Source of the DNA: Flagellimonas abyssi
Lineage (GTDB): Bacteria > Bacteroidota > Bacteroidia > Flavobacteriales > Flavobacteriaceae
NCBI RefSeq assembly: GCF_019457905.1
Contig: NZ_JAHZSV010000003.1
Coordinates: 372,001-436,000 of the forward strand
Reading direction: 5' to 3'
Length of the DNA: 64,000 nt
The position numbers and the translations under genes are program-made. This document shows positions 1 to 64,000 of the stretch, piece by piece (within the stretch, counting starts at the first letter, position 1; each line of letters begins with the position of its first letter). The notes under the pieces were generated by a model. It saw only the letters and a program-made list of their open reading frames with translations, did no database searches and was not told the DNA's origin.

Positions 1-560
1 AAATGAGCGGGTTCTCTCTTTTGGAAAAATTGGAATACCGCAACTTTGCCATAGTTATCACCACAGCATACAATCAATATGCCATTAGGGCCATTAAGGA
101 AAGCGCGGTGGATTACCTTTTGAAACCGGTAGATCAGGATGATATTTTGGGCGTGGTGGAAAAGCTGAAAAAGCTGAATGGAGCGCAAAGTTTCAAACAC
201 CAATTCGAACAAACGTTTGAGGCGCTTTCCCGGGCAAGTTCACCACAGATCGTCCAGATTCCGGTAAGTGGAAAGATTTTGTTCTTGCGTGTGAACGAAA
301 TTGTGTATTGCGAATCGGACGGGAATTACTCAAAAGCCTTTTTGGAATCCGGAGAACAGTTATTGGTATCAAAAAAACTGAAAGAGCTGGAGGACATGCT
401 TCCCAATCGAATGTTCTTCAGGGTACACAATTCCTACATCGTCCATTTGCTAAAGGTAAAAGAGTATTTGCGGTCCGAAGGGTACTTGGTCTTGTTGAAC
501 CAAAAGAAAATACCTGTTTCAAGGACCAAAAAAGAGGCTTTTTTAAATAGGATGAGCTAA
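1..560 (+). CDS. LytTR-family response regulator (5' end outside window)
   Basis: C-terminal three quarters of a LytR/AlgR-type two-component regulator. The visible protein opens at the MSGF motif that follows the phospho-Asp loop of receiver domains, so the ATG at 3 is internal and the true start lies before the window. The receiver end shows the conserved Lys in LLKPVD (about residue 40). A LytTR DNA-binding domain follows (about residues 83-183), with FLRVNEIVYCESDGNY and FRVHNSYIVHL. The stop is 9 bases before the histidine kinase at 570, its likely partner. Target genes cannot be read from the sequence. Confidence 0.93.
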   Translation, partial: MSGFSLLEKLEYRNFAIVITTAYNQYAIRAIKESAVDYLLKPVDQDDILGVVEKLKKLNGAQSFKHQFEQTFEALSRASSPQIVQIPVSGKILFLRVNEIVYCESDGNYSKAFLESGEQLLVSKKLKELEDMLPNRMFFRVHNSYIVHLLKVKEYLRSEGYLVLLNQKKIPVSRTKKEAFLNRMS

Positions 561-569
561 TATGCCCTT

Positions 570-2102
570 ATGCTGAAAAATTTGACAGACTTCTTCAAGG
601 AAAGTAACCAAAATGGATTTGGTTTCTTTGTGGTTTCCGTACTGTTCTATCTTTTTGTTTTTTTTCTGATACAGTTTTTTCAGCATAAGAAAAGATTTTA
701 CCTCTTTTACTGTTTATATGCCCTGGTTACCGGCGTTACGTTGATGAAATATGTGGAAGGTGCCTTTTTTTCGGACTTTTTTCATAGTCCTTCCGGAAGA
801 GGCTTTGTAGCCTGGGTTCATTACCCCACACAATTGTTTGCCTCGATGCTGTTCAGCTTTTTTGTCCTGGACATCATGCAGCTCAAAAACGGACATCCCA
901 AATTCGTTAAATGGGCATACCGGGCCTATTTGGGCGTTGCCCCGATATATTTGACCTTATGGGCCGTTCAATTGATGAATCGCCGATCTTACCTGATTGA
1001 TTATTTCCATGGGTTTTTCTTTTTGCCCATGAGCTTGATCGTGTTTGTGGGAGGATTCTATTTGGTACTGAAACAGGATCGCATAATCAAGTGGTACATC
1101 CTATCGGGTATGTCGGCACTTTTTGTTTCCTACCTCATCATCACTTTGTATTCGTTTAAGGATAGTAGGGCCAATGACGAAACACTGTATATTTTTTACT
1201 TGGGGGTATTGTTGGAAAGTCTCTTGTTTGCCCTCGCCATTGGTTTAGAGCAAAAAATGGTCTATAGGGATAAGGCCCAAGTACAGAAAAAATACATAGA
1301 TCAGCTAGAAGAGAACCAAGTGATCAAGGAGAGTATTAACCGAACACTGTCGGATGAACTTTTGCAGACCAAGGCCGAAATAGAGGGGCTCAGTTCGGAA
1401 GCCCAAAGGGAAAGAACCGAAAAACTCACCATGAAAATGGAGAACAGGTTCGCACAGCTCAAGCTCGATGCCCTGCGCAGTCAAATGAACCCTCATTTTA
1501 TTTTCAATGCGCTCAACTCCATCAAATCCTATTTGATAGAAAACAATCAAGAAAAGGCCATTTATTACTTGGGAAGGTTTTCCAAGCTTATCCGTGGAAT
1601 CTTGGAAAGCTCAAGGAAGGACCTTGTCACCTTAAAAGAGGAGTTGGCCATTATTGAAATGTACACTGAAATTGAAAGTGACCGATTCAAAAACAATATT
1701 GAATACATTGCCGAAATTGACGATGGAGTATCTACGGACGCTATTTTGATTCCCTCGCTCATATTACAGCCCTTTGTGGAAAATTCCATTTGGCACGGAC
1801 TCACAACAAAAAGCGGTAAAAAGCGGTTGATTATTAAAGTCCAGGAAAGCGAGAAAGAGGACTGTCTTAAGGTTATAGTGGAAGACAATGGTGTGGGACG
1901 ACAGGCTTCCCGTCTTAAAAACCTTCAAAATCCGCTCAAGGGCCAATCATTGGGATTGTCAATAGTTCAGGATCGGTTGGATTTTTTTTCCAAAAAATAC
2001 CACGAAGATTTCAGCTATACCATTTACGATATAAAAGACGAAGAAACTGGAAAGGCACTGGGAACAAGGGTAATCGTGAACCTGCCAAAACTTATGGTGT
2101 AA
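570..2102 (+). CDS. LytS-like sensor histidine kinase with multi-helix membrane sensor
   Basis: Inner-membrane kinase of 510 residues, probably phosphorylating the LytTR regulator just upstream. The first 225 residues hold about seven hydrophobic segments resembling 7TMR-DISM sensors, with no periplasmic domain of any size. A coiled coil (about 230-300) follows, then a His_kinase domain with phospho-acceptor H309 in QMNPHFIFNALNS. The HATPase domain has the N box PFVENSIWHG (about 402) and the G boxes DNGVGR (about 438) and GLSIVQDRL. A regulator and LytS-type kinase in one transcript is common in Bacteroidetes; the stimulus is unknown. Confidence 0.93.
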   Translation: MLKNLTDFFKESNQNGFGFFVVSVLFYLFVFFLIQFFQHKKRFYLFYCLYALVTGVTLMKYVEGAFFSDFFHSPSGRGFVAWVHYPTQLFASMLFSFFVLDIMQLKNGHPKFVKWAYRAYLGVAPIYLTLWAVQLMNRRSYLIDYFHGFFFLPMSLIVFVGGFYLVLKQDRIIKWYILSGMSALFVSYLIITLYSFKDSRANDETLYIFYLGVLLESLLFALAIGLEQKMVYRDKAQVQKKYIDQLEENQVIKESINRTLSDELLQTKAEIEGLSSEAQRERTEKLTMKMENRFAQLKLDALRSQMNPHFIFNALNSIKSYLIENNQEKAIYYLGRFSKLIRGILESSRKDLVTLKEELAIIEMYTEIESDRFKNNIEYIAEIDDGVSTDAILIPSLILQPFVENSIWHGLTTKSGKKRLIIKVQESEKEDCLKVIVEDNGVGRQASRLKNLQNPLKGQSLGLSIVQDRLDFFSKKYHEDFSYTIYDIKDEETGKALGTRVIVNLPKLMV

Positions 2103-2185
2103 ATCCAATTGGAATCAAAAGAAAAACGGCCGGCAAAAGGAAAATCCAAATAATTGTCCGAATTTGGATAAAATTTAAAGAACCG

Positions 2186-3073
2186 ATGGACGTTGCCATA
2201 CTTTCCGTGAGCTTAAATGTATATTCTTCTGGGAGAATTGCCGAGGAGTTTGAAAAGGCAGGCCATTATGTAGAGCATATCGATCACACAAAGTGCTCGG
2301 TACAATTGGGAGGGGACAAGCCACAAATTTTTTACGGAACCGAGAATATTACGGATGATTTCGATGCCATTGTCCCCAGAATAGGAACCACTGTTACCAG
2401 GCATGGCGCTGCCATAGTAAAACAGTTTGAGATGAACCATGTATTTAGCACGGCAAAGTCTCTTGGAATCATTCGGGCAAGGAACAAGGTTTCTACCCTA
2501 CAAATGATGTTCAAAAAGGGAATTCCAGTACCAAAAACGGTGTTTTCCATCAACCCCAATAATGTGGAGCACCAGATTGAACTTTTGGGCGGAGCCCCGG
2601 TGATCATCAAACTGCAGGAAGGAACCCAGGGCAAAGGGGTTATCTTGGCCGAAAGCAAAAAATCTGCAAAATCTGTCATAGATACCCTGTACAATATGAA
2701 CACAAGCATTTTGTTGCAAGAGTATATCGAGGAAGCCAATGGCGAAGACCTTCGGATAATTGTTGTGGACAATAAAATTGTGGCCAGCATGAAGCGAACC
2801 AGCGGACTGGATGATTTTAGGTCCAACGTTCATCGTGGTGCCGAGACACAAAAAGTACAATTAACGCCCAGAGAAAAGTTTATGGCGATAAATGCCACCA
2901 AACATTTGGGGCTAGGTGTGGCCGGGGTGGATTTGATTCGGTCAAAGAACGGTCCTTTGTTGATCGAGGTGAACGCCTCGCCCGGCTTAAAAGGAATTGA
3001 GGCCGCAACGGGTGTCAATGTGGCCAAAAAAATAGTTCAGTTCGTGGATAAAAATGCTAAACGTAGCAGATAA
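2186..3073 (+). CDS. rimK: RimK-type ATP-grasp glutamate ligase
   Basis: ATP-grasp enzyme of 295 residues, matching RimK length. In gamma-proteobacteria RimK adds glutamates to the C-terminus of ribosomal protein S6. The N-terminal part carries the RimK signature DAIVPRIGTTVTRHG. The ATP-grasp core (about 105-290) shows IIKLQEGTQGKGV, LLQEYIEEANGEDLRI, the basic segment SNVHRGA and the Mg-binding LIEVNASPGLKGIE. The zinc-protease-like gene that often accompanies rimK is not next to it, so the gene stands alone. The family call is firm; the exact acceptor protein here is inferred. Confidence 0.92.
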   Translation: MDVAILSVSLNVYSSGRIAEEFEKAGHYVEHIDHTKCSVQLGGDKPQIFYGTENITDDFDAIVPRIGTTVTRHGAAIVKQFEMNHVFSTAKSLGIIRARNKVSTLQMMFKKGIPVPKTVFSINPNNVEHQIELLGGAPVIIKLQEGTQGKGVILAESKKSAKSVIDTLYNMNTSILLQEYIEEANGEDLRIIVVDNKIVASMKRTSGLDDFRSNVHRGAETQKVQLTPREKFMAINATKHLGLGVAGVDLIRSKNGPLLIEVNASPGLKGIEAATGVNVAKKIVQFVDKNAKRSR

Positions 3074-3084
3074 AGCAAACGCAT

Positions 3085-3516
3085 TTACGTATGCTGGTCA
3101 ATTTCGCTATTGTTGATTTTGGCAACGCTCCATCCTACGGCATCTTCAAGACTTGAGAACTGACGTATTTTATCTTGGAAGAATAATTTTTCTAAAATCA
3201 CACTTGTCAATCCGCTATTGTTGTAGGCAACAATGGAATAGAATTCCAGTTTATGGCGATTTTTGTAAAACTTTAGCCAATCCGTGGGTACAACGGAATA
3301 ATTGTTAATTCGATTGCTGATATAGGCAATTGGCCTATCCTTTCCTGAGACTTCGTAAGCTACATCTATTATTTTTTCCGCTTTGGACCAATTAAAGGTT
3401 TCACCTTCGTTCATTTCTGAGATGACCAATCCATCAAAAAAATAAAAAGTGCCAAACTCATATTCCCTGATCTGTTTTATTTTTTTAAAAAACTCCAAAT
3501 CCTTAACACGCTGCAT
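3085..3516 (-). CDS. Small cytosolic protein, possibly STAS/SpoIIAA-like
   Basis: 143 residues without signal peptide or membrane segment. The alternating pattern GTFYFFDGLVISEMNEGE, NWSKAEKIIDVAYEVSGKDRPIAYISNR and YSIVAYNNSGLTSVILEKLFF is reminiscent of the alpha/beta STAS/SpoIIAA-like proteins common in flavobacteria, but no catalytic motif is evident. A -7-like element (TACTTTTG read on the minus strand, 3552-3559) lies 35 bases upstream. It is convergent with rimK, with an 11-base gap. I do not assign a function; the fold suggestion is weak. Confidence 0.75.
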   Translation of the reverse strand: MQRVKDLEFFKKIKQIREYEFGTFYFFDGLVISEMNEGETFNWSKAEKIIDVAYEVSGKDRPIAYISNRINNYSVVPTDWLKFYKNRHKLEFYSIVAYNNSGLTSVILEKLFFQDKIRQFSSLEDAVGWSVAKINNSEIDQHT

Positions 3517-3699
3517 AAATCTATTCTTGAGGATATATAAAAATTACTCGGCAAAAGTAAATGTAAGCGATTGTTCCATTATGGTCGGGTTTACCAATGG
3601 ACAGTTAGGATTGGTGCAAGGGCCTTTTCAATTGACGATTGTATTTTTAGTAACAGAACGGTAACGAAGTATTCTTACATAGATTGTTTTAATGCCTGA

Positions 3700-4089
3700 T
3701 TATTTCTCCATATTTTTTAACTGAATCCCTAGAGCTTTTGTAGATAGCTGTACTTCTAAAAGAGAGAGAATCAAGGAGATCATTAAAAAAACCAAACTTA
3801 TGCCAAAAATAATGTTGGCCCAAACCTCCATTTCCACATAAACAAGGAACATGGTCACTGCTGCCAGCAAAAAACTGATAATGGCCGACGCCTGCATATT
3901 TTTTATAATACCCAAACGGTTTCTCAGCTGATTGATTTGTTGCTTTAGGGGCTGGGCGGAAGTCTCCTCGAACTGTTTGTGGAGTTGCCTGATCAGTGCC
4001 GCAATGGCCAAATATCTTGCATTATAGGCCAGCATGGTCAAAGAAATAGCAGGAAAAAGTAGGGCGGGGATGCTAAGGTTGAGTTGCAT
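3700..4089 (-). CDS. DUF2721 family membrane protein
   Basis: 129 residues with three hydrophobic helices: about 5-25 (PALLFPAISLTMLAYNARYL), 68-88 (ASAIISFLLAAVTMFLVYV) and 90-112 (IIFGISLVFLMISLILSLLE). The cytosolic loop between the first two carries the LRNRLGIIKNMQASAI pattern seen in DUF2721 proteins. Length and layout fit the family, whose function is not known. It starts 79 bases from pepP on the opposite strand, so the two probably share the intergenic promoter region. Confidence 0.85.
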   Translation of the reverse strand: MQLNLSIPALLFPAISLTMLAYNARYLAIAALIRQLHKQFEETSAQPLKQQINQLRNRLGIIKNMQASAIISFLLAAVTMFLVYVEMEVWANIIFGISLVFLMISLILSLLEVQLSTKALGIQLKNMEK

Positions 4090-4117
4090 TTTTTCAATTT
4101 GATATGGAAGGTAAGAA

Positions 4118-4149
4118 TTTGTCTTCGGTAACGCAATTACCTAAATTTG
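4118..4149 (+). promoter_or_regulatory. Bacteroidetes-type promoter of pepP
   Basis: TTTG at 4118-4121, a 20-base spacer and TAAATTTG at 4142-4149 match the Bacteroidetes consensus TTTG-N19-21-TAnnTTTG exactly. The -7 element ends 19 bases before the pepP start codon at 4169, giving a short leader as is usual in this phylum. This is the clearest complete promoter in the window. Confidence 0.72.
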
Positions 4150-4168
4150 GGCAAATCAAAATTCAACT

Positions 4169-5461
4169 ATGAAATACTTCCAGATAGACAGTAATCTTTT
4201 TGTGAAAAACCGCAAGAAATTTATGGCCCACATGCGGCCCAAAAGTATTGCGGTATTCAACTCCAACGATATTTATCCCATTGGGGCTGATAGCACCCTG
4301 CCCTTTGAGCAGAACCGCGATCTATTCTACTTGAGCGGCGCCGACCAAGAGGAAACTATTTTGTTATTGTTCCCAGATGCAATGGATTCGAAGCATAGGG
4401 AAATTCTTTTTGTTAGGGAAACCAATGACCATATTGCCGTTTGGGAAGGCGCAAAGCTCACCAAAGAAAAGGCCACCGAAGTATCCGGGATAGAAACCGT
4501 GTATTGGCTCACCGATTTTGACAAGATCTTTTTTGATCTGATGACCGAAGCGGACACCATATATTTCAACACCAATGAGCATTACCGCCAAGCGGTGGAG
4601 ACGCAGACCCGTGAAGATCGTTTCATAGAAAAATGCAAGAAAGAGTACCCTGCGCACCAATGGGCCAAAAGCAATCCCATTTTGCAGAATATCAGAGGGG
4701 TAAAAGAACCCGAGGAAATTGAGTTGATGCAGAAGGCATGCGATATTACCGAGAAGGGATTCAGGCGCATATTGGGGTTTGTAAAGCCCGGTGTTTGGGA
4801 ACACGAGATGGAAGCCGAGTTCCTTCACGAATTTGTCCGTAACCGCTCCAAAGGTTTTGCCTACAGTCCAATTATAGCCTCTGGAAACAATGCCAACGTA
4901 CTACACTATTTGGAGAATAACCAAGAAGTGAAGGATGGTGATATGATTCTTTTGGATCTTGCCGCTGAGTACGCCAACTATTCCAGTGACATGACCCGGA
5001 CTATTCCTGCCAACGGGAGATTTACCGACAGGCAAAAAGAAGTATACAGCTCTGTGCTCCGTGTTAAGGATGAAGCCACTAAAATGTTGGTTCCGGGTAC
5101 CATTTGGGCCGAATACCACAAAGAAGTGGGAAAATTGATGACTTCCGAATTAATAGGCTTGGGCTTATTGGACAAGGCCGATGTGCAGAATGAAAACCCA
5201 GATTGGCCAGCGTACAAAAAATACTTTATGCATGGCACCAGCCACCATATTGGATTGAATACTCATGACTACGGAGAATTAAAAACACCGATGAAAGCCA
5301 ATATGGTATTTACGGTGGAACCAGGAATCTACATTCCGGCAGAAGGAATGGGTGTCCGTTTGGAGGATGATGTGGTCATTCAAGAAAAAGGAGAGCCATT
5401 TAATTTAATGCGCAACATCCCTATCGAGATTGAAGAAATCGAAGAGTTGATGAACAAGTAA
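4169..5461 (+). CDS. pepP: Xaa-Pro aminopeptidase (aminopeptidase P)
   Basis: Cytosolic metallopeptidase of 430 residues that removes an N-terminal residue preceding proline. An AMP_N domain covers about 1-150 (FYLSGADQEETILLLFP). The M24 pita-bread domain covers about 180-425 and holds all five metal ligands: two Asp in LLDLAAEYANYSSDMTRT, His in HGTSHHIGLNTHDYG, Glu in FTVEPGIYI and Glu in VRLEDDV. The length is that of PepP. A complete promoter sits at 4118-4149, and the gene appears monocistronic or leads into the small ORF at 5531. Confidence 0.95.
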   Translation: MKYFQIDSNLFVKNRKKFMAHMRPKSIAVFNSNDIYPIGADSTLPFEQNRDLFYLSGADQEETILLLFPDAMDSKHREILFVRETNDHIAVWEGAKLTKEKATEVSGIETVYWLTDFDKIFFDLMTEADTIYFNTNEHYRQAVETQTREDRFIEKCKKEYPAHQWAKSNPILQNIRGVKEPEEIELMQKACDITEKGFRRILGFVKPGVWEHEMEAEFLHEFVRNRSKGFAYSPIIASGNNANVLHYLENNQEVKDGDMILLDLAAEYANYSSDMTRTIPANGRFTDRQKEVYSSVLRVKDEATKMLVPGTIWAEYHKEVGKLMTSELIGLGLLDKADVQNENPDWPAYKKYFMHGTSHHIGLNTHDYGELKTPMKANMVFTVEPGIYIPAEGMGVRLEDDVVIQEKGEPFNLMRNIPIEIEEIEELMNK

Positions 5462-5469
5462 ATAGTCAT

Positions 5470-5487
5470 ATCGAGTGCAGTCGAGAT
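5470..5487 (+). repeat. Degenerate GAG-AGTCGA core repeat
   Basis: The sequence TCGAGTGCAGTCGAGA directly after pepP resembles a worn copy of the GAGCG-AGTCGAAG core found at 11650, 17021, 26491 and 34590. Assignment rests on the shared AGTCGA and its spacing only. Confidence 0.4.
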
Positions 5488-5530
5488 ACAGCTATTCATT
5501 GTTGGCTCCAAAGGACAAAAAAGATACAAT

Positions 5531-5704
5531 ATGAATCTAATTTGGTTGATTCAACAATCAAACATTGAAAAAAAGATAGCGGAAGCTCCCGACAGTGCCT
5601 ACGAGATAGGCGTAGTGATCGGGAGTTACCTTCCTTTCGTGGCGTTGGCCGGTATTGCCTATGCCATTTATCACTATAATAAAAAGAAACGGGGCTCGGA
5701 ATAG
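5531..5704 (+). CDS. 57-residue single-span membrane protein
   Basis: ATG at 5531 opens a 57-codon frame. It has an N-terminal amphipathic stretch (MNLIWLIQQSNIEKKIAE), one transmembrane helix (about 26-47, IGVVIGSYLPFVALAGIAYA) and a basic tail HYNKKKRGSE. That layout fits a real small inner-membrane protein with a cytoplasmic positive tail. It sits between pepP and the transporter at 5775, and its 3' part would be overlapped by any longer start for that transporter. I recognise no family or function. Confidence 0.55.
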   Translation: MNLIWLIQQSNIEKKIAEAPDSAYEIGVVIGSYLPFVALAGIAYAIYHYNKKKRGSE

Positions 5705-5774
5705 ATATGTTACATGTATCTTTTGCCTTTTCCATACAAAAAAGCGAACTTCAACAAAAGCAAATTCGTATAGT

Positions 5775-6404
5775 TTGGAAAAGCAGCATAAACTTTACCG
5801 TACCGCATTTGTCCTAGCACTTATCACCATTTTCTATAACGTGGTGGAAGGCATAGTTTCCACATATCTTGGTTTTGAAGATGAAAGCCTTGCCCTTTTT
5901 GGTTTTGGCACGGACAGTTTTATCGAAGTCATCTCGGGATTGGGTATTGCCCATATGGTACTGCGCATCCAAAGGAACCCCGAAAGCAATCGGGACAATT
6001 TTGAGCGCACAGCTTTAAGAATTACAGGTGTTGCCTTTTATATTTTGTTCACAGGTCTTGTAGTATCGAGCGTATACAATATTTGGACCGGCCATAAACC
6101 ACTGACCACTTTTTGGGGCGTCATCATTTCCTTCATATCCATACTCATTATGTGGATTTTGGTCTGGTGGAAGAGGAAAGTGGGGCGGGAACTTGATTCG
6201 GCTCCCATTTTGGCAGATGCCAACTGTACCTTGGTCTGTGTGTACATGTCCATTATCCTTTTGATAAGTAGTGGCGTTTATGAACTTTTCAAAATTCCTT
6301 ATGTGGATAGTTTGGGAACCTTGGGCTTGGCCTATTTTGCGCTTTCTGAGGGAAAGGAATGCTTCGAGAAAGCTAAAAGTGACAAACACTGTTGTTGTGA
6401 TTAA
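5775..6404 (+). CDS. CDF-like cation transporter with Cys metal site, no cytoplasmic domain
   Basis: About 209 residues from a TTG at 5775. An ATG at 5661 in the same frame would add 38 residues but would overlap the small gene at 5531, and the added part looks non-coding. Six helices match the membrane half of cation diffusion facilitators. The two metal-binding helices differ from the usual D-xxx-D and H-xxx-D: the second reads TDSFIEV (D47, E51) and the fifth ADANCTLVC (C151, C155). The protein ends in HCCCD and lacks the cytoplasmic CDF domain. This suggests a softer metal substrate, which is an inference. Confidence 0.8.
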   Translation: MEKQHKLYRTAFVLALITIFYNVVEGIVSTYLGFEDESLALFGFGTDSFIEVISGLGIAHMVLRIQRNPESNRDNFERTALRITGVAFYILFTGLVVSSVYNIWTGHKPLTTFWGVIISFISILIMWILVWWKRKVGRELDSAPILADANCTLVCVYMSIILLISSGVYELFKIPYVDSLGTLGLAYFALSEGKECFEKAKSDKHCCCD

Positions 6405-6461
6405 GAATGATTTAGCTTTCCACTAAAAAAACTGAGACCCATTCATTGTCCAGGGGACACC

Positions 6462-6581
6462 ATGAGTCAAATAGATCTTAAACATATCTGGACAGAATGG
6501 TGGGAGAATTTAGAGGAGGGGCTGCCTAAGGCAGAAGCGGACGATATTGCTGACAGGTTTGAATATTCGACAACCTTTTAA
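6462..6581 (+). CDS. Possible 39-residue acidic protein
   Basis: ATG at 6462 opens a 39-codon frame encoding a soluble acidic peptide rich in Trp and Glu (HIWTEWWENLEEGLPKAEADD). It overlaps the last four bases of brnQ, which runs the other way. Codon use looks plausible, but length and lack of a recognised family keep this weak. It could be the remnant of a longer gene. Confidence 0.3.
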   Translation: MSQIDLKHIWTEWWENLEEGLPKAEADDIADRFEYSTTF

Positions 6582-7867
6582 CTTTTCTCACCTAGATTTG
6601 CGACGATAAAAACAACCAATGCGGGCAAAACCCACCCCATTTGATGTTGGCCCAAGGGAATCCAATCTACATAACGCGAAATGTGTTCGCCCAGTCCAAT
6701 GCTTCCCAAAAAATCAGGAATACTGAACAGGATTGTAGTGCCGACAACCCATCTGAACACTTTTTCAGAAGCGTATTTCTCAGGAGCAACGTTCAGTAAA
6801 ATCAAAATGATAGTTATGGGATATATAAACATTAAAGCAGGCACGGCCACAGTAATAATGTAGCCCACATCGAACTGACCTATTAAAACACCAAGTACAC
6901 AACCTATAAAAGCTGTGATTCGGTACGCCCATAAAGAATCGTTGAACCGGCCTTTTATAAAATCTGAAGTGCCCGTCACAATTCCGACAGCAGTGGTAAA
7001 ACAGGCCAAGCTTACCAGTATGCTCAATAAAAGATTGGCTGTTTCGCCCAGAGTTTTTGTGCTTATTCCACGTAAGAGTGCTGTTCTGGTTATTTCGTTG
7101 TCAAAAGAGTTCCCAAACAAGGCCCCGGTGAGAATCAGTCCTCCGTAAACTAAAAATAATCCAGCACCTGCCCAAAGACCTGCCCTCCTTATGAGTCTTC
7201 GTTTTTCTTCATAAGAAGCAGCTTTTTCTTTGATGTTGACCGATATTATGATTACGGCACCAACCACAACGGCACCGATGGCATCAAAGGTTTGATAACC
7301 CTCCAAAATACCGGAACTAAAAGGTTGACTCATATGAGAAGGGACAAAATCAAAATCCAAGGTAAATATGGCGGTCATGATGATGACCAAAAGGATGATA
7401 AGGATACCAGGGGTCAATATTTTTCCAAGAGCATCCAGAACTTTGGTTCTGTTGGTGGCAAAAACAAAAACCAACATAAAGTAGATAAGGCTGGTAAGTA
7501 ACGATGATGAACCCCAAAAAGGCTGAATTGCCATTTCGTGGGTTACCGATGCTGTTCGTGGCGATGGCAAAGCAATTGCAATTGCGTAAATCAAATAACA
7601 ATATACTACACTAAATGATGGAGATACTTTTTTTGCAAAATCGAACAGGGTGCCCTGTAGTTTGGAATGGGCCACTATCCCTAAAATAGGAACAAGTGCT
7701 CCCGAAATACAGAAGCCCAAGGCCACCAACCACCATAAATCACCCGATTTAAACCCCAGCAATGGTGGCAAAACCAGATTACCCGCTCCAAAAAACAGGG
7801 AAAAAAGCGCAAATGCAGTGACGGTTAACGATTTTTTATTGATGGATTGTTGATAATTTGTTTTCAA
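6578..7867 (-). CDS. brnQ: Branched-chain amino acid carrier BrnQ (LIVCS family)
   Basis: 429-residue inner-membrane carrier with about 12 hydrophobic helices, importing Leu, Ile or Val with Na+ or H+. The N-terminus shows the family signature TAFALFSLFFGAGNLVLPPLLGF; further blocks are AIALPSPRTASVTHEMA, FATNRTKVLDALGKILTP and GILEGYQTFDAIGAVVVGAVI. Full family length. It is divergent from the small gene at 8081, with a 213-base AT-rich gap in which I find no complete promoter or hairpin. Confidence 0.93.
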   Translation of the reverse strand: MKTNYQQSINKKSLTVTAFALFSLFFGAGNLVLPPLLGFKSGDLWWLVALGFCISGALVPILGIVAHSKLQGTLFDFAKKVSPSFSVVYCYLIYAIAIALPSPRTASVTHEMAIQPFWGSSSLLTSLIYFMLVFVFATNRTKVLDALGKILTPGILIILLVIIMTAIFTLDFDFVPSHMSQPFSSGILEGYQTFDAIGAVVVGAVIIISVNIKEKAASYEEKRRLIRRAGLWAGAGLFLVYGGLILTGALFGNSFDNEITRTALLRGISTKTLGETANLLLSILVSLACFTTAVGIVTGTSDFIKGRFNDSLWAYRITAFIGCVLGVLIGQFDVGYIITVAVPALMFIYPITIILILLNVAPEKYASEKVFRWVVGTTILFSIPDFLGSIGLGEHISRYVDWIPLGQHQMGWVLPALVVFIVANLGEKS

Positions 7868-8080
7868 TACGGTATCTTACAAAAGCGTTTTTTGACGGAA
7901 AAAGGCGACTTTTTATCGATTTTGAGGTATTTCATCGAAAAAAATATTATCTCGATACATTTACAAAATAAAAAGTTATCAACATTCGTTCCTATAAAAG
8001 TTGAATCTCAAAAATAATTTATAACAAAAAATTACCATTAACCAAAGTAAGCATTTTTCGAAGCCCCATTTCGTAATTAT

Positions 8081-8362
8081 ATGCTTTTCTCCAAACTACA
8101 CCCGCCTATGAAAACAACTACTACGCAGCATGGCAACAAATTTTCTTCCTTCTTTTGCAGCTTGTTCGGACACCATTATACGGTTTCCAAGAAAGTGACT
8201 CATCACATAAAGGAGTACAAATGCATTCACTGCCAAAAACAAGTTACAACAGATGTCAGCGGAAAGCTCTCCGCCTTGACACCTCAAATGCAAGAGATCA
8301 ACAGTACACTGGAAGACATGTACAGAAAAAGGCAAAGTAGGGTAGTGCACCAAGTGGCATAG
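8081..8362 (+). CDS. Small Cys/His protein, possible zinc-binding
   Basis: 93 residues from the ATG at 8081; a second ATG at 8108 would give 84 and looks at least as likely, because the first nine residues are atypical. The core CSLFGHHYTVSKKVTHHIKEYKCIHCQK contains one Cys, several His and a CxxC pair that could bind zinc, as in small DUF1660-like proteins. A polar helical tail (LTPQMQEINSTLEDMYRKRQ) follows. No partner gene is evident and the function is unknown. Confidence 0.65.
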   Translation: MLFSKLHPPMKTTTTQHGNKFSSFFCSLFGHHYTVSKKVTHHIKEYKCIHCQKQVTTDVSGKLSALTPQMQEINSTLEDMYRKRQSRVVHQVA

Positions 8363-8483
8363 CCCTTATTTGTTTTAGGAAAAGGCCCAAATCTTATCCC
8401 GGAAACTTAAGTAATTACCTACTGCTAATGGTTGCGTGCCCCAATGCCATGATGTAGGGATGCCCTTGATTTTCGGGATTTTT

Positions 8484-9530
8484 TTATTTATTGAAAGAGT
8501 TCCAGCCCTGTGCGGTAATCGGAATTTTTGTCTCCGCCCTAGTAATTAAATGGATTCCTTCATTCTTTTCCGTCATATGTCCAATTACCGTCAAGTTGGG
8601 GTTTCCTTTGATCTTGGGAAAATCTGCTTGGTCAATAGTGAACAACAACTCATAATCCTCACCGCCGCTCAAGGCAATCATGGTGCTGTCCATTTTAAAT
8701 TCTTCGGATGCGGAAATCACCGTGGGATCCAATGGGATTTTCTCTTCAAAAACATTGCAGCCAATATCACTATGCTTGCATAAATGAATTACTTCCGAAG
8801 AAAGGCCGTCGCTGATGTCGACCATGGAAGTCGGCCTTACCCCTAATTTTTTGAGCAGTTCCACAATGTCTTTTCGTGCTTCCGGCTTTAATTGCCTTTC
8901 TACGATATAAGAATAGGGTTCAAGATCGGGCTGACTGTTCGGATTTACCTTGAACACCTCTTTTTCGCGCTCCAATACCTGAAGGCCAAGATAGGCACCT
9001 CCCAAATCGCCAGAAACTACCAATAAATCGTTGGGCTTGCTGCCTTTTCGGTAAACGATGTCGTTCTCATCCGCAGCGCCGATTGCAGTTACGCTTACGA
9101 TCATTCCCCTTGTGGAAGAGGTGGTGTCTCCACCTACCAAGTCAACATTGTATAGCTTGCATGCAAGTGCTACTCCTTCATAAAATTCTTCGAGCGCTTC
9201 CAAAGGAAACCGGTTGGAAATGGCCAAAGAAACTGTAATCTGTGTGGCCATGGCGTTCATGGCGTAGATATCGGAAAGATTCACCATCACCGATTTATAG
9301 CCCAAGTGCTTCAAGGGCATATAGCTCAGGTCAAAATGAACCCCTTCCACCAACATGTCGGTGGACACAATGGTTTTTTTGCCATTATGATCCATTACGG
9401 CGGCGTCATCGCCCACCCCAACTATGGAAGATGGTTGTTTCAGTTCAAAGTTTTTGGTAAGTTGGTCGATCAGGCCAAATTCGCCCAATTCTTCCAAAGA
9501 TGTACGTTCTTGATTCTTGTCTTCTAGCAT
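8484..9530 (-). CDS. thiL: Thiamine-monophosphate kinase
   Basis: ThiL phosphorylates thiamine monophosphate to the active diphosphate using ATP. The start is the ATG at 9530 (348 residues); an upstream in-frame ATG at 9608 adds a segment unlike any ThiL. AIRS-family motifs are present: GDDAAVM, STDMLVEGVHFDL, GYKSVMVNLSDIYAMNA, DLVGGDTTSS, SMVDISDGLSSEVIHLC and LSGGEDYELLF. No other thiamine gene lies nearby. It is divergent from the SUF operon, 249 bases away. Confidence 0.95.
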   Translation of the reverse strand: MLEDKNQERTSLEELGEFGLIDQLTKNFELKQPSSIVGVGDDAAVMDHNGKKTIVSTDMLVEGVHFDLSYMPLKHLGYKSVMVNLSDIYAMNAMATQITVSLAISNRFPLEALEEFYEGVALACKLYNVDLVGGDTTSSTRGMIVSVTAIGAADENDIVYRKGSKPNDLLVVSGDLGGAYLGLQVLEREKEVFKVNPNSQPDLEPYSYIVERQLKPEARKDIVELLKKLGVRPTSMVDISDGLSSEVIHLCKHSDIGCNVFEEKIPLDPTVISASEEFKMDSTMIALSGGEDYELLFTIDQADFPKIKGNPNLTVIGHMTEKNEGIHLITRAETKIPITAQGWNSFNK

Positions 9531-9673
9531 TTTGCAAAAATAATGAGGATAATCGTAAATCCTGTAGTCGGACGGGACATAAAATTTTTTTCGGCAAAAA
9601 CCTGTCAAAAGTCATTAAGAATACTTGCAAATTCACGACTGATGGGACTTGTGGTCAAATTGGACTAATTTTT

Positions 9674-9690
9674 CATAGGAAACACCTATG
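9674..9690. promoter_or_regulatory. CATAGG-N5-CCTATG inverted repeat upstream of the SUF operon
   Basis: Perfect 6-bp inverted repeat with a 5-base spacer in the thiL/sufA intergenic region, about 54 bases before the -7 element at 9744. The size suits a dimeric regulator, and SUF operons are commonly iron- or redox-controlled, but no regulator gene is adjacent and the match to a known box is not established. Confidence 0.35.
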
Positions 9691-9743
9691 GAATCATTCG
9701 TTATATTAATGTTAGTTGCTATGGTAAAACCCTTTAGATACAG

Positions 9744-9751
9744 TATATTTG
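9744..9751 (+). promoter_or_regulatory. -7 element of the SUF operon
   Basis: TATATTTG fits the Bacteroidetes -7 consensus TAnnTTTG and ends 28 bases before the sufA start codon. The nearest TTG upstream (9716-9718) is 25 bases away, more than the preferred 19-21, so the -33 element is uncertain. Confidence 0.45.
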
Positions 9752-9779
9752 TAGGCTATTTAGATTAAATTCAAGTAAG

Positions 9780-10109
9780 ATGATTAAGGTTTCAGAATCA
9801 GCAAGGCACAAAGTGGTGTCGCTTATGACCGAAGAAGGTTATAATGCGACCACGGACTATGTGCGCGTTGGCGTAAAGAGCGGAGGGTGCAGTGGATTGT
9901 CTTATGAATTGACCTTTGACAATTCCGCTACAGATACAGATAAGATTTTTGAAGATAACGATGTGAGAATCATCGTGGACAAAAAAAGCTTTTTGTATTT
10001 GGTGGGCACCACATTGGAATATTCCGGAGGTTTGAACGGAAAGGGTTTTGTGTTCAACAACCCCAACGCTCAGCGAACCTGCGGATGTGGAGAAAGTTTT
10101 TCACTATAA
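9780..10109 (+). CDS. sufA: A-type iron-sulfur carrier (HesB/IscA/SufA family)
   Basis: 109-residue cytosolic A-type protein that accepts Fe-S clusters from the SufBCD scaffold and passes them to apo-proteins. The three conserved ligands are C37 (KSGGCSGLSYEL) and C101/C103 (RTCGCGESF). It is the first gene of the SUF operon, 40 bases before sufB, with a -7 element upstream. Whether it is orthologous to SufA, IscA or ErpA cannot be settled by eye; the operon position favours SufA. Confidence 0.93.
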   Translation: MIKVSESARHKVVSLMTEEGYNATTDYVRVGVKSGGCSGLSYELTFDNSATDTDKIFEDNDVRIIVDKKSFLYLVGTTLEYSGGLNGKGFVFNNPNAQRTCGCGESFSL

Positions 10110-10149
10110 ACATTGACTCAAAGCCTGTAATTGGCTAATTTAAAAATAT

Positions 10150-11595
10150 ATGGCTTATACAGAAGAAGAATTAAAGAAAGAATTGGAGACCAAAGAGTAC
10201 GAGTATGGTTTCTACACGGACATTGAATCGGATACCTTTCCAAAAGGGTTGAACGAGGACATTGTTGTCGCCATTTCCAAGAAGAAGGAAGAACCCGATT
10301 GGATGACGAAGTGGCGATTGGAAGCATTCCGTGCCTGGAAACAAATGGAAGAACCCGAATGGGCGAACGTAAAATACCAAAAACCCGACTTCCAAAACAT
10401 TTCCTATTACTCGGCTCCCAACAAAAAACCGAAGTACGATAGCTTGGACGAAGTAGATCCAGAATTACTGGATACGTTCAAAAAATTGGGAATTTCGGTA
10501 GATGAGCAGAAAAAGTTGGCAGGTGTTGCGGTGGATATCGTAATGGATTCCGTATCCGTGGCCACCACTTTCAAAAAAACATTGGCCGAAAAAGGAATTA
10601 TTTTTTGTTCCATTTCCGAAGCTATCAAGGAGCACCCTGAATTGGTGAAAAAATATTTGGGAACCGTAGTTCCGCAAAAGGACAATTTTTACGCGGCATT
10701 GAATTCAGCGGTGTTTTCCGATGGATCTTTCTGCTACATTCCAAAAGGAGTGAGGTGTCCTATGGAACTTTCCACTTATTTCCGAATCAACCAAGCGGGA
10801 ACTGGACAGTTCGAGAGGACCTTGGTCATTGCCGAAGAAGGCAGTTATGTGAGCTATTTGGAAGGATGTACTGCCCCGATGCGGGACGAGAACCAATTGC
10901 ACGCAGCAGTGGTAGAGCTTATAGCCCTGGACAATGCTGAAATCAAATATTCCACAGTTCAGAACTGGTTCCCTGGCAACAAAGAGGGAAAAGGGGGCGT
11001 TTACAACTTTGTGACCAAACGCGGACTCTGTGAAAAGCATGCCAAAATTTCTTGGACGCAGGTCGAGACAGGTTCTGCGGTAACATGGAAATACCCATCG
11101 TGTATTTTGAAAGGTGATTATTCCATTGGTGAATTTTATTCCATTGCCGTGACCAACAATTTCCAACAAGCAGATACAGGGACCAAAATGGTTCACTTGG
11201 GCAAGAATACCAAGAGTACCATCATTTCCAAAGGTATTTCAGCAGGACAGTCACAAAACAGTTACCGTGGATTGGTGCAGGTGAACAGTCGTGCCGAAAA
11301 TGCAAGGAACTTCTCCCAATGCGATTCCCTATTGATGGGCAACCGTTGCGGGGCGCATACGTTCCCCTACATTGAGGTCAAGAACAAAAGTGCACAGATA
11401 GAGCACGAGGCCACGACCAGTAAGATTGGCGAGGACCAGATTTTCTACTGTAACCAAAGGGGAATCGATACCGAAAAGGCCATTGCCTTGATCGTAAACG
11501 GATTTAGCAAGGAAGTATTGAACAAACTGCCAATGGAATTTGCCGTAGAAGCTCAAAAACTATTGGAAATCAGTTTGGAAGGCTCCGTAGGATAA
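10150..11595 (+). CDS. sufB: Fe-S cluster assembly scaffold protein SufB
   Basis: 481-residue core of the SufBCD scaffold on which Fe-S clusters form. Conserved blocks are [40 protein letters not shown], the Cys-bearing [28 protein letters not shown] and the C-terminal [17 protein letters not shown] with [12 protein letters not shown]. Full family length. A repeat element with a palindrome fills the 104-base spacer to sufC. Confidence 0.97.
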
Positions 11596-11668
11596 CTTCG
11601 GCTGCCTGCCCGTCAGGCAGGCGCTCAGCTACCCAATCCAATTTGGTGATTGAGCGAAGTCGAAATCA
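11596..11668. repeat. Palindrome-bearing core repeat between sufB and sufC
   Basis: 11596-11629 read on the minus strand is GCTGAGCG, then an 18-base palindrome (CCTGCCTGACGGGCAGGC), then AGCCGAAG: the family core with a palindrome nested in its centre. 11650-11668 holds a second, simple core (TGAGCGAAGTCGAAATC). CTGCCTG and CAGGCAG could pair as a 7-bp stem with a 5-base loop in the operon mRNA. There is no U-run, so it is not a classical terminator. Confidence 0.75.
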
Positions 11669-11699
11669 CAATTATTAAGACAGAACACAATTTTACAAA

Positions 11700-12452
11700 A
11701 TGCTAGAAATAAAGAACTTACACGCAAGCGTAGACGATAAAGAAATCCTTAAGGGAATCAACCTAAAGGTGAACGCAGGAGAGGTACACGCCATTATGGG
11801 CCCCAACGGCTCCGGTAAAAGTACCTTGGCCGAAGTAATCGCAGGACAGGAGGAATTTGAAGTAGGCGAAGGAAGCATTCTTCTGGAAGGGGAAGACTTG
11901 GAAGAACTTTCCCCAGAAGAAAGAGCCCACAAAGGAGTGTTCCTATCGTTCCAGTACCCAGTTGAGATTCCAGGGGTATCGGTGACCAATTTTATGAAGA
12001 CCGCTATCAACGAATCCAGAAAAGCACAAGGTTTGGAAGATATGCCAGCCAACGAAATGCTCAAGAAGATTCGCGAGAAGTCCGAAATGTTGGAAATCGA
12101 CAGAAAGTTCCTTTCACGTTCCTTGAACGAAGGATTCTCCGGAGGGGAAAAGAAACGTAACGAAATCTTTCAAATGGCTATGATGGAACCCAAATTGGCC
12201 ATTTTGGACGAGACCGATTCCGGTTTGGACATTGATGCCCTTCGTATCGTTTCCAATGGTGTAAACAAATTGCGCAGCAAGGACAACGCCATCATCGTGA
12301 TTACACACTACCAACGATTGTTGGAGTATATCGTTCCTGATTTTGTGCACGTGTTGTACAACGGAAAAATCGTAAAATCCGGAACCAAGGAATTGGCCCT
12401 GGAACTGGAAGAAAAGGGATACGACTGGTTAAAAGAAGAAGCTGCAGTTTAA
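11700..12452 (+). CDS. sufC: SUF system ATPase SufC
   Basis: 250-residue ABC-type ATPase that drives the SufBCD scaffold and has no membrane partner. Walker A is GPNGSGKST (34-42), Q-loop [12 protein letters not shown], signature [14 protein letters not shown], Walker [16 protein letters not shown] and switch His in [23 protein letters not shown] and [10 protein letters not shown] are specific to SufC. It is followed by a 78-base spacer of simple repeats before sufD. Confidence 0.97.
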
Positions 12453-12530
12453 AAAACAGATGTAAGACTTCAGACAACAGGTTTCAGAATACTTAAAACT
12501 GAAAACTGACCACTGAAAACTTAAAAAGAT
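12453..12530. repeat. Simple repeats in the sufC-sufD spacer
   Basis: The spacer contains imperfect direct repeats of the AAACTGA/CTGAAAAC type (ACTGAAAACTGACC, ACTGAAAACTT) and GACTTCAGACAACAGGTTTCAG. Similar low-complexity CTGA-rich stretches occur at about 17105-17150. No hairpin or coding frame is seen. Confidence 0.5.
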
Positions 12531-13847
12531 ATGGATTTAAAGGAAAAATTAGTCTCCTCTTTTATGGCTTTTGAAGATGGTTTGGATTTAGATCATCCAG
12601 TACATGAGGAAAGATCCAGTGCCATAAAGAATTTTGAGACCAAGGGCTTCCCGACAAAAAAGGATGAAGCTTGGAAATATACCTCGTTGAGGGGCTTGGA
12701 AAAGATAGATTTCAGCATCTTTCCAAAGCACGAGACCACGTTGGAATACAAGGATGTGAAAAAATACTTCCTCCACGAGATAGACACCTACAAGATTGTT
12801 TTCGTTGATGGGGTGTATAGTTCATACCTGTCCGAAACCACACATGATGGCGTAGATGTCTGTTTGATGAGCTCTGCCTTCAGTAAGCCCATGTTCAAAC
12901 AGGTGATAGAGGTGTATTTCAACAAAGCGGCCTCCAAAGATGAGTCGTTGACCTCTTTGAACACAGCGTTCAGTAAAGAAGGTGCCTATATCTACATTCC
13001 AAAGAACAAAATGCCGAAGAAGCCTATCCAAATTTTGCATTTGGCCACTGGCAAGGAACCAGCCTTGATGTTGCAACCCCGTAACTTGATCGTTGCCGAG
13101 GACAACGCTGAGGTTCAAATTATAGAACGCCACCAAAGTTTGACGGGGAATGAAGTGTTTACCAACTCCGTGACCGAAATTTTTGCTGGCAAGGACGCCA
13201 TCGTGGACTACTACAAAGTTCAGAACGATGAGCCTACCGCCTCCTTGGTGGACAATACATATATCTCACAAAAAGATAGCAGCGTTGTAAGGGTGCATAC
13301 GTTCTCCTTGGGTGGAAAATTAATCCGTAACAACCTGAACTTTTACCAGAACGGGGAGCGTATCGACTCTACCTTGAAAGGGATTACGATTTTGGGCGAT
13401 AAACAGCATGTGGACCACCACACTTTGGTGCACCACGCACAGCCCAATTGTGAGAGCCATCAAGATTATAAGGGTATTTTCGGGGATAGCTCCACAGGAG
13501 TGTTCAACGGAAAGATCATTGTGGACAAGATTGCCCAAAAGACGGATGCCTTTCAGCAGAACAACAATATTTTGTTAAGCGATAAATCGACCATCAACTC
13601 AAAACCCCAATTGGAAATCTTCGCGGACGATGTAAAATGTTCGCACGGTTGTACCATTGGTCAGTTGGACGATGAAGCGCTCTTTTATTTGAGGTCAAGA
13701 GGAATTCCAAAAAAAGAAGCCAAGGCTTTGCTGATGTACGCTTTTGCCAACAACGTTTTGGAAAGTGTGCGTATCCCAGAGTTAAAGCTGCGGATCAATA
13801 AGATCATTGCGGATAAACTGGGTGTACGCATGGGCTTTGATCTGTAA
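12531..13847 (+). CDS. sufD: Fe-S cluster assembly protein SufD
   Basis: 438-residue partner of SufB in the SufBC2D scaffold. The N-terminal helical region (about 1-130) has KKDEAWKYTSLRGL, typical of SufD. The beta-helix shows QPRNLIVAEDNAEVQIIERH, DSTLKGITILGDKQHVDHHTLVHH, HQDYKGIFGDSSTGVFNGKI and FADDVKCSHGCTIGQLDDEALFYLRSRGI, the last carrying the conserved Cys/His near the cluster-forming interface. 27 bases separate it from sufS. Confidence 0.96.
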   Translation: MDLKEKLVSSFMAFEDGLDLDHPVHEERSSAIKNFETKGFPTKKDEAWKYTSLRGLEKIDFSIFPKHETTLEYKDVKKYFLHEIDTYKIVFVDGVYSSYLSETTHDGVDVCLMSSAFSKPMFKQVIEVYFNKAASKDESLTSLNTAFSKEGAYIYIPKNKMPKKPIQILHLATGKEPALMLQPRNLIVAEDNAEVQIIERHQSLTGNEVFTNSVTEIFAGKDAIVDYYKVQNDEPTASLVDNTYISQKDSSVVRVHTFSLGGKLIRNNLNFYQNGERIDSTLKGITILGDKQHVDHHTLVHHAQPNCESHQDYKGIFGDSSTGVFNGKIIVDKIAQKTDAFQQNNNILLSDKSTINSKPQLEIFADDVKCSHGCTIGQLDDEALFYLRSRGIPKKEAKALLMYAFANNVLESVRIPELKLRINKIIADKLGVRMGFDL

Positions 13848-13874
13848 AACAAACTTTTTCACGATTACATTACA

Positions 13875-15101
13875 ATGATAGAGACCACTTTGGACATACA
13901 AGCCATTAGAAAGGATTTTCCCATCCTCCAAAGAGAGGTCAATGGGAAGCCTTTGGTGTATTTGGACAATGCAGCTACCTCGCAGACACCGCAGCAGGTA
14001 ATCGATGTCATTGTTGATTATTACAAGCGGTACAACGCCAATATCCATCGTGGGGTACATACCTTGTCTCAAGAGGCCACCGATGCCTACGAAGCGGCGC
14101 GGCAGAAAATCCAAAAGCACTTTAACATTGCGCATTCCCGCGAAGTGATCTTTACTTCGGGAACTACCCATGGCATCAATTTGGTGGCATCGGGATCCAC
14201 TTCCTTTTTAAAGGAGGGGGATGAGATTTTGGTATCGGCAATGGAGCACCACTCCAATATTGTGCCTTGGCAAATGCTGTGCGGACGCACGGGGGCAACC
14301 CTAAAAGTGGTTCCAATGAATCTGGAAGGGGAGTTGGTCATGGAGGAATACCACAACCTGTTATCGGATAAGACAAAATTGGTGTTCTGCAACCATGTAT
14401 CCAATGCGTTGGGAACCATAAACCCCATAGAAGAAATCATTGAAGCTGCACATAAAGTTGGAGCGGCCGTATTGATAGATGGGGCGCAGGCTGCGGCACA
14501 CATCAAAGCTGATTTACAAGCCTTGGATGTGGACTTTTATACCGTTTCCGCCCATAAAATGTGCGGACCAACGGGGGTTGGAATGCTTTATGGCAAGGAG
14601 GAATGGCTCAAGAAATTGCCTCCTTACCAAGGAGGAGGGGAAATGATCGCCGAGGTAACTTTTGAAAAGACCACTTATGCCGATCTGCCCCATAAGTTTG
14701 AAGCTGGAACGCCCAACATCTGTGGAGGCATTGCCTTTGGAGCCGCATTGGATTATATGAACAGCATAAGTTTTGATGCCATTGCCCAGTACGAAGATGA
14801 GTTGGTCCGATATGCCACAGAGCAATTGCTTGCCATTGACGGTTTGAAAATCTACGGAACCGCAACGCATAAAACTTCGGTAATATCCTTTAATATTGAA
14901 GGCGTGCATCCCTATGATATCGGAACCATTGTGGACAAATTGGGCATTGCCGTTAGAACAGGGCACCATTGCGCACAACCAATAATGGATTTTTACCAGA
15001 TTCCGGGAACAGTAAGGGCCAGTTTTAGCTTTTACAATACCAAGGAGGAAGTGGATAAACTGGTGGAAGGTGTTACACGTGCAAGGAATATGTTGCTATA
15101 A
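13875..15101 (+). CDS. sufS: Cysteine desulfurase SufS
   Basis: 408-residue PLP enzyme that takes sulfur from cysteine for Fe-S assembly. Group II features are present: GNP-like entry VYLDNAATSQTP, GTTHGINLVASG, EHHSNIVPWQ, DGAQAAAH, Schiff-base lysine at about 228 in SAHKMCGPTGVG, and the persulfide-bearing cysteine at about 366 in VRTGHHCAQP. It is followed after 72 bases by sufE, its sulfur acceptor. Confidence 0.97.
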   Translation: MIETTLDIQAIRKDFPILQREVNGKPLVYLDNAATSQTPQQVIDVIVDYYKRYNANIHRGVHTLSQEATDAYEAARQKIQKHFNIAHSREVIFTSGTTHGINLVASGSTSFLKEGDEILVSAMEHHSNIVPWQMLCGRTGATLKVVPMNLEGELVMEEYHNLLSDKTKLVFCNHVSNALGTINPIEEIIEAAHKVGAAVLIDGAQAAAHIKADLQALDVDFYTVSAHKMCGPTGVGMLYGKEEWLKKLPPYQGGGEMIAEVTFEKTTYADLPHKFEAGTPNICGGIAFGAALDYMNSISFDAIAQYEDELVRYATEQLLAIDGLKIYGTATHKTSVISFNIEGVHPYDIGTIVDKLGIAVRTGHHCAQPIMDFYQIPGTVRASFSFYNTKEEVDKLVEGVTRARNMLL

Positions 15102-15173
15102 CCAGACCGTTATCATTATCATAAAGACTTGAATGGCAACCCTCCGAGTTGTACTTTTGAATAAAACCATCGC

Positions 15174-15596
15174 ATGACCATAAAAGAGATACAGGAAGAG
15201 ATAATAGATGAGTTTTCCATGTTCGACGACTGGATGCAGCGTTACGAATACATGATCGAGCTCGGAAAATCACTTCCATTGATAGCCGAACAGTACAAAA
15301 CCGATGACAACCTGATCAAAGGATGCCAGAGCAAGGTGTGGGTGCATGCCGAACTCGATGGTGACAAATTGCTGTTCACGGCTGATAGTGATGCCATCAT
15401 TACGAAAGGAATCATTGCCATTTTGGTCAGGGCGTTCAGCAATCAAAAGCCACAGGACATTATTGATGCCGATGTGGAATTTATTGATGAAATAGGTCTT
15501 AAAGAGCATTTGTCACCAACGCGGGCAAATGGATTGGTAAGTATGATCAAGCAATTGAAATTGTATGCGGTTGCCTATCAAACACAGTTAAAATAA
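15174..15596 (+). CDS. sufE: Cysteine desulfuration protein SufE
   Basis: 140 residues. SufE takes persulfide sulfur from SufS and passes it to SufB. The acceptor Cys is C51 in LIKGCQSKVW, the same position as in well-studied SufE proteins, and the C-terminal block EIGLKEHLSPTRANGL is also characteristic. The stop is only 6 bases before the next gene, consistent with one transcript. Confidence 0.95.
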   Translation: MTIKEIQEEIIDEFSMFDDWMQRYEYMIELGKSLPLIAEQYKTDDNLIKGCQSKVWVHAELDGDKLLFTADSDAIITKGIIAILVRAFSNQKPQDIIDADVEFIDEIGLKEHLSPTRANGLVSMIKQLKLYAVAYQTQLK

Positions 15597-15602
15597 CACA
15601 GA

Positions 15603-15932
15603 ATGAGCGAAGAAACTACCATAGATACACAAGAACTGGGCGAAAAAATCGTAAAGGTGCTCAAAACCATCTACGATCCAGAAATTCCTGTGGACATTTA
15701 CGAACTGGGATTGATTTACGATGTGTTCGTAAACGAGGAATACGAAGTAAAGATCTTGATGACCCTTACCTCGCCCAATTGCCCTGTGGCCGAAACCTTG
15801 CCCGTGGAGGTAGAGGAGAAAGTGAAGTCCATTGATATGCTGAAGGACGTGGAGGTGGAAATCACTTTTGACCCACCATGGACCCAAGAACTGATGAGCG
15901 AGGAGGCGAAATTGGAGTTGGGCCTTTTGTAA
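15603..15932 (+). CDS. sufT: SufT-like DUF59 (MIP18 family) protein
   Basis: 109-residue single-domain DUF59 protein in the SUF operon. The hallmark IYDPEIPVDIYELGLIYDV is at about 24-42 and a conserved Cys lies in LTSPNCPVAETLP. Relatives act in Fe-S maturation or cluster transfer, and operon position supports that. The symbol is by family and context; biochemical details here are inferred. Confidence 0.92.
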   Translation: MSEETTIDTQELGEKIVKVLKTIYDPEIPVDIYELGLIYDVFVNEEYEVKILMTLTSPNCPVAETLPVEVEEKVKSIDMLKDVEVEITFDPPWTQELMSEEAKLELGLL

Positions 15933-15962
15933 AACCCCGGTAAACCTAAAAGACATGACGAC

Positions 15963-16196
15963 ATGACCACAAGACAAATCGATAGAATTATTGAGATGGC
16001 TTGGGAGGACAGAACCCCGTTCGAAGCCATAGAGTACCAGTTTGGTTTAAAGGAAAACGACGTGAGGGAAGTGATGCGAAGCAATCTCAAACGTTGCTCT
16101 TTTGAGTTGTGGAGAAAACGGGTAAAGGGAAGAAAGACCAAACACCAAAAAACGTCCCCGGCCAATAGATTTAGGTCGCAGAATCAAAAATTATAG
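15963..16196 (+). CDS. DUF2805 / TIGR03643 family protein
   Basis: 77-residue basic protein with a helix-turn-helix-like N-terminal half (RQIDRIIEMAWEDRTPFEAIEYQFGL, KENDVREVMRSNLKRCSFELWRKRV) and a Lys/Arg-rich tail (KGRKTKHQK). The family is widespread in bacteria with no assigned function. It lies 30 bases after the DUF59 gene, at the end of the SUF operon, so a role linked to iron-sulfur metabolism or its control is possible but unproven. Confidence 0.88.
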   Translation: MTTRQIDRIIEMAWEDRTPFEAIEYQFGLKENDVREVMRSNLKRCSFELWRKRVKGRKTKHQKTSPANRFRSQNQKL

Positions 16197-16225
16197 CGGT
16201 TCCAGCCCTCGCGAAAAATACAAAT

Positions 16226-16732
16226 ATGGAAAAGGAAATCGTAAATAGAGTAGCCCAAAGCAAGTTGGTCACGTTCGACCTGGAGGATTATTATCCGAAA
16301 GGGGAGCGTAAGGTCTTGGACATCAAAGATTGGTTGTACGAGGGATTTATTCTTCGTGAAAAGGAGTTCCGCGCCCATGTTGATGCGCATGATTGGTCAA
16401 TGTACCAGGAAGCTTATGTGGCGCTTCAATGTTCTTCGGATGCCATTATTCCAGGCTGGGCCTTTATGTTGGTTGCCTCCAAACTGCAACCCTACGCCAA
16501 AAAAGTAGTTCAAGGAAATTTGGAAACCTTGGAAACGGCACTTTATCAAACTATTTTGGAAAAGTTGGATGTGACCGAGTTTGCAGATAAGCCTATAATC
16601 ATAAAAGGTTGCTCCAAAAAACCCGTACCCGAAAATGCCTATCTAATGGCGGTGGCCAAAATCCAAGAAGTGGCCAAAAGTATCATGTACGGGGAAGCCT
16701 GCTCTTCGGTACCCCTGTTCAAGAGAAAATAG
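16226..16732 (+). CDS. DUF2480 family protein
   Basis: 168-residue soluble protein with the family pattern: N-terminal VNRVAQSKLVTFDLEDYYPKGERKVLDIKDWLYEGFILREKEFR, central ALQCSSDAIIPGWAFMLVASKL and C-terminal IKGCSKKPVPENAYL. Function unknown. Restricted largely to Bacteroidetes and often found after suf genes; here it is the last gene of the operon (29 bases after DUF2805). Conserved Cys residues could bind metal or sulfur, but this is speculation. Confidence 0.9.
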   Translation: MEKEIVNRVAQSKLVTFDLEDYYPKGERKVLDIKDWLYEGFILREKEFRAHVDAHDWSMYQEAYVALQCSSDAIIPGWAFMLVASKLQPYAKKVVQGNLETLETALYQTILEKLDVTEFADKPIIIKGCSKKPVPENAYLMAVAKIQEVAKSIMYGEACSSVPLFKRK

Positions 16733-16753
16733 TAGTTTTTGTAGTCAGTGGAC

Positions 16754-17064
16754 GGTCGCTGAGCACCCGGCCTGCCGGACGGACAAGAAGTTGAAGCAAT
16801 ATGGCCGGATATCGATATTTTACGAGGAAAGCCTGTTGGTTCTTTGATGTCAGAAGTGATGTAAATCCAGCATTTTGGTATAAAAGTCCTTGTTTTCCCG
16901 ATTTCTTGTGGCGAACCCTCGCTCAACTGCGGGCAAAAACAGGGTGACTGTTCTGTTATCGTCCATTTCGATGAGTGGCCATGGTTTGAGATACTTCGCT
17001 CCGCTAGGTATGACAACTCGGTCGCTGAGCGTAGTCGAAGCGACATGCATGTTATCGACATTTT
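16754..17064. repeat. Composite dispersed repeat, copy A
   Basis: Fills most of a 551-base gap (16733-17283) without a convincing gene. The layout is a worn core with a palindrome (16754-16799), a body with ATCGATATTTTACGAGGAAA (16811-16830) and a block from CATTTTGGTATAAAAGTCC (16871) to TGACAACTCG (17020), then a clean 24-bp core at 17021-17044 with GTCGCT...AGCGAC ends. The body is nearly identical, in inverted orientation, to 26272-26490. ORFs through it are in both cases open only by chance. Confidence 0.85.
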
Positions 17065-17249
17065 ATTGATTGTACATTGAATGGACACGAATTCCACTGA
17101 TTATCACGAGCTTTTATGGAGAAGTCAGATTTCAGAGGTCTGATGTCTGACTACTGATATCTTGGTTCTTTGCTCTTGAATCCACCCAAGCCTGTCCCAT
17201 TTTTAATTGGTAATGGTGCATTGTTGAATGAAAAAGTAGTGACATTTCT

Positions 17250-17257
17250 TACTTTTG
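17250..17257 (+). promoter_or_regulatory. -7 element upstream of the DUF3078 gene
   Basis: TACTTTTG matches TAnnTTTG and ends 26 bases before the ATG at 17284. A TTGTTG at 17221-17226 may serve as the -33 element, with a 23-base spacer, slightly long. It lies inside the upstream extension of the reading frame, which supports the 17284 start. Confidence 0.45.
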
Positions 17258-17283
17258 CGGTTCTAAACAGTAAACTCCATACT

Positions 17284-18216
17284 ATGAAAAAACTACTTTT
17301 TATTGCTTTGTCCTTTTTTGTTGTTTCAATGGCTTCGGCCCAGACGGAAGAGGAACTTAAAGCTCAAATTGCTCCAAAGAAGGACTCGATTGTAGCTATA
17401 CAATCACGTGTAAATGCCTTACAGAAACAATTGGACGCCCTCCCCGGCTGGAAAATCGGTGCTTTCGGCACCATTGGTGGGAGTATATCGCAGTTCAACA
17501 ATTGGTTTGCACAAGGAATTCCCAACAACTCATCAGGAAACATCGGATTTACGGTAAATTCCTTCGCTAATCTTCAGGAAAAGAAGTTTTTTTGGAGAAA
17601 CGCTGCCAATGTTAATCTCGCATGGGTAAAATTGGACGATAAGGACGACCCAACGGACGATGATAGCTTTCGCCAAGCTACGGATGTCTTTAATATTTCA
17701 TCGTTGTACGGTAGAAAATTAAGCGAGAAGTTTGCTATTTCCGGTCTTGTGGAATACCGGACCACAATACTGAGCAACTTTAACGACCCCGGGTATTTAG
17801 ACCTTGGTGTGGGTGCCACTTGGACCCCGATACCAGATTTGGTGGTGGTAATGCATCCGCTCAACTACAACTTTGTGTTCAGCAATGAGGATACCATTTT
17901 TGAATCGTCCATGGGTGCCAAGATTGTTGCGGACTATACGAAACAAATAGGAGCAGTGAGCTTTAAGAGTAACCTATCCCTGTTCCAAAGCTATGAAAGC
18001 AGCGACCTGAGTAACTGGACATGGACCAACTCCTTCAGTTATACATTATGGAAAATGATAGGGGTAGGGTTTGATTTTGGTTTGAGAAACAACAAGCAAG
18101 AGACGCTTAACTATATCGTGAACAATGCCCCGACCCCCAATCCGGATGCTACCTTCGATGCCATTGATAACGAGTTGCAGACCTACTGGACTTTAGGGCT
18201 CAGCTACAAGTTCTGA
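17284..18216 (+). CDS. DUF3078 family outer-membrane-associated protein
   Basis: 310 residues from the ATG at 17284, chosen because it opens a clear signal peptide (MKKLLFIALSFFVVSMASAQ) right after a -7 element; a longer frame to 17170 reads through intergenic sequence. After a short coiled segment (residues 30-55) come beta-rich repeats typical of DUF3078: SISQFNNWFAQGIPNNSSG, RQATDVFNISSLYGRK, WTPIPDLVVVMHPLNYNF and the C-terminal YWTLGLSYKF, as in an outer-membrane barrel strand. A strong terminator follows. Confidence 0.88.
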   Translation: MKKLLFIALSFFVVSMASAQTEEELKAQIAPKKDSIVAIQSRVNALQKQLDALPGWKIGAFGTIGGSISQFNNWFAQGIPNNSSGNIGFTVNSFANLQEKKFFWRNAANVNLAWVKLDDKDDPTDDDSFRQATDVFNISSLYGRKLSEKFAISGLVEYRTTILSNFNDPGYLDLGVGATWTPIPDLVVVMHPLNYNFVFSNEDTIFESSMGAKIVADYTKQIGAVSFKSNLSLFQSYESSDLSNWTWTNSFSYTLWKMIGVGFDFGLRNNKQETLNYIVNNAPTPNPDATFDAIDNELQTYWTLGLSYKF

Positions 18217-18232
18217 CATAAATACTAAGTAT

Positions 18233-18262
18233 AAAAAAAGCCACCGAAACGGTGGCTTTTTT
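18233..18262 (+). terminator. Rho-independent terminator after the DUF3078 gene
   Basis: AAAAAAG then CCACCG, loop AAA, CGGTGG, then CTTTTTT: a 6-bp GC-rich stem extended by A-U pairs and followed by a T-run, 17 bases past the stop at 18216. The flanking A-run also makes it usable from the other strand, toward which hflX is transcribed. Confidence 0.9.
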
Positions 18263-18291
18263 GTGGGGTGAAAATGTTTTCTATGTTTTTA

Positions 18292-18303
18292 AGACCATGG
18301 TCT
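18292..18303. repeat. Perfect 12-bp palindrome AGACCATGGTCT
   Basis: Isolated perfect palindrome in the 261-base gap between the DUF3078 gene and the 3' end of hflX. It is downstream of both genes, so a regulatory role is not obvious. The rest of this gap shows nothing recognisable. Confidence 0.3.
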
Positions 18304-18477
18304 AAGTAGGTTAAGATCGATTAAGATCTGCGTTCGACACTAAAATGACTTAAAAACAATGTGAAAGTATACCTTACGTTGCCTTTCCCTAAATTTTTGT
18401 TGTGAATGGGCACATAATTGTTGTGAAGCAAAAGATTCCTTGCTTTTCACTGAAAAAGTAGACTTCGATGAATTGGT

Positions 18478-19689
18478 TTAATATTCATCCAAATGCTCTG
18501 GATACAGAAAGTTGTTGTACGGGAAACGGGTAACATGAATGTCCCGTACCGCATCGTAAACACGTTTTCGGAACTCGTCCAGGTTTTCCTTGTTGAGCGC
18601 AGAAATGAACAACGCCTTGTCCCCGAGCTTATTGAAATAGGTTTTTTTCCACTCCTCGAGCGTAAAATGCGCCTTGGTACGTTCTGTTACCAGGTCGTCC
18701 TCATCAATGGTTTCGGGAACATACTGGTCTATTTTGTTGAAAACCATGATGCATGGCTTGTCGGAACTTTCGATTTCGTCCAAAATCTGATTTACGGAGT
18801 CGATATGTTCCTCAAAATTCGGATGGGAAATATCCACTACGTGCAACAGTAGGTCAGCTTCACGTACCTCGTCCAACGTACTCTTGAAACTTTCGACCAA
18901 CTGGGTGGGCAGTTTTCGAATGAATCCTACCGTATCGCTCAACAAAAAGGGCAAGTTACCCAACACCACTTTTCTGACCGTAGTGTCCAACGTAGCGAAC
19001 AGCTTATTCTCCGCAAATACTTCGCTCTTGCTGATCACGTTCATCAATGTGGATTTGCCCACATTGGTATAACCGACCAAGGCCACTCGTACCAAAGACC
19101 CGCGGTTGCCCCGTTGTGTCTCCATTTGGCGGTCTATTTTGGCCAGCTTCTTTTTTAGAAGGGCAATTCGGTCACGAACAATACGTCTATCCGTTTCAAT
19201 TTCCGTTTCACCAGGTCCGCGCATCCCAATACCACCACGTTGCCGCTCCAAGTGAGTCCAAAGGCCGGTCAATCTGGGTAATAAATATTCATATTGTGCC
19301 AGTTCCACCTGTGTACGTGCATAGCTTGTTTGGGCACGTTGGGCGAAAATGTCCAGAATAAGGCTAGTCCTGTCCAAGACTTTGCACTTCAATAACTTTT
19401 CTATATTGTTCTGTTGTGCAGGGGACAGCTCATCATCAAAAATAACGGAGCCGATTTCGTTTTCCTTTACAAATTGGCGTACTTCTTCCATCTTACCGCT
19501 CCCGATGTAGGTTTTTGGGTTGGGCACATCAATCCGTTGCACAAACCTTTTTTCAACCTCGCCACCTGCGGTGTAGGTCAAAAATTCCAGCTCGTCCAGG
19601 TATTCCTTTACCTTTTCCTCATCTTGGTACTGGTTCAATACACCAATAAGTACCGCCTTTTCATATTCTATTGATTTCTTTTCTAGCAT
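18478..19689 (-). CDS. hflX: Ribosome-associated GTPase HflX
   Basis: 403-residue Obg-related GTPase that binds the 50S subunit and helps rescue or split stalled ribosomes. The N-terminal HflX domain has TAGGEVEKRFVQR, YIGSGKMEEV and the GTP-independent ATP-binding region; the linker shows RERGG-like QRGGIGMRGPGETEIETDRR. G-domain motifs: G1 GYTNVGKST (about 205), G3 DTVGFIRKLP, G4 NKID and G5 SAL. A -7-like element (TAAATTTG on the minus strand, 19707-19714) is 17 bases upstream. Confidence 0.95.
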   Translation of the reverse strand: MLEKKSIEYEKAVLIGVLNQYQDEEKVKEYLDELEFLTYTAGGEVEKRFVQRIDVPNPKTYIGSGKMEEVRQFVKENEIGSVIFDDELSPAQQNNIEKLLKCKVLDRTSLILDIFAQRAQTSYARTQVELAQYEYLLPRLTGLWTHLERQRGGIGMRGPGETEIETDRRIVRDRIALLKKKLAKIDRQMETQRGNRGSLVRVALVGYTNVGKSTLMNVISKSEVFAENKLFATLDTTVRKVVLGNLPFLLSDTVGFIRKLPTQLVESFKSTLDEVREADLLLHVVDISHPNFEEHIDSVNQILDEIESSDKPCIMVFNKIDQYVPETIDEDDLVTERTKAHFTLEEWKKTYFNKLGDKALFISALNKENLDEFRKRVYDAVRDIHVTRFPYNNFLYPEHLDEY

Positions 19690-19706
19690 CAGATGGATTT
19701 AGACTA

Positions 19707-19714
19707 CAAATTTA
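19707..19714 (-). promoter_or_regulatory. -7 element of hflX
   Basis: CAAATTTA on the plus strand, i.e. TAAATTTG on the hflX strand, 17 bases before the ATG. No matching TTTG is seen 19-21 bases further upstream, so this is half a promoter. Confidence 0.35.
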
Positions 19715-19837
19715 CATAATGTTTTGGAAGCTATTTTGTGCTTTCTTCCTTTTAAGCACTGATGAACAGGGCGAAAGGCTATTATTTGTTTGTATTGTTC
19801 CCTATCTTGATGCCCAAAACCAACCTAACTCAAAATA

Positions 19838-22567
19838 ATGTCTGGAATTCAACCTCTCTTGAGCTTAAAAGGCAAGTGTTTTATTGGCTCTTTTTTGATG
19901 ATGCCCTTGCTTGTCTTCAACCTGAAAGCGCAAAACACTACTCTTCCCAATCCTCATGAGGTCATAGGATTTGAAGTAGGTTCCGATTTTCATTTGGCCA
20001 CCTACGAACAGTCCATCGAGTATTTCAAAAAGTTGGATGCCGCCAGTGATTTGGTGCAGATGCGCGAAACCGGAAAAACCTCTGAGGGCCTTACTTGGTA
20101 CTATGTTTTGATTTCTTCCGAGGAGAATCTTTCCAAAATTGACCATTACAAAGAGATTTCCCAACAATTGGCCCATCCCAAAGGGATGACCCGCGAAGAG
20201 GCTCAAAAATTGGCAGAGGAAGGTAAGGCCATTGTGGATATCAGCGGTGGACTTCATGCTTCCGAAGTTGCCGGGGCACAACATATTATCACCCTGGCCC
20301 ATCAAATTGTAAGTGAGGCCAATTCCAAAAAGTTTAAACCCATTTTGGATGATGTGATTTTGGTTTTGTGGCCGTCTTTAAACCCTGACGGACAAAATAT
20401 TATTGCCAATTGGTACATGTCCAATGTAGGCACGCCCTACGAAACGGCACGAACACCCTGGCCCTATCAAAAATATGTAGGCCATGATAATAATAGGGAT
20501 GCGTATATGCTCAATATGCTCGAATCAAGAGTTGTGGGTAGGACATGGCGAGAATGGGAGCCCAACGTAATCCATGTACACCACCAATCCTCCCCTTTTC
20601 CAACTAGAATATGGTTGCCGCCTTTTGCGGAGCCGATTGCCCCACAAACTCCGCCCATTGTGGCAAGGGAAGTGAACATGATCGGTATGGCTATGGCCCA
20701 AGAGCTGGAAACCGAAGGGTTGCCAGGTGCCGTGCATATGGGAAAGGGTTTTGATGCTTGGTACCCAGGCTATATCGATTACCTGCCTGCAATGCAAAAT
20801 ATCCCCTCATTTTGGACCGAGACGGCTTTATATCGGTATGCGACACCTTATTTTTATACCCTTCGGGATTTTCCTGAGTCCAGAAAGGATTTACGAGTGG
20901 AATCGTTGTACAATAGCCCTTGGAAAGGCGGATGGTGGCGATTGAGCAATGCCATGCAATACATGCAGACGGCTTCCATTGCCGTTTTGGACTATGCATC
21001 AAAATATAAGGAAACATTGTTGTTCAATAAGTACCAAGCGGCGATGACCACTATTGAAAAATATAGGAACGAGCCGCCGTATGCTTATATCATCCCACAA
21101 AAACAACGCGACCCCGTTCGTCCCGTAGAATTGTTGAAGCGATTGGCCTTTAATGGTATCCAGGTTTCACAATTTGAGCAAGCTATGGACTATGCAGGGG
21201 TAAACTATCCCAAAGGCACTTGGGTCATCCCGATGGATCAAGAGTTTGCCGAAATGGCGCGTCAGGTTTTGGATGTGCAGGTATACCCAGATTTAAGGGA
21301 GTCTCCCGATGGGCCATTGGAACAACCGTATGATGCTGCAGGGTGGACATTGCCTTTTCAAATGGAAGTAGATGTGGTTACGGGAACCGTTCCTTTGAGC
21401 GATGCATTTAGAAATGCTTTGACACCTGTGGAAGGCTCTCCACTTGAAACTACCGATGATGAGAAAAAGGATTTGAACAAATCGGATTTCGCTCCAGGTG
21501 CAGGCTTTGATACGGATAAGGTGGCGTCAGGCATAAAACCATTGCCGGGAAAACTAAGCGGAGGCGGCAGCACTTTGTGGCTGGATCCAACTCAAAACAA
21601 TATTTTTCGTGTTTTGGCAGAGGCGATCAAGGAAGGATACGCCATCAATTATGATACAGATACCAAAAAATATGGAGTGCGAGGGGCATCGCGTGGTAAA
21701 ATCAACCAATGGATCAATGACTACGCCATACAGGCGAATCTGGGTTCAGGTTCAGGTGATACCAAAGTGAATTCCAAAATTGCGGTTTATCGACCATGGA
21801 CCGCCAGTATGGATATGGGTTGGACACGCTGGTTGCTGGATAATTTTGGATTTTCATATTCATCTATTCGGGATGCAGACTTCAAATCCAACAATTTAAG
21901 GGAACGTTTCGATGTAATCGTTATGGCATCCGAATGGCCCGAATCTATTGAAAATGGATTGGAACCTGGTTCTGCCCCTCCAGAATATACCGGCGGAATG
22001 GGTGAACTGGGAATCCGAAATCTAAGTACTTTTGTTAAACAGGGAGGAACATTGATAACGTTGAACAAAAGCTCCGATTTTGCAATAAATGCCTTGCATC
22101 TGCCTGTTACCAACGTGGTCAATAAAGTGGATAGGGCCAGGTTTTTTACTGGTGGCTCCATCATGCAGGTAGAGACCAACCCCAACCATCCGGTAATGGC
22201 CGGTATGCAATCCAATGCCAATGTGTTTGTGTATAACAGCCCCATTTTTAATACCAAAGAGGGGTTCACTGGGGAAATATTGGCAAAATATCAGAAAAAA
22301 GGTTCACCCCTAATGTCCGGGTTTTTGGTCGGAGAGGAATATATGAACGGAAATGCGGCGGCAATGGATGTAAAATATGGCAACGGACATGTACTGCTAT
22401 TTGGTTTTCAACCACAGTGGCGAGGACAACCCATGGGAACCTATCGAACTTTGTTCAATGCCCTGCTGTATGCCAATGAATTGTCCAATTTAGAAAGAGA
22501 AACCAGTGATGAATGGCTTTCCATTGGCAGCAAACCTGTCATAGAAATATCAAACGGTCAGGAATAA
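19838..22567 (+). CDS. Secreted M14 family zinc carboxypeptidase-like protein
   Basis: 909 residues with an N-terminal hydrophobic signal (about 12-31, ending NLKAQ). The M14 domain (about 45-400) has zinc ligands H140 and E143 in GGLHASEVAG and a third His in VIHVHHQ (H246 or H248). The Asn/Arg pair of the substrate pocket is in GHDNNRDAY. The C-terminal half resembles the glutamine-amidotransferase-like domain that follows M14 in Bacteroidetes proteins (NGHVLLFGFQPQWRGQPMGTYRTLFNALL). Likely periplasmic peptide hydrolysis. The next gene starts 20 bases later. Confidence 0.9.
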   Translation: MSGIQPLLSLKGKCFIGSFLMMPLLVFNLKAQNTTLPNPHEVIGFEVGSDFHLATYEQSIEYFKKLDAASDLVQMRETGKTSEGLTWYYVLISSEENLSKIDHYKEISQQLAHPKGMTREEAQKLAEEGKAIVDISGGLHASEVAGAQHIITLAHQIVSEANSKKFKPILDDVILVLWPSLNPDGQNIIANWYMSNVGTPYETARTPWPYQKYVGHDNNRDAYMLNMLESRVVGRTWREWEPNVIHVHHQSSPFPTRIWLPPFAEPIAPQTPPIVAREVNMIGMAMAQELETEGLPGAVHMGKGFDAWYPGYIDYLPAMQNIPSFWTETALYRYATPYFYTLRDFPESRKDLRVESLYNSPWKGGWWRLSNAMQYMQTASIAVLDYASKYKETLLFNKYQAAMTTIEKYRNEPPYAYIIPQKQRDPVRPVELLKRLAFNGIQVSQFEQAMDYAGVNYPKGTWVIPMDQEFAEMARQVLDVQVYPDLRESPDGPLEQPYDAAGWTLPFQMEVDVVTGTVPLSDAFRNALTPVEGSPLETTDDEKKDLNKSDFAPGAGFDTDKVASGIKPLPGKLSGGGSTLWLDPTQNNIFRVLAEAIKEGYAINYDTDTKKYGVRGASRGKINQWINDYAIQANLGSGSGDTKVNSKIAVYRPWTASMDMGWTRWLLDNFGFSYSSIRDADFKSNNLRERFDVIVMASEWPESIENGLEPGSAPPEYTGGMGELGIRNLSTFVKQGGTLITLNKSSDFAINALHLPVTNVVNKVDRARFFTGGSIMQVETNPNHPVMAGMQSNANVFVYNSPIFNTKEGFTGEILAKYQKKGSPLMSGFLVGEEYMNGNAAAMDVKYGNGHVLLFGFQPQWRGQPMGTYRTLFNALLYANELSNLERETSDEWLSIGSKPVIEISNGQE

Positions 22568-22587
22568 ATTTATAATAAGAGTTTGCC

Positions 22588-23538
22588 TTGAAGAAAAATC
22601 TTAACCGATACACAATAGCATTTTATAACCTTGAAAATTTCTTCGATACTGTAAACGATCCGTATTTGTTGGATGATGACTTTACGCCCAACGGCTTTAA
22701 GAAGTGGAACAAGGCCAAATTTTGGAACAAGGCCAATAAGATTTCAAGGACAATTTCCGCGATAGGTTCGAACGAAAGTGATTTTCCACCGGTTCTGATC
22801 GGCTTGGCGGAGGTTGAAAATAAAAATGTGCTAAAATCTTTGTTGAAATCAAAGCAGCTTCGGGATAGCGATTACGCATTTGTCCATTTTGATTCCCCGG
22901 ATGAACGGGGTATAGATACAGCGCTTATCTATCATAAAGAACGTTTTATGGTACTAGAATCGGAGACCATCCCATTGATGGTGGAAAACACCAATGGCGA
23001 GCGCGACCTCACTCGTGATATTCTTTATGTACGCGGAAAGCTGCACCAAGAGGAGGTCCACATATTCGTGAACCATTGGCCATCTCGGAGGGAGGGTGCA
23101 GAAATAACAAGCTATAAACGGATAAAAGCAGCCAAGACCATACTTAGCAGAATCGGCCAAATCCAAGAGAATAAGCCAAATATTATTATCATGGGCGATT
23201 TTAACGATGGCCCAAATTCTGAAAGTATTCAAACCCTGATGGATACCGGCCAATTGATAAATCCGATGAAAAAACTCTTGTCGCCCGTCACCGGAAGTGC
23301 CAACTACAAAAGAACATGGAGTCTTTTCGACCAAATCCTAATTTCGCACAGCTTCTTGAACTACGAAACAAACACCCACAGTTTTGTAAAGGCTAACATA
23401 TTTGCGCCTCTTTTCCTAAAGGAATGGAAGGGGAGGTACAAGGGAAATCCATTTAGAACTTATGCTGGAGACAAATATTTAGGGGGGTATAGCGACCATT
23501 TTCCCGTTTACATACTCATGGATGTGAACAAAGCCTGA
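22588..23538 (+). CDS. Endonuclease/exonuclease/phosphatase family protein
   Basis: 316 residues from a TTG at 22588; no ATG lies close by and the frame upstream is closed. Motifs of the EEP fold are present: FYNLENFFDTVND (catalytic Asn/Glu region), LIGLAEVENKNVL (metal Glu), FVNHWPSRREGAE, IIIMGDFNDGPNSESI (active-site Asp/Asn) and the C-terminal GGYSDHFPVYI (His). There is no signal peptide. It probably shares a transcript with the M14 gene. The substrate (nucleic acid, phospholipid or other phosphoester) cannot be told. Confidence 0.9.
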   Translation: MKKNLNRYTIAFYNLENFFDTVNDPYLLDDDFTPNGFKKWNKAKFWNKANKISRTISAIGSNESDFPPVLIGLAEVENKNVLKSLLKSKQLRDSDYAFVHFDSPDERGIDTALIYHKERFMVLESETIPLMVENTNGERDLTRDILYVRGKLHQEEVHIFVNHWPSRREGAEITSYKRIKAAKTILSRIGQIQENKPNIIIMGDFNDGPNSESIQTLMDTGQLINPMKKLLSPVTGSANYKRTWSLFDQILISHSFLNYETNTHSFVKANIFAPLFLKEWKGRYKGNPFRTYAGDKYLGGYSDHFPVYILMDVNKA

Positions 23539-23605
23539 AAGTAGGAATAAAATTACACCACAGAAAAGTTAATTTTCACAACGGATACAGATAAAAGCGA
23601 TGTAT

Positions 23606-23638
23606 TTCATCGAATAAAGTAGGAATTTTATCGATGAA
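23606..23638. repeat. TTCATCGA...TCGATGAA inverted repeat
   Basis: 8-bp perfect arms at 23606-23613 and 23631-23638, extended by A/T pairs (AATAAA with TTTTAT). It lies between the endonuclease-family gene and the protease and could act as a weak terminator or an operator. TATATTCG nearer the protease start is a near-match to a -7 element. Confidence 0.45.
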
Positions 23639-23688
23639 TCCTACATATCAAATTATATTCGTAATCCAAATCTTACCTTAACTTAACT

Positions 23689-25884
23689 ATGGATTACAGA
23701 TTTCCTTTAGGGGCCAAGGGAGTGATCTTCACCATTTTACTTTCGCTTTTAAGCGGAGCCTCTATTCTTGCTCAGTCTGAAAATGCCAAAAAGCAGATTA
23801 GCTTTTCCTACGATCAAGCTAAAATCTCTTCGTTGATTTCTGACATGGAAATGGAGCATGAGTCCAAACTTAAGAAAATAAGTGAGTTAGTCAAATCCAA
23901 AAGATTTAAGGCCACCGAGAACAAACCCAACGGTACACAGCTTGCACTAAAGGATATCGGCACCGATGGCACCCCATTATATTATACCACACTCAACGAC
24001 CCAGCCTCAAAAACTTCCAGAGCATATACCCTATACGATAAAGGCCTTTTGAATCTGGGACTTACCGGTACAGATATGGAAGTTGGCGTATGGGATTCCG
24101 GCGTGGCCCTATCGTCCCATCAAGAATTTGATACCCGGGCCAAAAATGCGGATAATGCAGACGAAATTGGCCTGCACGCCACTTTGGTTACGGGAAACTT
24201 AATTTCTGCTGGTGTTGAACCCAATGCAAAAGGGGTTGCCTATAGTGCCCAAGCCCTGACCCACGATTGGAGCAGGGATAAAATCGAAGTTGCGGAAGCC
24301 GCCGCCAATGGTATGCTCTTGAGCAACCATTCCTACGGAATTTTGTCGGACAGAGTACCCGATTGGTATTTTGGGGCCTATATTAAAGTGACCCAGGATT
24401 GGGACAAAATCATGTACAATGCACCATATTACCTGATGGTGACCGCAGCGGGCAATGCCCGGACCTCCAGTGACAACGAAGCTCCAATTTATGGTAAAAC
24501 CACTGATGGCTTTGACCTTCTGTTGGGCTTTACCACTACTAAAAATGGATTGACGGTCGCAGGTGCCAATACAGAGATAGGGAGCAATGGAGAGCTAAAA
24601 AAAGCCACGGTAGCGGGATATAGTAGTTTTGGTCCTGTGGATGACGGCCGTGTAAAACCTGACCTTGCCGGTGATGGCGGAAACATACTTTCCACCAGTT
24701 CGGCCACCAATAGCAGTTATCAGGTTTCAGCAGGAACGTCGATGGCAGCACCGGGAGTGACAGGATCATTGTTGTTGTTGCAGCAGTACCACGAAGAGCT
24801 TTTTGGCAGTTATATGAAAGCGGCGACCTTAAAGGGACTTGCACTTCATACTGCTGATGATGTTGATGCCAAAGGACCGGATTACAAAATGGGGTGGGGA
24901 GTAATAAATGCCAAATCTGCGGCAGAAGTTCTTCAGTATAAAGATTATACCACCTTAGTGAACGAAGAGAGCCTTTCAAACGGTGAAACTTATAGCGTAA
25001 CTGTAAATGCAATTGATGGTGCTCCATTGGTGGCTTCGATTTCTTGGACGGACCCAGAATCGGAGAATATAAACCGAGGCGAACTCAATAGTACTAATCC
25101 CGCTTTGGTAAACGATTTGGACATTAGGATAACCAAGAACGGTGAAACTTATTTCCCTTGGAAGTTGAACCCTGCAAAAGCAAACGATGTCGCCACCAAG
25201 GGCGACAATAAAGTTGACCCGTTTGAACGGGTTGAGGTAGACAATGCAAAAGGTGCCTACACCATTACAATTTCTCACAAGGGCAGCTTGAAGAACGGTT
25301 TTCAGGATTTTTCGCTGGTAGTTTCAGGAGCACAGATTTCCAATTGCTCTATCGGTATTCCTTCTGATGTTGCATTGGAAAATTCAACCAACGAGGGCAC
25401 CACTATTACATGGGGAGAGGCAAGAGAAACATTGTTCGAGATTCAGTACAAGAGTATTGATACCGACAATTGGTCGAACGAATTGATTTGGGACAACAAT
25501 TTTGAACTTACCGCTTTGGAAGCAGGCAAAGTGTACGAGGCGCGCGTACGTTCCATCTGTACCGAAAATGCCGTTTCCGAATTTTCCGAAACCATCGAGT
25601 TTGAATTTAACGGCGAAGAAACCGTATTGATAGAGAATACGCCCATGTTTGTACCCCAAGAATTGAATATCTCCATATTCCCAAATCCTGCTGTGGATTA
25701 TCTAAATATTGAAGCAGAACTATCCAAAGATGCAGAGTTCTCCATCGTGACCACTTCTGGCAATGTGATTAAAAAAGGAAAGACCGAGGGTTCCATCAAT
25801 GTATCGTCGCTTTCTTCAGGACTGTATGTGTTGGTGGTTCAGGACTATTCCGGGTTTAAAAGCACCAAGTTTTACAAGAACTAG
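23689..25884 (+). CDS. Secreted S8 (subtilisin-like) serine protease with T9SS sorting domain
   Basis: 731 residues. Signal peptide about 1-29 (ILLSLLSGASILAQ) and propeptide about 30-105. S8 catalytic triad: D136 in VGVWDSGVAL, H163 in IGLHATLVTG and S351 in SAGTSMAAPGV, with oxyanion Asn in VTAAGNAR. A beta-sandwich domain (about 420-545) is followed by one fibronectin-III-like domain (550-640) and a Por secretion tail (about 655-731, ISIFPNPAVDYLNI to FKSTKFYKN). The protein is therefore exported by the type IX system. It is monocistronic between two gaps. Confidence 0.95.
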   Translation: MDYRFPLGAKGVIFTILLSLLSGASILAQSENAKKQISFSYDQAKISSLISDMEMEHESKLKKISELVKSKRFKATENKPNGTQLALKDIGTDGTPLYYTTLNDPASKTSRAYTLYDKGLLNLGLTGTDMEVGVWDSGVALSSHQEFDTRAKNADNADEIGLHATLVTGNLISAGVEPNAKGVAYSAQALTHDWSRDKIEVAEAAANGMLLSNHSYGILSDRVPDWYFGAYIKVTQDWDKIMYNAPYYLMVTAAGNARTSSDNEAPIYGKTTDGFDLLLGFTTTKNGLTVAGANTEIGSNGELKKATVAGYSSFGPVDDGRVKPDLAGDGGNILSTSSATNSSYQVSAGTSMAAPGVTGSLLLLQQYHEELFGSYMKAATLKGLALHTADDVDAKGPDYKMGWGVINAKSAAEVLQYKDYTTLVNEESLSNGETYSVTVNAIDGAPLVASISWTDPESENINRGELNSTNPALVNDLDIRITKNGETYFPWKLNPAKANDVATKGDNKVDPFERVEVDNAKGAYTITISHKGSLKNGFQDFSLVVSGAQISNCSIGIPSDVALENSTNEGTTITWGEARETLFEIQYKSIDTDNWSNELIWDNNFELTALEAGKVYEARVRSICTENAVSEFSETIEFEFNGEETVLIENTPMFVPQELNISIFPNPAVDYLNIEAELSKDAEFSIVTTSGNVIKKGKTEGSINVSSLSSGLYVLVVQDYSGFKSTKFYKN

Positions 25885-26082
25885 AACAAGTTTAAGTTCA
25901 AGTCTCAAGTTCAAACTCAATGCGAAGTTCAGTAGAATTACGCAACCAACCATTGAACTTTTACCTTTTCTGCCTTTGACCCAAGTTCGCGATAATTCGT
26001 GGGATTCGTGTCTGGGGTTAAGGGATAGGAATCAAGAAAACAGAATCAGGACATAGGACTTCTTGTTGGAGAGCAGGTTTTG

Positions 26083-26170
26083 TCATTTCGAAATGAGGTG
26101 CAGGGCACCGATCGGGAAATCTCCCTTGCCCTTCGCATCACAAGATTTCTCACATCCGTTCGAAATGACA
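26083..26170. repeat. TCATTTCGAA inverted-repeat element
   Basis: TGTCATTTCGAAATGA at the left and TTCGAAATGAC at the right frame a stretch containing GGGAAATCTC and AGATTTCTC. The same building blocks (TCATTTCGAA, GAGAAATC/GATTTCTC) recur at 49361-49446. It is part of the 696-base stretch (25885-26580) that holds no gene I can support; 25885-25930 there is AAGTTCAAGTCTCAAGTTC simple repeat. Confidence 0.6.
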
Positions 26171-26226
26171 CTCGGAACCTTTTACCCTTCACTTTTTCCC
26201 TTTGGCCAATTGCCCGTGCGATTCGT

Positions 26227-26525
26227 GTCGCTTCGACTACCTGCCCGTCCGGCAGGCGGACGCTCAGCGACGGGGTTGTCATTCCTAGCGGAGCGAAGTA
26301 TCTCAAACCACAGCCACTCATCGAAATGGACGATAACAGAACAGTCACCCTGTTTTTGCCCGCAGTTGAACGAGGGTTCGTCACAAGAAATCGGAAAAAC
26401 AAGGGCTTTTATACCAAAATGTTGAATTTGTATCGCTTTACACAAATGAAAACCAATAGCTTTTCCTCGTAAAATATCGATAACATGCGTGTCGCTGAGC
26501 GGAGTCGAAGCGACCGAGTTGTCAT
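26227..26525. repeat. Composite dispersed repeat, copy B (inverted relative to copy A)
   Basis: Contains a core with a 21-bp palindromic insert (26227-26271), the body (26272-26490, near-identical to the reverse complement of 16809-17020) and a second simple core at 26491-26514. Seen against identical flanks (TGACAACTCG on one side, GCATGTTATCGA on the other), this second core is inverted compared with the one at 17021-17044. Both cores end in GTCGCT/AGCGAC. Confidence 0.85.
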
Positions 26526-26580
26526 ACTGAACGAAGCGACCATTTTCTCATTACTCAATACAAACTACCGACATCCAAAA

Positions 26581-27294
26581 TCAAACCTTTTTGATTTCTT
26601 CGTCCGACAAGAGCTCCTCATTTCGTAAGCGTAAAAAAACCTGTGCGGTGGTCACTACATCCAGTTCACAATAGTTGATGATTCGGTCGATGTCCTTTTC
26701 CTTGTAGAACACATCTTTTACCATACTGCCATCCATATCCTCTTTTGGGGAAGGGATGCCCAGTATATGCGCCAATAATTTGAGCGAGGTGTAATGTTTA
26801 TAATCGCCGAACTTCCAAAGTTCCATGGTGTCCAGATGGGGTATTTCCCATGGCTTTTTTCCGAACAGGTCCAGCTTGTAGGGCAGATTGATGCCGTTTA
26901 TGATCATTCTGCGGGCGATATACGGAAAATCGAACTCTTTGCCATTGTGGGCGCACAAAAGATGCTTTACGCCGCTAAAATAACCTGTCAGCAGTTGTTT
27001 GAACTCTTTCAGGATTTTAGTCTCGTCACCATAAAAGGAAGTGGTCCTAAATGTCCTTAGATCTCCTTGTATTTTAAAATAGCCTACGGAGATGCAGACA
27101 ATTTTACCAAATTCGGCCCAAATGCCAGCCCGGTCGTAAAATTCCTCGGGCGTGAACTCTTCTTTTCGCTGGTACTGTGTTTTTTGTTCCCATAATAGCT
27201 GGGCAGTTTCATCCAAATCGGTGAAATGTTGTTGTTGGGGTACGGTCTCGATATCCAAAAAAAGGATATGCTCCAGGTTAAGTTTATAAAGCAT
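26581..27294 (-). CDS. DEDDy-type 3'-5' exonuclease (PolB-exonuclease-like)
   Basis: 237 residues from the ATG at 27294; the frame also runs to a TTG at 27303 that abuts the ogt stop. RNase H-fold motifs: ExoI ILFLDIETVPQ (Asp, Glu), ExoII CAHNGKEFDFPYIARR (Asp) and ExoIII INYCELDVVTTAQVFLR (Tyr and Asp), matching the predicted PolB-type exonuclease family (PF10108). Located at the end of a three-gene run with ogt and the CNNM protein. Together with ogt this suggests DNA repair or processing. Confidence 0.9.
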   Translation of the reverse strand: MLYKLNLEHILFLDIETVPQQQHFTDLDETAQLLWEQKTQYQRKEEFTPEEFYDRAGIWAEFGKIVCISVGYFKIQGDLRTFRTTSFYGDETKILKEFKQLLTGYFSGVKHLLCAHNGKEFDFPYIARRMIINGINLPYKLDLFGKKPWEIPHLDTMELWKFGDYKHYTSLKLLAHILGIPSPKEDMDGSMVKDVFYKEKDIDRIINYCELDVVTTAQVFLRLRNEELLSDEEIKKV

Positions 27295-27303
27295 GGTAGC
27301 CAA

Positions 27304-27774
27304 TTAAAAAAGAGTCGTCTGTTTTGCAGGACTCTCGTGTTCCAATAACCATTTTTTTCTATGCAGTCCACCTGCATAGCCTGTGAGGTCTCCGTTGGTT
27401 CCGATTACACGGTGACAGGGAACCACAATCCAAAGTGGATTTTTGCCATTGGCCGAGGCTACAGCACGAATGGCCTTTACGTCACCGAGTTGTTTGGAAA
27501 GTTCCAAATAAGAAATGGTTTTTCCAAAGGGAATTTGTAACAAGGCATCCCAAACCTTTTTCTGAAAATCGGTGCCCGATGGATTCAATTTAAGGTCAAA
27601 TACCGTTCGGTCTCCATTAAAATATTCTTCAAACTGCTTTACAGCATCCTTTAAAACATCAGAAATTGTACCATTTGGTTTTTTGTTTTCCAAAACGGTT
27701 ATGGAGGATAGTCCATGAACATCTCCTTTTAATTCTGCTGTTCCGATAGGTGTCTGTACGTAAGCAGTTTCCAT
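27304..27774 (-). CDS. ogt: Methylated-DNA--protein-cysteine methyltransferase
   Basis: 156-residue suicide enzyme that removes alkyl groups from O6 of guanine. The C-terminal half holds the helix-turn-helix (FGKTISYLELSKQLGDVKAIRAVASANGKNPL) and the alkyl-acceptor motif VPCHRVIG, followed by the GYAGGLHRKKWLLEHE tail. Its start codon overlaps the stop of the upstream CNNM gene (TAATG), so translation is probably coupled. Confidence 0.94.
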   Translation of the reverse strand: METAYVQTPIGTAELKGDVHGLSSITVLENKKPNGTISDVLKDAVKQFEEYFNGDRTVFDLKLNPSGTDFQKKVWDALLQIPFGKTISYLELSKQLGDVKAIRAVASANGKNPLWIVVPCHRVIGTNGDLTGYAGGLHRKKWLLEHESPAKQTTLF

Positions 27775-28895
27775 TATTCTATTTCATCTTCACCTTCAAT
27801 AATTCCCAAACGCTTGGCGCGTTCGTGCCAGTTCTTTCGGGCAAGCTTTTGGAGGTCTTCCACATTGTCGCTTTCGTCCATAATCTCAAAACCAAGAAGG
27901 GTTTCGATCACGTCTTCCATCGTGACCAATCCACTTACGGAACCATACTCATCCACTACCAATGAAACATGTTCTCTTTTCTGTACAAATTTTTTGAAAA
28001 GCTCGTTGATAGATTTATTTCTTTCGGTAACCAATAACTCCCTTCTCAAAGTTGATAGTTTTTCTTCTCCTTGGTTGGAGATGATGGCTTCCAAGAGTTC
28101 ATCCTTTAAAAAGAAGCCCGTGATGTTGTCCATACGATCTTTGTACAAGGGAATTCTGGAAAAGCGCAACGGTCTGTTTTTTTCAAAAAACTCTTTTATA
28201 GGGGTGTCTTCGGATGCGATCTTCATAACCGTTCTGGGAGTCATCACATCCCGCGCCTGTATTTCATCAAAATAGAGCAGGTTCTTGATCATCGTGGATT
28301 CCGATTCCTGAAACACGCCTTCTTCGTGTGCGATTTCGGTCATGGCACTAAAATCCTCACGGCTCAGAACACTACCATGTTCCCCTTTGGCGCCAACAAG
28401 CTTGGTAAACAGTTGCAAAAGCCATAACAACCCTGTCCATTTTAAGATGAATACCATTATGTTTAGTGCTTTGCTGGTAAAGTTGGCCAGTTGCTTCCAG
28501 AAAGTTGCCCCAATGGTCTTTGGAATTATTTCCGAGGCCACTAGAATCAATATCGTCATTAAAGTGGAAACAATACCTACCATCAAATCTTCGGTCAACG
28601 TGAATCCGAATATGGTTCGCGCTGTGCTACCATACATTTCTGCATAGGCGACTTTTGCCTGTACACCTACCAAAATGGCACCCACAGTGTGGGCAACGGT
28701 GTTCAGGGTAAGAATGGCAATCAGTGGTTTGTCCACGTCCTTCTTAAGAGATTCCAACGTGGCCGCATAATCTTTCCCTTCTTGTTTTTTTACATTGATA
28801 AAGGTGGGTGTGATACTTAACAGCACCGCCTCCAATATGGAGCACAGAAACGAAAAGAATATGGAAATAAGGGCATAAAATAGTAGTAGTCCCAT
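27774..28895 (-). CDS. CNNM/DUF21-CBS transporter-like protein, short form
   Basis: 373-residue membrane protein. A DUF21 domain with about four helices covers 1-190 (ILEAVLLSITPTFINV, LNTVAHTVGAILVG, LVASEIIPKTIGATFW), then a CBS pair (about 205-340; ARDVMTPRTVMKI, LYKDRMDNITGFFLKDELL, LVVDEYGSVSGLVTMEDVIETLLG). The C-terminal CorC_HlyC domain found in many relatives is missing; the protein stops soon after the second CBS. Family members act in Mg2+ or Co2+ homeostasis. First gene of the CNNM-ogt-exonuclease run. Confidence 0.9.
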   Translation of the reverse strand: MGLLLFYALISIFFSFLCSILEAVLLSITPTFINVKKQEGKDYAATLESLKKDVDKPLIAILTLNTVAHTVGAILVGVQAKVAYAEMYGSTARTIFGFTLTEDLMVGIVSTLMTILILVASEIIPKTIGATFWKQLANFTSKALNIMVFILKWTGLLWLLQLFTKLVGAKGEHGSVLSREDFSAMTEIAHEEGVFQESESTMIKNLLYFDEIQARDVMTPRTVMKIASEDTPIKEFFEKNRPLRFSRIPLYKDRMDNITGFFLKDELLEAIISNQGEEKLSTLRRELLVTERNKSINELFKKFVQKREHVSLVVDEYGSVSGLVTMEDVIETLLGFEIMDESDNVEDLQKLARKNWHERAKRLGIIEGEDEIE

Positions 28896-28935
28896 AGAAT
28901 GGCAGAATCTTTAGTACCAAGATAGGGAATAGGAA

Positions 28936-30243
28936 TTAATTATGGATGCTTAATCCATCAGCTTTGTAAAAAACATCTTGTAGGGCTTGTCTAATGTCCA
29001 AACTGTACAGTTTTCGATGGTCTCTTGATGGGTAAACCCGATTGGAAAGAAAGATAAAGGTCAGATTTTTTACTGGGTCCGCCCAAACAAAGGTTCCGGT
29101 AAAGCCCGAATGGCCAAAACTCTCCGGCGATGCCAAAGGGGAGGGGTAGGCCTCTTCCAAAGGCAGTTCGGCATTGTTCAAGAGAGGTTTGTCAAAACCT
29201 AGACCCCGGTAATTTTCATTTTCAGGATATTGCACCTTGGTAAATTACTTTACGGTTTCAGCTGAAATGAGTTGTTTGCCGTCGACGTTCCCATAATTTT
29301 GATAGAAAAGCATCAGTTTGGCCAAGTCATCTGCCGTACCGAATAATCCCGCATTGCCCGAAACACCTCCTTTGAGGGATGCATTTTCATCGTGCACCCA
29401 TCCTTGGACCAAGGTTTTCCTGAAGAGTGAATCCACTTCGGTAGGGACAATGGCATTTACGTAGTTGTTTTCCTTGGGAAGATATCCTAGGGTATGACAG
29501 CCTAATGGTTGATAGAAATTTTCATCCAAATAGGTTTGGTAATCCGTTCCGGTGATTTGCTCAATCAAACTTGGAAAAATCAGAAAAGTGAGACCAGAGT
29601 ACACATATTTTTTTTCTTCCGATACTTTGGACCGGTTGATGATTCGGTTCATCTTGCGTTCAAAACGATTATTGATATACAGGCCCTCGTAAACCTGTCC
29701 TTGATATCTTTTGTTTGATGAATTGTGCACAAATCTTTTTTTGACCTCACCGTTTTTACGGAGTACTTGCTGTAAGAAAACAATATAGGGTATAAGACCA
29801 GCCTGATGCGCCAAAATTTCCCGAAGCGTGAGGTCTTTTTTGTCTTTTCGGTGCCGCCAAGGCTTCCAATACGTGCTGAAAGGTTGGTCCAAATCTAGCT
29901 TGCCTTCGTCCACCAACTTCATTAAGGCCGGCAAGGGACCGGAAATTTTGGTGACGGATGCCAAATCGTATAGATCGTTCAAAGCCACGGGTTGAATGCT
30001 GTCGTAGGTGTGGAAACCGTAGGCTTTATGAAAAATGACAGTATCGTTTTTGGCCACCAAGAGCTGTGCACCGGGAAAAGCCAAGCTATCGATGCCCATT
30101 TCCATAATGGAATCCACCTTTTGGTCGATGAAAGCCTCATCGAACCCCAATTTGGAGGGCACGGCGTGGATTAGTTCGCGTTGGGCAAATGCAAAGGGCA
30201 TCACTAAAGTGATGAAAAAGAACGAAACCGCCAGTTTTTTCAT
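28936..30243 (-). pseudogene. Serine hydrolase (beta-lactamase family) broken by an in-frame stop
   Basis: One reading frame coding for a secreted serine hydrolase, interrupted by TAA at 29245-29247. The upstream part (332 residues) has a signal peptide (1-20), the nucleophile motif S96-V-T-K99 and Y215-S-G. After the stop the same frame continues without shift for 102 residues and carries the HSGFTG motif that replaces KTG in this family. The interruption is a single nonsense codon, as from GAA or CAA. Without the HSG strand the truncated product should be inactive. A sequencing error is the main alternative. Confidence 0.8.
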
Positions 30244-30254
30244 TTGGTCAAGTT

Positions 30255-31244
30255 TTAGCCCAAAGTTCGGATAAAATCCTTCGCAAAATAACTGGCAATG
30301 ATATTGGCACCGGCTCTTTTAATGGCCGTAAGCTGTTCCAACATCACGGCATCGTGGTCCAACCAGCCTTTTTCTGCAGCGGCTTTTACCATCGCATACT
30401 CTCCAGAAACCTGGTACACGGCAACCGGAACTTCTACTTCGTTTTTGATTTCCCGAACAATGTCCAAATAGCACAACCCCGGTTTTACCATCACGATATC
30501 CGCCCCTTCGTCAATATCTATTTGGGTTTCCTTGATAGCTTCATACCGATTGGCATAATCCATTTGATAGGTCTTTTTGTCCTTGGGTACATTGGCGATA
30601 TCCACGGGAGCGGAATCCAAAGCATCCCGGAACGGGCCATAAAAGGCGCTGGCGTATTTGGCGGAATAGGCCATAATCCCAGTGTTGAGGAAGCCTTCAT
30701 CTTCCAAGGCTTCGCGAATGGTCAAAATTCTGCCGTCCATCATATCGCTGGGGGCCACAAAATCGGCCCCTGCCTTGGCGTGGGACACGCTCATTTCCGC
30801 TAGCAATTCAGCCGTTTCATCGTTCAAGATTTGCCCTTCGGCCACAATACCATCGTGTCCGTAGGACGAAAACGGGTCCAAGGCAACATCGGTCATAACC
30901 AGCATCTGCGGACAGGCATTTTTCACGGTTTTTATGGCACGTTGCATCAAACCATTGGGGTTGAGCGCTTCGGTTCCTTTGTTGTCTTTCAGTTTATCAT
31001 CGACCTTCACAAAAAGAAGGACAGAGCACAATCCCATTTTCCAAAGTTCCGTTACTTCTTTCTCCAAATTGTCCAAACTCAGCCTAAAATAGTTGGGCAT
31101 AGAAGGTATTTCTTCTTTGATTCCCTTGCCTTCGGTCACAAATAAAGGCACCAAAAAGTCATCTGGTGTCAATGTGGTTTCCCGCACCAATCTTCTAATG
31201 GATTCGGATGCTCGAAGTCTTCTGTTTCTTATGAGTGGGTACAT
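30255..31244 (-). CDS. hemB: Porphobilinogen synthase (delta-aminolevulinate dehydratase)
   Basis: 329-residue enzyme joining two 5-aminolevulinate molecules into porphobilinogen, second step of the common tetrapyrrole path. N-terminal RRLRASESIRRLVRET and DFLVPLFVTEG. Active-site lysines lie in MAYSAKYASAFYGPFRDA and DIVMVKPGLCYLDIV; the metal-site region is MTDVALDPFSSYGHDG, which has no Cys, so the Mg-dependent type is likely. Last gene of the hem cluster, following phzF after 27 bases. Confidence 0.96.
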   Translation of the reverse strand: MYPLIRNRRLRASESIRRLVRETTLTPDDFLVPLFVTEGKGIKEEIPSMPNYFRLSLDNLEKEVTELWKMGLCSVLLFVKVDDKLKDNKGTEALNPNGLMQRAIKTVKNACPQMLVMTDVALDPFSSYGHDGIVAEGQILNDETAELLAEMSVSHAKAGADFVAPSDMMDGRILTIREALEDEGFLNTGIMAYSAKYASAFYGPFRDALDSAPVDIANVPKDKKTYQMDYANRYEAIKETQIDIDEGADIVMVKPGLCYLDIVREIKNEVEVPVAVYQVSGEYAMVKAAAEKGWLDHDAVMLEQLTAIKRAGANIIASYFAKDFIRTLG

Positions 31245-31271
31245 ATATTTAGTTTTAAGCGATGTTTTTAT

Positions 31272-32060
31272 TTATATATCGATTTCCCCAGTTAAATAAA
31301 GCACGGCCTTACCGGAAATTTTAACGCGCTCGCCCAAATATTCGCAGACCAAGTCACCTCCTCGCTGGGAAAGTTGTTTGGCCGTCATTTTGGTTTTGTC
31401 CAAAACTTCGGACCAATATGGCGATAACGAAGTGTGGGCGGAACCGGTCACAGGATCTTCGGGAATGCCGCAAGCGGGAGCAAAAAAACGGGAAACAAAA
31501 TCCACTTCGTCCCCAGGTGCGGTTACGATAACGCCACGAACATCCAATTTTTCAAGCAAATGATGGTTGGGTTCAATGGCTTCAATTTCCTTTTGTGATT
31601 GATAGACCATCATATAATCCGTTTTGCCCTTCAGGGTTTTTATTGGGGCTTGCCCGATGGCCGTGTCCAACTCTTCAATATTTTGAATGGCAATCAGATT
31701 ATCGGTTGGAAAATCCAAAGTCAACCAACCATTGTCTGCCTTGTTCACGTTGAGGTTTCCACTTCGGTTTGAATAAAACTGAATGGTATTTTCATCAAAT
31801 TCATAAAAATGAAAGAGCACAAAGGCAGTTGCCAGTGTCGCGTGTCCGCAAAGGTCCACTTCCACTTCGGGGGTAAACCAGCGAATTTCATATTGCCCGT
31901 CTTTCTTTACGGCAAAGGCGGTTTCCGCCAGGTTGTTCTCCTGGGCGATTTTTTGCATTAATTCTGGACTCAACCACGAATCCAAAATACAGACCGCGGC
32001 AGGATTTCCGCCAAAGGTCTGGCTGGTAAATGCATCTATTTGGTAAATTTTCTGTCTCAT
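31272..32060 (-). CDS. PhzF-family isomerase/epimerase-like protein
   Basis: 262-residue cytosolic protein of the diaminopimelate-epimerase fold. Signature blocks: IDAFTSQTFGGNPAAVCIL, NNLAETAF (catalytic Glu), IRWFTPEVEVDLCGHATLATA and CGIPEDPVTGSAHTSL. No phenazine genes are nearby, so a generic PhzF-like isomerase is meant, substrate unknown. It sits between hemF and hemB in the same direction, with gaps of 27-28 bases. Confidence 0.92.
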   Translation of the reverse strand: MRQKIYQIDAFTSQTFGGNPAAVCILDSWLSPELMQKIAQENNLAETAFAVKKDGQYEIRWFTPEVEVDLCGHATLATAFVLFHFYEFDENTIQFYSNRSGNLNVNKADNGWLTLDFPTDNLIAIQNIEELDTAIGQAPIKTLKGKTDYMMVYQSQKEIEAIEPNHHLLEKLDVRGVIVTAPGDEVDFVSRFFAPACGIPEDPVTGSAHTSLSPYWSEVLDKTKMTAKQLSQRGGDLVCEYLGERVKISGKAVLYLTGEIDI

Positions 32061-32088
32061 AGGCTTGGTTTCAAGGCAAAGCTAAGGA

Positions 32089-32991
32089 TTAAACCCAATT
32101 TTTTGGATTTTGCAGCACTGCTATCAACTGTTCTTCCTCACTTCCTTTTTCAGGATGATGGTCATATCGCCATTGTACGTGCGGAGGCAGACTCATCAAA
32201 ATACTTTCAATACGGCCGTTGGTTTTTAGGCCGAACAGGGTGCCTTTATCGTGCACGAGATTGAACTCAACATAACGGCCCCGTCTAATTTCTTGCCAGT
32301 CGCGCTGCTCTTTGGAATAGGGAAGGTCCTTTCTCTTTTCAACAATAGGTGCGTAGGCATCCAAAAAACTGTCCCCGACCTCGGCAACAAAATTGTACCA
32401 ATCTTCCATACTGGTCTCTTCGGTCGCTTTGCAATAATCAAAGAACAACCCGCCTATACCGCGGGCTTCATTTCGATGGGCGTTCCAGAAGTATTCGTCG
32501 CACTTCTTTTTATAAGCAGGATAAAACGCTGGATTATGACTATCACAAGCTTTTTTACAAACCGCGTGAAAGTGGGCTGCATCCTCATCGAACAAATAAT
32601 AGGGGGTAAGGTCTTGACCGCCACCAAACCATTGATCCACAATGTTTCCATCTTTGTCGTACATCTCAAAATAACGCCAATTGGCGTGCACGGTCGGCAC
32701 CATAGGGCTCTTGGGATGGATTACCAAACTGAGGCCACAGGCAAAGAAATCCACATCTTCCACTCCAAAGTAGCTCTGCATACTTTTGGGCAGTGGCCCA
32801 TGGACTTTGGAAATATTGACACCGCCCTTTTCAAAAACGGCCCCATTTTCAATGACGCGTGTCCTGCCACCGCCACCTTCTTCACGTTCCCAAAAATCTT
32901 GTTGAAACTTGGCGGTTCCGTCCAGTTCTTCCAGTTTGGAGGTAATAGCGTCCTGTAATTGTTGAATGTATGTGTAAAATCTATCTTTCAT
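32089..32991 (-). CDS. hemF: Oxygen-dependent coproporphyrinogen-III oxidase
   Basis: 300 residues. HemF decarboxylates two propionates of coproporphyrinogen III with O2 to give protoporphyrinogen IX. Motifs are diagnostic: FWEREEGGGGRTRVIENGAVFEKGGVN, SLVIHPKSPMVPTVHANWRYFE, WFGGGQDLTPYYLFDEDAAHFH, ARGIGGLFFDY, and RRGRYVEFNLVHDKGT with SILMSLPPHVQW. The start overlaps the DUF6973 gene by four bases. Aerobic growth is implied; no hemN is present in the window. Confidence 0.97.
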   Translation of the reverse strand: MKDRFYTYIQQLQDAITSKLEELDGTAKFQQDFWEREEGGGGRTRVIENGAVFEKGGVNISKVHGPLPKSMQSYFGVEDVDFFACGLSLVIHPKSPMVPTVHANWRYFEMYDKDGNIVDQWFGGGQDLTPYYLFDEDAAHFHAVCKKACDSHNPAFYPAYKKKCDEYFWNAHRNEARGIGGLFFDYCKATEETSMEDWYNFVAEVGDSFLDAYAPIVEKRKDLPYSKEQRDWQEIRRGRYVEFNLVHDKGTLFGLKTNGRIESILMSLPPHVQWRYDHHPEKGSEEEQLIAVLQNPKNWV

Positions 32992-33479
32992 TGTTCCAAA
33001 ATATGTACCATTCGGTTTTTGTATTCAGAAAGTGTTGAGTTCTCATCAATTTTGATGGATTCCAAAGCCATTTGCCTCAATAGTTCGATGACTTCTTCTT
33101 CTGATTTATCGGTATTTTGCTCAAAAATGAAACGACCCGCTTCGTTGTTGTGCAAATCCATTGCCTTTTCCAATTTTTTGTTCGGAAATGAATCCTCGTG
33201 CCAATCCGTCACTTTTTTGGCCCAGGCCAAAACAGTTTCCTCATTTTGCTGCCATCTAAAACACCGTTTGGCGATCAAATAATTCCAAAAGGCGTGTCTA
33301 AAAGCATTTGCCGGACCATTTTTATGATGGAGTCTCCCATAATTATCGGTCGATATGGCGATGCAATCCTTGGTGGCTTTAATGGTTGGCCCTATAAAGT
33401 GAGGACGGCTCAGTCCTATAAAAATAACTTTCAGTATATTTTTAAAATCAACCCGTTTCAGTACCGCAAAAAGGTTCAC
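32988..33479 (-). CDS. DUF6973-like protein embedded in the hem operon
   Basis: 163-residue soluble protein with no signal peptide. Recognisable features are [18 protein letters not shown] and [14 protein letters not shown], with conserved His, Arg, Asn and Glu that look like an active or metal site; this matches DUF6973. The function is unknown. Its start overlaps the hemE stop by four bases and its stop overlaps the hemF start by four bases, so it is translated with both enzymes. A role in porphyrin synthesis or handling is inferred from that alone. Confidence 0.82.
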
Positions 33480-34501
33480 TCTTGGTACTCTTTAACCGCA
33501 TCGATGAATGCTTTTGCGTGCTCTACGGGAATATGTGGCAAAATACCGTGACCCAAGTTTACAATATATTTATCCTTGCCAAAATCACGAATCATTTGCG
33601 TGACCATTTCCTTGATGGTTGATGGAGGCGAAAGCAAGCGGGCGGGATCAAAATTACCTTGAAGGGTAACATTGCCCCCTGTCAAGTACCTTGCATTTTG
33701 GGCGGAACACGTCCAATCCACGCCTACAGCGGAAGCCCCGGAGTTGGCCATTTCTTTCAACGCAAACCAGCATCCTTTTCCAAAAACGATTACGGGTGCT
33801 TCGTCCTTCAATGCATCCACGATTTGCTGAATGTATTTCCAAGAAAATTCTTGGTAATCCCGAGGCGAGAGCATCCCGCCCCACGAATCAAATACTTGAA
33901 CGGCATTGACACCCGCCTTGACTTTAGCTTTTAGGTAGGCGATGGTGGTATCCGTGATTTTTTGAAGCAATTCGTGTGCACCTTCCGGTTGGGTAAAGCA
34001 AAATCCTCTGGCCTTGTCAAAACTCTTGCTTCCTTGGCCTTCGACACAGTAACAAAGCAATGTCCAAGGAGAACCTGCAAACCCGATCAAGGGAATTTCA
34101 TCATTCAATTTTTCCTTGGTCATGGTTATGGCCTCCATCACATAGCCCAAAGTGTCCTGGATATCGGGCACGATTACGTTGTCCAAATCAGCTTGCGAAC
34201 GGATAGGGTTTGGCAGGTAAGGTCCAAAATTTGGTTTCATCTGCACTTCGATGTCCATAGCCTGGGGAATCACCAAAATATCGCTGAACAAAATAGCGGC
34301 ATCCATTCCGTATCGGCGAATGGGCTGTACGGTAATCTCGGAAGCCAATTCCGGTGTCTGGCAGCGGGTAAAGAAATCGTATTTTTTACGGAGTTCCATA
34401 AACTCGGGCAAATAGCGCCCTGCCTGTCGCATCATCCACACGGGCGGACGTTCAACGGTTTCACCTTTTAAAGCTTTTAGGAACAGGTCATTTTTTATCA
34501 T
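33476..34501 (-). CDS. hemE: Uroporphyrinogen decarboxylase
   Basis: 341-residue enzyme that converts uroporphyrinogen III into coproporphyrinogen III. N-terminal signature [17 protein letters not shown], followed by [44 protein letters not shown] (catalytic Asp region), [13 protein letters not shown] and [18 protein letters not shown]. Full length. It lies 61 bases after hemD and overlaps the following DUF6973 gene by four bases. Confidence 0.97.
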
Positions 34502-34562
34502 AGATTTTAATTTGTCATTCCTGTACTTCGTTTAACTCAGCATAAACTCCGGCAGGAATCTT

Positions 34563-35273
34563 TTAATTGTTTTTTCGATTTTGAAAGGCGCTTCGACTCC
34601 GCTCAGCATCCCCACGAATCGATAATTCTTTTATCGCTTGCACCAACACATTTTCCACGGTTGGTTTGTTAGCTGTAATTATATTTTTTGAATGTTTTTG
34701 AGCTTCAGCAGCTGTAGTCTCTCCGATACAGAACAAGATGCTGTTCCCTAATGAATTTTCCAAAAGATAGCTTCGGATGCCACTTGGACTGAAAAACAGA
34801 ACACCATCAAAATCCCTTTGAAACGCCTTTGGATTTAAATGGGTTCGGTAGACTTCCAGCTCTTTATACTGAACGTTATTTTTTGTCAAAGTTTCAGGGA
34901 GTTCATCCCTTCGCTTGTTGCCACAAAGAAATAGGAAAGACTCGTTTTGATGATTTTTCACAAGAATTTCAGCCAATTCTGATGCATTTTGGGCCATTTC
35001 AACCACTTTTACGCCATTTTCTTCCAAATGTGCTTTTGTTTTTTCCCCCACACAGTAGGCGCGGAACTTTGATTTCTCCAGACGCTCGGATTGATTCAAA
35101 AATACCTTCACGGCATTCTTGCTGGTAAAAATATAGTTGGAGTAGTTGAAGGGAATCTTCACGTCCAGCGGTTCGATTTTTAAGGCATCGTACTCCACCA
35201 ATCCCAAACTGGAATTTAGAAAGAGTTCCTTTTGTGATGGGGTCAGTATTTTAGTGGAGAGCACTGTTTTCAT
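34563..35273 (-). CDS. hemD: Uroporphyrinogen-III synthase with repeat-derived tail
   Basis: 236 residues. HemD closes and inverts ring D of hydroxymethylbilane. The family is poorly conserved, but NYIFTSKNAVKVFLNQ, FRAYCVGEKTKAHLEENG, LFLCGNKRRDELPETL and VLFFSPSGIRSYL are typical. The start overlaps hemC by 23 bases. The last 17 or so residues (RGDAERSRSAFQNRKNN) are encoded by a dispersed core repeat at 34590-34607, so the C-terminus is probably not ancestral. Confidence 0.93.
   Translation of the reverse strand: MKTVLSTKILTPSQKELFLNSSLGLVEYDALKIEPLDVKIPFNYSNYIFTSKNAVKVFLNQSERLEKSKFRAYCVGEKTKAHLEENGVKVVEMAQNASELAEILVKNHQNESFLFLCGNKRRDELPETLTKNNVQYKELEVYRTHLNPKAFQRDFDGVLFFSPSGIRSYLLENSLGNSILFCIGETTAAEAQKHSKNIITANKPTVENVLVQAIKELSIRGDAERSRSAFQNRKNN
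34590..34607. repeat. Core repeat inside the 3' end of hemD
   Basis: GCTTCGACTCCGCTCAGC here is the exact reverse complement of part of the core at 26493-26510. It is in frame and codes for AERSRS near the HemD C-terminus. Confidence 0.85.
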
Positions 35274-36177
35274 TTCTGATTTCCTGCATCAATTTATCGC
35301 CCCCTTTTTGCAATACCTCTTCGGCACTTATTTTTCCAAGGTCTTTGGCTTCGGACAATTTCACTTCTTTTTTGATATCGATTTTCTGCTTGCCATCCAA
35401 AGAGAAAACAACACCTTCAAAATGAACCGTTTGGTCTTTTATTTGCGCCAAAGCACCTATTGGTGCGGTACAACCTCCTTCCAAGGTGCGTAAAAATTCA
35501 CGCTCGATGGTGGTTCCCATCTCGGTTTCGGGATGGTTGAGTTTGCCCAATGCTTCTTTGGTGAAATCGTCTTCTTCCTTGGCCACGACCAACATGGCGC
35601 CTTGAGCTGGAGCGGGAATCATCCAATCCAATTGAATGGCATCTTTGGGCAATAGTTTGATGCGTTCCAATCCGGCCTGAGCAAAAATGGCACCCTCCCA
35701 ATCGTTTTCAATGAGTTTCAGCAATCTGGTGTTGACATTTCCCCGGAGATCAACCACTTTGTGGTTGGGATATTTGTTCAACCATTGCGCTTTTCGCCGC
35801 AAACTTCCAGTCGCGATGGTTGCGGGCTGGTCATTTTCCAAAAAGGCTGACCCTTTGTGCACCAAAATATCGTAGGTCATCGCGCGTTCCAAAACCGCTA
35901 CTTGAACTATTCCTTTGGGCAGTTGGGTGGGTACATCCTTCATGGAGTGTACCGCAATGTCAATGTCTCCTTTGAGCAGGGCAACATCCAAAGTTTTGGT
36001 AAAAATGCCCGTAACGCCCAACTCGTAAAGTGGCTTGTCCAGCACTTGGTCTCCCAAAGATTTGGTCGGAACCAAAATGGTGTCGTACCCAAGTGCTTCC
36101 AACTTTTGTTGTACGGTGGTGGCTTGCCACAGCGCCAATTCGCTGTCGCGGGTTCCAATGCGGATTATTTTGCTCAT
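35251..36177 (-). CDS. hemC: Hydroxymethylbilane synthase (porphobilinogen deaminase)
   Basis: 308-residue enzyme that polymerises four porphobilinogens. N-terminal IRIGTRDSELALWQA, IDIAVHSMKDVPT (catalytic Asp), ATGSLRRKAQWLNKYPNHKVVDLRGNVNTRL and AQAGLERI. The dipyrromethane cofactor is anchored by C236 in LEGGCTAPIGA. Its start overlaps the hemA stop by four bases and its 3' end overlaps hemD by 23, so hemA-hemC-hemD are tightly coupled. Confidence 0.97.
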   Translation of the reverse strand: MSKIIRIGTRDSELALWQATTVQQKLEALGYDTILVPTKSLGDQVLDKPLYELGVTGIFTKTLDVALLKGDIDIAVHSMKDVPTQLPKGIVQVAVLERAMTYDILVHKGSAFLENDQPATIATGSLRRKAQWLNKYPNHKVVDLRGNVNTRLLKLIENDWEGAIFAQAGLERIKLLPKDAIQLDWMIPAPAQGAMLVVAKEEDDFTKEALGKLNHPETEMGTTIEREFLRTLEGGCTAPIGALAQIKDQTVHFEGVVFSLDGKQKIDIKKEVKLSEAKDLGKISAEEVLQKGGDKLMQEIRNENSALH

Positions 36178-37430
36178 TTGGAGTGTAGTTCTAGCTGAAA
36201 AACTTTCTGGATCAGCTCCAAGCTATCATCGGTATCGACCTCGTTGCTCTTCAGGTGGTTGGCAAACTGCTTGGTGATTTTTTGAATGATCCGGTCTGAG
36301 ATGATTTCTGCCTGAATTTGGTCGAATCCTTCAATTTTTTTGGTCTGAAAATCGATTTCCTCGGTTTTCATCGTGTTCAGTTTGTCCTTGAGTGCATTGA
36401 TCACAGGGGCAAACTTGCGGGTTTCCAGCCATTTCAGGAAATCCTTTTTTACTTTTTCTATGATAGCTTCCGCTTTGGGAACGTATTCTTTTCGTTTGGC
36501 CAAGGTTTCGTCGGTAATCTGTGAGAGTTGATCCAAATGCACCAAGGTCACGTTGTCCAGTTCCTTCACATCGTCCGATACGTTTTTGGGAACTGACAAA
36601 TCCAACACCAATAATGGTTTTTTGGGATAGATGAGTGCTTTGGAAACGGTGGGTAATTGGGCACCCGTGGCAACCACAAGAATATCTGCTTTACGTATTT
36701 CGGTTTGCAAATCGCCATAATCCTTAACGGTCAACTGAAATTTGCCTGCAATGTCCTCCGCTTTTTCCCGAGTTCGGTTGATCAAGGTAATATGGGAATT
36801 ATTGGAGTGCTTTACCAAGTTTTCGCAGGTGTTTCTTCCAATTTTCCCCGTTCCGAACAAGAGGATGTTCTTGTCGGAAATGTCATCAACATTGTCCAAA
36901 ATATATTTTACCGAAGCAAAAGCTACGGATGTGGCACCAGAAGATATTTCCGTTTCGTTTTTGATACGCTTGCTGGCCTGAATCACAGCATTGCACAAGC
37001 GCTCCATGAACGGATTGGCCATATCATACTTTTTGGCACGATAAAACCCTTGCTTAATTTGGCTGATGATTTCAAAATCACCTAAAATCTGACTGTCAAG
37101 ACCGGTTCCCACTTTGAACATATGCGAAATGGCATCGTGATTTTTGTACACATAGGCCACTTCCTGGAACTCTTCAACCGTTCCATGGGTCTCGTCGCAA
37201 AGTAATTTGATAAGCTGGTAGGGGTGTTGTGCAAAACCGTAGAGTTCTGTACGGTTACAAGTAGAGATGGCCAGAAGACCATCAATTCCGATTTCCTTGG
37301 CCTTGCCCAAAATATGGTCAATGGCAGGAACATCCAGACTGAACTTTCCTCTCACCTCTGCATCCGCCTTCTTGTAACTTAACCCAACGGCATAGAAGGA
37401 ATTATGTTTTGAAATATGGTAGTCCCTCAT
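36174..37430 (-). CDS. hemA: Glutamyl-tRNA reductase
   Basis: 418 residues from the ATG at 37430; an in-frame ATG at 37475 adds 15 residues not typical of HemA. It reduces glutamyl-tRNA to glutamate-1-semialdehyde and is the first committed and usually most regulated step. Nucleophile C58 is in AISTCNRTELYGF; the NADPH domain has LLFGTGKIGRNTCENL and DILVVATGAQLPTVS; a C-terminal dimerisation helix region follows. First gene of the hem operon and divergent from an araC-type gene. Confidence 0.96.
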   Translation of the reverse strand: MRDYHISKHNSFYAVGLSYKKADAEVRGKFSLDVPAIDHILGKAKEIGIDGLLAISTCNRTELYGFAQHPYQLIKLLCDETHGTVEEFQEVAYVYKNHDAISHMFKVGTGLDSQILGDFEIISQIKQGFYRAKKYDMANPFMERLCNAVIQASKRIKNETEISSGATSVAFASVKYILDNVDDISDKNILLFGTGKIGRNTCENLVKHSNNSHITLINRTREKAEDIAGKFQLTVKDYGDLQTEIRKADILVVATGAQLPTVSKALIYPKKPLLVLDLSVPKNVSDDVKELDNVTLVHLDQLSQITDETLAKRKEYVPKAEAIIEKVKKDFLKWLETRKFAPVINALKDKLNTMKTEEIDFQTKKIEGFDQIQAEIISDRIIQKITKQFANHLKSNEVDTDDSLELIQKVFQLELHSK

Positions 37431-37450
37431 AAAGGATATAAATCGCAGCA

Positions 37451-37458
37451 CAAAAATA
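37451..37458 (-). promoter_or_regulatory. -7 element of the hem operon
   Basis: CAAAAATA on the plus strand is TATTTTTG on the hemA strand, fitting TAnnTTTG, 20 bases before the hemA ATG. A TTTG at the preferred distance is not seen. Confidence 0.35.
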
Positions 37459-37565
37459 ACAGGCTTATAGGTCAAAAAATAACGCTAGCGGTACTATAAA
37501 TAACTACGGCTGTTATTTTATGATTTATTTTTGATTAAAATGACATAACACATTGGTATTATTGA

Positions 37566-37608
37566 TAAATTTGATAATCAACAATACAATTTAGAGCGAT
37601 TCTAAATT
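37566..37608 (+). promoter_or_regulatory. -7 element and 21-bp palindromic operator upstream of araC
   Basis: TAAATTTG at 37566-37573 fits the -7 consensus for the araC-type gene. Just downstream is a perfect palindrome AATTTAGA-GCGAT-TCTAAATT at 37588-37608, placed where a bound protein would block transcription. A smaller palindrome TTGATAATCAA overlaps at 37571-37581. Such TTTAGA...TCTAAA sites resemble iron-responsive boxes, which would fit heme control, but the regulator is not known. Confidence 0.55.
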
Positions 37609-37640
37609 AAGTCAAAAGCAAAATCAGATTGAAAACCAAT

Positions 37641-38519
37641 ATGAAAAATATCGCTGGCGGTTCATATGATGAAATTTTGGTCGAAGACGGAATTTACATC
37701 CTCAAAATCCAGAACGATACCCAAGAACCTAAGCTGATAGCAAGGGATATAGACAGTTCCTACATTCAATTTCACTTTTGTTTGAAGGGAAAGTCAAAGT
37801 TCAATTTTAACGAGGGCAACTACTATTTGGAGGTAAATGAAGAAAACTCCCTTTTGCTCTACAATACCCAAAAAGATTTACCGCTTGATTTAGTGGTGTC
37901 GCCAGGGTCTTGGCTGCTCTCGGTGGTCATGACCATCAGGAAATTTCACTCTTTATTTTCAGATGAAGCGGACTACATTCCGTTTTTGAGTGAGGAAAAC
38001 AAGGAGAAAAAGTATTATTCCCAAGAAATGGTGTCCCCCGCCACGGCCGTTGTCCTAAGCCAATTGATGAACTATAACTTGCATCCATCCATCAAAAAAC
38101 TGTATTTAAAGGGTAAGGTCTACGAACTGATTTCCCTCTATTTCAACAAGACCGAAGACGCCGATCTGGAACAATGCCCCTATTTGGCAGATGAGGATAA
38201 TGTCCGTCGTATCCGTATGGCCAAGGAGATTATGATTTCTCGAATGGCCGAGCCGCCAACATTGGCCGAACTGTCTCAAGAAGTGGGATTGAGCCTTAAA
38301 AAGTTGAAAGAAGGCTTCAAACAAATCTATGGAGACTCCGTATTTGGGTTTCTGTTCGATTATAAAATGGAATATGCCCGCAAAATGCTGGAAACCGGCA
38401 AGCACAATGTCAACGAAGTGGGACTTAAGGTCGGGTACAGTACGGCCAGTCATTTTATAGCCTCTTTTAAAAAGAAGTTCGGTACAACACCCAAAAAATA
38501 CTTAACTTCAAACGTCTAA
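37641..38519 (+). CDS. AraC-family transcription regulator divergent from hemA
   Basis: About 292 residues from the ATG at 37641 (a TTG at 37629 is an alternative). The N-terminal half (about 1-185) is an unassigned sensing region with beta-rich pattern (SYIQFHFCLKGKSKFNFNEGNYYLE). The C-terminal double helix-turn-helix covers about 190-290: PTLAELSQEVGLSLKKLKEGFKQIYG and NVNEVGLKVGYSTASHFIASFKKKFGTTPKKY. Position beside hemA suggests control of heme synthesis or iron uptake. Confidence 0.9.
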   Translation: MKNIAGGSYDEILVEDGIYILKIQNDTQEPKLIARDIDSSYIQFHFCLKGKSKFNFNEGNYYLEVNEENSLLLYNTQKDLPLDLVVSPGSWLLSVVMTIRKFHSLFSDEADYIPFLSEENKEKKYYSQEMVSPATAVVLSQLMNYNLHPSIKKLYLKGKVYELISLYFNKTEDADLEQCPYLADEDNVRRIRMAKEIMISRMAEPPTLAELSQEVGLSLKKLKEGFKQIYGDSVFGFLFDYKMEYARKMLETGKHNVNEVGLKVGYSTASHFIASFKKKFGTTPKKYLTSNV

Positions 38520-38530
38520 ACAAACAGCAT

Positions 38531-39289
38531 ATGAGAATCTTCACATTATCCTTGCTTGCCCTTTGTTTTATATTTCAAATGGAGGCGCAAGACACACCTA
38601 CAACTGAATCGGAAGCCCAAAAAATGCCAGAATTGGTACTGGTTTTCTCCAAAACCAAAGGATGGCGGCATAAATCGATTGAGAAAGGAGTGCAGACGCT
38701 TAGGGAACTGGGCAGGGAAAACGGTTTTATCGCTTTACAGACGGAATCAGGAGAGGATTTTACGGCCTCAAACCTTAAAAATTACAAACTTGTCGTGTTT
38801 TTAAGCACCACGTTGGATGTGTTGAACGACGCACAACAACGTGCATTTGAATCGTACATTAAAGGAGGAGGTGCTTTTTTGGGAATCCATGCAGCGTCGG
38901 ATACCGAATATGATTGGCCTTGGTATGGAAAGTTGGTAGGGGGTTATTTTGTAAGTCACCCCAGCGACCCCAACGTCCGGCAGGCAAAAATTGATGTGGT
39001 GAGCAAGGCGCATCCGTCCACGGAGCACTTACAAGATTCCTGGACTAGAACCGATGAGTGGTACAACTTTAAGGATTTAAATCAGGACGTTACTGTTTTG
39101 CTCAATTTGGATGAGACCACTTACGAAGGCGGAACCAATGGCTCCAATCATCCGATAGCATGGTATCACGAATTTGATGGAGGAAGAGCTTTCTATACGG
39201 GCGGTGGCCATACCGAGGACGCCTATGATGAACCTATGTTCCGCCAACATCTTTTAGGTGCCATTGAATGGTGCCTAAAGCGAAAGTAA
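38531..39289 (+). CDS. Secreted ThuA-domain protein
   Basis: 252 residues with a signal peptide (1-19, LLALCFIFQMEAQ). The ThuA fold is related to class I glutamine amidotransferases: LVLVFSKTKGWRHKSIEKG, LKNYKLVVFLSTTLDVL, YIKGGGAFLGIHAASDTEYDWPWYGKLVGGYF, HPIAWYHEFDGGRAFYTGGGHTEDAYDEPMFRQHLLGAI. In Bacteroidetes such proteins accompany sugar metabolism. It is 11 bases after the araC-type gene and overlaps the convergent DUF1460 gene by 15 bases. Confidence 0.92.
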   Translation: MRIFTLSLLALCFIFQMEAQDTPTTESEAQKMPELVLVFSKTKGWRHKSIEKGVQTLRELGRENGFIALQTESGEDFTASNLKNYKLVVFLSTTLDVLNDAQQRAFESYIKGGGAFLGIHAASDTEYDWPWYGKLVGGYFVSHPSDPNVRQAKIDVVSKAHPSTEHLQDSWTRTDEWYNFKDLNQDVTVLLNLDETTYEGGTNGSNHPIAWYHEFDGGRAFYTGGGHTEDAYDEPMFRQHLLGAIEWCLKRK

Positions 39290-40159
39290 GGTCGGTCTTG
39301 CCACAATGATTCCAATGTTGCTTTTGATATTTTTTAGGTAATCCGCCAAGGGCAATTCGGATATTTCTACCTCACCATTTTTGCTGGAGGCGTGCAATAA
39401 ATGCAATCTTCCATCAGGTTGATGGATGGCGATTCCCGTGTGGGTCACGTCCAACCCTTTTATGGAGGTGGCCAAGGCAAGAATGTCTCCCGACTTGATG
39501 AGGTGTTCCTTGCCTTCAATTTGGCCCTGTGGCAGGTAGCAGAGTTTTTCCTCGGCAATATCTTTCTCTACAGCTAACATGGCTTCATAATTCTCGTCAC
39601 TGGCCAAAAATGGGTACAAGTTTCGATGTGTCCCCATAAAATTGATAGCTTTTTCAAGCTCCACTCCGCCTAGTTCGGCGGTGATATCCTTGACCAAACC
39701 CTTTTTCTCGTTGTTTCGAATCCATTCCGTAAAATAATGGAGACGAGAGGGGTAACCTTCTAAATTTCCGTTTCTATACCGAACGGTCTCTAGGTTTTCC
39801 GTGAAATTTTCAAAATCCTGCTGTTGGTTTTTCAGCATCAGGCTAAAGGCCAGCACATTTTCCACAAAAGTGGTGCAATCCAGTCCACCAAAATTCACGA
39901 CCAAGGTTTCCGTATCGCCAACCTCAAGGGTTTTTTCCACGTAAGGCGTTCCCAAAAAGGATTGTCCGACCAAAGCAATGGTATCCCCTAAGCCCGATGC
40001 TTTTGTTTGTTCCAGCACAGATATTTTGGTCTCGAAAAGGGATTTGTCCTTTGTAGAACAGGTGATTTGTTGGGCTTCTATCTTCGTCAAGAATCCCAAC
40101 AACATCAAAAAAAACAGAAAAAAACTTTTAGTTAGAATGTTTGAAAATGAATATCTCAT
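39275..40159 (-). CDS. DUF1460 family exported peptidase-like protein
   Basis: 294 residues from the ATG at 40159, which opens a hydrophobic export signal (FFLFFLMLLGFLTKIEAQ); the longer frame to 40219 lies inside the upstream gene. DUF1460 relates to NlpC/P60-like cell-wall amidases; the candidate catalytic Cys is in FGGLDCTTFVENVLA and the His in GLDVTHTGIAIHQ. The C-terminus overlaps thuA by 15 bases, and its start overlaps the upstream lipoprotein gene by 32. Confidence 0.88.
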   Translation of the reverse strand: MRYSFSNILTKSFFLFFLMLLGFLTKIEAQQITCSTKDKSLFETKISVLEQTKASGLGDTIALVGQSFLGTPYVEKTLEVGDTETLVVNFGGLDCTTFVENVLAFSLMLKNQQQDFENFTENLETVRYRNGNLEGYPSRLHYFTEWIRNNEKKGLVKDITAELGGVELEKAINFMGTHRNLYPFLASDENYEAMLAVEKDIAEEKLCYLPQGQIEGKEHLIKSGDILALATSIKGLDVTHTGIAIHQPDGRLHLLHASSKNGEVEISELPLADYLKNIKSNIGIIVARPTLLSL

Positions 40160-41489
40160 GGGAGTTGTAATATGTTTTAAGTTCTGGGTTGATAAATTCA
40201 ACCTGTAACAATTGATCATAGGTGATGAAGTCCAAATGTAATTTGGTCGAGGTCAAATTTAAATCTTCAATCTTTAAGTTTGGATAAGCTGACTGTATTT
40301 CTTCCGGAATGTCCCCAATAGTTCCTGAACTCCCAGGCGCAGAAATAATATTCCAATTAGTCTGAACTAAATCTACATATCTTTCGCCTTCTGTAACCTC
40401 CCAGGAAACATCTTGCATTTGAAAATCCAGATTGGTTTCAAATTGATAATTGGAGATTGATTCATCAAAAACAGTTATTGTCGCATCATTAGGAATGGAT
40501 ATTTCATTCGGCTTGTCACCAAATTTCACTAAGCTATAAGCATAGGTGTCATTGTTTAATGATAAAACGCTGTGATATTTGGAATAGGCATCCAAATAGC
40601 CAAGCTTTAGTGGGTCGGTGGAATCTGAATCAACAATGTCAATAATAAAATAGAAGTGAATACCGTTGGACACACTTATATTTTGATTTTCTTCAAAGGT
40701 GTTCACCACAGCCAATAGATTGTGTTGAGCACTATCTTGTGGAAGGTTCACCTCAAGATAGCTATCATAAGACTGGAAATCTGAATAATCCAGGATGATT
40801 TCATCCCCGTCGGAAACATTTTCGATTGAATAATATTTCACTTGGTTGTTGGAGTCATAGAATGAGTAGAACAACTTTTCTTCTTGATAAATAGAAATAT
40901 TTTCATTGAAAATATTTTGTGTGACACCTTCAAAATCCGGACCGTAATCGGATTGAATAAAACCTCCTGTGTCCGAAAAGAACTGATATTTGGGTGATAT
41001 GGCATCATTCACGGTTATGCTTACACTGCCAAGTGGGCTTCCCCTTTCAACTTCGTTGTTTGCTTTAGCATTAGGAGTATGTTTCCAATTTGATTCCGTC
41101 GATATATTTGGATAGGATTTAATTGTATGCAACATTTCTCCTTCAACTGAGTTTTTGTAGTTGAATAGTGTAATGGTGAAATTATCGGGATGGGGTTCTT
41201 CTTTTAAAACCTGAAATTCAAATTTGTCTCCAAACTCGAACGATTTAAAGTCTAACAAAACGCCATTTTCATCATGAATGATGACCCAATCATCTGTATC
41301 ACCGGTGTTGGTTAAAGCCTCAAAAGTAAAATAGGTCACCATTTCTGGCTCTTGTTCGTCAGGGTTTTCATTTGTTGGTTCTTCTCCTTCCGTAGGATTG
41401 GGATTAGGTGGTTGGGATTCGTCTTTGGAGCATCCATTACAAATAAAAAGAATGCCCAGTAACAATGGGAATAGGTTTTTCATGTACAT
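40128..41489 (-). CDS. Large lipoprotein of unknown function
   Basis: 453 residues. A lipoprotein signal ends at LFICNGCSKDE (lipobox Cys about residue 20) and is followed by a Pro/Glu/Asn-rich linker. The rest is acidic and beta-rich without a motif I recognise (ALTNTGDTDDWVIIHDENGVLL, FDESISNYQFETNLDF). AT content looks higher than in the neighbours, which could mean later acquisition, though this was judged by eye. Confidence 0.8.
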   Translation of the reverse strand: MYMKNLFPLLLGILFICNGCSKDESQPPNPNPTEGEEPTNENPDEQEPEMVTYFTFEALTNTGDTDDWVIIHDENGVLLDFKSFEFGDKFEFQVLKEEPHPDNFTITLFNYKNSVEGEMLHTIKSYPNISTESNWKHTPNAKANNEVERGSPLGSVSITVNDAISPKYQFFSDTGGFIQSDYGPDFEGVTQNIFNENISIYQEEKLFYSFYDSNNQVKYYSIENVSDGDEIILDYSDFQSYDSYLEVNLPQDSAQHNLLAVVNTFEENQNISVSNGIHFYFIIDIVDSDSTDPLKLGYLDAYSKYHSVLSLNNDTYAYSLVKFGDKPNEISIPNDATITVFDESISNYQFETNLDFQMQDVSWEVTEGERYVDLVQTNWNIISAPGSSGTIGDIPEEIQSAYPNLKIEDLNLTSTKLHLDFITYDQLLQVEFINPELKTYYNSHEIFIFKHSN

Positions 41490-41568
41490 AGTTTGGTTGC
41501 TTTAAAGATAAGTATCTCAATAAAATACCGTAGAAAACTCTGGCAAACAGTAAAAAACAAGGTTGAGT

Positions 41569-42642
41569 TTAAGCGTTGGTGCGGTTGTCCTCTTTACGTT
41601 CAACCGTCAATCGCGTAGTCCTCGCAATGCTCTCGGGATAATTTTCTTGTAAATATTCAATAAGCTTCTCACGGACATGCACCCGTAAATCCCATCCTGT
41701 CGGCGAATCTTTGGAACTGACCAAGCACCTGATTTCTACATAATTGGGTTTGGTGTCCGTAACCTGCACCACATCTACATTACCGTCCCACAGGTCCGTG
41801 TTGTTTAAGATACGTGTTTGTTCTTCCCTAATTTTATCAAAAGGAACATTGTAATCCACATATAAAAATATGGTCCCCAGTAGTTCAGATGAGGTCTTGG
41901 TCCAGTTTTGGAACGGTTGGTTGATAAAGTAGGGTGTGGGCACGATCAAACGTCTTTTGTCCCAAATGCTCACCACCACATAGGTCAAAGTAATCTCCTC
42001 GATTCGCCCCCATTCGCCTTCCACGATCACCACATCATCCAGTTTTATGGGCTGGGCAATGGCAATTTGGATACCGGCCAAAATTGTCCCGATAAACTGC
42101 TGTGCCGAAAAACCAATAATGATTCCCGCAACACCCGCAGAGGCAAAAATACTGATGCCCACTTCTCGGATTTCTTCAAAGCTCATCAAAATAAAGCCTA
42201 CGCTCAACAGTATTATAATGAAAATGAAGATGCGTTCTAGAATGGTAAACTGTGTATACACCTTTCGTGCCTTTAGGTTGTCCGCTACTCCAATATCATA
42301 ATTTTGAATGACTGCTTTTTTTATGATTTTAAGCAAAGCGATCATGGCCCAGGCCATCGCAAAGATAAAGAGCAAGGTACTGGCTTTTTTAAACCAGTAT
42401 TCCGCGTTTTCCAAATTCAAGAGGTCGCGGAGCGCTTTCATTCGTAGGAGAACCGATATAAAAATCAATACCAATGGAATGGCCAAGCGACGAAATGCGC
42501 TTTTTGGCAAAAGATATTTTGGGTTTTTGCCCAAACGTTTCAGCACAACGGATGTGCTCCAATACAGTACGACCAGTACAAAAAGGGCAATGCCCAAATA
42601 AATAAGGGATTCTTTGGAAACATTGTCGTAGAAGGACTCCAT
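41569..42642 (-). CDS. MscS-family small-conductance mechanosensitive channel
   Basis: 357 residues with about five hydrophobic helices in the first 190. The pore-lining helix and beta domain are clear: GISIFASAGVAGIIIGFSAQQFIGTILAGIQIAIAQPIKLDDVV, then VEGEWGRIEEITLTYVVVSIWDKRRLIVPTPYFINQPFQNWTK. A C-terminal alpha/beta domain follows. It protects against osmotic downshock. Divergent from hemH. Confidence 0.93.
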   Translation of the reverse strand: MESFYDNVSKESLIYLGIALFVLVVLYWSTSVVLKRLGKNPKYLLPKSAFRRLAIPLVLIFISVLLRMKALRDLLNLENAEYWFKKASTLLFIFAMAWAMIALLKIIKKAVIQNYDIGVADNLKARKVYTQFTILERIFIFIIILLSVGFILMSFEEIREVGISIFASAGVAGIIIGFSAQQFIGTILAGIQIAIAQPIKLDDVVIVEGEWGRIEEITLTYVVVSIWDKRRLIVPTPYFINQPFQNWTKTSSELLGTIFLYVDYNVPFDKIREEQTRILNNTDLWDGNVDVVQVTDTKPNYVEIRCLVSSKDSPTGWDLRVHVREKLIEYLQENYPESIARTTRLTVERKEDNRTNA

Positions 42643-42788
42643 ATTTCAAAAATAAGACAGAAAAGCCCAAGGAAGGAAGAATGCTTAAACAAAATCGAAA
42701 ATCATTATTTTATCATAAAAAAGTATTTTGATGTGGAAAAGGTGAAGTCCGCTTCGTGTTGTATTTTAGCGGCCTAAACTAAAATGCC

Positions 42789-43835
42789 GTGAAAAAAGGA
42801 GTTTTATTGGTCAATTTGGGATCTCCCGATAGCCCTACCGCAAAGGATGTAAAGCCATATTTGGATGAATTTTTGATGGACGAACGCGTTATCGACGTCA
42901 ATCCTGTGTTAAGGAACATCATTGTACGGGGGATTATATTAAATACCCGTCCCAAGAAATCCGCGGAGGCCTATTCCAAAATTTGGTGGGATGAAGGGTC
43001 TCCGTTGATCATTATTTCCGAAAGATTCGCGAAAAAAGTGCAAAAACATACAGACCTTCCCGTGGCCCTTGGGATGCGTTACGGTTCGGGGTCCATTAAA
43101 GAAGGTTTACAAGAATTAAAGGAGAAAGGGGTCGATGAGGTGTTCTTGGTACCATTGTATCCACATTATGCCATGTCGTCCTACGAAACAGTCGTTGTAA
43201 AAGCACTTGAAGTGCAACAACAGGATTTTCCCGAGATGCACATAACCACATTGCCCGCTTTTTACAGTAACCCAGATTACATTAAAATATTGTCAAAAAG
43301 TATTGCCGAAGGTTTACAGGGATTTGACTACGACCATATTCTATTTTCCTATCATGGAATTCCCGAAAGGCATATTAGAAAATCGGACCCTACCAAGTTC
43401 CATTGCCAATTGAACGGAACTTGTTGCAAGACGAATTCTGTGGCCCACCAAACCTGCTACAGGCACCAATGTTATGATACTACCGAGCTGGTAAAAAAGG
43501 AACTTGGCCTGCCAGAGGATAAAGTGAGCACTTCGTTCCAATCCAGATTGGGAAGCGACCCTTGGTTGCAACCCTTCACGGACAAAGAGTTTGAGCGCTT
43601 GGGGGAAGAAGGTATCAAAAAACTGGCCGTGATCACCCCAGCATTCGTCAGTGATTGTTTGGAGACTTTGGAAGAGATCGCCATGGAGGGAAAGGAGCAG
43701 TTTCAAGAAGCTGGAGGGGGTGATTACATCCATATTCCCTGTTTGAACGACCGTGATGATTGGGCCGAATTGATGGCCAAATGGATCAAGAATTGGGAAG
43801 AAAGGGATCTATTGCCCGAAACCAACATCCGATAA
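42789..43835 (+). CDS. hemH: Ferrochelatase with internal cysteine-rich segment
   Basis: 348 residues from a GTG at 42789 (the ATG four bases earlier is closed by TGA). It inserts Fe2+ into protoporphyrin IX, the last step. VLLVNLGSPDSP opens the protein, catalytic H189 is in FSYHGIPERH, with FQSRLGSDPWLQPFTD and VITPAFVSDCLETLEEI further on. Five Cys in the segment 206-228 (C206, C212, C213, C223, C228) could hold an iron-sulfur cluster as in some bacterial ferrochelatases. Separate from the main hem operon by about 5 kb. Confidence 0.96.
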   Translation: MKKGVLLVNLGSPDSPTAKDVKPYLDEFLMDERVIDVNPVLRNIIVRGIILNTRPKKSAEAYSKIWWDEGSPLIIISERFAKKVQKHTDLPVALGMRYGSGSIKEGLQELKEKGVDEVFLVPLYPHYAMSSYETVVVKALEVQQQDFPEMHITTLPAFYSNPDYIKILSKSIAEGLQGFDYDHILFSYHGIPERHIRKSDPTKFHCQLNGTCCKTNSVAHQTCYRHQCYDTTELVKKELGLPEDKVSTSFQSRLGSDPWLQPFTDKEFERLGEEGIKKLAVITPAFVSDCLETLEEIAMEGKEQFQEAGGGDYIHIPCLNDRDDWAELMAKWIKNWEERDLLPETNIR

Positions 43836-43869
43836 ATTGCGTAAAGAAGAAGAGAACAAAATAGTTGCC

Positions 43870-44661
43870 ATGAAAATTGAAAACTTGGAGCACGAGCTTC
43901 AACCCCTTCGTGAAAAATTAAAGAACCACCCATTGTATGCTCAATTGGAATCCGTTGAGGATATTAAAACCTTCATGGAGAGCCATATCTACGCCGTTTG
44001 GGATTTTATGTCACTTTTAAAAGCCCTGCAGCAACATTTGACCTGTGTGAGCTTGCCATGGCACCCCGCCGACGATACTTCGGTGGCACGGTTCATTAAT
44101 GAGATTGTGCTGGAGGAAGAGAGCGATTTCAACGAGGAGGGAGAACCCAAAAGTCATTTTGAAATGTACCTCGATGCCATGCAGGAGGTGCAGGCGGACA
44201 CCCAGAAGGCTGAAGCCATCATTTCGTCTTTCACTGATTTAAAAACGATTTCAAACCAAATTGAAGGGGCAGAACTCAATCGGGCCGAAAAGAATTTTCT
44301 TCAATTTACTTTCCAGGTCATCAATAGTCAACAACCGCATCGTATTGCGGCTGCCTTTACCTTTGGTCGCGAAGACTTGATTCCCGATATGTTCTTGGGC
44401 ATCATTGAGCAATCTGGGGAAAAAGGTGCGAGCAACTACAAAAAACTGGAATATTACCTCAAAAGACATATTGAATTGGATGGGGACGAGCACGGCCCTT
44501 TGGCATTGCGCATGATTAAGGCACTTTGCGGTACCGACGACAAAAAGTGGAACGATGTTTTACAATACAGCAAGCAAGCGCTCCAATTCCGAATCGAGCT
44601 TTGGGACAGTATTGCCGAAAAACTAAAAGAGAACAAAGGGAATTTGGTGAATGCGTTGTAG
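43870..44661 (+). CDS. DUF3050 family protein
   Basis: 263 residues from the ATG at 43870; an in-frame TTG at 43837 is possible but unlikely. All-helical soluble protein with HPLYAQLESVEDIKTFMESHIYAVWDFMSLLKALQQ, RFINEIVLEEESD and the C-terminal HIELDGDEHGPLA; the several His and Glu recall heme-oxygenase-like helical enzymes that bind metal. Directly after hemH (34 bases), so a role related to heme is possible. Function not established. Confidence 0.85.
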   Translation: MKIENLEHELQPLREKLKNHPLYAQLESVEDIKTFMESHIYAVWDFMSLLKALQQHLTCVSLPWHPADDTSVARFINEIVLEEESDFNEEGEPKSHFEMYLDAMQEVQADTQKAEAIISSFTDLKTISNQIEGAELNRAEKNFLQFTFQVINSQQPHRIAAAFTFGREDLIPDMFLGIIEQSGEKGASNYKKLEYYLKRHIELDGDEHGPLALRMIKALCGTDDKKWNDVLQYSKQALQFRIELWDSIAEKLKENKGNLVNAL

Positions 44662-44708
44662 TTTTGAACCAGAATTGCCTTCATTTTAAATAAAGAATAC
44701 CCGCTGGC

Positions 44709-46085
44709 ATGGCCAAAATAACCTCCGAGGAACTTGGGCAGGAACCCATTGGAAAATTACTGATCAAACAGGCCGTACCCGCTTCTATTGGTATTTTGGT
44801 GATGTCCCTGAACGTGCTGGTGGATTCCATTTTTGTGGGCAACTGGATAGGTTCCATCGCCATTGCCGCCATAAACGTGGTACTTCCGGTATCTTTCTTT
44901 ATCGCCGCATTGGGAATGGCCATCGGTATCGGGGGATCCAGCATTATTTCGCGGGCACTGGGTGCCAATAATCGCGATAAGGCCCTAAAAACCTTCGGGA
45001 ACCAGATTACTTTGACCTTGTTGGTTACCATCACCATGGTGGCTCTAGGCCTTTATTTTGTGGATAGTTTGATTCCAGCCTTTGGCGGCAAAGGTGCCAT
45101 TTTTGAACCCGCCAAGATTTACTATACCATCATTTTGTACGGAGTTCCTTTCTTGGCCCTCTGTATGATGGGAAATACCGTGATCCGTGCAGAAGGCAAG
45201 CCTCGTTTTGCCATGATCGCCATGATCATTCCATCTGTGGGAAACCTATTGATGGATTATATCTTTATTTATGTGTTCGATTGGGGCATGCAAGGTGCGG
45301 CTTGGGCCACCACGGTGGGCTACTTGCTCTGCTTTTTTTATGTGTTTTACTTTTTTTTATCGGACAACTCCGAATTAAAAATCGATATCTCCCATTTTGG
45401 ATTGGATCGATCTATTCTTCGGGAAATCGGTTCCTTGGGATTTGTGACCTTGGCCCGACAGGCGGTTACTAGCATCACGTATTTATTGATGAACAATATA
45501 TTGTTCAATTTGGGCGGGGAGGCCATGGTCGCCGTGTATGCCATAATCGGTAGAATGCTGATGTTCGCCCTATTTCCCGTTTTTGGTGTCACCCAAGGAT
45601 TTTTGCCCATCGCTGGCTACAATTATGGAGCGGTAAAGTACGATCGGGTAAAGGAATCCATTTACACTGCCATTAAATATGCAGCTTTGGTGGCAACCCT
45701 TGTTTTTGTGGTGTTGATGGTTTTTCCTTCGGAAATAGCATCCCTGTTTTTGAGCAATCGCCCTGAGCTGTCCCCAGAGGAAATAGAGACCAATAATTTT
45801 GTGCGCCAACATACGCCCTTGGCCATGCGATTGGTTTTTGCCGCAACGCCGATCATTGCCATACAATTGATAGGAGCCGCTTATTTTCAGGCCATTGGCA
45901 AGGCCATTCCTGCTTTGTTGCTGACCTTGACGCGTCAAGGCTTCTTTTTTATCCCGTTGATTTTGATTCTTCCCAATTTTATGGGAGAAATAGGGGTGTG
46001 GCTATCCTTTTGTATTGCCGATGTGCTTTCAACGGTCGTCACAGGATTTTTTCTTCAGAAAGAAATCAGGGCCGAACTATCTTAA
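44709..46085 (+). CDS. MATE-family multidrug efflux transporter
   Basis: 458 residues, about 12 helices in two halves. N-terminal LGQEPIGKLLIKQAVPASIGILVMSLNVLVDSIFVGNWIGS and AIGIGGSSIISRALGANNRDKA are typical MATE blocks, as is FPVFGVTQGFLPIAGYNYGAVKYDRVKES in the second half. It exports cationic compounds using Na+ or H+; substrate not predictable. It follows DUF3050 after 47 bases. Confidence 0.93.
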   Translation: MAKITSEELGQEPIGKLLIKQAVPASIGILVMSLNVLVDSIFVGNWIGSIAIAAINVVLPVSFFIAALGMAIGIGGSSIISRALGANNRDKALKTFGNQITLTLLVTITMVALGLYFVDSLIPAFGGKGAIFEPAKIYYTIILYGVPFLALCMMGNTVIRAEGKPRFAMIAMIIPSVGNLLMDYIFIYVFDWGMQGAAWATTVGYLLCFFYVFYFFLSDNSELKIDISHFGLDRSILREIGSLGFVTLARQAVTSITYLLMNNILFNLGGEAMVAVYAIIGRMLMFALFPVFGVTQGFLPIAGYNYGAVKYDRVKESIYTAIKYAALVATLVFVVLMVFPSEIASLFLSNRPELSPEEIETNNFVRQHTPLAMRLVFAATPIIAIQLIGAAYFQAIGKAIPALLLTLTRQGFFFIPLILILPNFMGEIGVWLSFCIADVLSTVVTGFFLQKEIRAELS

Positions 46086-46138
46086 ATACTTCCAGTTTGA
46101 TCTAGAATGTTTAATTTGGGTCGTTTAACTAAACATCC

Positions 46139-47239
46139 ATGAAAAAATTTGTTCTTGCGGGCTTGGTTGTAGTTTTAGCATTGGCCTGCTCCGAAAAACC
46201 TGAAGAAAAACCCATGTACACCTTATTTGTTGGAACCTACACCGATGGTGATAGCGAGGGCATCTACACCTACACTTTTGATGCGAATACTGGAGAGCTG
46301 TCCAGTAAAAAACTGGCTGCCAAGTTGACCAATCCATCCTATTTGGCCATTTCAGAAGATAAAAAACACCTCTATGCCGTTCAGGAAACCGATGATTTCG
46401 ATAGTTTGGGTGGCGGTGTTACGGCCTTTAGTTTGAACAAGGATTTACTGGAACTTCAAAACAGTATGGGCACTCAGGGCGCACATCCTTGCCACGTATC
46501 ATTTTCGGGTGATGGCCATTTGGCCGTAGCCAATTACACAGGCGGTAATGTTGCCATATTTTCACTTAATGGTGATGGTTCCTTGGCCGATAATCCGCAG
46601 GTAATAGATCATAAACCATTGGATTCCGTAAAAACATCGCATGCTCACATGGCACAGTTCAATATGGATGGGCTTATGGTAACCGATTTGGGATTGGATG
46701 CTGTAAAAAGATACAGAAAAGAAGATGGTAAGTTCGTTCAAGCCGAACAAGCATCCATACCGTTTGAAGATGGAGCAGGGCCACGCCATTTTACCTTTGG
46801 TAATGAAGGTCAACTACTATACGTCATCAATGAACTGAACAGTACCATTTCCGTTTTTGAAAGGGTTGAGAACGGAAATTACCAGGAGGTTCAAGTGGTT
46901 CCAACCTTGGCTCCCGATTTTGATGGAGAAAGCTTTTGTGCCGATCTTCACCTATCACCCGATGGAAAGTTTTTGTACGGTTCCAATCGTGGTGAAAACA
47001 CCATCGTAATTTTTGCTGTGGATGGTACTTCAGGAAAATTGGAATTGGTCGGAAGGGAATCGGTACGCGGGGATTGGCCCCGAAATTTTTCCATAGATCC
47101 AACAGGTGAATTCTTATTGGTCGCCAACAAAAAGACCAGCAACATCGTGGTTTTCAAAAGAGATACGGAAAACGGAACCCTGACTTTTTTGAATGAGACG
47201 GAACACCCTAACCCTGTTTGTTTGGTTTTTACAGAATAG
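46139..47239 (+). CDS. Lactonase-family seven-bladed beta-propeller lipoprotein
   Basis: 366 residues. Signal with lipobox LALACSEKPEEKP (Cys about 17). Blades of the 6-phosphogluconolactonase-like (Pgl, PF10282) family: LFVGTYTDGDSEGIYTYTFDANTGEL, HPCHVSFSGDGHLAVANYTGGNV, AGPRHFTFGNEGQLLYVINELNSTISVF, FCADLHLSPDGKFLYGSNRGENTIVIF and WPRNFSIDPTGEFLLVANKKTSNIVVF. Being exported, it is unlikely to be the cytosolic pentose-phosphate enzyme; the true substrate is unknown. Ends 2 bases from the convergent gene at 47241. Confidence 0.9.
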   Translation: MKKFVLAGLVVVLALACSEKPEEKPMYTLFVGTYTDGDSEGIYTYTFDANTGELSSKKLAAKLTNPSYLAISEDKKHLYAVQETDDFDSLGGGVTAFSLNKDLLELQNSMGTQGAHPCHVSFSGDGHLAVANYTGGNVAIFSLNGDGSLADNPQVIDHKPLDSVKTSHAHMAQFNMDGLMVTDLGLDAVKRYRKEDGKFVQAEQASIPFEDGAGPRHFTFGNEGQLLYVINELNSTISVFERVENGNYQEVQVVPTLAPDFDGESFCADLHLSPDGKFLYGSNRGENTIVIFAVDGTSGKLELVGRESVRGDWPRNFSIDPTGEFLLVANKKTSNIVVFKRDTENGTLTFLNETEHPNPVCLVFTE

Positions 47240-47240
47240 A

Positions 47241-48176
47241 TCAAGGATTTAGGTTCAATTGAATCAAGTGGTAGTCCTCCAATTTGGAAGTGTCTATTAT
47301 TTGATCTGATGTCTCATCGAACATGTCCATTTGAGAATCAGCAACATAGTACATGTGATTGTTGTGAATTGCAAAAGTTGTTGGGATATCCGTTGGGTTC
47401 TCAAATGACCCAAGTTTGGATTGCCCAGTAATTTTGGTTCCCGATTTATTTAAGGTAAACTGAAAAATACCATTCTTTTCAGGGTTACGTCGAGCATTCA
47501 CGATGCAGATCAAAGTATTTTTATAAAACTTCATTCCATCGATTCCCTTGTGGTCATTGGGAAAATTTAGCAGTTTTTTGGTGGCAATATCCAATATGCG
47601 GATTCCACTTTTCATTGAAGCAATATAAAGGTACTGCCCATTGTCGGAAACCGTAATTCCGTTCGGGTGCTGTATTTCTGTATTTGAAAAATAGATTTCC
47701 AAATGTCCATTTTTCTTATTTTGTGTATATATGGCGGAATGTTCAGAATCCGTGATGTAAAAATTACCGTTATGACCTACAGCTATATCGTTGAGGTAAG
47801 ATTTATCAAAATTCTTCAATAAATACGTATTGATCAATTGACCGGTCGAAACATCTAACAACAGTAAAATGGATTGGTTGTCCGGACCTGTATGGCTATT
47901 GCCCAGAGCAAAAAGTGTATCACCTTTTATGGTCATTCCAAAACCAGAAAGGTAACCAAATTGGTTGCTTTCTATAAAAACTTCAGGTTGCGTACCATCC
48001 AGATTGGACCTTACAATTTTGTTTTTAAAAAGGCTGTTCAGATAAACTTTTTGGGAAACAGGATCAATGGCGATGCCCTCTGGAATCAAATCTTTATGAA
48101 AATTCAATTTGACACTGTGGTTGCTTTTGGAACAAGATGTTATCAAAACAACTGCTAGAATGAATATTACACGCAT
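47241..48176 (-). CDS. NHL/SMP-30-like beta-propeller lipoprotein
   Basis: 311 residues from the ATG at 48176, which opens a lipoprotein signal (VVLITSCSKSNH, Cys about 14); the frame to 48254 lies mostly within the next gene. Repeats such as PEGIAIDPVSQKVYLNSLFKNKIVRSNLDGT, YLNDIAVGHNGNFYITDSEHSAIYTQNKK and HPNGITVSDNGQYLYIASMKSGIRIL make a six-bladed propeller likely. Ligand or reaction unknown. Its neighbour at 46139 is also an exported propeller, but converges with it. Confidence 0.85.
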   Translation of the reverse strand: MRVIFILAVVLITSCSKSNHSVKLNFHKDLIPEGIAIDPVSQKVYLNSLFKNKIVRSNLDGTQPEVFIESNQFGYLSGFGMTIKGDTLFALGNSHTGPDNQSILLLLDVSTGQLINTYLLKNFDKSYLNDIAVGHNGNFYITDSEHSAIYTQNKKNGHLEIYFSNTEIQHPNGITVSDNGQYLYIASMKSGIRILDIATKKLLNFPNDHKGIDGMKFYKNTLICIVNARRNPEKNGIFQFTLNKSGTKITGQSKLGSFENPTDIPTTFAIHNNHMYYVADSQMDMFDETSDQIIDTSKLEDYHLIQLNLNP

Positions 48177-48181
48177 GATAT

Positions 48182-49276
48182 TTACTTTTTGGAAAGAAAA
48201 ACAATCACACCAATCAAAATTAGTCCAGCAAGAACAGTAAAGAATATTTTCCAAAAACTATAAGGTCGTGTGCCCGAAATTTGCCCGTTTTCCCCATTGA
48301 TAAAAAAATTGTATTCTTTGCCATTGTAGCGATAGGCACTCACGTAAACGGGCAATAGAATATGCTTAAAAGTCTCCTCGGAGAGTTTCATGTCCATGGA
48401 AAGCACACGTTGGGTGTCGCCACCAATATCGCGCCTGCACCAAGAATCTGCAATGTCCTTTGCCACCTCTTTGGAATGCAAATGCCCATCTTTTAAGGGG
48501 ATGGTATATTTTTCGGTAACAAATCCAGATAAAAAACCGCTGTTGAAAGGTTGAAGTTTTTTCAAATCCCAAAAGGCAATTTTTCCAGGGATTCTTCCAG
48601 CCTTTTGATGTGATGCCTTGATCAACGTATCGTCCACAAAACCTGAAACTTCTCCAGCGGCTGGATACCATCTGGTTTTACGGACTCGTTGGGTCACCAT
48701 TTTTCCATTCGAATTACGGACTCTTTTGGTCTCATAATAATATTCCCCGCGCTGACCTGTATAGGAGGCGTACAATTGTGCATCAAAGGTCCAATAGGGC
48801 AAATAAAGCCCTTTGGTAAACTGAGGGTCCAGAGAGGCTTTTTTTAAGTTGTTCGGTGCAAACCATAAACGCTTTACCCACTTCTTAAAAATGATGAAGG
48901 ATTGTTTTTTATCAATTTGAAAAGGGAGCACCGCACCGGGCAATATCCAATTCTCTTTGTAGGCGTCCTCTATAACCAAGGGTTGGCCGCAATACACGCA
49001 ATGGAGCGATTTGTAGTTTTCTTCCACATGTTGGTCGGCACCGCAATTTTTGCAATGCAGCATGGAGATTTCCTCACTGTGCTTTTGCGAGCCCATTTCC
49101 TGTAAAAATGGCTGTAGCTCCAATTCCTCAAACCCGTTTTTGTCCACTTCAATGGACTCTTGGTGGCCACAATATTCACAACTGATACTGGTGGTGCCAG
49201 GCTTGTATTTAAGCTCCGCCCCGCAATTGGTGCAGGCTTTTTTGAGTTCGGTCTTTTGGATTTTTTGCTCTTCCAT
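48182..49276 (-). CDS. Membrane protein with two N-terminal zinc ribbons
   Basis: 364 residues. Two zinc ribbons: C15/C18/C33/C36 (CTNCG...CEYCG) and C75/C78/C93/C96 (CKNCG...CVYCG). A middle region (about 110-330) contains PYWTFDAQLYASYTGQRGEYYYETKRVR and ILLPVYVSAYRYNGKEYNFFINGENGQISG, and one transmembrane helix lies near the C-terminus (about 340-361). The layout resembles YdjG-type proteins that pair with SPFH proteins. The neighbour at 49464 is such an SPFH protein, in the same direction. Confidence 0.85.
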   Translation of the reverse strand: MEEQKIQKTELKKACTNCGAELKYKPGTTSISCEYCGHQESIEVDKNGFEELELQPFLQEMGSQKHSEEISMLHCKNCGADQHVEENYKSLHCVYCGQPLVIEDAYKENWILPGAVLPFQIDKKQSFIIFKKWVKRLWFAPNNLKKASLDPQFTKGLYLPYWTFDAQLYASYTGQRGEYYYETKRVRNSNGKMVTQRVRKTRWYPAAGEVSGFVDDTLIKASHQKAGRIPGKIAFWDLKKLQPFNSGFLSGFVTEKYTIPLKDGHLHSKEVAKDIADSWCRRDIGGDTQRVLSMDMKLSEETFKHILLPVYVSAYRYNGKEYNFFINGENGQISGTRPYSFWKIFFTVLAGLILIGVIVFLSKK

Positions 49277-49280
49277 ATCT

Positions 49281-49339
49281 TCATTCCCGTGAAGACGGGA
49301 ATCTTGATGGTTTAAGGATCCCTGCTTTCACAGGAATGA
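49281..49339. repeat. REP-like nested palindrome
   Basis: ATTCCCGT-GAAG-ACGGGAAT (49283-49302) is a perfect 8-bp hairpin, enclosed by outer arms TCATTCC (49281-49287) and GGAATGA (49333-49339). It directly precedes the zinc-ribbon gene. Confidence 0.65.
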
Positions 49340-49360
49340 TAGTATAATTAGTGTTCTGTT

Positions 49361-49446
49361 TGTCATTTCGAAGGAGTTTGCGACTGAGAAATCTAAATTG
49401 CAACGCAGGGATTTCTCAATCGTTGCCGAGCAAGCTCATTTCGAAA
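49361..49446. repeat. TCATTTCGAA / GAGAAATC element
   Basis: Holds a 9-bp inverted repeat TGAGAAATC (49385-49393) and GATTTCTCA (49410-49418) and two direct copies of TCATTTCGAA. Same family as the element at 26083. Confidence 0.6.
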
Positions 49447-49463
49447 AGACATTGAATAATAAA

Positions 49464-50603
49464 CTATTCCGTTGGTAAGGGCGGCGGTGTATTGCCTCCC
49501 AAGAACGATTTCAACTCATCCACCTCTTTCAAGGCGGTCCATGTGGACATGCCCTGTTTCCAAACCAAACTATCGCGGTTAATGGTCCGCGAAGCAAAAA
49601 GGGATTGCATTTGTTCAAAGCTCACGGGGCCGTGCTGTGTTCCGTTGGAAGCATAAAAATACATCGTTTGTGCAGGCATTGGCGGAGGTACTGCTCCACC
49701 CGACGATTGCGCCGCTTGTTGTGGGGCTGCTTGCGTGTTTCCGCCCATCATACCGCCCATTTGTTGGGCCAGCACAAATCCCATGCCCATGCCCATTCCG
49801 GCACCGGCGGTTCCGCCTTCGTTTTGGGCAGCTGCCTCAATGGCTTTGGCGGTTTTGAATTTGGTTAATTTATCCAAATCAAGCTTATCGATACGGCTGT
49901 ATTCGAAGATTTCCTTTTTAAGGTCTTCTGGCATGGATACGTTCTCGATGTAGAATTTTTCCAAGGAAATCCCCACGCTTTCAAACTCGGGCGACATGAC
50001 CTCGCGGCAGGTGTCCGAAAGCTCGGTGGTGTTGGCAGCATAGAGTTCGATGGGCAAATTGGCCTGGCCCACGGTATTCGTGAACCGTGTAGCAATCAAA
50101 CTTTTTAAGTGCTCGTTGATTTCAAAATTGGTAAAGTTACTGTCCGTACCTACAATATCTTTTATAAACTTTCCAGCATCTGAAATTTTAAAAGCATAGG
50201 TCCCGAAAGCTCGGATTTCCACCAGACCAAAGCGGTCATCACTTAAAGTGATGGGGCTTTTGGTCCCCCATTTCTCGTCAGTGAACAAGTGAGTGTTCAC
50301 AAAATACACCTCCGCTTTAAAAGGAGAGTTGAATCCATATTTCCAGCCCTTTAGAGTGGCCAGAATAGGCAAGTTTTTTGTGGTGAGGTCGTAAGTGCCG
50401 GGGGCAAATACATCGGCCAATTGCCCCTCGTTGATAAAAACGGCGGTCTGCCCTTCGCGCACAATCAGTTTGGCTCCATTTTTTATTTCATTTTGATAGC
50501 GTTCGAAACGATGGGCAATGGTATCGTCCGTGTAGTCCAGCCACTCAACAATGTCAATAAACTCGTTGCTGAGCTTTTCTTTTATTTTTCCAAAAATATC
50601 CAT
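49464..50603 (-). CDS. SPFH-domain protein with C-terminal GYF_2 domain
   Basis: 379 residues, no signal peptide. An SPFH/band-7 domain of the 'virion core protein' type covers about 20-240 (IVREGQTAVFINEGQLADVFAPGTYDLTTKNLP, GLVEIRAFGTYAFKISDAGKFI, ESVGISLEKFYIENVSMPEDL). A Gly/Met-rich stretch (265-295, GAGMGMGMGFVLAQQMGG) follows and a GYF_2-like domain (about 315-365, FYASNGTQHGPVSFEQMQSLF) ends the protein. Relatives form membrane-linked assemblies with PspA-type stress proteins. It probably acts with the zinc-ribbon protein at 48182. Confidence 0.9.
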   Translation of the reverse strand: MDIFGKIKEKLSNEFIDIVEWLDYTDDTIAHRFERYQNEIKNGAKLIVREGQTAVFINEGQLADVFAPGTYDLTTKNLPILATLKGWKYGFNSPFKAEVYFVNTHLFTDEKWGTKSPITLSDDRFGLVEIRAFGTYAFKISDAGKFIKDIVGTDSNFTNFEINEHLKSLIATRFTNTVGQANLPIELYAANTTELSDTCREVMSPEFESVGISLEKFYIENVSMPEDLKKEIFEYSRIDKLDLDKLTKFKTAKAIEAAAQNEGGTAGAGMGMGMGFVLAQQMGGMMGGNTQAAPQQAAQSSGGAVPPPMPAQTMYFYASNGTQHGPVSFEQMQSLFASRTINRDSLVWKQGMSTWTALKEVDELKSFLGGNTPPPLPTE

Positions 50604-50702
50604 GGTCGTGTTTTTAGTTTAAATGATGCTTAATTTATGAAAAATGAAGATTACTTCCGTTAGATTAGTGTGAAATGACGTCGGATTGTTACAGTTGGCG
50701 TG

Positions 50703-51833
50703 TCATCTGTCAAGTTTTCCTGCCTCCCTCAACATTTCCAACACTTTTTCCTTTGGAAGTGCCTCAATTTTATGCCCATCTCTACCAATCATGGTTTCTC
50801 CTGCAAAAAGGGAATTCAGAATAGCTTCCTCGGTCGCTTCGATGGTGGCAAGGAATAGTGGGGTCATGGCCTCATTTCTCAAGGTCGGAACATTTTGAAT
50901 CGGATTTTCACTCTCATAAGGAATTCGGCATGCCTCTGCCGTAGAAACGGCAATCACGTAATCACCGCTACCATTGCTTGCAATGCCGCCTGTGTGTGAA
51001 AGCCCCAACATGGCCCGTTTGGCCAAACGCTCCAAATTTCTGGAGTCCAAGGGGGCGTCGGTGAGTACGACCATCATACAGGAACCATCGGGGGAATATT
51101 TAAAACTATCGGAATAATGCCCCAGTTTTTTCCCTACTTCCACTCCAGCTACTTGCAAAACACCTCCAAAATTGGTCTGTACCAATACGCCTACGGTATA
51201 CCCTCCTGATTGCTTTGGTAATACTCTGGATGATGTTCCGATACCGCCTTTGAAACCAAAACAAATGGTTCCCGTTCCTGCTCCGACACTTCCTTCTGAA
51301 ACAGGGCCCGTTGATGCATTTTCAATGGCTTTAAGCACATGCTCTTCTGTGATATGACGGCCTCGAATATCGTTGAGGTAGCCATCGTTGGTTTCGCCGA
51401 CCACGGCATTTATGGAACGGACATTTTCGTTTTCAGGTTGATTGAGCGTATAACCGATTACGGCATTTACAGCCGTGGGAACACTCAAGGTATTGGTCAA
51501 TATGATAGGTGTTTCCAAGTTGCCCAGCTCTTTGACTTGGGTATATCCTGCCAACTTGCCAAACCCATTGCCCACGTAGATGGCAGCAGGCACTTTTTCC
51601 TGAAAGATATTTCCTGAATGGGGTAGAATTGCGGTGATGCCCGTTCGAATATCATATCCTTGGTTTAAAGTAAATTGACCCACTTTTACCCCTGGTACAT
51701 CTGTAATGGTATTTAAAGTCCCTGGACGCAACACGCCTACTTCAACACCATGATCTCTAAGTCTGCTTTGTGCTAGCATCAATATTGGCAATATGAAAAA
51801 TAAAAAACAAAAACGATGGTGTAGTCCATTCAT
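50703..51833 (-). CDS. P1-family (DmpA-like) aminopeptidase/esterase
   Basis: 376 residues with a signal peptide (about 1-22, CFLFFILPILMLAQ). Ntn-hydrolase of the DmpA family that cleaves itself into two chains, then releases N-terminal residues from peptides. RDHGVEVGVLRPGTLNTITDVPGVKVGQ, VGAGTGTICFGFKGGIGTSSRV (the self-cleavage and nucleophile site is in this last stretch), VLVQTNFGGVLQVAGVEVG and GDYVIAVSTAE. Probably periplasmic peptide turnover. Confidence 0.93.
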   Translation of the reverse strand: MNGLHHRFCFLFFILPILMLAQSRLRDHGVEVGVLRPGTLNTITDVPGVKVGQFTLNQGYDIRTGITAILPHSGNIFQEKVPAAIYVGNGFGKLAGYTQVKELGNLETPIILTNTLSVPTAVNAVIGYTLNQPENENVRSINAVVGETNDGYLNDIRGRHITEEHVLKAIENASTGPVSEGSVGAGTGTICFGFKGGIGTSSRVLPKQSGGYTVGVLVQTNFGGVLQVAGVEVGKKLGHYSDSFKYSPDGSCMMVVLTDAPLDSRNLERLAKRAMLGLSHTGGIASNGSGDYVIAVSTAEACRIPYESENPIQNVPTLRNEAMTPLFLATIEATEEAILNSLFAGETMIGRDGHKIEALPKEKVLEMLREAGKLDR

Positions 51834-51840
51834 AACTGAC

Positions 51841-52347
51841 TTATTGATTTTTCAATGCGCTAACCGTCACCAACAATTGTCCCACATGGCGTTGACTGTG
51901 CTCGGCAGCATGGAACAGCAGTCCAATAACCGTTGACGGCAATTTTTTACGCCCCACAAAACGCTTCTCGGTAAGAATGGATTCAGGAGTATTTTTAAAA
52001 TATTCCAAAGCCTGATTTACCTTTTTTTCAAAATCGGCGATCAATTGTTGGGACCAGGGCGCGGATTCTCCATTGCCTTCATTTTTTAAAAAATGAAATT
52101 GCTCTTCGGTCAATCCCTTGTTATCGGCGTAGGTGAGCATACGGTCCAATACTCCGGTAATATGTCGTAAATGAAAGCCAATAGAAGCCCGACCAAATGG
52201 ATTTTCCCAAAGTTTATCCTCGGGAAAATCCGCTAAATAGGTCTTTATTTCTCGAACAGACTGTAAAAGCGCATGGGCCGCAGGCTGTAACAGTGCTGGT
52301 ACATCGAGTATGGCACCACTAAGCCAATATTCTTGGGTCGTTGGCAT
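51841..52347 (-). CDS. DinB-superfamily metal-binding protein
   Basis: 168 residues, four-helix bundle of the DinB/YfiT type. The three metal-binding His candidates are in SIGFHLRHITGVLDRML and LLFHAAEHSQRHVGQLLVT. Members include thiol transferases and enzymes of unknown substrate. It is 7 bases upstream of the P1 peptidase and 18 after the oxidoreductase, all in one direction, so cotranscription is likely. Confidence 0.9.
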   Translation of the reverse strand: MPTTQEYWLSGAILDVPALLQPAAHALLQSVREIKTYLADFPEDKLWENPFGRASIGFHLRHITGVLDRMLTYADNKGLTEEQFHFLKNEGNGESAPWSQQLIADFEKKVNQALEYFKNTPESILTEKRFVGRKKLPSTVIGLLFHAAEHSQRHVGQLLVTVSALKNQ

Positions 52348-52365
52348 TATCTTTATTTATCTATT

Positions 52366-53790
52366 TTAAAAATCACGATAATCCCCGGCCAAATATTTGT
52401 TGGCTTTTTCTTCTTTGAACTGTGCAGTTTCTGCATCCCAATGCAAGGTTTCTCCTGGAAAACGACCGGCAATGGTGCCCAACAGAATGGTTTCTGTCAA
52501 TCTTGCGGCATAATCAAAAGGAGCGGTTGTGGTATCCTTCCCCAAACAAGCGTCCACAAATTGATGATAGTGCTTGGGACCTTCGGTAGCATAATTTCGG
52601 ATGGGTTCACCCAAATTGTGCTCTTCGGATACCTTGGCTATTTCTTTGGAGATATCCACATATTTGCCACGAACGATCTTTTTGGGCAATTGCATAAAGT
52701 GGGGCAACAATAAACGTCCTTTGGTTCCGACGAACATGGCTCCTTGTTCTGGCAACTCATTTTCACCAGCAACACCAGCATCCAATGAAATGCTGTTTTC
52801 ATCACTCTTACCGGAGGTATCTTTGTCCTTTTTCATTTCCATTCCTGGCAACAAAAGGTCTTCGTGCATTTCTGGTGCTCCGGGGCCATCATACCAAACC
52901 CATTTCAGGGATTTTCCGGTGTATTCTGTTCCTGGAAACTCGTAGGTTACGGTATTCTTTTCCGGAAAACCGAATCCGTTGGTCGGTCTACATTCCGTTT
53001 TAATGGTTCTGGGCACATCCAGATTAAGGGCATTGTACGGAGTGTCAAAAATGTGAACACCCATATCGCCCAAGGTACCGCAACCGTAGTCCATTAACTT
53101 TCTCCAGTTGCCCGGGTGGTACATATCATCTTTATAGGGACGTTGTTTTGATGTTCCCAACCAAAGGTTCCAATCCAACTGGTCCGGAACGGGGTCTTCA
53201 CCCTCTGGTAATGGGCCATCATAACCCCAGTTTTTAGGGGACCACGCATGTACGGTATGCACTTTTCCAATGATGCCGGACTGTATCAAAAGCGTGGCCA
53301 GTTTATAGTCGTAAAAGGAATGTACCTGTATGCCCATTTGGGTGACCAGTCCTTTCTCGGCGGCCACCTTTTTCATTTCCCTGGATTCGGAAACGTAGTG
53401 GGTCAACGGTTTTTGGCAGTACACGGGCTTGTCCATGTTCATTGCCATCAGGGAAGCCGGGGCATGTGTGTGGTCAGGGGTGGAAACAATTACCGCATCG
53501 ATTTCGTCCCCCATTTCTTCCAACATGGCACGGTAATCAAAAAAGATACGTGCTCCGGGGTGCATTTTGTGTGCCGTGGATAAGTTGATTGCATCCACAT
53601 CGCATAGTGCTATCACTTCAACAGCACTATGGGAAGAGACCGCTTTTAAATCCTCCATTCCCATGTTACCGACCCCAATATGGGCGGTGCGAAGTTTGTC
53701 TTTTGGGAATCCTGCCTTTAAAATTGAAGGTGCCAGCATAATACCGAGCGCCCCAACACTACTTTTTTTTAAAAATTCTCTTTTGTTCAT
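52366..53790 (-). CDS. Gfo/Idh/MocA-family oxidoreductase with Tat-like signal
   Basis: 474 residues. N-terminus NKREFLKKSSVGALGIMLAPSILKA resembles a Tat signal with KR in place of RR. Rossmann domain (about 30-160): LRTAHIGVGNMGMEDLKAV, VIALCDVD, AVIVSTPDHTHAPASLMAM and the catalytic-region CQKPLTHYVSE. C-terminal part: WNLWLGTSKQRPYKDDMYHPGNWRKLMDYGCGTLGDMGVHIFD. Likely acts on sugars or their derivatives in the periplasm. It stands 10 bases after the DUF1080 gene, a frequent pairing. Confidence 0.93.
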   Translation of the reverse strand: MNKREFLKKSSVGALGIMLAPSILKAGFPKDKLRTAHIGVGNMGMEDLKAVSSHSAVEVIALCDVDAINLSTAHKMHPGARIFFDYRAMLEEMGDEIDAVIVSTPDHTHAPASLMAMNMDKPVYCQKPLTHYVSESREMKKVAAEKGLVTQMGIQVHSFYDYKLATLLIQSGIIGKVHTVHAWSPKNWGYDGPLPEGEDPVPDQLDWNLWLGTSKQRPYKDDMYHPGNWRKLMDYGCGTLGDMGVHIFDTPYNALNLDVPRTIKTECRPTNGFGFPEKNTVTYEFPGTEYTGKSLKWVWYDGPGAPEMHEDLLLPGMEMKKDKDTSGKSDENSISLDAGVAGENELPEQGAMFVGTKGRLLLPHFMQLPKKIVRGKYVDISKEIAKVSEEHNLGEPIRNYATEGPKHYHQFVDACLGKDTTTAPFDYAARLTETILLGTIAGRFPGETLHWDAETAQFKEEKANKYLAGDYRDF

Positions 53791-53800
53791 GGTCTGGAGG

Positions 53801-54589
53801 TTATAGTTTTTTAATTTTTATGTTTCTGAACCAAATTGGACTTGAATGGTCCTGCAGGGCAATGTACCCAGTTTTGTATTTTCCATAATCAGGGGCGTTG
53901 TCCCATTTTCCCGATGCTTTTTTTGCATTCCATTCTTCTGACCAAGGGACAAATTCCAATAATTTTTTGCCATTGAGCCAGTGTTCCACCTTTTCGGGAG
54001 TGAACACGATTTTGGAGGAATTCCATTCACCGACCGGATTAAGGTTTTTTTGCGATTCATCGGCCGTGTGCATGGCATAATCGGCCCCTGTTTTTTGCCA
54101 GTCTTGCAGCAGTTCTGGGTGCTCTGCACCAAATTGAGAGTTGTACCCTGTAAGATCATGGATGTTCCCATAGTTTTCATCATCTATAATTTGATATTCC
54201 GGTGCAACCACGGGAGGACCATCATACCCTTCTTTTACATGATAAAAAATTCCGCTATTGGCTCCCTCAGGTATTCTCCATTCAAGGTAGAGTTCGAAAT
54301 TATCGAACTCTTCGGCTCCGTAAATAATATCCTTTCCACCGGTATAGTCCTGTTCCAGTCCCAGTTCGGTATCAAAAGTGAGGATACTGTCTCGTATGGT
54401 CCATCCAGGGGGCAGGGAGTCCATTCCGTACCCTCGCCAGCCTTCCAGACTGGAGCCATCAAAAAGATAGATCCATTCTAATTCTTCCTTTTCGGGCTCT
54501 GGGATTGCTGTTTCTTCTTTTTTGTTTGTTTGATTTTTGCAGGCGGTTATCGCCAGAATCAAAATGGCGACCTTTAAAAATTTAAGCAT
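53801..54589 (-). CDS. DUF1080 (3-keto-disaccharide hydrolase-like) lipoprotein
   Basis: 262 residues. Lipobox ILAITACKNQ (Cys about 17), then a concanavalin-like DUF1080 domain: WIYLFDGSSLEGWRGYGMDS, GKDIIYGAEEFDNFELYLEWRIPEGANSGIFYHVKEGYDG, EYQIIDDENYG and the C-terminal GYIALQDHSSPIWFRNIKIKKL. Some relatives hydrolyse 3-keto-glycosides produced by Gfo/Idh/MocA dehydrogenases, which fits the downstream neighbour. First gene of the minus-strand run 54589 to 50703. Confidence 0.93.
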   Translation of the reverse strand: MLKFLKVAILILAITACKNQTNKKEETAIPEPEKEELEWIYLFDGSSLEGWRGYGMDSLPPGWTIRDSILTFDTELGLEQDYTGGKDIIYGAEEFDNFELYLEWRIPEGANSGIFYHVKEGYDGPPVVAPEYQIIDDENYGNIHDLTGYNSQFGAEHPELLQDWQKTGADYAMHTADESQKNLNPVGEWNSSKIVFTPEKVEHWLNGKKLLEFVPWSEEWNAKKASGKWDNAPDYGKYKTGYIALQDHSSPIWFRNIKIKKL

Positions 54590-54695
54590 TGTTTAGTTTT
54601 AGGTTTAATAAGCTGGGTTAAAGTACAAAATATTGAACAACTTTTTTTGTGTCTTTTTCACTACATTTAAAGCCGACTAACTCAACACTTTAAAA

Positions 54696-57600
54696 ATGAA
54701 GACTTGCTTTTTCAAAATTGGTATGCTTTTGCTTGCCACCACATTATTTATTTCCCCTGCTCATTCTCAGCGCAGGAACAAGAAACAAAGTTCGCCCGAA
54801 TACCCTCAAGAACTTTACTCCAGTTTGGAATACCGATTGATCGGTCCTTTTCGAGGAGGACGCTCTGGCACAGTTGCCGGTGTACCTGGAGAACCTAACC
54901 TATATTATTTCGGTGCCACTGGTGGCGGAGTTTGGAGAACCAAAGATGGAGGCCGCACCTGGGAAAATATTTCCGACGGTTATTTTGGAGGAAGTATCGG
55001 TGCCGTTGAGGTAGCGCAAAGCGACCATAATGTAATTTATGTAGGTGGAGGTGAGCAGACCGTTCGCGGTAACGTGTCTTCAGGTTACGGTGTTTGGAAG
55101 ACCGAGGATGCCGGGAAAACATGGAAATCTTTGGGATTGGACAAAAGCCGTCATATTTCCAGAATGAGAATTCATCCCCAAGATCACAACATCGTGTACG
55201 CCGCCGTGATGGGCAATCTGTATAAACCTACTGAAGAGCGTGGTGTTTACAAGAGTACGGATGGTGGAGAGACTTGGAAAAAAGTGCTTTATGCCAATGA
55301 TATGGCAGGAGCTGTTGATCTTACTTTTGACCCCAACAACCCAAGAATTTTATATGCATCTACTTGGAGAATTGAACGTACACCCTACAGCTTGAATAGT
55401 GGAGGGGAAGGTTCTGCACTTTGGAAGAGTACTGATAGCGGTGAAACGTGGACCGAAATTTCCAATAACAAAGGCTTTGCAACCGATACATTGGGAATTA
55501 TTGGCGTGGCCGTATCTCCCAAAAACAGTAACAGGGTTTGGGCCATGGTGGAAAACAAGGAAAAAGGAGGATTGTATCGTTCCGAAGATGCAGGAAAAAC
55601 TTGGTCGCTGATCAATAGTGACAGAAGCCTAAGACAACGTGCTTGGTACTACACCAGAATTTATGCGGACACCAATGATGAGGATGTTGTATATGTGCTC
55701 AATGTAAGCTATCATAAAAGTACCGATGGAGGAAAAACGTTTGAATCTAACAATGCTCCCCACGGTGACCATCATGATTTATGGATAGCTCCAGAAGATT
55801 CCGATCGTATGATCATGGCAGATGACGGTGGAGCTCAAGTGAGTTACGATGGCGGAGAAACATGGAGTACCTATCACAACCAACCTACGGCACAATTTTA
55901 TAGGGTCACTACGGACAATGCTTTTCCATACCGTATTTATGTGGCGCAACAGGACAACTCTACCCTTAGAATCAATTATAGGAGTGATGATGGTTCCATA
56001 GGTGAGGATGATTGGGAAGAAACCGCTGGTGGTGAATCTGCCCATATTGCAGTGGACCCCGAGAATAACGACATTGTTTATGGGGGTAGTTACGGTGGTT
56101 TGTTGACACGTGTCAATCATGAGAAGAATACGGCAAGGGCCGTCAATGTATGGCCAGATAACCCCATGGGCCATGGTGCCGAAGGGATGAAGTACCGTTT
56201 TCAGTGGAACTTCCCCATCATGTTCAGTAAGCACGACCCTAATAAACTCTATACCTTCTCCAACCATGTGCATATGACCACTAATGAAGGTCAGAGTTGG
56301 GAACTGTTGAGTGGCGACCTCACCAGGAACGACCCCACAAAATTGGTGTCCAGTGGCGGACCCATTACACAGGATAATACGAGTGTGGAATATTACTGTA
56401 CCATTTTCGCGGCCAACGAAAGTCCATTGAAAGAAGGATTGCTTTGGGTCGGTAGTGATGATGGACTTATCCATGTGACCAAGGATGGAGGCCAAACATG
56501 GGAAAATGTAACTCCGCCGAGTATGCCAGAATGGAACATGATCAACAGTATCGAGCCTTCCACTTTTGATGAAGGTACTTGCTACGTCGCTGCAACGCGG
56601 TATAAACTAGGCGATTTTGCTCCGTACCTTTACAAGACCACCGATTATGGTAAAACTTGGACCAAAATCACCAACGGAATCGAAGATGAGCACTTTACCC
56701 GTGTGGTAAGGGAGGACCCGAAAAGAAAAGGATTGCTGTATGCAGGAACCGAAACGGGAATGTACATTTCTTTCAACGATGGTGCCGATTGGGAAAAATT
56801 CCAGTTGAACTTGCCCATAGTGCCTATCACCGATTTGGCCATTAAGGACAACAATTTGATCGTAGCCACCCAAGGTAGAAGCGTTTGGGTTATTGATGAC
56901 CTTACCGTACTTCATCAATTGGATGATGTGAAAAAATCGGCCGATGCCATTTTGTACAAACCAAGGGACAGCTATAGAACCAAAGGAAGAGCTTCAAGCA
57001 GACCATCAAAAACAGAAGGGGAAAACCTGCCGAATGGTGTAATCACCCATTTTTATTTAAAGGATTTCTCGGAAAAGGACAGTATTGCCCTGACCTACTC
57101 CAAAATGAATGGCGATACGTTGGAAACCTACAGCACTTACGCCAAGGAAAAGGACAAAAAACTGGAAGCTAAGAAAGGCGGGAACACCTATGTGTGGGAT
57201 ACCCGTGGCAAAGGTGCTGAAAGATTGGACGGCATGATTCTATGGTGGGCCAACTTAAATGGACCCAAAGCAGTACCTGGAACATACAAGGTCACGCTGA
57301 ACGTAAACGGTGAGACCCAGACCGAAAACTTTACCATTCTTCCCGATCCAAGGGCAGAGGTCACTGCGGCCGATATGCAGAAACAGTACGATTTCATCAC
57401 CGAGGTGAACGAGACCGTGGACAGGGCGCACCAATCCATCAAAAAGATTAGGACGATCAACGGCAAACTGGACGACTTCATCAAAAAGTATAAAGATGAT
57501 GAAGCTACGAAGGCCTTGGTAGAGAAAGCCAAAAAGATGAAGGAAGAATTCGGGTCCATTGAAAAGGAGCTCTATCAGACCAAGAACAGAAGTAATCAAG

Positions 57601-57830
57601 ACCCATTGAACTTCCCTATCAAATTGACCAACAAATTGGCGCATTTGAACAGCTTGGTTTCTATTGACGATTTCCCCCCAACAGAGCAGGACATTGCCGT
57701 GAAAAATGAAATTGGTGGTCAAATCAAAGAACAATTGGAAGCCTTTGATGCTTTGGTCGACAAGGAGATTTCAGCCTTCAACGAAGAATTTAATCAACTC
57801 AAATTGGATTATTTGAGCATCGAGGAATAG
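54696..57830 (+). CDS. Exported sortilin/VPS10-like BNR beta-propeller protein 1
   Basis: 1044 residues. Signal peptide about 1-24. About ten BNR/Asp-box motifs make two propellers: TKDGGRTWEN, TEDAGKTWK, STDGGETWK, STDSGETWT, SEDAGKTWS, STDGGKTFE, YDGGETWS, TNEGQSWE, TKDGGQTWE, TTDYGKTWT. A C-terminal domain (about 790-1044) contains a FlgD-like beta part (NGVITHFYLKDFSEKDSI, VPGTYKVTLNVNG) and a helical end. NCBI-style names call these glycosyl hydrolases, but no glycosidase site is evident. A terminator separates it from its paralogue. Confidence 0.9.
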   Translation: MKTCFFKIGMLLLATTLFISPAHSQRRNKKQSSPEYPQELYSSLEYRLIGPFRGGRSGTVAGVPGEPNLYYFGATGGGVWRTKDGGRTWENISDGYFGGSIGAVEVAQSDHNVIYVGGGEQTVRGNVSSGYGVWKTEDAGKTWKSLGLDKSRHISRMRIHPQDHNIVYAAVMGNLYKPTEERGVYKSTDGGETWKKVLYANDMAGAVDLTFDPNNPRILYASTWRIERTPYSLNSGGEGSALWKSTDSGETWTEISNNKGFATDTLGIIGVAVSPKNSNRVWAMVENKEKGGLYRSEDAGKTWSLINSDRSLRQRAWYYTRIYADTNDEDVVYVLNVSYHKSTDGGKTFESNNAPHGDHHDLWIAPEDSDRMIMADDGGAQVSYDGGETWSTYHNQPTAQFYRVTTDNAFPYRIYVAQQDNSTLRINYRSDDGSIGEDDWEETAGGESAHIAVDPENNDIVYGGSYGGLLTRVNHEKNTARAVNVWPDNPMGHGAEGMKYRFQWNFPIMFSKHDPNKLYTFSNHVHMTTNEGQSWELLSGDLTRNDPTKLVSSGGPITQDNTSVEYYCTIFAANESPLKEGLLWVGSDDGLIHVTKDGGQTWENVTPPSMPEWNMINSIEPSTFDEGTCYVAATRYKLGDFAPYLYKTTDYGKTWTKITNGIEDEHFTRVVREDPKRKGLLYAGTETGMYISFNDGADWEKFQLNLPIVPITDLAIKDNNLIVATQGRSVWVIDDLTVLHQLDDVKKSADAILYKPRDSYRTKGRASSRPSKTEGENLPNGVITHFYLKDFSEKDSIALTYSKMNGDTLETYSTYAKEKDKKLEAKKGGNTYVWDTRGKGAERLDGMILWWANLNGPKAVPGTYKVTLNVNGETQTENFTILPDPRAEVTAADMQKQYDFITEVNETVDRAHQSIKKIRTINGKLDDFIKKYKDDEATKALVEKAKKMKEEFGSIEKELYQTKNRSNQDPLNFPIKLTNKLAHLNSLVSIDDFPPTEQDIAVKNEIGGQIKEQLEAFDALVDKEISAFNEEFNQLKLDYLSIEE

Positions 57831-57837
57831 TAATACG

Positions 57838-57865
57838 GCCCCTATGTTTTTGCATAGGGGCTTTT
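57838..57865 (+). terminator. Rho-independent terminator between the two propeller genes
   Basis: GCCCCTATG-TTTTTG-CATAGGGGC: perfect 9-bp stem with a 6-base loop and a short TTTT tail, 7 bases after the stop at 57830. It suggests the two paralogues are at least partly uncoupled. Confidence 0.85.
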
Positions 57866-57907
57866 AGATTGTAGACCACCTACCAATAATACAAATCAAC
57901 CATCACA

Positions 57908-60900
57908 ATGAAAAGAGGATTTCTTTTTTTGCTGAGTGCAGTTTTTGGATCGCTCACTTTTGCACAGACCGCCAACGATTATTTTGAACCCATGAAATTT
58001 AGGAACATTGGTCCTTTTAGGGGTGGACGTTCCGTAACAGCGAGTGGCGTAGTGGGAGACCCTTTGACCTATTACATGGGTACAACGGGAGGTGGCCTTT
58101 GGAAGACCACCAATGCCGGAGGCCTTTGGGAAAACATTTCGGACGGTTTTTTTGAAATGGGCTCTGTGGGTGCTGTCGCTGTGTCCCAGTCCAATTCCAA
58201 TATTGTGTACTGTGGCATGGGCGAGCATGCCCCGAGGGGAGTAATGACCTCTTATGGTGATGGCATGTACAGATCCAACGACGCAGGAAAAACATGGATC
58301 AAGTTGGGCCTTGCAAAGACACAGCATATTTCGCGGATCATTATCCACCCGACCAATCCCGATATTGTCTACGTAGCTGCGCAAGGGGCATTGTACGCCC
58401 CAAATGAAGAACGAGGAGTGTATCGGTCCACGGACGGTGGAAAAACGTGGGAGAAGATTCTTTATGTAGACCAAGGTACGGGAGCAGCCGAACTTTCCAT
58501 GGATGCCAACAATCCATTGGTGTTGTACGCGGCCATGTGGGAGCATCAACGAAAACCAAATAAAGTGATCAGTGGCGGGCCTGGAAGCGGATTGTACAAA
58601 AGTACCGATGGCGGCAACACTTGGAAAGAAATGACCAAAGGGCTACCCGAAGAAAAAGGGAAAATGGCCATTGCGGTGAGCGCCGCCAATTCCAATAAGG
58701 TGTACGCATTGGTAGAAAGTGATTCCGATCAAGATAAAGGTGGCTTGTTCGTTTCCAATGATGCAGGGGATAGCTGGCACATGGTAAGTGGCGACAACCG
58801 TTTGGTACAGCGTGCTTGGTATTATATCGAAGTATTTGCCGACCCCAATGATGAAGATACCGTCTATGTGCTAAGTGCTTCCATGTTCCGTTCCGAAGAT
58901 GGCGGAAAAACATGGGAAACCATATCCGTTCCCCATGGCGATACCCACGACTTGTGGATCAACCCAAACAATTCCAAAAACATTCTTTTGGCAGATGATG
59001 GCGGTGCAACCATTTCCTTTGATTATGGGGAGAATTGGACGCTTCAGGACAATATGCCCACAGCCCAGTTTTACCGTATCAATACAGACAACTTGTTTCC
59101 CTATAACATTTACGGTGGACAGCAGGACAACACCTCGGTAAAGATTGCAAGTCTTTCTATGGGCCGATGGAGTATCAACCAAGAAGATTGGCATTATTCC
59201 GCAGGGGGCGAGAGCGCCTTTTTGGGTTTTGATCCCGATAATCCACGTTATGTGATGGGTGGAAGTTATTTGGGAACCATCGAACTGTTGGATATGGAAT
59301 CCAAAATGTCCAGCAACGTGATGGCGGCACCCATTCAATACTTGGGACACGATGCCCGCGATATGAAATATCTGTATAATTGGAACGCACCCATTATTTG
59401 GTCCAAGCATGAACCTGGAACATTTTATCACGGAGCACAACTGGTTTTGCGAACCAGGGACAATGGAGTGACTTGGGAAGAAATATCCCCTGACCTCACC
59501 AGAGATCAAGACGAACTGCAAGGAAAAGGTGGTGGTCCCTACACCAACGAAGCTGTTGGAGCCGAAAACTACGGTACCCTGGCCTATCTGATTGAATCAC
59601 CGCATGAAGCGGGCGTTTTGATCACGGGAAGTGATGATGGGTTGGTACACATCACTAAAAACGGAGGAGAATCATGGGAAGATATTACCCCGAAGGGCTT
59701 AAAGGAATGTTTGGTGAACGCCATTGAAGTATCGCCTCATGACCCAAGCACTATCTACATTGCCACCACCCGATATAAATTCAACGACTATACACCTGGA
59801 TTGTACAAAAGTACCGACTATGGAAAAAGTTGGACAAACATTAGCGAAGGAATTCCCTACGGAGCCTTTACCCGGGTGGTTCGGGAAGACCAAGAACAGA
59901 AAGGATTGTTATATGCAGGTACCGAGAAGGGTCTTTATGCATCGTGGAACAATGGCAAAACATGGGAGGCCCTGCAACTGAATTTACCCAAAACACCGAT
60001 TACCGACCTAAAAGTGCATCAAGGGGATTTGATCGTGGCAACATCGGGAAGGAGTTTTTGGATTTTGGACAACATCAACCTGCTTTCCCAATACAAGGGA
60101 AATACAGGTGAGTTGAAAATTTATAAGCCGGAAGAAGCCATTCATGGATATTGGGGAAGTCCGCTCAGCAGTAGTTCCAAAAGTGTGACAGGCACCAATC
60201 CATATGAAGGAGTTAACCCGGCCAATGGTATGGTGATATATTACAATCTTCCAAAGGAAATGGATTCGACCGAAGTGACCATGGAAATTCTGGACCAGGC
60301 GGGTAAATTGGTCCGTAGCTTTACCTCCAAGAAAGATGATAGTTATATTCCCCACAACGGCGGCGGTGCCCCGCCCAAACCAGTTTTGGGGACGGATAAA
60401 GGGCTTAATCGTTTTGTTTGGGATTTAAAAACTCCCATTGTCCCAGGCGTACCCGGGGTATATATCGAGGCGGACTTTTCAGGACATAAAGTGCCACCGG
60501 GCACATACACCATTAATTTGAAAGCAGGAGATAAAATGGTTTCCACAGTAGGCGCCATTGTTCCTACGCCGAATACCAACATGACAGAGGAGCGTTTTAA
60601 AGAGTATCATTCCATAATGATGGATTTTGAGAAGAAGTTGACGGATATGCACAACAAAGTGAACAAGTTGAAAGAAGTGCAAGGTCAGCTGGAGACCCTT
60701 TTGAAGGATTTGGACAATGAGGTGCTTAAAAAGGAAGGCCAAGCATTGCTGGATAAATTAAAGGAATGGGATGGCGAAATGGTCCAGCGTAAATCACAAG
60801 CGTATGATGATGTGGAGAACTTTCCCAACAAGTTTACCGCAGAATATCTGTTTGTGATGAACCATAGCAACAGCGCTTTACCACAGATCAATCAACCATC

Positions 60901-61033
60901 AAAGGATAGAAAAGCGGAGCTGGATGCACAATGGGTGGGATTAAAACGGCGTGCAGAAGCACTGATGAATTCAGAAATACCTAATTTTAACGCCAAACTT
61001 TGGGAGAATGGCATCGGCGCCATTCGAATGTAA
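57908..61033 (+). CDS. Exported sortilin/VPS10-like BNR beta-propeller protein 2
   Basis: 1041-residue paralogue of the preceding gene with the same layout: signal peptide (1-21, [13 protein letters not shown]), N-terminal [28 protein letters not shown] versus [26 protein letters not shown] in paralogue 1, and Asp boxes ([54 protein letters not shown]). The C-terminal domain has a [12 protein letters not shown] module and a helical tail. hemJ follows after 19 bases. Confidence 0.9.
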
Positions 61034-61052
61034 CATCTAAAAAACAGGTCAA

Positions 61053-61598
61053 TTGTTGTATCCCTACATAAAATCGTTGCACCTCATATTTGTGGTGACC
61101 TGGTTTGCGGGTCTGTTCTACATTCCCAGGCTCTTTATTTATCATATTGAGGCTTGGCAAAAACCATCGCCCGACAAGGAGATATTGTCCGAACAACTCA
61201 AGTTGATGACAAAGCGGCTTTGGTATATCATCACTTGGCCATCGGCAATTTTGTGCACGCTTACGGCCATTTGGTTGTTGATTTTAATGCCAGCATGGTT
61301 GCAACAACCTTGGATGCATGTAAAATTGGCGTTTGTGCTACTGCTTTTTGTATATCATTTTAAATGCCATCAAATTTTTAAACAGCTACAGCGCGATGAG
61401 GTCAAATACACCTCAAAATTTATGCGGATATGGAACGAAGTGGCGACCATTATTCTTTTTGCCGTGGTCTTTTTGGTGGTACTAAAAAGTGCCTTTAATT
61501 GGATTTACGGCATAGTGGGCATGTTTGTACTTATGATTCTGTTGATGCTTGGCATTCGATGGTACAAAAAGGTGAGGGACCGTAATCCCAATGCGTAG
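61053..61598 (+). CDS. hemJ: Protoporphyrinogen IX oxidase HemJ
   Basis: 181-residue inner-membrane protein with four to five helices, from TTG at 61053 or 61056. HemJ oxidises protoporphyrinogen IX. The family signature is YIKSLHLIFVVTWFAGLFYIPRLFIYH with the heme-binding His in SLHL, then LWYIITWPSAILCTLTAIWLL, PWMHVKLAFVLLLFVYHFKCHQIFKQLQ and RIWNEVATIILFAVVFLVVLK. It completes the hemF-hemJ-hemH route. A 7-bp hairpin without T-run follows at 61599-61615. Confidence 0.94.
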   Translation: MLYPYIKSLHLIFVVTWFAGLFYIPRLFIYHIEAWQKPSPDKEILSEQLKLMTKRLWYIITWPSAILCTLTAIWLLILMPAWLQQPWMHVKLAFVLLLFVYHFKCHQIFKQLQRDEVKYTSKFMRIWNEVATIILFAVVFLVVLKSAFNWIYGIVGMFVLMILLMLGIRWYKKVRDRNPNA

Positions 61599-61686
61599 CA
61601 AATCCAACGGATTTGAACTTGGCTCCTGAATTTGCGCTTTGTTTGGCTCGATAATTGCTTAAATTTAATACCAAAATCAAGCGGGC

Positions 61687-63144
61687 TTGCTAAAAAAACT
61701 TTCCTTACGGTCAAGAATATTTATTTCCATGATCACCCTGGTGGTGCTGGCTTCTGTTCTTATTGCTGGGGTCACCGTTTATCAATATAAGGAGCAGGGA
61801 AACGATTATCACCAAGAAAGGTTGGAGCGAAAAGAAGAGCAGCTCATCAAGAGTATCAACTATACGCTAAAGGAAACCACTTATCCTGTTACCACCGAAA
61901 ATTTGCACTTGATTTTTAGCGAGGAGATCTATGAAATCGCGAACATTCAGAATGTAAATTTCAACATTTATGATCTTGAGGGCAATTTGATCAAAAATTC
62001 AAGGCCCAGTTTTGATTCGAATACCATTGCCACCTGTTTGGACGCCGAAGTGCTCAATTTTTTAAGGGAAAGCGGGGAAACCAAGTTTGTTGAGGAAAAG
62101 AGAGCCGCGGGGGACAACTATCAGGCCATCTATACGTATATCTACGACCTTAAATTTAAACCCATCGGTATATTGAACCTTCCTTATTTTGAGGACAATA
62201 CCTTCAATAATATGGAACTCAAGGAGTTTCTTTTTAGGCTGGCCATGGTCTATATTCTGATGCTGCTCGTGGCCATTGTTCTGGCTTATTTTATATCAAA
62301 ATATATTACACGTTCCCTTCAGACCATATCGGACAAGATGAATCGCACGAATCTGACCCGTCAGAACGAGAAAATCTATTTGGAAAGCCCTGGCGAAGAA
62401 ATTGGTAAACTGGTGGATTCCTATAACCGAATGATCGATGAGCTCGAGGAGAGCGCGGTGAAATTGGCACGTAGCGAACGTGAACAGGCTTGGCGCGAGA
62501 TGGCCAAGCAAGTGGCGCACGAAATCAAAAACCCGTTAACGCCCCTTCGTCTCACGGTCCAGAGTTTTGAGCGTAAGTTTGATCCCAGTGACCCCGATAT
62601 ACAGAAAAAGGTGAAGGAGTTTTCCAAGACCTTGATCCAACAAATCGATACCATGAGCAATATTGCCACGGCTTTTTCCAGTTTTGCGGACATGCCCGCC
62701 CAGCAAAATGAGACCTTGAATGTGGTTAAGGTGGTAAAATTGGCATTGGAGATCTTTAATGAAGACTATATTCATTTTATAGCCGATGAGGAAGAATTGG
62801 TGGCCAAATTGGACCGCACCCAATTGATTCGGGTAATTACGAATTTGGTCAAAAATGCCATTCAGGCCATTCCTGAAGTGGAATCTCCACGGATTTTGGT
62901 TACGGTGGCAACGGTGGGCGACCGGGTAAAGATTTCTGTTGCCGATAACGGACTGGGTATTCCAGATGAGAACAAACACCGGATTTTTGAGCCCAAGTTT
63001 ACTACCAAGTCCAGTGGAACTGGCTTAGGGTTGGGCATGGTAAAGAACATTGTGGAAAACTATGGAGGAACCATTACCTTTACTTCAAAAGTTGGGAAAG
63101 GCACCGTATTTACCATAGATTTTCCCAAGGAACAGAAGAAATAA
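61687..63144 (+). CDS. NtrY-like sensor histidine kinase
   Basis: 485 residues from a TTG at 61687. Transmembrane helix 1 (about 12-31), periplasmic sensor (about 32-180), helix 2 (about 186-207), HAMP (about 208-265, YITRSLQTISDKMNR). HisKA has phospho-acceptor His in AKQVAHEIKNPLTPLRLTVQ. HATPase: VITNLVKNAIQAI, VADNGLGIPDENKHRIFEPKFTTKSSGTGLGLGMVKNIVENYGG. No response regulator is adjacent in the window. Stimulus unknown. Confidence 0.92.
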   Translation: MLKKLSLRSRIFISMITLVVLASVLIAGVTVYQYKEQGNDYHQERLERKEEQLIKSINYTLKETTYPVTTENLHLIFSEEIYEIANIQNVNFNIYDLEGNLIKNSRPSFDSNTIATCLDAEVLNFLRESGETKFVEEKRAAGDNYQAIYTYIYDLKFKPIGILNLPYFEDNTFNNMELKEFLFRLAMVYILMLLVAIVLAYFISKYITRSLQTISDKMNRTNLTRQNEKIYLESPGEEIGKLVDSYNRMIDELEESAVKLARSEREQAWREMAKQVAHEIKNPLTPLRLTVQSFERKFDPSDPDIQKKVKEFSKTLIQQIDTMSNIATAFSSFADMPAQQNETLNVVKVVKLALEIFNEDYIHFIADEEELVAKLDRTQLIRVITNLVKNAIQAIPEVESPRILVTVATVGDRVKISVADNGLGIPDENKHRIFEPKFTTKSSGTGLGLGMVKNIVENYGGTITFTSKVGKGTVFTIDFPKEQKK

Positions 63145-63183
63145 CGGCAATTTGTACACTTGCCGCCCCAAATAGCGATTGAT

Positions 63184-63966
63184 ATGGATTATGAAAACAT
63201 TTACATTGAAGAAGAAAACAATTTGGCCACTATTACCATAAATAGGCCCAAAAAGCTCAATGCACTCAACAAAAGGACCATAGAAGAGTTACATGTAGCT
63301 TTCAAGGAATTGGATGAGGCCCCGGAAACCAAGGTGATCATTATTACGGGAAGCGGGGAAAAGGCTTTTGTGGCAGGTGCCGATATTTCTGAATTTGCCG
63401 ATTTCTCTGTAAAGGAGGGACGACAATTGGCGGCAACTGGACAACGGACCCTGTTCGATTTCGTTGAAAACCTGTCCACCCCCGTTATCGCTGCAATCAA
63501 TGGATTTGCATTGGGAGGCGGATTGGAACTGGCCATGGCATGCCATTTTAGGGTAGCCAGCAGTAATGCCAGAATGGGACTTCCGGAAGTATCCTTGGGT
63601 CTGGTTCCCGGATATGGAGGCACACAGCGCTTGCCACAGTTGGTGGGCAAGGGCAGGGCCATGGAAATGATCATGACCGCTGGGATGATAGATTCCGATA
63701 AGGCCTTTGGCTACGGACTGGTGAACCATGTAGTGGCCAGCGAGGAACTCCTGCCTTTTTGCATCAAAATAGCGAGCAGGATATCGAATAATTCCTCCGT
63801 TGCCATAAAACATGCAATAAAAGCGGTAAATGCTGGTTTTAGGTATGATGCTGATGGCTATTCGGCGGAAATTGATGCTTTTGGAACTTGCTTTGGGACC
63901 GACGATTTTAAAGAAGGTACCTCTGCATTTTTGGAAAAACGCAAAGCCGATTTCCCTGGATCTTGA
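63184..63966 (+). CDS. Enoyl-CoA hydratase/isomerase family protein
   Basis: 260 residues from the ATG at 63184 (a TTG at 63160 also in frame). Crotonase fold: ATITINRPKKLNALNKRTIEEL, the CoA oxyanion hole AFVAGADISEFADF and INGFALGGGLELAMACHFRVAS, and catalytic Glu in ARMGLPEVSLGLVPGYGGTQRLPQ. Both the Glu of GGLELA and of LPEVSLG are present, so hydratase activity is likely. Probably fatty-acid beta-oxidation or related. Confidence 0.93.
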   Translation: MDYENIYIEEENNLATITINRPKKLNALNKRTIEELHVAFKELDEAPETKVIIITGSGEKAFVAGADISEFADFSVKEGRQLAATGQRTLFDFVENLSTPVIAAINGFALGGGLELAMACHFRVASSNARMGLPEVSLGLVPGYGGTQRLPQLVGKGRAMEMIMTAGMIDSDKAFGYGLVNHVVASEELLPFCIKIASRISNNSSVAIKHAIKAVNAGFRYDADGYSAEIDAFGTCFGTDDFKEGTSAFLEKRKADFPGS

Positions 63967-63990
63967 CCATTGGCCTAACCAAGCCTAATC

Positions 63991-64000
63991 ATGAAAAAAT
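63991..64000 (+). CDS. Possible start of next gene
   Basis: ATGAAAAAAT opens 24 bases after the enoyl-CoA hydratase stop at the very end of the window. Only three codons are visible; MKK starts are typical of exported proteins, but nothing more can be said. Confidence 0.3.

Follow-up and report, generated by a model that had tools for sequence, protein, structure and literature searches.

The 64-kb window analysed here (64,000 nt of the Flagellimonas abyssi genome) holds two 24-bp cores, A and B, that lie between matching outer flanks and run in opposite directions, which raises the question whether such a core is a switch that still flips or the trace of a past mutation. Re-reading of the sequences bore out the original prediction of matching flanks around opposite cores at 17021–17044 and 26491–26514. 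On the plus strand, core A has the context TGACAACTCG-GTCGCTGAGCGTAGTCGAAGCGAC-AT-GCATGTTATCGA (17011–17058), and on the minus strand core B has the context TGACAACTCG-GTCGCTTCGACTCCGCTCAGCGAC-AC-GCATGTTATCGA and reads TCGACTCCGCTC in register of the flanks. Only two sites in the 4.4-Mb genome assembly combine both flanks with a gap of 20–50 nt (reversed-pattern control, 0). Because the ends GTCGCT and AGCGAC are 6-bp inverted repeats, the change is confined to the 12-nt loop between them, which is GAGCGNAGTCGA in A and TCGACTNCGCTC in B, plus one substitution (T/G). The proposal of an inversion at the 6-bp ends, by a recombinase or by template switching, thus holds for the event itself: between short inverted arms, the loop was truly inverted in place. 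A known RNA family for the hairpin was rejected, as the 64-kb window gave zero matches to Rfam at the gathering threshold.

The resemblance of the cores is not due to chance, since both are located at the ends of a 223-bp inverted repeat with 89% complementary copies (Table 1). Core A lies at the right end of its copy of the repeat and core B at the left end of its own; the cores are therefore paralogous junctions and not the same position of one repeat. Copy A is situated between the DUF2480 and DUF3078 genes and copy B between the subtilase and DNA_pol_B_exo2 exonuclease genes. In two relatives (G010 C112 and G011 C1), the matches to DUF2480 and DUF3078 do not share a strand as they do in the window, which would fit an inversion of the stretch from locus A to locus B. 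A section of the repeat body is similar to the spacer that follows a frame of dprA-like appearance (by eye) about 39 kb upstream (L093, C38:349000–350000 of the window genome; 84% over 41–43 nt), and several relatives have similar hits at comparable distance. A 20-nt palindrome (CCGCCTGCC..GGGCAGG) sits at the same position in the REP hairpin loop in the window (26227–26271, minus strand), L124, L265, and L285; such palindrome-in-loop insertions across several loci and species comprise four distinct cases by a strict pattern and more by eye. The frame that carries the minus-strand further loop resembles uroporphyrinogen-III synthase, but is below the NCBIfam cut-offs.

Table 1. Features of the window at and around loci A and B.
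Feature	Position	Strand	Remark
Core A: REP-like hairpin, forward loop (GAGCGTAGTCGA)	17021..17044	+	
Core B: same hairpin as A, loop reversed in place; apparently the derived state	26491..26514	-	
Repeat body, copy A	16810..17032	+	89% identical to copy B, inverted orientation
Repeat body, copy B	26260..26482	-	
Left-hand hairpin of copy A: forward, degenerate, interrupted	16755..16800 (ends approximate)	+	partly by eye
Right-hand hairpin of copy B: forward loop, interrupted by 20-nt palindrome CCGCCTGCCGGACGGGCAGG	26227..26271	-	
20-nt segment between outer left arm (GTCGCT, 26535-26540) and core B	26515..26534	-	
Further loop of the same family	11651..11664	+	
Further loop of the same family	34592..34605	-	near C-terminal end of uroporphyrinogen-III synthase-like frame
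DNA_pol_B_exo2 3'-5' exonuclease gene	26581..27303	-	orthology anchor for locus B
DUF2480 gene	16226..16732	+	left neighbour of locus A
DUF3078 gene	17284..18216	+	right neighbour of locus A; start picked by eye, listed frame from 17170

The 24-mers form a REP-like family, common in a group of marine bacteria, in which the loop is conserved and the arms vary in sequence but stay complementary. Matches to the loop TGAGCGNAGTCGAA number 52 in the 4.4-Mb genome (38 exact, 14 with one mismatch; reversed-pattern control, 3), and copies with the conserved core are dispersed, as in REP-like palindromic repeats, and arranged singly, as inverted doublets, or in tandem arrays. At least four further paired bases extend the hairpin in 27 of the 37 distinct exact-core contexts, and 15 different 5-nt arms occur among those 27; with shuffled arms, a mean of 2.4 and a maximum of 8 contexts had at least four further pairs (1000 shuffles). 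The hairpin is thus kept by complementary arm changes, again as in REP-like repeats. The tags of named REP classes are not constant parts of it: no constant GTAG was seen by eye beside the stem in the genome contexts (GTAG appears within the loop when N = T), CGTC is present in some hairpin copies only, and the stem of about 6 bp and loop of 12 nt do not fit the 8–9 bp stem and 4–5 nt loop of CGTC-tagged REPs or RPEs. The window genome has one Y1_Tnp gene, and a cognate RAYT (REP-associated tyrosine transposase) was rejected, as the 5.5 kb around this sole gene contain no core at up to one mismatch. We recognised no description of loop inversion in REPs, or of this hairpin family, among the open-access papers that our searches listed.

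The direction of change at locus B was read from relatives, with orthology anchored on the exonuclease stop codon. Allomuricauda aurea BC31-1-A7 (L142), which has 94.3% DNA identity to the window over 22.7 kb, has the same loop orientation as the window at both loci A and B. The locus B loop is forward in G013 and in G017, where it reads TATTGAGTAATGAGAAAATGGTCGCT-GAGCGGAGTCGA-AGCGAC with the leader TATTGAGTAATGAGAAAATGGTCGCT common to the window, and the window and A. aurea have the reversed loop. The inversion at 26491–26514 hence looks derived and appears to predate the split of the window genome and A. aurea. G010 has a decayed stretch at locus B that starts like that of the window. In most other named relatives, the 160 nt next to the exonuclease stop contain no loop of this kind, and the comparison leaves out L146, L173, and L174 (forward, with unlike flanks) and L171 ('<' of another palindrome type). 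The window, A. aurea (with a degenerate form), and G010 all have a forward left hairpin in copy A. The common left flank TGACAACTCG of core B lies within the 20-nt segment 26515–26534, which is absent from G017 and G013; the inversion event, or a neighbouring one, would thus also have inserted sequence, and the segment may belong to the same event as the inversion. In G017 (L124), the regions orthologous to loci A and B contain 7-bp repeat arrays with hairpins dispersed among the repeats (1590–2660, 4655–5277, and 13233–16374).

The original prediction also held that this could be an active, unrecognised inversion element, and advised counting both orientations over the genome and its relatives; the counts proved to be one-way almost throughout and do not support such an element. 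We compared 50 hairpins of the window genome, with 200-nt flanks, to A. aurea: 19, picked by reading the alignment table, pair cleanly and all have the same orientation, loci A and B among them (17 pairs are a single alignment of 312–414 nt and two are in two pieces), 29 are without a clean partner, and one locus differs, namely prmC (two hairpins, o13/o14). The apparent opposites (rows 2, 10, 12, 14, and 25) each reflect the second hairpin of an inverted doublet: for rows 10 and 12 a partner of the same orientation exists, row 14 is prmC, and rows 2 and 25 were left out. Of the 20 copies in the 19-kb stretch of G017 that includes loci A and B, 19 could be classified by their TG(A/G)TGCC flank, and these share a single direction. 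All recognisable second hairpins in leuS (17/17; 69 loci with anchors) and all recognisable first hairpins in mfd (15/15; 28 loci with anchors among 30 of 69 matching genomes) read '<'. The leuS class '>>' contains a second palindrome type (CGAGCGCAGTCGAG and like) that, judged by eye, is not an inverted form of the REP-like loop, and two '><' rows and one '>' row in mfd are likewise of the other palindrome type. A phase-variation switch was rejected as improbable on the uniform orientation in A. aurea (paired hairpins), the G017 stretch, leuS, and mfd. With prmC as the sole exception to the uniform orientation in A. aurea, loop inversion looks like a rare, fixed change. This is close to the outcome that had been named in advance as speaking against a flipping element, i.e., a fixed orientation per locus with a few old events.

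The exception at prmC points to how the loop is reversed. The prmC sample comprised 63 loci (30 + 33; L339 without anchors), of which 22 had a scored second hairpin, and 19 of these alleles are canonical and three inverted (G061, which matches the A. aurea assembly in contig number and place, G017, and G002); unscored loci with a second hairpin that looks canonical by eye are L241 (interrupted), L314, L316, L317, and L333. Counted from the loop, the stem is at most 6 bp long in 19/19 canonical alleles and 12 bp (G061), 10 bp (G017), and 7 bp (G002) long in the inverted ones, so that all three inverted stems exceed all 19 canonical stems. The stems are longer because the left arm has been rewritten to complement the right arm: canonical relatives have GAAGCGTCATT and A. 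aurea has GAATGGTCATT opposite AATGACCATTC, and the right arm of the inverted alleles is as in canonical relatives. Arm homogenisation and loop inversion thus occur together at prmC, a combination known from the literature as a mark of template switching and not expected of a recombinase. For 22 independent alleles, the three longest stems would fall on the three inverted ones by chance in 1 of 1540 cases, but these alleles are not independent. The G061 and G017 alleles have flanking changes in common and, on this resemblance, may descend from one event that was spread by recombination. A prmC tree, calculated with a stricter classifier (11 canonical, 3 inverted), forces three label changes, and the clustering of the inverted alleles does not exceed that of shuffled labels (mean 2.8); transfer could explain part of these changes.

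The loop is open in both directions in the reading frame that is used, with GAGCGNAGTCGA encoding ERSR and TCGACTNCGCTC encoding ST-x-L. Hairpins are found in long open frames that score above the NCBIfam cut-offs as PrmC, LeuS, Mfd, cisplatin-response ATP-dependent DNA ligase, MetG, and phosphoribosylformylglycinamidine synthase (purL). REP-like pairs lie in frame in the prmC, leuS, and mfd genes of many species of one genus, and the window genome has the hairpin, single or paired, in its DNA ligase, metG, and purL genes. At the mfd linker site (loci L283–L312), three different palindromic inserts occur across species, all in frame: STPLS..VTERSRS, SSETLKQVQGDE, and VTSSAVEKQTEASPSTALGMTA. 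Five of the 69 leuS loci (L363, L369, L370, L374, and L378 of G001, G045, G041, G007, and G034, respectively) have, at the site of the REP pairs of other species, a long in-frame insert with a DUF559 nuclease-like domain that is flanked by GGGGAGG-type repeats; DUF559 was identified in L363 with Pfam (E = 8e-36) and assigned by sequence likeness in the other four. A search for DUF559 and in-frame insertion in the open-access literature yielded no paper related by title.

Relative to its orthologues, the loop of core B is reversed in place, and a few similar events are seen in the genus. We consider it probable that the 24-mer, as one member of the REP-like hairpin family, had its loop at locus B reversed by polymerase template switching before the A. 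aurea split. The nascent strand would jump to the complementary arm during replication, copy the 12-nt loop backwards, and then jump back to the original template. The two mechanisms first put forward fare differently in this respect, with template switching favoured by the prmC alleles and a recombinase left without support. A site-specific recombinase that flips the 24-mer at its 6-bp inverted ends, as a phase-variable switch, would be expected to leave exactly such a reversal between identical flanks, yet a conservative inversion would swap both arms, whereas the inverted prmC alleles retain one arm and have the other rewritten, and this argues for template switching. The same-way orientation at both loci and at all paired hairpins in A. 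aurea and the lack of a recombinase among the nine neighbouring proteins scanned make this explanation very improbable; 6-bp ends with a 12-nt spacer are also very short for known invertases. Hardly credible is excision of the hairpin and its reversed reinsertion by a RAYT: the family is REP-like, forms inverted doublets, and shares its genome with one Y1_Tnp gene, but the 5.5 kb around that gene have no core at up to one mismatch, and the strand-specific chemistry of the IS200/IS605 type is not expected to invert a unit in place.

Unlikely, though less so, is a reversed loop without any in situ inversion, by ectopic gene conversion or insertion from a REP copy of opposite orientation. The number of loop matches in the genome, the tandem hairpin arrays of G017, and the likeness of the 20-nt segment beside core B to the flank of copy A agree with it, and a donor for locus B is possible. 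G061 and G017 also hold other hairpins with a GGTCATT left arm. Copies of the inverted prmC unit with up to two mismatches, however, are absent elsewhere in G002 and number one in G061 (two mismatches) and four in G017 (one to two mismatches), and these differ in the right arm and have an A-type, not a G-type, loop, which makes ectopic conversion less likely. The new arm of the G061 prmC allele is, moreover, complementary to the right arm over 12 bp, past the REP stem into the gene. As for template switching at locus B, the arms there are already perfect and consequently bear no signature of it; we infer that the locus was probably flipped by the same mechanism as prmC. Against this reading, single-strand DNA folding of the cores is unexceptional (two 36-nt stretches no better than shuffles; z = -0.40 and -1.09), and the stem-length contrast at prmC comes from three alleles, two of them with the common flanking changes. 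Compared with the yeast cases described in the passages of PMC8604942 on spacer inversion, where inversions were seen only with arms of more than 9 bp and spacers of 2–5 bp, locus B also has shorter arms and a longer loop.

The evidence supports a mutational explanation of this striking inversion and speaks against a switching one, and the hairpins offer a naturally occurring collection of orthologous bacterial sites at which inversions by template switching can be counted. A more speculative idea, which we put forward tentatively, is that the hairpin might serve as a two-way coding cassette: template switching would repeatedly recode four residues, e.g., in PrmC, without breaking the proteins, and would keep the stems perfect, letting the family persist in genes without a dedicated transposase.

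Neither the hairpin family nor the inversion mechanism is of a new kind; new examples are the hairpin pairs that lie in frame and the loop inversion that recodes a protein. Like the REPs and REPINs treated in passages of PMC3733652, the family consists of a short palindromic repeat in tens of copies, as singletons and inverted pairs, with varying complementary stems and with some in-frame units inside genes; intragenic REPs, also in repair genes, are known from the same passages. It differs from REPs and REPINs in its conserved 12-nt loop, its stems of mostly 4–6 bp, the lack of an end GTAG tag, and a position not adjoining the Y1_Tnp gene. With Rickettsia palindromic elements (RPE), as outlined in PMC3733652, it has in common the in-frame palindromic inserts in conserved protein genes and the CGTC that precedes the stem in some copies, but the CGTC families have, by that description, 8–9 bp stems and 4–5 nt loops in place of about 6 bp and 12 nt. 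Hairpin loop inversions in rRNA, bacterial cases among them, are attributed to template switching in the relevant passages of PMC8794818, as are arm homogenisation and spacer inversion in yeast coding DNA in those of PMC8604942. The closest likeness to prmC there is yeast REG2, in which the loop was inverted, one arm turned into the complement of the other, and amino acids changed (PMC8604942); in contrast to REG2, the change described here affects a bacterial repeat family with a 12-nt loop that is open in the used frame both ways, as ERSR or ST-x-L.
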